In this document: piece by piece, positions 1 through 21,877 of the stretch
How the letters are laid out: every line of letters starts with the position of its first letter
Position numbering within the stretch: the first letter of the stretch is position 1
Origin: a virus
Virus record (IMG/VR): IMGVR_UViG_3300017971_000815
Span: 1 to 21,877 of that record
Direction: 5' to 3' (one strand)
Length of the DNA stretch: 21,877 nucleotides
Program-made: the position numbers and the translations under genes
The notes under the pieces: model-generated
What the model was told of the DNA's origin: nothing
Seen by the model: the letters and a program-made list of their open reading frames with translations, nothing else
The model's database searches: none

Positions 1-485
1 AATCAATAGAAGTGGATGCTATTGCTGTTACAGATACATCTTATAAAGCATTGGCTACAATAAGGATGAATAAAAAATGGATTAGGGAAAATGGTTCTGT
101 TGGAAATACAGAAAATAGATCAATGGTAGTTCCACAGGATATTCAAGTTTATGCAAGTGGTGGTGACATTAGTATTGCTGCTGTTATAAATCCAACATTG
201 GATGGTACTGAAACATGGGGTGTATCTGCTTCTAATTTAGAATTTGATTTAACAGGTGATTATACATCATTAGGTAATGTTGTTCAGTATAATATGGTTA
301 AAGCAGGTGAAATATGGAGATATGATCATCTTCCTGAAGGTGGTGGTATTAGAGAAAATTCTCCTGCTCTTATGAGAAAAGCGGATATAAATGCAGCACC
401 AATGTTAGTTGGTTTTGCAGTAAAGAAATTAGGTGCAAGTGATGCAAATGTATCTGTAACAATTTCGTGGTATGAGATAGGATAA
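1..485 (+). CDS. Phage virion/tail-associated protein, 5' end cut by window
   Basis: The frame is open from the first bases of the window, and a GTG at 12 is merely the first start-like codon, so this is most likely the C-terminal part of a longer gene that begins upstream. The visible ~160 residues are rich in Gly, Ser, Thr, Asn and alternating hydrophobics, with few charged stretches, as in beta-rich phage tail or fibre proteins. The end (VSVTISWYEIG) has the look of a beta-sandwich strand. I do not recognise a named domain. It is followed after 3 bases by another structural-type gene, and the run of four such genes supports a virion role. Product identity is inference from composition and context. 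Confidence 0.65.
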   Translation, partial: SIEVDAIAVTDTSYKALATIRMNKKWIRENGSVGNTENRSMVVPQDIQVYASGGDISIAAVINPTLDGTETWGVSASNLEFDLTGDYTSLGNVVQYNMVKAGEIWRYDHLPEGGGIRENSPALMRKADINAAPMLVGFAVKKLGASDANVSVTISWYEIG

Positions 486-488
486 TAA

Positions 489-1070
489 ATGTTAGTCAGT
501 CAATATTATAACTATTGGGACTATTGGAATTTTTATCATAAGGTAACATTTGATGGACCTAATAAACTGATTTTGGTAAATTCAGGAGTAACTGAAATAG
601 ATGTTAGAGTGGATTTATATTCTGATTGGAAGGAGTGGTTTTTGGGTCATGATGGAATTGTTCCTGCAAGATATCTTGAATCAATGACAAATATTGGTGG
701 TCAGGATTTACCTCAAAATAGAGTTGTTGGTAGTACATTCTTTTTGACTAATGGATGGAGAATAAAACCATATTCAGGGAGTTATAGATTAACAATAACA
801 GGAAACTTATATACAGATGAAGGTGATACTCCATTTGTAGATGCAGATGGATTTCTAAATAATATTAGAATTGAGTCTACTGTTTCAACATTGGTTGAAG
901 CATTAAGGACTTTAAATATTGATTCAGTAGAGAGTTTGGCTAATATATCTAATGCTGTTTGGAATGCTACTTTATCAGAAATTGCTTCTGCCGGTCCTAT
1001 ATCAGAAAATGCTGCTGAAACTGTAGAGGCAATTAAGAGATTAACTGCTTTAATTCCTGCTGCTTTGTAA
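489..1070 (+). CDS. Phage structural (tail) protein with VW motif
   Basis: A 193-residue protein. Residues ~20-115 carry a pattern I know from unnamed phage structural proteins: a strand ending in VNSGVTEIDVRVDLYSDWKEW, a centre with FFLTNGWRIKP, and then SYRLTITGNLYTDEGDTPFV. The C-terminal ~60 residues are helical (VSTLVEALRTLN, then ISNAVWNATLSEIA). The AVWNA motif recurs as VW-[D/N/S]-[E/A] several times in the 725-residue protein two genes downstream, so the two probably belong to one assembly. It starts three bases after the previous stop and has only a weak ribosome site (GATAGG), which suggests translational coupling. The exact virion role is unknown. Confidence 0.7.
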   Translation: MLVSQYYNYWDYWNFYHKVTFDGPNKLILVNSGVTEIDVRVDLYSDWKEWFLGHDGIVPARYLESMTNIGGQDLPQNRVVGSTFFLTNGWRIKPYSGSYRLTITGNLYTDEGDTPFVDADGFLNNIRIESTVSTLVEALRTLNIDSVESLANISNAVWNATLSEIASAGPISENAAETVEAIKRLTALIPAAL

Positions 1071-1084
1071 GAGGATGATAATGA

Positions 1085-1447
1085 ATGGGTGTTATAGTCA
1101 CAAGACATACGGGTTCTGCAAGTGGTTCAGGTTCATCTTCAGGAGTCTATACACAACTTGAAAAACTGTCTCTTGAAATGGAGATGGAATTCAAGGCAGC
1201 ACAATTATATAATTATAAAGAGTTTGGTTATAATGCAAATAAGCTTTTATCTACTTTAGATATATATCAAGATGAAACAAAAGCGGTTCAGCTTTTTTCT
1301 AAAACTTTTAGTTACAATGTACAAAAACAGTTAGAACAGACATACCTTACTAGAGTTTCAGATGGAGAAGCTTTAGTAAGGTTTTTTACTTATGATGGAC
1401 AGAAGAATTTAGTGTCAATTGAAACAAGTGGGAGTGGACCTTACTAA
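1085..1447 (+). CDS. Small phage structural-block protein, function unknown
   Basis: A 120-residue protein. A Gly/Ser-rich N-terminal linker (residues ~10-20, GSASGSGSSSG) leads into a helical region (~22-85) and a short beta-like end. GAGG at 1071-1074 lies about 10 bases before the chosen ATG. An ATG at 1081 is in another frame and is not used. The stop overlaps the next start as TAATG, which is typical of coupled translation. The flexible linker followed by a helix would suit a small connector or fibre-attachment part, but I recognise no family. Confidence 0.65.
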   Translation: MGVIVTRHTGSASGSGSSSGVYTQLEKLSLEMEMEFKAAQLYNYKEFGYNANKLLSTLDIYQDETKAVQLFSKTFSYNVQKQLEQTYLTRVSDGEALVRFFTYDGQKNLVSIETSGSGPY

Positions 1448-3624
1448 TGAGAATACTTGCATTTTTTACATCTAGTGGAACACCTGTAACAGGATTATCT
1501 CCTACTATTAGGATAAGGAATTTATCTGATAATTCTCTTGTTATTACTGATGCTGTTATGTCTGAAGTGGGAGATGGAAATTATCAATATAATTTTACAT
1601 CTTATGATAAAGACATAGATTATGCTATTAGGTGTGATGGTGGAATAACTTTAAATGCATCTGATAGATATACATATGCAGGTAATGAAAATTATATTGA
1701 TGACATTAGTGATACCATTACAGAAACAACTTCAGCTAATTTTGATACTATAAACAATAATGTACTTGCTGCTTCAGCTAGTATAGTTGAAGACTTAGTA
1801 GAAATTAACAGTAATGTAATTTTTTATTCAAGTGATGTGAATACAAAAATTGAAAGTTTATCTGCTTCTAATGAAGCTAATTTTAATAATTTAAATACTA
1901 ATATTATTGGGGTATCTGCTCAAAATGTTTCTATACAGGGAACAGTACAAACAATATTATCTAATCAATATTCTTTAAGTGCTTCTTATCCAACTGTACA
2001 GGAAATAGTAGATGGTGTTTGGGATGAACCACTTACAGGAGCAACGCATAATGTTTCAAGAAGTGCAGGTAGAAGATTAAGACAACTTTCTGATGTTGTC
2101 ATTACTGATGGAACAGCAGTAGGTGCAGGTAATGGTATAAATCAAATTGAATTGAATGGTGATGCATTTACAACTGATGGTGCTTATGATCCTGCAATGA
2201 TAGCAATTGTAGAAGGAACGGGTGCAGGGCAATGTAGAAACATTCTTGAATATGATGGTGCTACGAAAACTGCAACTGTAGATAGAAATTGGAAAACAAT
2301 ACCTGATAATACATCTGAATATATTATTTATGCTGATTCAGGTAGAGAACATGTAAATGAAGGACTTTTAACGGGTGCCACATTAAATACAGCAACTTTA
2401 AATGCATATGCTTCTTCTGCTGATAATGTTTATAGAGGTCAGTTTTTATTTATTCGTTCAGGTAGGGGAGATGATCAATCTTGCATTGTTGCTTCATATG
2501 ATGGTGCAACAAAAACTGTTACATTAGAACATCCTTGGAAAATTATTCCTGATACAACATCTGCTTATGTGATGCTACCACAGAAACTTTATCCAACTAA
2601 TGTTTTACGGGATATGGTTTGGAATGCTCCTACTTCAGGATATGGTGTTAGTGGTTCATATGGTGATCTTATACAGAATTCTGATACCAATATTCTTGCT
2701 GCTTCTGCTAATATTAGAAGTGATATAGCTCAAGTTGCAAGTGATGTATGGGATGAACAATTAGCTGATCATACTATTCTTGGAACATATGGAAATGAAG
2801 TTGCTACTAAAGCTGATATACAAGCATCAGTATCTACTATAGAGACTACTGCTATAAGTGGTGGTATATTATTTGGGGTATTAGGTGGTGGTTCTTATTT
2901 GGATACTTTTGTAAGAGATGGTATATATTGGCATATAGAAGAATCTGCTGTAAATGGTTTAACTGCTCAAATGAGTTTTAATATTCCTGATGGAAATAGA
3001 GCAGGTGTTGTTAAAGTATTTGGAAGATATATGGGAGTTCCATCTACAACTCATTATATAGAATTATGGGCTTATAATTATGAATCTATGTCATGGGAAC
3101 AGTTAAGTGAGATATTCTTACCAGGGGGTAATACTTCTGATTCTGAATATACACATGAATATTTTGAACGTCATATTGATAGAGATAATAATAATGAGGT
3201 TAAAATAAGATTTGTTCATAATGTCACTACTTATATTGCTTCTCATGATATGTATCTTGATTATGTTGCTGTTACTTCTATTGATGTTATTACTGCTGCT
3301 GATATTGCTAATGCAGTTTGGTCAGAAAATCCATCAGGGTATTCAGGAACAGATAATTTTGGTGGTATAGTAAATCAGATAAATAGTAATGTAGTAACTT
3401 TAAGTAATGATATGAAAAGATTGCTAGGATTGACACATGAAAATATTTTTATTGACAATCCTGTATATGATGGGGATGGTAATTTAACATCTGCAAGAGT
3501 TAGAATATACTCTAATCCTGCTTCAGTAGGTACGTTAGTAGATGTTATTGGAACATATACAATATCAGCACCATCTACAGCACCGGGCCAGTTTACTACA
3601 TGGCAACAAGTGAGGATAGGATAA
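1447..3624 (+). CDS. Large modular phage tail/fibre protein with internal repeats
   Basis: A 725-residue virion protein, probably of the tail or baseplate periphery. The N-terminal ~80 residues form a small beta domain (ILAFFTSSGTPVTGLSPTI, later GDGNYQYNF) like those that start many tail fibre and baseplate upper proteins. A helical, Ser/Asn/Ala-rich stretch (~90-180) follows. Two homologous ~65-residue beta modules lie at residues ~232-298 and ~312-380; both hold YDGATKT and a W-K-x-IP-D-x-TS-x-Y ending. VW-[D/N/S] motifs occur near residues 190, 394, 434 and 622. The C-terminal ~75 residues (KRLLGLTHENIFIDNPVYD, then VRIYSNPASVGT) match a tail-protein ending that I have seen in other phages. 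TAATG coupling joins it to the gene before. Structural class is well supported; the exact part is not. Confidence 0.8.
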   Translation: MRILAFFTSSGTPVTGLSPTIRIRNLSDNSLVITDAVMSEVGDGNYQYNFTSYDKDIDYAIRCDGGITLNASDRYTYAGNENYIDDISDTITETTSANFDTINNNVLAASASIVEDLVEINSNVIFYSSDVNTKIESLSASNEANFNNLNTNIIGVSAQNVSIQGTVQTILSNQYSLSASYPTVQEIVDGVWDEPLTGATHNVSRSAGRRLRQLSDVVITDGTAVGAGNGINQIELNGDAFTTDGAYDPAMIAIVEGTGAGQCRNILEYDGATKTATVDRNWKTIPDNTSEYIIYADSGREHVNEGLLTGATLNTATLNAYASSADNVYRGQFLFIRSGRGDDQSCIVASYDGATKTVTLEHPWKIIPDTTSAYVMLPQKLYPTNVLRDMVWNAPTSGYGVSGSYGDLIQNSDTNILAASANIRSDIAQVASDVWDEQLADHTILGTYGNEVATKADIQASVSTIETTAISGGILFGVLGGGSYLDTFVRDGIYWHIEESAVNGLTAQMSFNIPDGNRAGVVKVFGRYMGVPSTTHYIELWAYNYESMSWEQLSEIFLPGGNTSDSEYTHEYFERHIDRDNNNEVKIRFVHNVTTYIASHDMYLDYVAVTSIDVITAADIANAVWSENPSGYSGTDNFGGIVNQINSNVVTLSNDMKRLLGLTHENIFIDNPVYDGDGNLTSARVRIYSNPASVGTLVDVIGTYTISAPSTAPGQFTTWQQVRIG
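2140..2586 (+). repeat. Two diverged ~65-residue protein modules in tandem
   Basis: Within the 725-residue protein, nucleotides ~2140-2342 and ~2380-2586 encode two copies of the same beta module. Shared landmarks in order are a G-Q-[C/S]-[R/C] turn, YDGATKT, a strand ending in W-K-x-IP, D-[N/T]-TS-x-Y, and a closing hydrophobic strand. DNA identity is low, so this is an old duplication kept by structure rather than a recent DNA repeat. Confidence 0.75.
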
Positions 3625-4290
3625 ATGAGTGTAGGGGTCATATATAAATCTACTAATAAAATAAATGGAAAATCTTATATTGGAAAAACAATACAAGATT
3701 TTGATAGGTATATCCAGTTTCATTTGTCAGATGCAAGAACTAATAGATATCCAAATAGAGTATTTCATAGAGCTATAAGAAAATATGGTGAGGATAATTT
3801 TGAATGGAATATTATTGAACAAGTAAATAATGATAAATTAAATGAAAGAGAGATTTATTATATAAATCTTTTTGATACATTTGAGAATGGATATAATATG
3901 ACTACTGGTGGTGATGGTGCTGAATGTGGAGAGAATAATGCTTTTTGTAAATTGAGTAGTGAAAAAAGAATGAAGATAATACTCAAAGGTAATAAAAAAA
4001 GAAAACAACATAGACATTCAGATGAAACAAAAAACAAAATGACTAAAATAAGGTTAAAAATGTATAAAGGTAGAAATAATCCATTAGCTAAAGTGTGGAT
4101 TTTATATTCTCCAAAAGGAAAAGAATATATAGTAAAAGATGGATTAGATAATTTTTGTAAGAAAATGAATCTTTCTCTTGGACTATTAAGAAAGAATATC
4201 AATAATGATGCTATACAAAATTGTAGAGTAAAAGGAAAGAGAACTAATAAAACAGATAATACTGTTGGATGGAGGATATCATGTCAGTAG
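3625..4290 (+). CDS. GIY-YIG homing endonuclease, free-standing
   Basis: A 221-residue site-specific nuclease of the GIY-YIG family, probably a mobile gene rather than a phage function. The GIY strand reads GVIY at residues 4-7 and the YIG strand SYIGKT at 17-22. The expected Arg follows (R28 in FDRY), then the helix with the metal-binding Glu (E76 in NEREIYYINLF) and the GYNMTTGG turn at 89-96. A NUMOD3-like, Lys-rich segment (HSDETKNKM, about 130-140) and a small C-terminal helix-turn-helix-like part complete the usual homing layout of catalytic, linker and DNA-binding regions. Its start follows the structural gene stop without a gap, and its end overlaps the start of the next structural gene, so the insertion is seamless. 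All key residues are present, so it is probably active. Confidence 0.9.
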   Translation: MSVGVIYKSTNKINGKSYIGKTIQDFDRYIQFHLSDARTNRYPNRVFHRAIRKYGEDNFEWNIIEQVNNDKLNEREIYYINLFDTFENGYNMTTGGDGAECGENNAFCKLSSEKRMKIILKGNKKRKQHRHSDETKNKMTKIRLKMYKGRNNPLAKVWILYSPKGKEYIVKDGLDNFCKKMNLSLGLLRKNINNDAIQNCRVKGKRTNKTDNTVGWRISCQ

Positions 4291-4484
4291 CTTTGGCTAC
4301 CCTAGGAAAATATGTTCCAATTTTTGGATCAACTCCAACACCACCACCTGTTATTGAAGTGGTAGGTGGTGGAGGTTCATCCTATGGATGGGAAAGAAAA
4401 AGACCACAAGTTATTGTTGATGGTGTCTATGATGAAGAAGATAATTTCACAATTAAGATTATAAAGGTTACTGAATGGAGTTAA
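4281..4484 (+). CDS. Small Gly/Pro-rich phage protein, unknown
   Basis: A 67-residue protein. I chose the ATG at 4281 over the in-frame ATG at 4269 because GGAGG at 4271-4275 sits five bases before 4281 and would lie inside the longer form. A hydrophobic N-terminus leads to a PTPPP run and a GGGG linker (residues ~10-35), then a small charged beta part (VIVDGVYDEEDNFTIKIIKV). Its first ten bases overlap the end of the homing endonuclease, and its end overlaps the next start. It probably belongs to the structural block, separated from its old upstream neighbour by the endonuclease insertion. Family unknown. Confidence 0.65.
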   Translation: MSVALATLGKYVPIFGSTPTPPPVIEVVGGGGSSYGWERKRPQVIVDGVYDEEDNFTIKIIKVTEWS

Positions 4485-4840
4485 ATATTGATAAACCTAA
4501 AAAGCTTACTTTTAGTGTCTCACTTGCAGATGTTGATATATCAGCAATAAAAGGGAGTTTTGTAATTTATTTAGAAAAAGGAGTTCATTTAGGATTTGAT
4601 GTTAAAGTTATGGATGGTAAAGTAATAGCAGAGATACCTTCTTTATTATCATTCAACTTTGAAAATGAAAAGAAATATAAGGCTGAATTATGGGTTATTG
4701 CTGATCCTGATTACTTTACGATACCGTGGAGTGAAGAAATACTTATTAGAAAACCTGTTAATATAAAAACTGATATTACGATAAAAGAGGAAAGTGATCC
4801 TTATATATTAGTAACAAAGCCTATTATTACAAAGGAATGA
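4475..4840 (+). CDS. Small beta-rich protein of virion block, unknown
   Basis: A 121-residue protein with alternating hydrophobic strands (FSVSLADVDI, then SFVIYLEKGVHLGFDVKVMDGKVIAEIP) that suggest a compact beta-sandwich. The tail (KTDITIKEESDPYILVTKP) is extended and charged. The start ATG lies inside the end of the preceding gene, with AAGG about seven bases upstream. The all-beta look and position between structural genes would fit a decoration or head/neck accessory protein, but no family motif is visible and this is only a guess. Confidence 0.6.
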   Translation: MELNIDKPKKLTFSVSLADVDISAIKGSFVIYLEKGVHLGFDVKVMDGKVIAEIPSLLSFNFENEKKYKAELWVIADPDYFTIPWSEEILIRKPVNIKTDITIKEESDPYILVTKPIITKE

Positions 4841-4841
4841 A

Positions 4842-5111
4842 ATGGAAATAGAACTTGTTAAGAATCCACATGACTATAGGAAATTTTATTATGTTTTAAA
4901 TTACAGTAAAGAATATTCTAATGATGATGCAGAATTATTTGCAATGAGAATATGCAAAGAATTAAAAGAAAAAACAACTGTTAATTGGAATATATCTACT
5001 TGTGTTGGTGGGAAATGCACAATTGAAACTAAAACCATAATGAATAGAGTTAAGAGGAAGAAATTAAAAGGACAGATAATAGAAATAGACAATGATTTTA
5101 TTTTTAGATAG
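4842..5111 (+). CDS. Small unknown phage protein
   Basis: An 89-residue protein of mixed alpha/beta character: an N-terminal acidic helix (SNDDAELFAMRICKELKE), a strand pair with two cysteines (WNISTCVGGKCTIE), and a basic segment (RVKRKKLKG) before a final strand. The two Cys in CVGGKC could bind a metal or form a hairpin turn, but there is no second pair. It starts one base after the preceding stop. No family recognised. Confidence 0.55.
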   Translation: MEIELVKNPHDYRKFYYVLNYSKEYSNDDAELFAMRICKELKEKTTVNWNISTCVGGKCTIETKTIMNRVKRKKLKGQIIEIDNDFIFR

Positions 5112-5122
5112 AGGGGAATGAT

Positions 5123-5587
5123 ATGAAACTTGACAAGTTATTAAAACAGATTGATGAGGCTATGGGTTTTGTTCAAAAGCTTGATTATCAAAAAGGACAG
5201 AAACCACCTAAAACAGCTACAAGAAAAGATACTGCTTTGACAAAATCAGTAAATAGTCCTAAAGACATTAATAAGGCCGTTGATATGTTGGTTAAGGGAG
5301 TTCAAAAGAAAATAGATGCTGATTATTCAAAGAACTATTCTAACCTAAAACCACCTAAATTATTAGTCAAGAAAGGCAAGAGGTATATAAAGATTATAAG
5401 AAAGGAAGTAACAGGTTCAGGTACTTCTGTATTTGCTTTTATTGATGCTAAAGAAGGACCAACATTTGGTGATATTTTAAAACCTGCATCATGGAATGCT
5501 CCTGCTAAACATGCAAGAGGTAGTGTATTTGATGGAAGTTGGGGTGTTAATTCAGTAGGTGTGTATGGTCCTGCATATATGAGGTAA
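5123..5587 (+). CDS. Small phage protein with capsid-targeting-like N-terminus
   Basis: A 154-residue protein preceded by GAGGGG. Its N-terminus (MKLDKLLKQIDEAMG) resembles the short amphipathic leader shared by the small proteins at 18340-21838 and contains I-D-E before A, a plausible T4-type prohead-protease site. The middle is basic and helical (residues ~25-100, many Lys). The C-terminus is Gly/Trp-rich (SWNAPAKHARGSVFDGSWG) and probably folded. It stands between unassigned structural-block genes, far from the main cluster of leader-bearing genes. I suggest an internal head protein, with modest confidence; the leader match alone could be chance. Confidence 0.6.
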   Translation: MKLDKLLKQIDEAMGFVQKLDYQKGQKPPKTATRKDTALTKSVNSPKDINKAVDMLVKGVQKKIDADYSKNYSNLKPPKLLVKKGKRYIKIIRKEVTGSGTSVFAFIDAKEGPTFGDILKPASWNAPAKHARGSVFDGSWGVNSVGVYGPAYMR

Positions 5588-5588
5588 T

Positions 5589-6026
5589 ATGAAATTTAAG
5601 GATTATGATGATAAAACATTTCTTGTAAAGAGGTTAAAGCCTGATAAAGTAAAGGACTTGAATCCTAATACACTTAGAATGAAGACATATAAAAGAACTG
5701 CTTATGTTAAAACAGATGTGCCGATGGTTAAGAGAACTTTAGGTAACTTACCTAGATATGCAGATAAGAAACCTAAAGTTCACTTTAAAGAATGGATGGG
5801 CATTAAGGGAGAAAAATTACATCCTGATTTTAGTGTTGATTCATATGGTAAATCTGAAGCAGATGGTAAATGGTATGGATGGTCTCATAGGGCTATATAT
5901 GGTTTTGGTGTCGGTGATACTGTAAAGGCTGATACAATAGGAAATAAAGATAGTAAAGAGTATGTTATAAAGACAGATGATCAGGCAAAAGCAGCAGCAA
6001 AGGCATTTGCTAGTGAAGTAAGTTAA
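5589..6026 (+). CDS. Small basic phage protein, unknown
   Basis: A 145-residue, Lys-rich protein that starts one base after the preceding stop (TAATATG). Its most distinctive block is GKWYGWSHRAIYGFGVGDTVK near residues 93-113, a pattern I have met in unnamed proteins of other large phages. A basic N-terminal half (~1-60) could contact nucleic acid. Its last 17 bases overlap tail-to-tail with the uvsW-like gene on the other strand, so there is no space for a terminator. Function unknown; structural or head-internal by context. Confidence 0.6.
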   Translation: MKFKDYDDKTFLVKRLKPDKVKDLNPNTLRMKTYKRTAYVKTDVPMVKRTLGNLPRYADKKPKVHFKEWMGIKGEKLHPDFSVDSYGKSEADGKWYGWSHRAIYGFGVGDTVKADTIGNKDSKEYVIKTDDQAKAAAKAFASEVS

Positions 6027-7425
6027 TTTCTTCTACATCAAATCCTTCTGTTTCATAATACTCAATTCTTTTCTTTCCATGTTTCTTTAGGAATTTTACA
6101 TTATCTATTATGTCGTATATCACAGCACCATCTTTTTTATTTTCATGCAATCTAAGAGTTCTTCCTACACTTTGTAATGTTCTGATTTTACTTTTAACAG
6201 GCGAAGCTAACATAGCGTATTTTAGATTAGGTATATTTATCCCTTGTTGAAATATTCCATATGTGGCGATTAAGGCTATATTTTTCTTCTTAATCATTTT
6301 TTGTCTCCATTCTTCTCTTAATCCAACTTTATCTTTTCCTGATAAAAATATAACTTCCTTATTTGTAAGTCTATTTAAAACATCCACAAGCTTTTTGCCT
6401 TCTGAAATATAACTCACAAGTAATAAAATGTTTTCTTCTGACTTCTTTACAATTTTACCTATTAACTCTAATCTTTTTGTTGTATAAAAGACTTCTTTTT
6501 TTATGTCCTTATATATGTTACCTTCTATGTTACTATAATTTAAATTGATGACCTTTACATTACACTTAGATATAAATCCCTGTTCAGCAAGTAATCCTGA
6601 TGGATATTCTTTTAATACAGGTCCAAGAAAAGATTTTATATTATATAGTTCTGCTATATTGTTAGGTAGTGTTCCTGTAAACCCAATTCTATATTTTGCT
6701 TTTACTTTAGAAAATATTTTTTTGAGTTCCATTGCCTTTACTTGGTGGCACTCATCCCCTATAACAATGTGAAAAGAATTTAACATAGAGTGGTTATTTT
6801 TCAAACTTTGCCAAGTAGAAATAACAATATGTTTATCCCATTCTTTATGTCCTGTATAGATACGTCCTATCATATTTTCAGGAAGTCCATATTCTATCAT
6901 ATCTGTTCTGAACTGTTCTACTAATTGAACAGATGGAACAATAATTAAAGCTTTTGTTACACCTGTTATTTTTCTACTTAACATCAGGTTTTTTATGATA
7001 TATGATATTACAAGAGATTTACCCGATGCTGTAGCTGATCTTATTATACCCTTAGATCGCTTTAAGCATATCTCAATAGCATCTTTTTGATATGGTCTTG
7101 GTTGATGTAATAGATCATATCTAATATCTATTTCATGGCCTTTAAATAGGGATTTTACGCCTTCATCAAGCTCAAGGGGTATATCAGGGTATAATTTCTT
7201 ATGGACTCTAATATAGTCCAATAGAAGTCCATATGGCAATAATCCTGCTTCTGTTAGAAAGTGTGTTTTACCATCCCATATCCCTGCTTTATACTTTCCC
7301 ATAAAGAAGTAATTTTTTACATGAATAGCAAAACTATCTTCCATATCTGCAAGGTAATCATGGTGATTGCATTTGATCCTTATCTTGTAATTCTTCTCTA
7401 ATGTTAATTGTGCTTTATAATCCAT
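6010..7425 (-). CDS. uvsW: UvsW-like superfamily 2 DNA helicase
   Basis: A 471-residue ATP-dependent helicase resembling T4 UvsW, which unwinds R-loops and branched DNA and shifts replication from origin-dependent to recombination-dependent start. The N-terminal domain (residues ~30-75) has the UvsW-type signature F-MGKYKAGIWDG...LLPYGLL. The helicase motifs follow in order: Q-like motif PYQKDAIE (111-118), motif I SATASGKS (130-137), motif II DECH (224-227), motif III TGTL (250-253), and motif VI QSVGRTLR (418-425). The DEAH box has Cys in third place. Its start overlaps the end of the uvsY-like gene by 11 bases, so the two are co-translated, as they are neighbours in T4. Slightly shorter than T4 UvsW, but all core motifs are intact. 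Confidence 0.87.
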   Translation of the reverse strand: MDYKAQLTLEKNYKIRIKCNHHDYLADMEDSFAIHVKNYFFMGKYKAGIWDGKTHFLTEAGLLPYGLLLDYIRVHKKLYPDIPLELDEGVKSLFKGHEIDIRYDLLHQPRPYQKDAIEICLKRSKGIIRSATASGKSLVISYIIKNLMLSRKITGVTKALIIVPSVQLVEQFRTDMIEYGLPENMIGRIYTGHKEWDKHIVISTWQSLKNNHSMLNSFHIVIGDECHQVKAMELKKIFSKVKAKYRIGFTGTLPNNIAELYNIKSFLGPVLKEYPSGLLAEQGFISKCNVKVINLNYSNIEGNIYKDIKKEVFYTTKRLELIGKIVKKSEENILLLVSYISEGKKLVDVLNRLTNKEVIFLSGKDKVGLREEWRQKMIKKKNIALIATYGIFQQGINIPNLKYAMLASPVKSKIRTLQSVGRTLRLHENKKDGAVIYDIIDNVKFLKKHGKKRIEYYETEGFDVEEINLLH

Positions 7426-7843
7426 GTCTTTCCCGTTCTGTAAATGTTTTCATACTCCATCCCATGCTGTTAAATGCTTTCCAACACATATCAAAAAATC
7501 TTACTCTAACTTGTTGTTTTTGCATCATTTTCTTTAGTTTTATGATTTTTTCATCTGATGGTAGGCAATAATCCTCTATTTCTTTCTTTTGCCATTCGTG
7601 TTCATCATTGAACCTGTAGTATTTATAGCGTATACCTCTAAGAGCATCTAGCTTTCTTTCAAGGATTTCATATTTATTGAGTTCATTATAATATAGTTCT
7701 TTATATTTAATTACCATCATTTCATTTTTTTGCAATTTTTCTGCAATATCTATCTCAGAAAAGGTTGCCAAATCCTCAATTTTGTGCTCTAAGTGCAGAT
7801 TATCAAATATTTGCTTTAGTTCATTAGCTTCAGTATTGCTCAT
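7415..7843 (-). CDS. uvsY: UvsY-like recombination mediator
   Basis: A 142-residue protein, close to the ~137 of T4 UvsY, the mediator that loads UvsX recombinase onto ssDNA coated with gp32. I chose the Met at 7843: GGAGA lies seven to eight bases upstream, and the longer reading to 7939 would run through the promoters and start in the palindrome. The UvsY pattern is visible: a long helix with a Y-x-G/R-like turn (ELNKYEILERKLDALRG), a K-E-x-E region, a D-x-K-x-x-K segment (SDEKIIKLKKMM), and a C-terminal helix ending GWSMKTF-x-E like the SRGFAIK end of T4 UvsY. Adjacency to uvsW strengthens the call. No UvsX gene is in this window. Similarity is judged by eye. Confidence 0.72.
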   Translation of the reverse strand: MSNTEANELKQIFDNLHLEHKIEDLATFSEIDIAEKLQKNEMMVIKYKELYYNELNKYEILERKLDALRGIRYKYYRFNDEHEWQKKEIEDYCLPSDEKIIKLKKMMQKQQVRVRFFDMCWKAFNSMGWSMKTFTERERHGL

Positions 7844-7872
7844 TGATTTCTCCAAGTATTTGTTTTCATTAG

Positions 7873-7880
7873 TATTTATA
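7873..7880 (-). promoter_or_regulatory. T4-late-type promoter box TATAAATA toward uvsY
   Basis: The minus strand reads TATAAATA, the consensus of T4 late promoters recognised by gp55. Transcription would begin about 7 bases downstream, leaving a ~23-base leader that contains the GGAGA site of the uvsY-like gene. A lone octamer is weak evidence in AT-rich DNA; its spacing to the gene and the parallel case at 18269 raise it. Confidence 0.4.
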
Positions 7881-7898
7881 TATTTATGTGCTTCTATA

Positions 7899-7906
7899 TA
7901 TAAATA
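7899..7906 (+). promoter_or_regulatory. T4-late-type promoter box TATAAATA toward helicase
   Basis: An exact TATAAATA on the plus strand, upstream of the palindrome. A start near 7913 would give the helicase mRNA a ~57-base leader containing the whole palindrome and the GGAG at 7963. The box partly overlaps the -10 of the opposite sigma70-type promoter. Confidence 0.3.
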
Positions 7907-7932
7907 ATACCACAAAAAACACATTTTGTTAA
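7904..7932 (-). promoter_or_regulatory. Sigma70-type promoter for uvsY-uvsW
   Basis: On the minus strand, TTAACA (7932-7927) is followed after 17 bases by TATTAT (7909-7904), with an extended -10 TGG immediately upstream of it (7912-7910). Each hexamer differs from consensus at one position. Transcription would begin near 7897 and give a ~54-base leader to the uvsY-like start at 7843. Confidence 0.65.
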
Positions 7933-7943
7933 TTAACAAAATG
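7922..7943 (+). promoter_or_regulatory. Perfect 22-bp palindrome, likely operator or shared -35 core
   Basis: The half-site CATTTTGTTAA is followed directly by its exact complement, with no spacer. The centre is TTAATTAA. The right half contains TTAACA for the plus-strand promoter and the left half contains the same hexamer for the minus-strand promoter. A dimeric repressor or activator would bind such a site and control both directions at once. As RNA it could form an 11-bp AT-rich helix only with no loop, so a DNA role is more likely than a terminator. Confidence 0.7.
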
Positions 7944-7961
7944 AAAAAAATAGTGTATAAT
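7933..7961 (+). promoter_or_regulatory. Sigma70-type promoter for replicative helicase operon
   Basis: TTAACA (7933-7938), a 17-base spacer, and a perfect TATAAT (7956-7961) directly preceded by TG. This is the best sigma70-type promoter I see in the window. The start would fall near 7968, only one or two bases before the helicase ATG at 7970, so the transcript would be almost leaderless and would lack the GGAG at 7963-7966. Confidence 0.7.
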
Positions 7962-7969
7962 AGGAGTCT

Positions 7970-9361
7970 ATGGAAAGATTAAATTCAAATTTTTTAGAAA
8001 AAATCATATTGAAGGGCATGTTGGTAGATAAAGATTTCTTGGTTTTGATTAGTTCGGTCTTTGAAGAAGAATACTTTGATAATCCAAATATTGGTCATTC
8101 TTTTAAGTTCTGTAAAGACTATTTTACTGAATACTCAAACATACCATCTATAGATGCTATAATAAATTCATCTGAAAATCCTGATGAGATTAGAGAGACT
8201 ATTCAGGAAGCAAGGGATACTGATTTTAATATTGCCGATAGTTACGAATTTCTATTAAATCAGTCAAATGATTATTTGAAAGAAAAGGCATTGAAACGTG
8301 CTATTATAGAATCAGTTGATGATGTAGAAGTTCCTGAAAGAAGAAATGATATTCAAAAAAGGATTGAAAATGCTCTAATAAAAGATATCAAGGTTGATTT
8401 GGGATTACGATATTTTGAAGACATGAGAGTAAGGTTGAGAAGAATATTTACAACTAGCGAAAACAGAATACCTACCTATTTTCCACTATTTGATGAACTA
8501 ATAAATGGTGGATTCCCCCCTTATACATTTAATGTTTTAACTGCAAAAATACATGGTGGTAAATCTAACACAATGGCGAATTTTGCAGCAAGACAGGTTT
8601 TACATGGTCATAATGTAGTTCTTCTTACATTAGAAATGTCTGAAGATGCATTTGCTCAAAGGTTTGATGGTATATATTCAGGTCTTGATATAAATAGAAT
8701 GTATTTATCAGAAAATATGAAAAGATCATTGATGTATAAATTAAGAGATTATAAACAATTAGAAAATAGAGGCGAATTATTCATAAAACAATATCCAACT
8801 GGTGATGCATCTATTAATGACTTTAGAATCTATTTAAGGGAGTTGTTACTTAGGGGAATAAATATTGATATCATTTATGTTGACTATATTAATTTAATGA
8901 AGTCAGCATATAAGATTGACAATAATATGTATTCTTCTATTAAGAGAGTATCTGAAGAACTTAGAGCATTATCTCTTGAGTTTAATTGTCCTATAATATC
9001 AGTATCTCAGTTGAATAGAGAGGGATTTTTTATTCAATTTAGTGAGGTTAATTTCAATCATGTTGCTGAATCAATGGGTATTCCTGCAACGGCTGATTTT
9101 ATGATGATTATGGGTACTGATGAGGAACAAATGGCGTATGAGTCTGAAATCCTTTATAAAATTACTAAGTCGAGAATTGGTGGAAGGGTTGGTGCTATGG
9201 AGAAATTTTATCTTGACAAGCGTAGTCTAAAAATGTATGACAGTTGTGAAGAAGAACAATGGATTGAAGATGCTACAATTTCAGGTGATGATAGGTTATC
9301 TATTGATCATGAAGGAAGGGAACAGGAAGGAAGGGATAATAATAGGAGAAGAAGAAATTAA
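7970..9361 (+). CDS. 41: Replicative DNA helicase, T4 gp41-like
   Basis: A 463-residue DnaB/RecA-fold helicase, close to the ~475 of T4 gp41, the hexameric 5'-3' helicase of the replisome. The N-terminal domain matches gp41 in outline (EKIILKGMLVDKDFL, then EEEYFDNP, then YSNIPSIDAI). The ATPase domain has Walker A AKIHGGKS at 192-199, the DnaB-type LEMSEDAFAQR segment at 221-231, FIKQYPTGDA as in gp41, Walker B IIYVDYINLM around D305, and a distal GLPATADF-like block (GIPATADFMM). The first Walker-A residue is Ala instead of Gly. The C-terminal ~45 residues are charged and disordered. The ATG at 7970 keeps the gp41-like N-terminus, but its GGAG is only three bases away. No gp59 loader or primase gene is recognised in this window. 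Confidence 0.88.
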   Translation: MERLNSNFLEKIILKGMLVDKDFLVLISSVFEEEYFDNPNIGHSFKFCKDYFTEYSNIPSIDAIINSSENPDEIRETIQEARDTDFNIADSYEFLLNQSNDYLKEKALKRAIIESVDDVEVPERRNDIQKRIENALIKDIKVDLGLRYFEDMRVRLRRIFTTSENRIPTYFPLFDELINGGFPPYTFNVLTAKIHGGKSNTMANFAARQVLHGHNVVLLTLEMSEDAFAQRFDGIYSGLDINRMYLSENMKRSLMYKLRDYKQLENRGELFIKQYPTGDASINDFRIYLRELLLRGINIDIIYVDYINLMKSAYKIDNNMYSSIKRVSEELRALSLEFNCPIISVSQLNREGFFIQFSEVNFNHVAESMGIPATADFMMIMGTDEEQMAYESEILYKITKSRIGGRVGAMEKFYLDKRSLKMYDSCEEEQWIEDATISGDDRLSIDHEGREQEGRDNNRRRRN

Positions 9362-9976
9362 ATGCTTAGTCCAAGAAAAATACGTATGCTTCAATTATTG
9401 GATAAGCAAGTTGGGTCATGTAAGAAATGTAAATTAAATGTAAATGGAACTTTAACACCATATTGGACTCCATATTCAAAATATGCAATAATAGCTGAAT
9501 ATCCTAGTTTAAATGATATTAGAAAAAAAATACCATTTACAAGTTCATCAGGAGAGATATTTTTAAAGGAATTATCAAGAGTAGGAATTAATTCAAAAGA
9601 ATTATTGGTTATACATTCCATTCAATGTAATTCTAAAGTTAAGCCTTCTACAGAACAGTTAGATTCTTGTCATGATCATATAAGGAAGTATTTAAAGATT
9701 GTAAATCCTGAAAAGATTCTTTGTTTGGGTAATTATGGTAAGTATCCTTTTACAGGTAGTTTCTATGGTATTTTAAAAGAACGGGGTGAATTTGTAGAAA
9801 GAAGCATAAATGAAGGAACAGTTTTTCCTGTTTTATTTACTATTCATCCTGCATATTGTACGTATAATAGAGATGAAGGAATTGCAATGTTGGGTAATGA
9901 TATACGGTTATTCAAAGAAACAGTATTTGAAAGAAGATCAGATTGGTTTTTTGATGAAGAAGAATTTATGATATAG
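9362..9976 (+). CDS. Uracil-DNA glycosylase superfamily protein (Fe-S family 4/5-like)
   Basis: A 204-residue protein with the layout of [4Fe-4S] uracil-DNA glycosylases. C20 and C23 (SCKKCKL) pair with C89 and C103 as the four cluster ligands. A Rossmann-like strand (YAIIAEYPSLND, 41-52) stands at motif A, PF-TSSSG (58-64) at the substrate loop, and HPAYC (162-166) at the motif with the conserved His. Family 4 enzymes normally show GE-[A/G]-PG-x-x-E at motif A; here it is AEYPSLND, so the Gly and the second acid are changed. It may recognise another base or DNA structure, or be catalytically weak. It follows the helicase stop with no gap, which suggests a role in replication or in repair of phage DNA. 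Confidence 0.78.
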   Translation: MLSPRKIRMLQLLDKQVGSCKKCKLNVNGTLTPYWTPYSKYAIIAEYPSLNDIRKKIPFTSSSGEIFLKELSRVGINSKELLVIHSIQCNSKVKPSTEQLDSCHDHIRKYLKIVNPEKILCLGNYGKYPFTGSFYGILKERGEFVERSINEGTVFPVLFTIHPAYCTYNRDEGIAMLGNDIRLFKETVFERRSDWFFDEEEFMI

Positions 9977-9984
9977 GAGAAATC

Positions 9985-10338
9985 ATGTCAGATTCTAGTG
10001 GTGGTTTTAATTTTGGAAGTATTGTATTTTGGATTGTAATGCTTAATATGCTTGGTTTTTGTGATGGTGATGAAGATTCTAATACAAAGGTTGAAATTAC
10101 AGTTGATGATAAGCCTTCAATAACAGAACAGGTAAAAGAAAAAATAGGCGATATAAAGCCTGAACTTGAAGAAGTTGTTGAAAAGGCTAAAAAATCATTT
10201 GATACTGTTAAAAAAGATGTTAAAGATCAAATGACAAAAGAAATGAACGAATCAATGGGTAATGATGAGAATAATACTGAAAAAAAATTTAATGAAAATT
10301 ATGATAGTGTCTATGGTACAAATGAAGATAAGTGGTGA
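9985..10338 (+). CDS. Small membrane-anchored acidic protein, unknown
   Basis: A 117-residue protein with one hydrophobic segment (residues ~10-26, FGSIVFWIVMLNMLGFC) near the N-terminus, then a charged, mainly acidic, helical tail with heptad-like Lys/Glu spacing (EEVVEKAKKSFDTVKKDVKDQM). The cysteine just after the segment lacks a clear lipobox. AGGAG precedes the ATG by six bases. The tail would lie on one side of the inner membrane. It sits in the replication operon between the glycosylase-like and phoH genes, so membrane tethering of a replication or host-takeover factor is possible. No family recognised. Confidence 0.65.
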   Translation: MSDSSGGFNFGSIVFWIVMLNMLGFCDGDEDSNTKVEITVDDKPSITEQVKEKIGDIKPELEEVVEKAKKSFDTVKKDVKDQMTKEMNESMGNDENNTEKKFNENYDSVYGTNEDKW

Positions 10339-10380
10339 TAAATATAGTCAGGTAATTAAACTATTGGAGGGAATGCCTAT

Positions 10381-11685
10381 ATGAAAAAATCTATTACCAT
10401 AGATACTAATTTATTGTTAGATGATGAAAAAATTATTTTTAAGCTTGTAAAGGAATATGATGAGATACTTATTCCATCAACTGTTTTGAAGGAGTTAGAT
10501 AAACATAAATACACTCCTAATTTAGCCTTTAGTGCAAGAAATGCTATAAGATCAATTCAAGAGTTTAAGCAAAAATATCCTGAAAAATTAAAGTTGCCTT
10601 TATCAGATAGGGATATATCTTCAAATGATCAATGGATTATAGATACAACAAAGAAGTACAATGCTGATCTTGCAACCAAAGATATTTTAATGTCAATGAT
10701 TGCAGAATCAGAAGGGATTAATTGTAAGGTTTATGATGTAGTAATGAACAATTTGTTTGATCCATATAATTATGTTACGGTGGATCAGATATATAGTCAT
10801 AGGAATACTTTTGAATGGGATAAATTTTATAAGGGTGAGGCTTATGATTCTATTCTTGATTTTTATTCAATGGTATTGAATAAAGAATTGAGTAGAGATT
10901 CATGGTTTTTTATTTTCATACAGGCTGAAACAGGAGACCCATATATATATGCCAATAATCCTACTAAAGAATATCTTACAAGAATTGATCATCATCCCCA
11001 TTATAGGGAGTTGAAATGTGACAATAGTAAGGTTATAAAGGCAAAGGATATATATCAAATATGTGCTATATATGCTTTAAGGGAAGCACCACATGTCTTG
11101 ATAACAGGTAAGTGGGGAAGTGGTAAATCTTTACTAACTTCTGCTTATGCTCTTGAACATAATGAAAAGAAGACTTTTATTACAAGACCACCTATTGGTA
11201 TAAATAGTAAATATAATATAGGTTTTATGCCCGGACCTAAAGAAGAAAAAATGGTTGATTGGTTGGCAGGATTTACATCTTCATTGTATTACATTTATGG
11301 TAATACGAATGGTCAAACAGATGGAAAGAACAGTTATGATTATGTAAAGGATCATATTTTCAGTCAAAAATATGAAGTAATTCCTTTAAATGCAATTCAA
11401 GGGTTGTCTTTACTTGACGATGATGTTATGCTAATAGATGAAGTTCAATTGATTTCTGTTGACTATATGAGTATGATTCTTAGTAGACCAACTAAGAATG
11501 GTAAATTAATCTTGATGGGGGATTTGAAACAGACATATGATGTTGTTAAACCATCTGAATCAGGACTATTAAAGCTATTGAGAATTCTTCCTCATCGTTC
11601 AATGGCATTTGTTAAGTTAGAAATGTCTTATAGATCAGATATATTAGAAATTGCTGATTTGTTACAAGATAAGACAATGGGTTAA
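10381..11685 (+). CDS. phoH: PIN-PhoH fusion protein (PhoH2-type ATPase)
   Basis: A 434-residue protein joining a PIN ribonuclease domain to a PhoH ATPase. The PIN domain (~1-130) has the expected acids: D8 (TIDTN), E38 (LKELD), D83 (SNDQWI) and D101 (ATKDILM). The PhoH domain (~215-434) has Walker A GKWGSGKS (243-250), the RPPIG loop (268-272), MPG-x-x-EEK (282-289), Walker B MLIDEVQ (349-355), and GDLKQTYD. This matches bacterial YlaK/PhoH2, in which PIN-linked PhoH acts as an RNA helicase and nuclease. PhoH genes are common in large phages, though many are the short form without PIN. GGAGGG lies eight bases before the ATG. The three tRNA genes begin six bases after its stop. Confidence 0.88.
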   Translation: MKKSITIDTNLLLDDEKIIFKLVKEYDEILIPSTVLKELDKHKYTPNLAFSARNAIRSIQEFKQKYPEKLKLPLSDRDISSNDQWIIDTTKKYNADLATKDILMSMIAESEGINCKVYDVVMNNLFDPYNYVTVDQIYSHRNTFEWDKFYKGEAYDSILDFYSMVLNKELSRDSWFFIFIQAETGDPYIYANNPTKEYLTRIDHHPHYRELKCDNSKVIKAKDIYQICAIYALREAPHVLITGKWGSGKSLLTSAYALEHNEKKTFITRPPIGINSKYNIGFMPGPKEEKMVDWLAGFTSSLYYIYGNTNGQTDGKNSYDYVKDHIFSQKYEVIPLNAIQGLSLLDDDVMLIDEVQLISVDYMSMILSRPTKNGKLILMGDLKQTYDVVKPSESGLLKLLRILPHRSMAFVKLEMSYRSDILEIADLLQDKTMG

Positions 11686-11690
11686 TATAA

Positions 11691-11768
11691 GGGACCGTAG
11701 CCGAATTTGGCATAGGCACTTGCCTTAGAAGCAAGAATCTGAAGGTTCGACTCCTTCCGGTCCTACCA
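11691..11768 (+). tRNA. tRNA-Leu(UAG), short variable arm
   Basis: A 78-base tRNA with encoded CCA. The acceptor helix GGGACCG pairs with CGGTCCT and has a G1-U72 wobble; the discriminator is A. The D arm is GCC...GGC with GG in the loop. The anticodon stem CTTGC/GCAAG holds the loop CTTAGAA, so the anticodon is UAG (codon CUA, leucine). The variable region is only AATCT, and the T arm is GAAGG TTCGACT CCTTC. Bacterial leucine tRNAs normally carry a long variable arm, so identity by anticodon is clear but charging is less certain. Confidence 0.9.
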
Positions 11769-11786
11769 ATTTATAAGGGGATTAAA

Positions 11787-11867
11787 ATGACTTGTGAAGA
11801 ATTAATGTTAGAAATTTGGGATAGAATTTTAGATTGGTACATTTGGGGAAGTGGTGGAACTTGGTAG
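11787..11867 (+). CDS. Possible 26-residue peptide between tRNA genes
   Basis: ATG at 11787 is preceded by AAGGGG at a good distance (six bases) and opens a 26-codon frame (starts MTCEELMLEIWDRILDWYIW) that ends inside the downstream tRNA. The peptide would be acidic at first and then aromatic. It may be a real small gene, a remnant, or chance; the good ribosome site is the only positive sign. The gap between the first two tRNAs otherwise holds nothing I can name. Confidence 0.3.
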   Translation: MTCEELMLEIWDRILDWYIWGSGGTW

Positions 11868-11934
11868 ACACAACAGACTTAAAATCTGTTGGTCCTTAGT
11901 GACCGTGGGGGTTCAAATCCCCCCTTCCCCACCA
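11845..11934 (+). tRNA. tRNA-Leu(UAA), long variable arm
   Basis: A 90-base tRNA with encoded CCA. The acceptor is GGGGAAG/CTTCCCC and the discriminator A. The anticodon stem ACAGA/TCTGT holds the loop CTTAAAA, so the anticodon is UAA (codon UUA). The variable arm is long, with GGTC...GACC pairing, as normal for leucine tRNA. The T arm is GGGGG TTCAAAT CCCCC. It is canonical in all parts. Confidence 0.95.
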
Positions 11935-11940
11935 TTTTAA

Positions 11941-12018
11941 GGGGATGTAGCCGAATTTGGTATAGGCGATAGATTCAAAATCTATAATCTGAAGGTTCGA
12001 CTCCTTCCATCCCTACCA
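11941..12018 (+). tRNA. tRNA-Leu(CAA), short variable arm
   Basis: A 78-base tRNA with encoded CCA, six bases after the previous one. The acceptor GGGGATG pairs with CATCCCT and has a G1-U72 wobble. The anticodon stem ATAGA/TCTAT holds the loop TTCAAAA, giving CAA (codon UUG, leucine). The D arm, the AATCT variable region and the T arm are nearly the same as in the tRNA at 11691, so these two are duplicates with changed acceptor and anticodon stems. It too lacks the long arm typical of leucine tRNA. Confidence 0.9.
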
Positions 12019-12074
12019 AAAAAACATATACTGATGGACATGAAATGATTGTCATAAAGTAAAGGAGATATATT

Positions 12075-14765
12075 ATGTTTAAGAATTGTTATTATGATAC
12101 AAGGCATTCTGTTGTGCATTTATGGGAGCAGGTATCAGGCGAAAATCTATATACTGAAATAGATTGGACTCCAAGTATTTTTCTTCCATCTACAAAAAGC
12201 AATGCAGATGCATTTACGATTTTCGGAAAACCTGTACAAAAGAAAATATTCAACAGCTATTATGATTATAGTTCCTTTTTAAAATCCAATAAATCAGTCA
12301 ACATTTTTGAGAACAATGTAAGAAGTGAAATTCAATTTCTTTCTGAAAGGTACTATGGTATACCTGATGATGAAATGGATGTTCCAAATTTACTTGTTTA
12401 TTATTTGGATATAGAAGTAATTCCTGAATTAGGATTTCCTGATTGGAAAGACCCTAAAGACCCTGTTATTCTTGCCTCTATTAGAAATAGTATTACTAAG
12501 CAAACTGTCACTTTTGGATATGATCCTCTTAATTTAAGACCATATTCAGGTGATATGAAAAATCACAAATATTATGCATTAAAGAGTGAAGAAGACCTAT
12601 TGAAATATCTCTTTGCTTTTATACACAAATATCCATGTGATGTTTTGAGTGGTTATAATATATGGTCATTTGACCTTCCATATTTAATTAATAGATCAAT
12701 TGCTTTATGGGGTGAGGATAAAGGCAAGGAGATGTATAATAAAATGTCTCCTATTAATCATGTTAGTGTATGGAAACAAAGAAGTTCAGATGAAATTAAT
12801 ATTGATATAGCAGGGTGTACCATTTTGGATTATTATAATGTCTATAAGTGGTATGGGAAAAATCTTGAAAGATATACGCTTGATTATGTATCTCAAACAG
12901 AATTAGGTGTGGGTAAATTAGAGAATCCATATGATTCAATGAGGGAACAAGTTGAAAAGGATTGGGATAGTTTTGTAGATTACAACGTGGTTGACTGTGA
13001 ACGTGTAAATGACCTTGAAGAACAGCTTGGGTATATTAAGATGATCCAAGCATTAAGTTTGCTTTGTAAATCCCCTATGAGAAATTATAATGCTCAAACT
13101 CAATTAATTGAAGGTTTGATGTTGACTTATTATAGAAGGAATGGGTTATGTGCTCCACATTTTGCAGGTGGTGAACAGTTACCTTTTCCTGCTGCTCATG
13201 TCAAAGAACCTCAAAAGGGAATGCATGAATGGGTTGTGGATATTGATATTACATCAAGCTATCCATCCCATATTATAGCATTGAATATGTCCAATGAGAC
13301 ATTTTTTGGTAGGATTATAAGAATGCAGGAAAATGAAGTATTGTCTTATGTAAGAAAACGTGATTTCCCTGAATTTAAAATGACAAGGGAAGTAAAGGGT
13401 GAATGGGAAATAGATACATTTGATGGTGATAAACTTAAAAAGTTTAATATGGCGTTAAAGAAGGGGTTATTGGCTATTGCTCCATGTGGTTCTGTATTCA
13501 CAACTAATAAAGAAGGTGTTGTTGCAAAGGTTGAAAAAAGTGTATTTTTTAAGAGAAAGGAAGTTAAAGGTAAAAAGAAAGAATGGAGTTTAAAAGCCAA
13601 TGAGTGTGAAGGACTTGAAAAGGAAAAATGTGAAGAAAAGAAAATGCAAGCTCATTCATTACAGCTTGCTTTGAAAATTATGATGAATGCATTTTTTGGC
13701 ATTCTTTCTGTTCCATATTCACGATATTTTAATGTTCATATTGCAGAAGCTATTACGTCATGTGGTAGGCATACAATTAAATCAGGGCAACGGTTTTGTA
13801 ATGATCTATTGAATGGTGAATTTCATATTGATTATGATCCCAATTTTTCTATTAGGTTTGAAGATTTATTGAGTTCATTACAAGCAACTTGGGAAGGAAA
13901 TTCTAATAGAAAAGACTATGTGTGTTATATAGATACAGATAGTTTATTTGTTAAATTGGGTGAGTGGATAAATGATATATCTTCTTCTCTTTGGGATGAA
14001 ATTGATAATGATGAAAAGATTGAGTTTATTAAAGAAATATCATCTAAGATGGAAGAATATATTGATAATAGGATATTTAATGAAACTCAATTAATAGACT
14101 ATAATTCTCAAGTGCATGATTTTAAGATAGCATTCAAGCAAGAAATTATTGCTAAAACAGCATTGTTTATTAAGAAAAAGAAATATGCATATTGGCTTTT
14201 AAATGATGAGGGTGTTCCTACAGATAAAATTAAGGTTACAGGACTTGAAATTATCAGGTCTGAATCTGCTGAAGCTATTAGACCAAGACTTAAGGATGTT
14301 ATGGAGCAGATCATGAGACAGAAAGCAGATAATGATATTTCAAAGCTTATTAGGATATACAAGAATGAGTTAAATAAGCTTTCTCCTGAAGAACTAGCTG
14401 CTAATATCGGCATTAATGGCATAAAGAAGTATCTTGGTACGGGTTCACCTATAAAAGGTACTCCTTGGCATGTTAAGGGGGTTCATGGGTATAGGGTATT
14501 ATTAAAGGAACTTGGTATAGAAAACAAATATGAGGATATTCATGAAGGTCTTAAAGCAAAGGTTGTTTATGTCAAGAAAAATCCATATAATATAGAGACA
14601 ATAACATTCCATGAATGGCCTAAAGAATTCAATACAGTTATTGATTATGATAAAGAGAAAATGATAGAAAAATTCTTTGTTAATAAAGCTAGATTCCTTC
14701 TTAATCCTATAGGCAAAGAGAGTATAATTGATAGTGATAAAAGTTCTGTAAAGGCGTTTTTTTAA
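12075..14765 (+). CDS. 43: Family B DNA polymerase, T4 gp43-like
   Basis: An 896-residue replicative polymerase with 3'-5' proofreading exonuclease, almost the length of T4 gp43 (~898). Exo I is LDIEVI with D112 and E114, Exo II is YNIWSFDLP with D200, and Exo III is YNVVD with Y303 and D307. Polymerase motif A is DIDITSSYPS (389-398), motif B is KIMMNAFFG (534-542), and motif C is YIDTDS (618-623). All catalytic acids are present, so both activities should be intact. The start has AAGGAGA upstream. The stop overlaps the next start as TAATG. It follows the tRNA cluster and shares the operon direction with the helicase, giving a replisome block, but sliding clamp and clamp loader genes are not in this window. 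Confidence 0.97.
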   Translation: MFKNCYYDTRHSVVHLWEQVSGENLYTEIDWTPSIFLPSTKSNADAFTIFGKPVQKKIFNSYYDYSSFLKSNKSVNIFENNVRSEIQFLSERYYGIPDDEMDVPNLLVYYLDIEVIPELGFPDWKDPKDPVILASIRNSITKQTVTFGYDPLNLRPYSGDMKNHKYYALKSEEDLLKYLFAFIHKYPCDVLSGYNIWSFDLPYLINRSIALWGEDKGKEMYNKMSPINHVSVWKQRSSDEINIDIAGCTILDYYNVYKWYGKNLERYTLDYVSQTELGVGKLENPYDSMREQVEKDWDSFVDYNVVDCERVNDLEEQLGYIKMIQALSLLCKSPMRNYNAQTQLIEGLMLTYYRRNGLCAPHFAGGEQLPFPAAHVKEPQKGMHEWVVDIDITSSYPSHIIALNMSNETFFGRIIRMQENEVLSYVRKRDFPEFKMTREVKGEWEIDTFDGDKLKKFNMALKKGLLAIAPCGSVFTTNKEGVVAKVEKSVFFKRKEVKGKKKEWSLKANECEGLEKEKCEEKKMQAHSLQLALKIMMNAFFGILSVPYSRYFNVHIAEAITSCGRHTIKSGQRFCNDLLNGEFHIDYDPNFSIRFEDLLSSLQATWEGNSNRKDYVCYIDTDSLFVKLGEWINDISSSLWDEIDNDEKIEFIKEISSKMEEYIDNRIFNETQLIDYNSQVHDFKIAFKQEIIAKTALFIKKKKYAYWLLNDEGVPTDKIKVTGLEIIRSESAEAIRPRLKDVMEQIMRQKADNDISKLIRIYKNELNKLSPEELAANIGINGIKKYLGTGSPIKGTPWHVKGVHGYRVLLKELGIENKYEDIHEGLKAKVVYVKKNPYNIETITFHEWPKEFNTVIDYDKEKMIEKFFVNKARFLLNPIGKESIIDSDKSSVKAFF

Positions 14766-14965
14766 TGAAAGAATGGGTAAAATTAAAAGATAGAGAACCT
14801 GAACATTTATTAGAGATAGATGTTTTAATAAGACATTGCAATAAAAATCTAAAATTAGAAGATAGAATTGTTACAGGATATATGGGTGATGATAATTTTT
14901 ATTTTTTGGATGGTGGTGAGTTGTCCTTTAATTGGGATATTATAGAATGGAGAGAAAGTGATTAG
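14765..14965 (+). CDS. DUF551-like small protein
   Basis: A 66-residue protein with the layout of DUF551: an opening W-V-x-LKDREPE, a strand VLIRHCN, then V-x-TGYM and a closing WDIIEWRE in place of the usual VTHWMP end. DUF551 proteins are common in phages and prophages and have no settled function. Its start overlaps the polymerase stop by one base, so it is translated in the replication operon. Confidence 0.65.
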   Translation: MKEWVKLKDREPEHLLEIDVLIRHCNKNLKLEDRIVTGYMGDDNFYFLDGGELSFNWDIIEWRESD

Positions 14966-15308
14966 AATAGGTAAACCACCATATTTAGAATGCTCATCAA
15001 GAGGGGATAAAAGGTTTTCTGCTTTTTATGCTAAAGTTAATGGAAAATCCATTGAAGATCAATATCAGGCAGCAAAGATATTTGAGGATGGGTCAAGGGG
15101 TTTGACATGGAAAGAAGCTAAAGGTAGAAAACCAATTAATCATGATGAGATATCTAAACTCTATAAAGAGTTATGGAAACAATACCTACTAAACAATTTA
15201 ACCCTTCTTAGAGGCATCAAACAGGCATCAGGATTATCTGACATGTTTGGTCAAGAAGGGCATAATTGCCAAGCTTTAACCTTATGGGAATTAAGAAATG
15301 AATTATAA
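14958..15308 (+). CDS. Conserved-type phage protein, function unknown
   Basis: A 116-residue protein that starts with GTG at 14958, inside the end of the preceding gene, with GGAGAG about four bases upstream. The layout RGDKRFSAFYAKV, then KSIEDQYQAAKIF, then GLTWKEAKGRKP, then a helix LYKELWKQYLLNN, and finally GLSDMFGQEGHNCQALTLWE is one that I know from many phage proteins annotated only as hypothetical. The ending suggests recognition of a small-molecule or nucleic-acid substrate, but I cannot name one. Its last six bases overlap the end of the opposite-strand gene. Confidence 0.7.
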   Translation: MIRIGKPPYLECSSRGDKRFSAFYAKVNGKSIEDQYQAAKIFEDGSRGLTWKEAKGRKPINHDEISKLYKELWKQYLLNNLTLLRGIKQASGLSDMFGQEGHNCQALTLWELRNEL

Positions 15309-15668
15309 ATTAAATATATTTCTTATTTTACTTTCCCTTTGTTGATCTTGTGGTGGTGGTTCTTCCTCTTGATCTTGTGGTGGTGGTTCTTCCTCTTGAT
15401 CAGGTGGAACTTCTAATTTCGTTCTTGTTGGCTTTGTTTCCTTATCAACATTTTTCCACTTGCTTTTCTTATCCCTTAAATCTTCCATAATAGCATCATT
15501 GGCATCTGATTCTTCTTTTTTTGCCATAGCCTTGATTGCATTATCTATTATTTTAATATATCGTGCCACCTTTTCAGAAGGGTATTCTCCACCAACTTTT
15601 GGTTCAGGCAATCCAAGTGCTTTTGAAATTACACTTTCTTGTTCACCTAAATATTTTTCTATTAGCAT
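15303..15668 (-). CDS. Small protein with capsid-targeting-like leader and PPPQDQEEE repeats
   Basis: A 121-residue protein with an AGGAGA site eight bases upstream. The leader MLIEKYLGE then Q matches the motif shared with the 18340-21838 genes and ends in L-G-E, a plausible prohead-protease site. Residues ~10-60 are helical. Residues ~85-110 consist of two tandem QEEEPPPQD-type repeats from a 27-base DNA duplication, and the last residues are basic. It is the last gene of the minus-strand lysis-like operon, although its leader looks like that of the plus-strand cluster. I suggest an internal head protein; its unstructured repeat would act as a spacer. Confidence 0.65.
   Translation of the reverse strand: MLIEKYLGEQESVISKALGLPEPKVGGEYPSEKVARYIKIIDNAIKAMAKKEESDANDAIMEDLRDKKSKWKNVDKETKPTRTKLEVPPDQEEEPPPQDQEEEPPPQDQQRESKIRNIFNL
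15344..15397 (-). repeat. 27-bp perfect tandem duplication
   Basis: Two exact 27-base copies (15344-15370 and 15371-15397; each begins GATCTTGTGGTGG on the plus strand), with the first bases of a third (GATC-GGTGG). They add nine residues per copy in frame to the Pro/Glu-rich tail. Perfect identity suggests a recent slippage event. Confidence 0.9.
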
Positions 15669-15691
15669 GTTATCTCCTATATTGGTTCAGT

Positions 15692-15720
15692 TATAGGGGG
15701 GATTATGTTTCCCCCCCATA
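15692..15720 (-). terminator. GC hairpin between two minus-strand genes
   Basis: Six G (15696-15701) face seven C (15711-15717), with one further A-T pair and three outer pairs, around a ~7-base loop. It is a striking GC block in AT-rich DNA. There is no clear T-run after it on either strand, so it is not a textbook intrinsic terminator. It may attenuate or protect the 3' end of mRNA of the gene ending at 15731. Confidence 0.4.
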
Positions 15721-15730
15721 TTTATCTTAT

Positions 15731-16075
15731 TTATGATACCATTAAACATACTGTATCTAATACAGCATCAACTTTTTCTACATCAACATTTATATCACCT
15801 AATCCCATTAGGGTAAGAATGTCAATAATATCTTGTTTTAACATAGGGTCTTTTTCAAACTCATCAGAAAATTGATCCATTACTTTAGCAACAGCTTCAT
15901 CATATAGGTCTCCACTTTCTGCTGATCTAACACTTTCACATATAAGTGCTAATATTTGACCTTCTTTTGTCTTTTTGATTTCTGTTCCTGCAATTCTTCT
16001 AAGTGCCATTTTTAATGCAAGTTTTAATACTTCATATTTGTCATCAGTTTCTTCTTTATCTTTTTTCCAGAACAT
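15731..16075 (-). CDS. Small helical protein of lysis-like operon, unknown
   Basis: A 114-residue protein with an AGGAGA site upstream. It is charged at the N-terminus (MFWKKDKEETDDKYE), then mainly helical (VLKLALKMALRRIAG, then AVAKVMDQFSDEF), with a hydrophobic end (VDAVLDTVCLMVS) too short and polar for a clear membrane span. It lies eleven bases after the permuted NlpC/P60-like gene. No family is recognised. A regulator or partner of the lysis proteins is possible by position only. Confidence 0.6.
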   Translation of the reverse strand: MFWKKDKEETDDKYEVLKLALKMALRRIAGTEIKKTKEGQILALICESVRSAESGDLYDEAVAKVMDQFSDEFEKDPMLKQDIIDILTLMGLGDINVDVEKVDAVLDTVCLMVS

Positions 16076-16086
16076 AATTATTCTCC

Positions 16087-16677
16087 TTATAGTTTAAAAT
16101 CTCCATAATGTTGTACGTCCCATAAATCAGCCCCTCTTATTTTATCAGCTTGATTATCAGGGGTGTATCCTTTTGCTTTATCATGCGCCCATTTGAAATA
16201 GGCATCATCATTATAAAATATAGGGAATTTTTCATCTTCATAATCCCTGCATCCTGCAAGTAATGTTGTTATTCTTGTTAGTTCAGAGCAAACAGGTTTG
16301 AACATTGGTGTCCATTTAGCTGTTACTGTTGTGGCATGAGCTAACAATCTTAATACAGGATATCTTTTACCTTCATATTTTCTTGATACTATTTTATGAG
16401 CATATTCGAATCTTTCAGGTGTCATATCCCTATGTCTACCTATAATTACTCTATACCCAAGATAATCTTGATATATATTTTGTCTACTGTATCTCCATAA
16501 TGCTTCAAAAGTATCACCTTCTGTTGATGTTATCATTAATGAATGTCTGAATTCAGCACTTCCATCAGATGATCTTTTATTGGTCACAGAAACAATTAAT
16601 TTACCTAGCCATTCATCCATTTTGGATGTAGGAGAAATAGCAGTTACACATACTATATCACCAGGCTTTAATATCAT
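16087..16677 (-). CDS. Permuted NlpC/P60 (YiiX-like) cysteine hydrolase
   Basis: A 196-residue protein with the layout of the circularly permuted NlpC/P60 papain-like group (YaeF/YiiX): an N-terminal LKPGDIVCV opening, then the catalytic His in FRHSLMI (H45), a helical middle (TPERFEYAHKIVSRKYEGKRY, 86-106), and the nucleophile Cys in PVCSELTRI (C130) at the start of a helix. The third polar residue cannot be placed safely. Relatives cut peptide or acyl bonds, some in cell-wall peptides. There is no signal peptide. The holin-like gene is directly upstream in the same operon, so a lysis or envelope role is reasonable, but a virion or host-modifying role is not excluded. AGGAG precedes the start. 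Confidence 0.65.
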   Translation of the reverse strand: MILKPGDIVCVTAISPTSKMDEWLGKLIVSVTNKRSSDGSAEFRHSLMITSTEGDTFEALWRYSRQNIYQDYLGYRVIIGRHRDMTPERFEYAHKIVSRKYEGKRYPVLRLLAHATTVTAKWTPMFKPVCSELTRITTLLAGCRDYEDEKFPIFYNDDAYFKWAHDKAKGYTPDNQADKIRGADLWDVQHYGDFKL

Positions 16678-16688
16678 ATATCATTCTC

Positions 16689-17066
16689 CTATTTTTTTCT
16701 TTTTTCCTTTTCGTTTTGTATCCATACATGTAATGCTGTATAGAGTTCTTTTACTGCATCTTCATTTTTTCCGATTGCCTTAGTAAATTCTTTTACTGAT
16801 TCTTCATCATTTCCTATTGCTTTGGTGAATTCCTTTACATATAATGGGTTTGGAATTGAAACTCCTTTATCAGGCAATGATTTGTTTGTAAGAAATCTTA
16901 AAACTACATTAGCTGATCCATATATTAAAGCAACTACTGCCGGTGCTGCTTCAGGTGGTAGAGGTATTCCATTTGAAGCAGCAAGACCTATTACCAAAGT
17001 TGTTAATATCACATTGACATTAATTGTCTTACTCTTTAACATTCCTAACAAAATCTGTTTATTCAT
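16689..17066 (-). CDS. Holin-like two-TM protein with 14-residue repeats
   Basis: A 125-residue membrane protein. TM1 spans about residues 18-33 (NVILTTLVIGLAASNG) and TM2 about 41-58 (APAVVALIYGSANVVLRFL), joined by a short Pro-rich turn (IPLPPEA), followed by a polar LTNKSLPDKG. This layout resembles phage holins of the two-TM type. The C-terminus contains 14-residue repeats starting at V77, V91 and V105 (VKEFTKAIG first), then a Lys-rich end. AAGGAGA precedes the ATG. With the neighbouring hydrolase and coiled-coil TM protein it suggests a lysis cassette. The long repeat tail is unusual for a holin and may gate timing or bind a partner. Confidence 0.7.
   Translation of the reverse strand: MNKQILLGMLKSKTINVNVILTTLVIGLAASNGIPLPPEAAPAVVALIYGSANVVLRFLTNKSLPDKGVSIPNPLYVKEFTKAIGNDEESVKEFTKAIGKNEDAVKELYTALHVWIQNEKEKRKK
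16755..16838 (-). repeat. 42-bp in-frame repeat in holin-like gene
   Basis: Two near-identical 42-base units encode VKEFTKAIG-x-(N/D)-E-(E/D)-(S/A) twice (residues 77-90 and 91-104), followed by a third diverged partial unit (VKELYTALHVW). The heptad-compatible 14-residue period fits an amphipathic helix or coiled coil on the cytoplasmic tail. Confidence 0.8.
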
Positions 17067-17096
17067 TTTCTATTCTCCTTTTAACGTATTTTACCT

Positions 17097-17118
17097 ATTA
17101 AACTTATACTAGTTTAAT
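17097..17118. other. AT-rich inverted repeat between PAS and holin-like genes
   Basis: ATTAAACT and AGTTTAAT face each other across six bases, a perfect 8-bp inverted repeat in the short gap between the PAS gene and the holin-like gene. TTTT follows on the plus strand, yet no plus-strand gene ends here. On the minus strand no T-run follows. It could be a small operator or a weak attenuator for the holin-like gene. Confidence 0.4.
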
Positions 17119-17138
17119 TTTCTTACCTCACAATTTTT

Positions 17139-17744
17139 TTAGACGTATATCTTTTCTTCTGTGTCAAAACTAGGTTTACATGTATCAACAATTTTATCTC
17201 TTAAATGTATAACATCTCTCATAGCTATTATCATTTCTCTATCTTTATTTATAATATCCCTGTAATAGCTTCTTATTGATTCCATGTTTATATCATCTAT
17301 AATTAGGGGTCTTTTTCTGATTCCAAAACTGAATGTCCAATTGTAGTCCGTATTAATGTGAGAGTTAAACCAATGAACTTCTATCAAATCATTATTTGCG
17401 GTAACTATGTTATTTTTAAATTCCCTATATTTTTCCCAACCATCAATTCCATCAGCTACAGACTTATGGATTACAGATATAACATCTCTTTCTTCATCAG
17501 CTACAAAATCTAGCCAACATCTTCCAATTAATTCTGTATATCCTTTAAATCCAAGATCAATTGATAAACTTGCATTTGCAAATCTTACAATTAGATTTTG
17601 ATCAAGAACTAATGAATACATATTTGTGAAATTCAACATATTGAAGATGATATTCCTTAGTTCTTTTACTTCATCTTCTAAGGTACTACGTCTTTCAATA
17701 CCTGATCTACGTTCATTAGTGACTTGTTTTTTCAAATCTGACAT
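17139..17744 (-). CDS. Stand-alone PAS-domain protein
   Basis: A 201-residue protein. A basic N-terminus and short helix (residues ~1-35, with ERRSGIERRS) lead into a PAS fold at ~36-145: SLVLDQNLIVRFANAS as the first hairpin, GYTELIGRCWLDFV and DEERD-x-I as the helical part, EKYREFKNNIVTANN and LIEVHWFNSHI as later strands, then NWTFSFGIRKR. The last ~55 residues are helical (YYRDIINKDREMIIAMRDVIHLRDKI), probably a coiled coil for dimer formation. No kinase, cyclase or DNA-binding domain is attached, so the sensor would act through partners. PAS domains sense ligands, redox state or light in bacteria and are uncommon in phages. It lies between a tail-anchored protein and the holin-like gene. 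AAGGAG precedes the start. Confidence 0.78.
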   Translation of the reverse strand: MSDLKKQVTNERRSGIERRSTLEDEVKELRNIIFNMLNFTNMYSLVLDQNLIVRFANASLSIDLGFKGYTELIGRCWLDFVADEERDVISVIHKSVADGIDGWEKYREFKNNIVTANNDLIEVHWFNSHINTDYNWTFSFGIRKRPLIIDDINMESIRSYYRDIINKDREMIIAMRDVIHLRDKIVDTCKPSFDTEEKIYV

Positions 17745-17755
17745 GTTTTTCTCCT

Positions 17756-18229
17756 TTATGGCAATACTGTTGGATTTGTTTGTATGAAATTAGATATGGT
17801 TATTATTATACCTATTAAGCTAAGTACTATAGTTCCCATACCTATCCATCCAAGATGTATTTTACTAATTATCTTAGAATTATCATCAACTGATTTTTTT
17901 CCATGTTCTTCTATTCTATTTGATATATTGCTTTCTGAATTTGTTATTCTATCTTCTACGTCATTTATCTTTCCCCCCACTCCATCTATTTTTTTTACCG
18001 TATCTCTTAATTTTTCATTTGTATTTTCTATTTTTTCTGTAATGGAGCTTAAAGTATTACATATTGTGTTTTGTTTAGAAAATAGATTGTCTTGTCTTGT
18101 GGCTATACCATCTAATTTATCAATGGTTTTTGAGGATTGATCTAATATCGTTTGATGCATGATTATCATATTCCTGTAACTTTCCATCAGTAATACTAAA
18201 TCATCTCTCGTTAATTTTTCTTCAGACAT
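17756..18229 (-). CDS. Tail-anchored coiled-coil membrane protein
   Basis: A 157-residue protein, first gene of the minus-strand operon. Residues ~10-120 form long helices with heptad spacing (SKTIDKLDGIATRQDNL, then ITEKIENTNEKLRDTVKKID, then DVEDRITNSESNISNRI). One hydrophobic segment, residues 127-147 (GWIGMGTIVLSLIGIIITIS), lies near the C-terminus. GGGGAG stands about ten bases before the ATG. Proteins of this build occur near phage lysis genes, sometimes as small holins, antiholins or spanin-like parts, but there is no lipobox or signal sequence here. It probably sits in the inner membrane with its coiled coil in the cytoplasm. Confidence 0.68.
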   Translation of the reverse strand: MSEEKLTRDDLVLLMESYRNMIIMHQTILDQSSKTIDKLDGIATRQDNLFSKQNTICNTLSSITEKIENTNEKLRDTVKKIDGVGGKINDVEDRITNSESNISNRIEEHGKKSVDDNSKIISKIHLGWIGMGTIVLSLIGIIITISNFIQTNPTVLP

Positions 18230-18268
18230 AAGTAAAACTCCCCAATTTATGTAGTAACCTCTATCTTA

Positions 18269-18276
18269 TATTTATA
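18269..18276 (-). promoter_or_regulatory. T4-late-type promoter box toward lysis-like operon
   Basis: The minus strand reads TATAAATA. A start near 18262 leaves a ~33-base leader that includes the GGGGAG ribosome site of the coiled-coil gene at 18229. Position and leader length are as expected for a late promoter; a late switch would fit lysis genes. Confidence 0.5.
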
Positions 18277-18323
18277 TTTCTTTGTAAAAAAATACTATTT
18301 TTCATTCAAAATGATTAAAAATT

Positions 18324-18331
18324 TATAAATA
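18324..18331 (+). promoter_or_regulatory. T4-late-type promoter box toward internal-protein cluster
   Basis: An exact TATAAATA. Transcription would begin at about 18337-18339, at or next to the ATG at 18340. The first cluster gene has no visible ribosome site, so its mRNA would be leaderless. Late expression would fit head proteins. This region (18230-18339) otherwise holds no gene and is very AT-rich. Confidence 0.45.
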
Positions 18332-18339
18332 TTAGTGAT

Positions 18340-18546
18340 ATGAAAAGACTACTAAATAAAATAGATGGATATTTGGACATAAAAGAGAAGTATGATTCTA
18401 TTTCTTTATCTTCTAAAAGTGATTATAATTTAAATGAAATCATTGAAATTATTAAAAAATCTTCTGATAAAGAGAAATCTATTTCTATGTTTAATGATGA
18501 TATTAAGCAAAAAATTAGAAAATTAATGGAAGGGGGAATATTATAA
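18340..18546 (+). CDS. Small protein with capsid-targeting-like leader
   Basis: A 68-residue protein that opens with MKRLLNKIDGYLDIKEK, nearly the same as the leader of the gene at 19838 (LLSKIDGYL). The rest is Ser/Lys/Asp-rich with a helical end (IKQKIRKLMEGG). No ribosome site is visible before the ATG, and a stop codon lies in frame just upstream, so the start cannot be moved back. The stop overlaps the next ATG (TAATG). Probably a small internal head protein of the cluster; no other family is seen. Confidence 0.65.
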   Translation: MKRLLNKIDGYLDIKEKYDSISLSSKSDYNLNEIIEIIKKSSDKEKSISMFNDDIKQKIRKLMEGGIL

Positions 18547-18842
18547 TGGGTGTAGATAAGATTGATAAATATCTCAATAAAAAAGAAAGTAAGGTAGATG
18601 AACAAAATGATGAAAAGAAATCTCAGATGTATAGAGAAGGTCTTTTTCAATTAAGAAGTGCTTTTTTTGAATTTAGTCAAAATTATATGAAAGCTATGGG
18701 TATGATGATGCAAAGTAAAAATGTTTATCCTAAATACAAAAAATATAGAGATTCTATAGCAACTACTTATGAAAAGATGGATGATTCTATTTCAAAACAT
18801 TTTGAAATTCTTACTAAAGATTTAGATAAGCAAAATAGATAA
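18546..18842 (+). CDS. Small helical protein with capsid-targeting-like leader
   Basis: A 98-residue protein. The leader MGVDKIDKYLNKKES resembles those of its neighbours but lacks a clear L-x-E end. The body is helical and Met-rich (FFEFSQNYMKAMGMMMQSK) and then basic and acidic by turns. It is coupled to the preceding gene by one-base overlap. It might be a scaffold or internal protein. No named domain. Confidence 0.62.
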   Translation: MGVDKIDKYLNKKESKVDEQNDEKKSQMYREGLFQLRSAFFEFSQNYMKAMGMMMQSKNVYPKYKKYRDSIATTYEKMDDSISKHFEILTKDLDKQNR

Positions 18843-18851
18843 GGAGTTAAA

Positions 18852-19376
18852 ATGAACAAAATTAAAGAAGTATTACTTGAAGCTGATAAGAAGTCTGATA
18901 AGAAGGCTGATAAGAAAACTGATAGCAGTTCTAAAAAGAAAGAAGGAAAAATGTTAGGTAAGCTTCATGATCTTGATGATAAAATTGAAGATTTTATTGA
19001 TAGTTTAGAAGATCAGATTATGAGTGTTGAGGATAATCCTGTATTTGTTAAAAAAGCACAACAGCTTTTAGCAGACATGTCAAAAGAATATTCTGAATTT
19101 ATTATGGCATTAAGAGCTATTGTCAATGCAGTTGATAGAAAAGGTCAAATGTTACCATCTATTCCACCACAACCATCTAGAGTTAGAGATGTAATGGATG
19201 GATCAGGAGAGGAAGAACCACCTGTTGAGGAAGAATTGCCACCTGAAGAAGAAGAAGCACCACCTGAAGAAGAAGGTGATGATGATGAATTTGAATTGAA
19301 GGTTGCTAAAAAGAAAGGTGGAAAAAAGAAACCTGCAAAGAAAAAAAGTCCTGTAAAAGAAGCATTGGAACTATAA
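18852..19376 (+). CDS. Acidic-to-basic low-complexity protein with leader ending LLE|A
   Basis: A 174-residue protein with a GGAG site. The leader MNKIKEVLLE then ADKK has L-L-E before A, an excellent T4-type prohead-protease site. A Lys/Asp/Ser-rich stretch follows (~12-33), then a helical domain (~35-100, LHDLDDKIEDFIDSLEDQI), a run of EEE/PP repeats (~118-148, strongly acidic), and a Lys-rich, histone-like end (KVAKKKGGKKKPAKKK at ~153-168). Acidic runs beside Lys-rich tails recall T4 scaffold and internal proteins. I infer a head-internal or scaffold protein. The DNA of the EEE/PP part is purine-rich and repeat-like. Confidence 0.68.
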   Translation: MNKIKEVLLEADKKSDKKADKKTDSSSKKKEGKMLGKLHDLDDKIEDFIDSLEDQIMSVEDNPVFVKKAQQLLADMSKEYSEFIMALRAIVNAVDRKGQMLPSIPPQPSRVRDVMDGSGEEEPPVEEELPPEEEEAPPEEEGDDDEFELKVAKKKGGKKKPAKKKSPVKEALEL

Positions 19377-19377
19377 T

Positions 19378-19854
19378 ATGAATTTACTTGAAACAATTGA
19401 TGATATACTTGAACAAGAAAAGAGTATATTACCTAAAGATAAAACAAAAACAAAGACTAATTTTGAGTTTGATGAAAATATGTTTGATAAAATGGCAAAC
19501 TTTATCATTAATCTTGATCCCGATTCTCTTAGTGATTCTCAAGTTGAATCAGTTATAAATATGATTGAAGACCTTGAAGTTGATGTTGATGAAATAGATG
19601 AGGCTAAAAAACCAAAGCTTGCTAAAAAAACGGTCTCAACTGAAAACCAATATTCTAAGAGATGGTATAGAAAAAACAGAACAAATATAAAAAGAAGAAA
19701 GGCGAAATTCAGAAGGAGTTCTGAAGGTAGAAAAAGGCTAATGAAGAAAAAAAGATTAGCTAAAATGGGAAGGACTCCTACAGGCAGAAAGAAAGTAAGA
19801 TATCACGTAAAAAAGAAAAGCGATAGGAGAGTTGACAATGAACCTACTAAGTAA
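19378..19854 (+). CDS. Acidic propeptide + basic histone-like head protein (paralogue A)
   Basis: A 158-residue protein in two parts. The N-terminal ~77 residues hold the shared leader MNLLETIDDILEQ and an acidic helical region (FIINLDPDSLSDSQVESV, then LEVDVDEIDEA). The remaining ~80 are extremely Arg/Lys-rich (RRKAKFRRSSEGRKRLMKKK, later GRKKVRYHVKKK). The switch falls directly at I-D-E before AKK, a plausible prohead-protease site. The acidic half would neutralise the basic half until cleavage. The same architecture, with shared motifs (NLDPDSLS/NLDSDNLS, KF-RR), is found in the gene at 20401. I infer a DNA-binding protein packed into the head. TATAATATG links it to the preceding gene. Confidence 0.72.
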   Translation: MNLLETIDDILEQEKSILPKDKTKTKTNFEFDENMFDKMANFIINLDPDSLSDSQVESVINMIEDLEVDVDEIDEAKKPKLAKKTVSTENQYSKRWYRKNRTNIKRRKAKFRRSSEGRKRLMKKKRLAKMGRTPTGRKKVRYHVKKKSDRRVDNEPTK

Positions 19855-20050
19855 AATTGATGGTTACTTAACTGAAAAAGTTGAAGTAGATCAAGTTATG
19901 AAAACAAAAGACGGTAAAGTAGCTGTTAAATGGAAGGGTAAAAAAAGTTTTCAAGTTATTGATGATAAAGAAGTAGGATTATATTTAATGTATCTCATAA
20001 CAAGAAATCCAGAAGAAAAGAAAAAAATTACGGCTACTGTTGCGAAATAA
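19838..20050 (+). CDS. Small protein with capsid-targeting-like leader ending YLTE
   Basis: A 70-residue protein. I use the ATG at 19838, not the TTG at 19832, because GGAG at 19826-19829 lies eight bases before it. The leader MNLLSKIDGYLTE then K is the cleanest example of the shared motif. After it comes a small beta-like domain (DQVMKTKDGKVAVKWKGKKSFQVI) and a helix. The start overlaps the end of the preceding gene by 17 bases. After cleavage at E13 a ~57-residue basic domain would remain. Function unknown. Confidence 0.68.
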   Translation: MNLLSKIDGYLTEKVEVDQVMKTKDGKVAVKWKGKKSFQVIDDKEVGLYLMYLITRNPEEKKKITATVAK

Positions 20051-20062
20051 GGAGAATATACA

Positions 20063-20401
20063 ATGAGTTTAATAGATAAAATTGATGAATTTATTGATAA
20101 GATAGATGATAGAAAATATGATACTAGTTATACACTTGAAGATTTACAAGAATTAGGATTAGAAGCAGATGTTATTGAAAGATTAATTGAAGACGGTATG
20201 AAACAGAAGGATGATTACAAACCTTCAGAATATTTAAATGGTAAAAGAAAAGTTGGTGGTAAGGAATATGATAATTTCTTTAAAGGTATGCTAAAGAAAT
20301 GGAAAATCAAGAGCTATAAAGACCTTCCTAAAAATAAACAAGATGATTTTTTTAATGATGTTGATAAGGGATGGAATTCTAAAAAGGAGAAGAAAAAATA
20401 A
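20063..20401 (+). CDS. Leader-bearing protein with phage C-terminal FFK...VDKGW domain
   Basis: A 112-residue protein with AAGGAGA upstream. The leader is MSLIDKIDEFIDKID, with no clear L-x-E. Residues ~20-50 form an acidic helix-turn-helix-like part (TLEDLQELGLEADVIERLI). The C-terminal ~50 residues (NFFKGMLKKWKIKSYKDLP, then FFNDVDKGW) form a small helical block that I have seen at the ends of many virion and hypothetical proteins of large phages. TAATG overlap couples it to the next gene. Its place between two leader-bearing genes supports a head-internal role. Confidence 0.65.
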   Translation: MSLIDKIDEFIDKIDDRKYDTSYTLEDLQELGLEADVIERLIEDGMKQKDDYKPSEYLNGKRKVGGKEYDNFFKGMLKKWKIKSYKDLPKNKQDDFFNDVDKGWNSKKEKKK

Positions 20402-20823
20402 TGGATATTCAAACAAAACTTCAAGACTATTTGGATAATAAAGATAATGATGAATACTATCCTGAAGAAGATGCTGCATTAATGGATAGAATGATGGAAT
20501 TTATTATGAATCTTGATTCTGATAATCTTAGTGAAGATGAGATTGATGAGGTAACGGAAATTATTGATTCTATTGCTGATGAAAATCTTGATGAGACTCT
20601 TGAAGATGATCTTGATGAAGCTGTTGCTGCTAGAAAGGTAAAAATTAAACCTTCTGATAAACGTAAAAGAAGAATGGAATATAGACGTAATAGAGCAGCA
20701 TTGAAGCTGAAAGCTAAGAAATTCAGAAGGACAACTAAGTATAAGCAATGGAATAGAATGAAGAAAAGAAAGGCAAGTCAAGGTAAGACAGCAAGAGGTA
20801 AAAGAGTTAGAAAGTTCATGTAA
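20401..20823 (+). CDS. Acidic propeptide + basic histone-like head protein (paralogue B)
   Basis: A 140-residue paralogue of the protein at 19378. The leader is MDIQTKLQDYLDNK. An acidic region follows (EDEIDEVTEIIDSIADENL, up to DDLDEA at ~75), then a strongly basic half (RRNRAALKLKAKKFRRTT, later RKASQGKTARGKRVRKFM). The acid-to-base switch again falls at L-D-E before A. Shared landmarks with paralogue A are MxxFIxNLDxDxLS in the acidic part and K-x-KKFRR or AKFRR in the basic part. One probable duplication is separated by two unrelated leader genes. No gap lies between its stop and the gp4-like start. Confidence 0.72.
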   Translation: MDIQTKLQDYLDNKDNDEYYPEEDAALMDRMMEFIMNLDSDNLSEDEIDEVTEIIDSIADENLDETLEDDLDEAVAARKVKIKPSDKRKRRMEYRRNRAALKLKAKKFRRTTKYKQWNRMKKRKASQGKTARGKRVRKFM

Positions 20824-21267
20824 ATGAAGAAATATAAGAGAAAAAAGAACGAAAAGGAATATATTCCTAATAATCCTGAAAAGTATTGTGGAACATATCC
20901 TATTGTATGCAGGTCTTCTTGGGAACATAGAGTATGTCAATATTTTGATTTTCATAAGGACGTTATAGAGTGGTCAAGTGAGAATCATAGGATAAAATAT
21001 TGGGATGGTAGTAGAGGTAAATATAGGATATATTATCCTGATTTTTACGTTATGTTCAAAGGAAGGGGTAAGTATATAGTAGAGGTTAAACCACAAAAAG
21101 ATTTAAGGATGCCAAGGAAAAAAGGTGGTAAGAGTCAGAAGACTATGATGATTAGAGAAGATACGTTCTTAACTAATCAATATAAGTTTGAAGCAGCAAA
21201 GGAATACTGTAAGAAGCTTGGTTATAAATTTGTAATACTCACAGAAAAGGATTTGTTTAGGAGATAA
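20824..21267 (+). CDS. 4: Head-completion nuclease, T4 gp4-like
   Basis: A 147-residue protein close in size to T4 gp4 (~150), which completes the filled head before tail joining. The TnsA-like/PD-(D/E)xK nuclease layout is clear: CRSSWEHRVCQYFDFHKDVI with the first-helix Glu, EWSSENHRIKYWD, then YYPDFYV with the catalytic Asp, and YIVEVKPQKDL with the E-x-K pair, followed by a Lys-rich strip and a final strand YKFVILTEKDLF. It begins directly after the preceding stop. It has no capsid-targeting-like leader, unlike the genes around it. Its presence strongly supports a head-related meaning for the cluster. Confidence 0.88.
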   Translation: MKKYKRKKNEKEYIPNNPEKYCGTYPIVCRSSWEHRVCQYFDFHKDVIEWSSENHRIKYWDGSRGKYRIYYPDFYVMFKGRGKYIVEVKPQKDLRMPRKKGGKSQKTMMIREDTFLTNQYKFEAAKEYCKKLGYKFVILTEKDLFRR

Positions 21268-21283
21268 ATATAGGAGATAAATA
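21259..21283 (+). repeat. Duplicated ribosome-binding segment
   Basis: AGGAGATAAATA occurs twice (21259-21270 and 21272-21283), one base apart. The first copy includes the stop codon of the gp4-like gene; the second is the Shine-Dalgarno region of the next gene. It probably arose by slippage. The longer spacing keeps the next start from overlapping. Confidence 0.7.
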
Positions 21284-21541
21284 ATGGACTTAATAGAAAA
21301 ATATATGGGTGAAAAGGCATTTTTTCCAAAGGGTAGATCAGCATATACACCTGGTGATATAGTAAAAATTACAGGTAATGTAAATAAGAAATATAAAGGA
21401 AAACAAGGTGAGGTTGTTACTAATTTAATGGACCCCGGACATGAAAAGAAATATCATATTGAGATTGATGTAAATGGAAAAAAAATAGTAGTTTTAAATA
21501 CTGAAGTTGAATTAGTTAAACCTAGAAGTGTATTAAAGTAA
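21284..21541 (+). CDS. Leader-bearing protein with KOW/SH3-like domain
   Basis: An 85-residue protein. The leader MDLIEKYMGE then K fits the shared motif with an M-G-E end. After it, residues ~19-75 read like a KOW/SH3-type beta barrel: YTPGDIVKITGNVNKKYKGK, QGEVV, then strands YHIEIDVNGKKIVVL and TEVELVKP. KOW domains bind RNA or proteins, as in NusG and ribosomal protein L24. Here it would be carried to the head interior and possibly injected with DNA. The fold call is by eye. Confidence 0.65.
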   Translation: MDLIEKYMGEKAFFPKGRSAYTPGDIVKITGNVNKKYKGKQGEVVTNLMDPGHEKKYHIEIDVNGKKIVVLNTEVELVKPRSVLK

Positions 21542-21553
21542 TGGGGGATAAAT

Positions 21554-21838
21554 ATGTATTTAATAGACAAATATCTAATTGAAGCTAATAAAGAATATAT
21601 ACATGTAATTGATGATAATGGAGAGTTTAATGTAATGCATTCCGTTCATAATAGTCCTCAATTAGGTGGTCAGGTAATGAAAACATTTAAAAGTAAAAAG
21701 AAGGCGATTGAGTTTGCTTTTAAAATTCAGAAAAAAGAAATCATTTTAAGTTGGAAACAGAAAGGAAATAGAGCAACTGGTGCAACGTGGTCCAAAGAGG
21801 GGGTTCATGCTACTGTGAGACAACTTAGAGGAAAATAA
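21554..21838 (+). CDS. Small leader-bearing protein ending YLIE|A
   Basis: A 94-residue protein with a GGGG site. The leader MYLIDKYLIE then ANKEY has L-I-E before A, a good prohead-protease site. The mature part starts with beta strands (YIHVIDDNGEFNVMHS), contains a Lys-rich helix (FKSKKKAIEFAFKIQKK), and ends with a basic, Thr/Gly-rich segment (RATGATWSKEGVHATVRQLRGK). No known domain. It belongs to the probable internal-head cluster. Confidence 0.65.
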   Translation: MYLIDKYLIEANKEYIHVIDDNGEFNVMHSVHNSPQLGGQVMKTFKSKKKAIEFAFKIQKKEIILSWKQKGNRATGATWSKEGVHATVRQLRGK

Positions 21839-21848
21839 GGAGAGAGAA

Positions 21849-21877
21849 ATGACAGACATAGAAAAGAGATTGGATAT
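21849..21877 (+). CDS. Start of a further cluster gene, cut by window end
   Basis: AAGGAGAGA precedes an ATG at 21849 that opens MTDIEKRLDI. Only about ten residues are visible. The start is like the shared leader (IEK-x-L), so the cluster probably goes on beyond the window. Confidence 0.6.

Follow-up and report, generated by a model that had tools for sequence, protein, structure and literature searches.

A diversified family of N-terminal leaders, probably T4-type capsid targeting propeptides, in a distant T4-like virus

The 21,877-nucleotide stretch of viral DNA analyzed here (IMG/VR record IMGVR_UViG_3300017971_000815, positions 1 to 21,877; the window) encodes about a dozen proteins opening with versions of a short leader; these leaders are very probably T4-type capsid targeting propeptides that dock proteins in the prohead and are then cut off, the cargo being kept in the head and probably ejected. 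Sequence comparison largely supports an expanded and diversified T4 head-cargo targeting system rather than a new kind of system. Since such a tag would load proteins into the head and later be removed by the head protease, a sizeable protein cargo is probably delivered by the virus alongside its DNA. The sequence-only reading had proposed head cargo proteins sharing a removable targeting peptide, and this proposal gains support from leader swaps, a [LIV]xE junction, a positional match with T4 and a late promoter. With polB and gp4 of T4 type in the window and gp20 to gp23 of T4 type in its relatives, the virus is, by its gene content, a T4-related myovirus, i.e., a distant T4-like virus of bacteria.

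Formal leader patterns match the N-termini of 8 of the 35 window genes, the expectation from internal windows taken within these proteins being 0.00, and every open reading frame of the dozen first listed is present with the N-terminus given for it. In two control T4-like isolates, leader patterns of this kind match none of 567 genes (0/359 in phiM12 and 0/208 in HTVC008M; Fisher p = 6e-11 for the window versus the controls). As the patterns were shaped in part on the window itself while the strict motif was defined without G029 and G030, these two held-out relatives constitute the cleaner test of enrichment: a leader N-terminus is found in 23 of 223 genes (1.03 expected) and 32 of 266 genes (2.18 expected), respectively. 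Gene starts are the output of a home-made caller; the genes starting at 18852, 20401 and 5123 fall outside the formal patterns and are backed by orthologues. PHROGs and Pfam assign no function to most of the window leader proteins, and the leader family was not found in the limited library of open-access literature searched.

Most of the leader genes form a plus-strand operon, whose first gene is preceded at a distance of 8 nt by the T4-type late promoter box TATAAATA (18324..18331, +). The number of TATAAATA occurrences is not rarer than chance in the AT-rich window, so that only the conserved position counts: the block TATAAATA(A)TTAGTGATATG is retained in seven of the eight orthologous loci examined, the upstream DNA being different, which suggests late expression of the operon. 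Its first gene, at 18340..18546 (+; 68 aa), carries a type A2 leader (MKRLLNKIDGYLDIKE), as does the second, at 18546..18842 (+; 98 aa; MGVDKIDKYLNKKE), whose homologue in L071 begins MSTMKQFLERALNE. The gene at 18852..19376 (+; 174 aa) starts with MNKIKEVLLE (18852..18881, +) followed by A, similar to the start of T4 gp24, MAKINELLRE. It is followed by 19378..19854 (+; 158 aa; MNLLETIDDILEQE), with a highly basic second half (+26), by 19838..20050 (+; 70 aa), where MNLLSKIDGYLTE (19838..19876, +) precedes a PHROG 14601 body beginning with K, by the type A2 gene at 20063..20401 (+; 112 aa; MSLIDKIDEFIDK) and by 20401..20823 (+; 140 aa; MDIQTKLQDYLDNK), with an acidic half (-25) and then a basic half (+29). 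The gp4-like head gene reported amid this set is confirmed at 20824..21267 (+) as a leaderless head closure protein (PHROG 218, E 3e-40). Beyond it lie two type A1 genes, 21284..21541 (+; 85 aa; MDLIEKYMGE then K), which has a weak relative in G009 starting MDLIEKYIGE|A, and 21554..21838 (+; 94 aa; MYLIDKYLIE then A), as well as a leader gene truncated where the window stops (21849..21877, +), where a Shine-Dalgarno-like stretch and a start are present and whose MTDIEKRLD resembles the MSDIQRKLEEYL family. Two genes lie apart: 15303..15668 (-; 121 aa), with the type A1 leader MLIEKYLGE (15642..15668, -) then Q, and 5123..5587 (+; 154 aa), where MKLDKLLKQIDE then A precedes a PHROG 5014/DUF7717 body; its relative in L176 has MKFKDWTEKKELDE|G ahead of the same MGFVQ body.

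The bodies had been described as unrelated, which is not true of every pair, as the proteins from 19378 and 20401 are mutual paralogues. This raises the question as to whether the shared start merely reflects common descent within one duplicated gene family with diverged bodies. Further paralogues, namely the G010 metallopeptidase-like proteins and two YRG-family proteins, go in that direction; however, homologous bodies bear any of three interchangeable leader kinds (types A, B and C), or none, across genomes. The 15303 family has its A1 leader replaced by type B in relatives (MKFKNYLKE, MRYFRYLTE, MKFKKYLTE, MRYLNYLNE, MRLKNFLTE). Bodies homologous to 18852 carry three kinds, with LNE|A, LLE|G, type B KFKDYLVE|G or type C DIQRKYEDNILNE|S; the 20063 body elsewhere bears a shorter A2 (ILEKIDNYLSE) or a type C leader; and the RB43 and Lw1 homologues of 19838 lack the leader and begin at the body. 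Among the leader-bearing bodies are moreover a P-loop kinase and a tRNA nucleotidyltransferase; alignment with the tRNA nucleotidyltransferases of other phages starts only past the leader, at about residue 30-45. Mere common descent is thus highly improbable, and a purely paralogous origin of the motif was rejected, being contradicted by the leader swaps. The location of the leader at the start codon of small, closely packed genes would also suit an element acting as nucleic acid and not as a peptide, such as a translation start enhancer or a recombination sequence. Such an element is the least credible explanation: differences amount to 0.35 at third codon positions versus 0.19 at first and second positions, as under selection at the protein level, and three peptide versions occupy the same place. 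Both grounds led to the rejection of an origin at the DNA level.

The T4 IPIII leader, MKTYQEFIAE in the T4 record, aligns by position with the window-type leaders; in IPIII, residues 4 and 7 determine targeting, and residues 8 and 10 processing (PMC9026906). Type A1 (MDLIDKYLGE) presents I4, Y7, L8 and E10, matching the IPIII hydrophobic positions 4, 7 and 8 and its E10, and type B (MKFKxYLxE) presents F3, Y6, L7 and E9 at the equivalent positions. Like the targeting sequence of T4 IPII and IPIII with its protease gp21, the system thus combines an N-terminal leader of about 10 residues, similarly positioned hydrophobic residues and an [LI]-x-E end with a T4-type late promoter and, in relatives, a gp20-gp21-gp22-gp23 cluster. 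In contrast to T4, carriers are far more numerous (23-32 N-terminal matches per genome, compared with the internal proteins and Alt), there are three interchangeable leader kinds, none of the T4 proteins examined carries the kind LIDKYLGE/LLxKIDxYLxE, and enzymes such as the tRNA nucleotidyltransferase bear leaders. The A2 leaders bear a weak likeness to the beginning of the gp23 propeptide (LLNKWKPLLEG in T4, LVKKWDAVLKE in L078), which ranks near the 99.9th percentile of background windows; a relationship between them is suggestive only.

Several leaders had been said to end in [L/I/M]-x-E, and several do, while in the window the leaders of 18546 and 20401 do not finish with [LI]xE. For 18340, the site lies some residues further on (I-K/Q-E) and is kept in most orthologues, which retain LLxKIDxYLxIQE; comparison with them places the putative cut after IKE, giving a leader at 18340..18387 (+). 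For 20063, the site stands directly before the body only in some orthologues, with junctions such as VLE|AKRKVGGKEYD, ITE|GRKVGGPEYD and LHE|AKIGGKEYD, and orthologues of 20401 have YLKE, YLNE or YLQE at the cut-site position. The leaders lacking a cut site, the T4 IPIII variant in which D at position 10 blocks processing and leaves targeting intact (PMC9026906), and the occurrence in L074, L079 and L080 of leader genes next to neck and tail-sheath genes would all fit leaders that are never cut and act as permanent docking helices, e.g., anchors to the scaffold, portal, neck or tail. This is nonetheless improbable, as glutamate occupies P1 in 80% of 125 distinct A1 and B leaders selected without requiring it (36/45 and 64/80, respectively), the junction next to the body is conserved as [L/I/V]-x-E (LLE|A, LNE|A, LVE|G, VLE|A, ITE|G), and a gp21-type protease is encoded nearby in relatives.

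The gp21-like protease was to be sought elsewhere in the genome; it is absent from the window, a fragment without the head-gene region, and is found in relatives, where it shares a contig with orthologues of the window operon. A Pfam S77 search of the three long partial relatives examined first gave no match because their contigs are fragments without head genes. In G029, a related 120-kb contig whose polB is 57.5% identical to that of the window, downstream of the orthologous operon (99758-102293) come gp20 (portal, 104993), gp21 (106817), gp22 (scaffold, 107513) and gp23 (108379), which places the protease (L109; Peptidase_S77, PF03420, E 6.4e-30) about 4.5 kb past the end of the operon; in L078, the protease matches PHROG 207 (E 1.6e-55). 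Further leader genes are located between gp20 and gp22.

Removable targeting peptides would operate as follows. Late in infection, the leader, a short amphipathic helix, would dock its protein onto the scaffold core of gp22 and partners as the prohead assembles; a gp21-type protease would then cut after [L/I/V]-x-E, the freed leader peptides would exit the head and the cargo would remain, probably to be ejected together with the DNA. We infer the docking on gp22, the cleavage, the occurrence in virions and the ejection. What is known in T4 as the leader of a few proteins would thereby become a readable label: in a widespread, uncultured group of T4-like viruses, it would flag dozens of uncharacterized proteins in each genome as likely head cargo, giving many hypothetical proteins a testable role in delivery with DNA and providing new leader peptides for protein delivery via phage heads. 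More speculatively, and rather doubtfully, the leader kinds might be non-equivalent, serving as separate address labels that direct distinct cargo to particular sites or assembly stages within the prohead core, and RNA-repair enzymes (tRNA nucleotidyltransferase, P-loop kinase) might be preloaded into the head to shield tRNAs from host defence on arrival.

Related arrangements exist elsewhere. Agrobacterium phage Atu_ph07 contains an array (L090, 15693-25716) of ten tandem homologous genes, all starting M[KR]WxxLxE, a different wording (W3, L6, E8), with bodies related to the type B leader proteins of G010. A YRG...RS...E pattern in the G010 and Atu_ph07 bodies had hinted at an Alt-like ADP-ribosyltransferase, an identity not claimed because Pfam and PDB profiles gave no such match and neither did a fold search with a mediocre model (pLDDT 69). 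In phage P1, the N-terminal 30 residues of DarB are enough to direct a reporter to the head (PMC9024508); unlike the leaders described here, that signal is longer, belongs to another phage type and is not part of a repeated leader family. Giant phages of the phiKZ/SPN3US type share with the present system a gp21-related protease, a short cut motif ending in E (cutting being predicted here) and conserved N-termini on diverged paralogues (PMC5694885), but their propeptides mostly exceed 100 residues and end in A/S-x-E, as compared with about 10-16 residues and [LIV]-x-E here.

T4-type capsid targeting is the best-supported explanation of the leaders, short N-terminal tags common to many small proteins of the window and its relatives, and its gene-level parts are observed. 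The window, a 21.9-kb fragment of an uncultured virus from IMG/VR, belongs to a myovirus distantly like T4; its family B polymerase shares about 28% identity with those of T4-like isolates, one of its genes is for a head closure protein like gp4 (PHROG 218, E 3e-40), and DNA-level comparison with isolates gave no match. Close relatives gathered by a polymerase scan are L003 (94%), G009 (77%), G003 (71%) and G010 (51%).

Every N-terminus named in the sequence-only reading, which had proposed removable head-targeting peptides, was found in the window. Two leader patterns ([LIVMFY]xx[YF][LIVMF]xE and [LIVM]x[KT][ILM][DEQ]x[YFILKM][LIVM]) match near the start of 8 of 35 window genes and at no internal position; 18852, 20401 and 5123 (genes are named by window coordinate) were counted as leader genes because their orthologues support them. 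The N-terminal excess is clear in two genomes kept outside the strict-motif definition, G029 (23 matches, 1.03 expected) and G030 (32, 2.18 expected), and leader patterns of this kind gave no match in the T4-like isolates phiM12 and HTVC008M.

The kinds of leader distinguished are A1 (MDLIDKYLGE), A2 (LLxKIDxYLxE), B (M[KR][FL]KxY[LI]xE) and C (for example EKIQSAYESILNE/A, the slash marking a putative cut); the interval from gp21 to gp22 has several genes with C. The main kind is A in the window and G009 and B in G010 and G030. Aligned under the T4 IPIII leader, MKTYQEFIAE, taken from the T4 record, A1 fits residue for residue (I4, Y7, L8, E10), and B fits but is one residue shorter. Mutagenesis of the IPIII leader assigned positions 4 and 7 to targeting and 8 and 10 to processing (PMC9026906). 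Under a selection blind to the last residue, 100 of 125 A1 and B leaders end in E; the leaders of 18546 and 20401 lack a cut site, a weak point of the T4-type reading.

Judging from homologous bodies, the leaders are modular. The body of minus-strand gene 15303 (ISKALxLPEPxVGG) follows an A1 leader in the window and a B leader in five relatives; that of 18852 follows MNKIKEVLLE/A, GEKFREVLNE/A, KRKLRQHLLE/G, KFKDYLVE/G or DIQRKYEDNILNE/S; and that of 20063 follows a long A2 ending in VLE/A or ITE/G, a short A2 (ILEKIDNYLSE) or a C leader (YDAVRRLYESSILRE). Position and [LIV]xE junction are unchanged across these swaps, and the leaderless RB43 and Lw1 homologues of 19838 start where the leader ends. 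The codon pattern shows selection at the protein level, which argues against a DNA element.

A gp21-like protease, expected by the sequence-only reading elsewhere in the genome, was found in related contigs, the window itself being a fragment without head genes; none were found in the first three large relatives examined either. A scan for leader DNA recovered contig L078, which carries genes for portal (PHROG 213, 1e-96), a leader protein (N-terminus MNLIDKYIGE), protease (PHROG 207, 1.6e-55), scaffold (PHROG 237, 1e-9) and gp23 (PHROG 138, 3e-82); by sequence comparison, this gp23 has NFLME/T near the position of the T4 protein's FLTE/A site. With it as query, 80 head loci were obtained; if the contig extends far enough, gp21 is almost always present. 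Several share metagenomes with G003, G009 and L003 and may therefore be other parts of those genomes. Decisive for the protease question is the 120-kb contig G029, whose polymerase shares 57.5% identity with that of the window. On this contig, orthologues of 18340, 18852, 19378, 20063, 20401 and gp4 stand at 99758-102035 in window order, with extra leader genes among and after them, and gp20, gp21 (Peptidase_S77, E 6.4e-30), gp22 and gp23 follow at 104993-109602. A further weak point of the T4-type reading is that leader genes adjoin neck and sheath genes in L074 and L079, and the products of these leader genes may not be head cargo.

The sequence-level hallmarks of T4 capsid targeting appear in the window or its relatives, and the same working is proposed: the leader helix would dock onto the scaffold core, the docked cargo would become enclosed, a gp21-type protease would cut after [LIV]xE, and the cargo would remain in the head with the DNA and be ejected with it. 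What sets the system apart from that of T4 is its scale, with N-terminal matches numbering 23-32 per genome, the diversity of its leaders and the enzymes that bear them.

Of eight orthologous loci, seven retain the block TATAAATA(A)TTAGTGATATG upstream of the first leader gene, with differing flanks; it reads TATAAATATTAGTGATATG at window 18324-18342, with orthologues in L037, L044, L054, L073, L075 and L076. TATAAATA is the T4 late promoter box. Since the ATG follows the box by 8-9 nt and there is no Shine-Dalgarno, the late mRNA, given T4 promoter geometry, is probably nearly leaderless.

The bodies of the window's leader proteins are mostly without assigned function. The paralogues 19378 and 20401 have an acidic part followed by a strongly basic one, a layout that would be compatible with core or internal proteins that bind DNA. 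In relatives, leaders are borne by a tRNA nucleotidyltransferase (L036 14544-15971, L051 12754-14163, L185 494-1924), possibly tRNA repair delivered by the virion, and by a P-loop kinase (AAA_33, 2.7e-7; PHROG 12810, 1e-29). The G010 copy of the nucleotidyltransferase matches PHROG 2244 at 7e-80, and G003, G009 and L185 have genes like it. Another leader-bearing family is shared with Agrobacterium phage Atu_ph07 (L090 15693-25716), in which ten homologous genes in tandem each open with M[KR]WxxL[TNI]E, and two G010 proteins with type B leaders are homologues of these; profile and fold tests did not confirm this family as Alt-like ADP-ribosyltransferases. At L051 4915-6874 stand three neighbouring paralogues with an HExxH-like motif, possible metallopeptidases, two of them with an identical MRFKQYINEITKPT leader.

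The outlying leader gene 15303 shares a divergent operon with genes that by eye seem to encode a PAS-like protein (17139-17744, minus) and a holin-like membrane protein (16689-17066, minus), for which profile matches were not significant. A GIY-YIG-like ORF, also seen by eye, at 3625-4290 between tail-type genes is a possible homing endonuclease, and three consecutive tRNA-Leu genes (anticodons tag, taa, caa) occupy 11691-12018. At L001 3878-10537, the encoded protein has 2219 residues, contains very long serine repeats and is probably a fibre.
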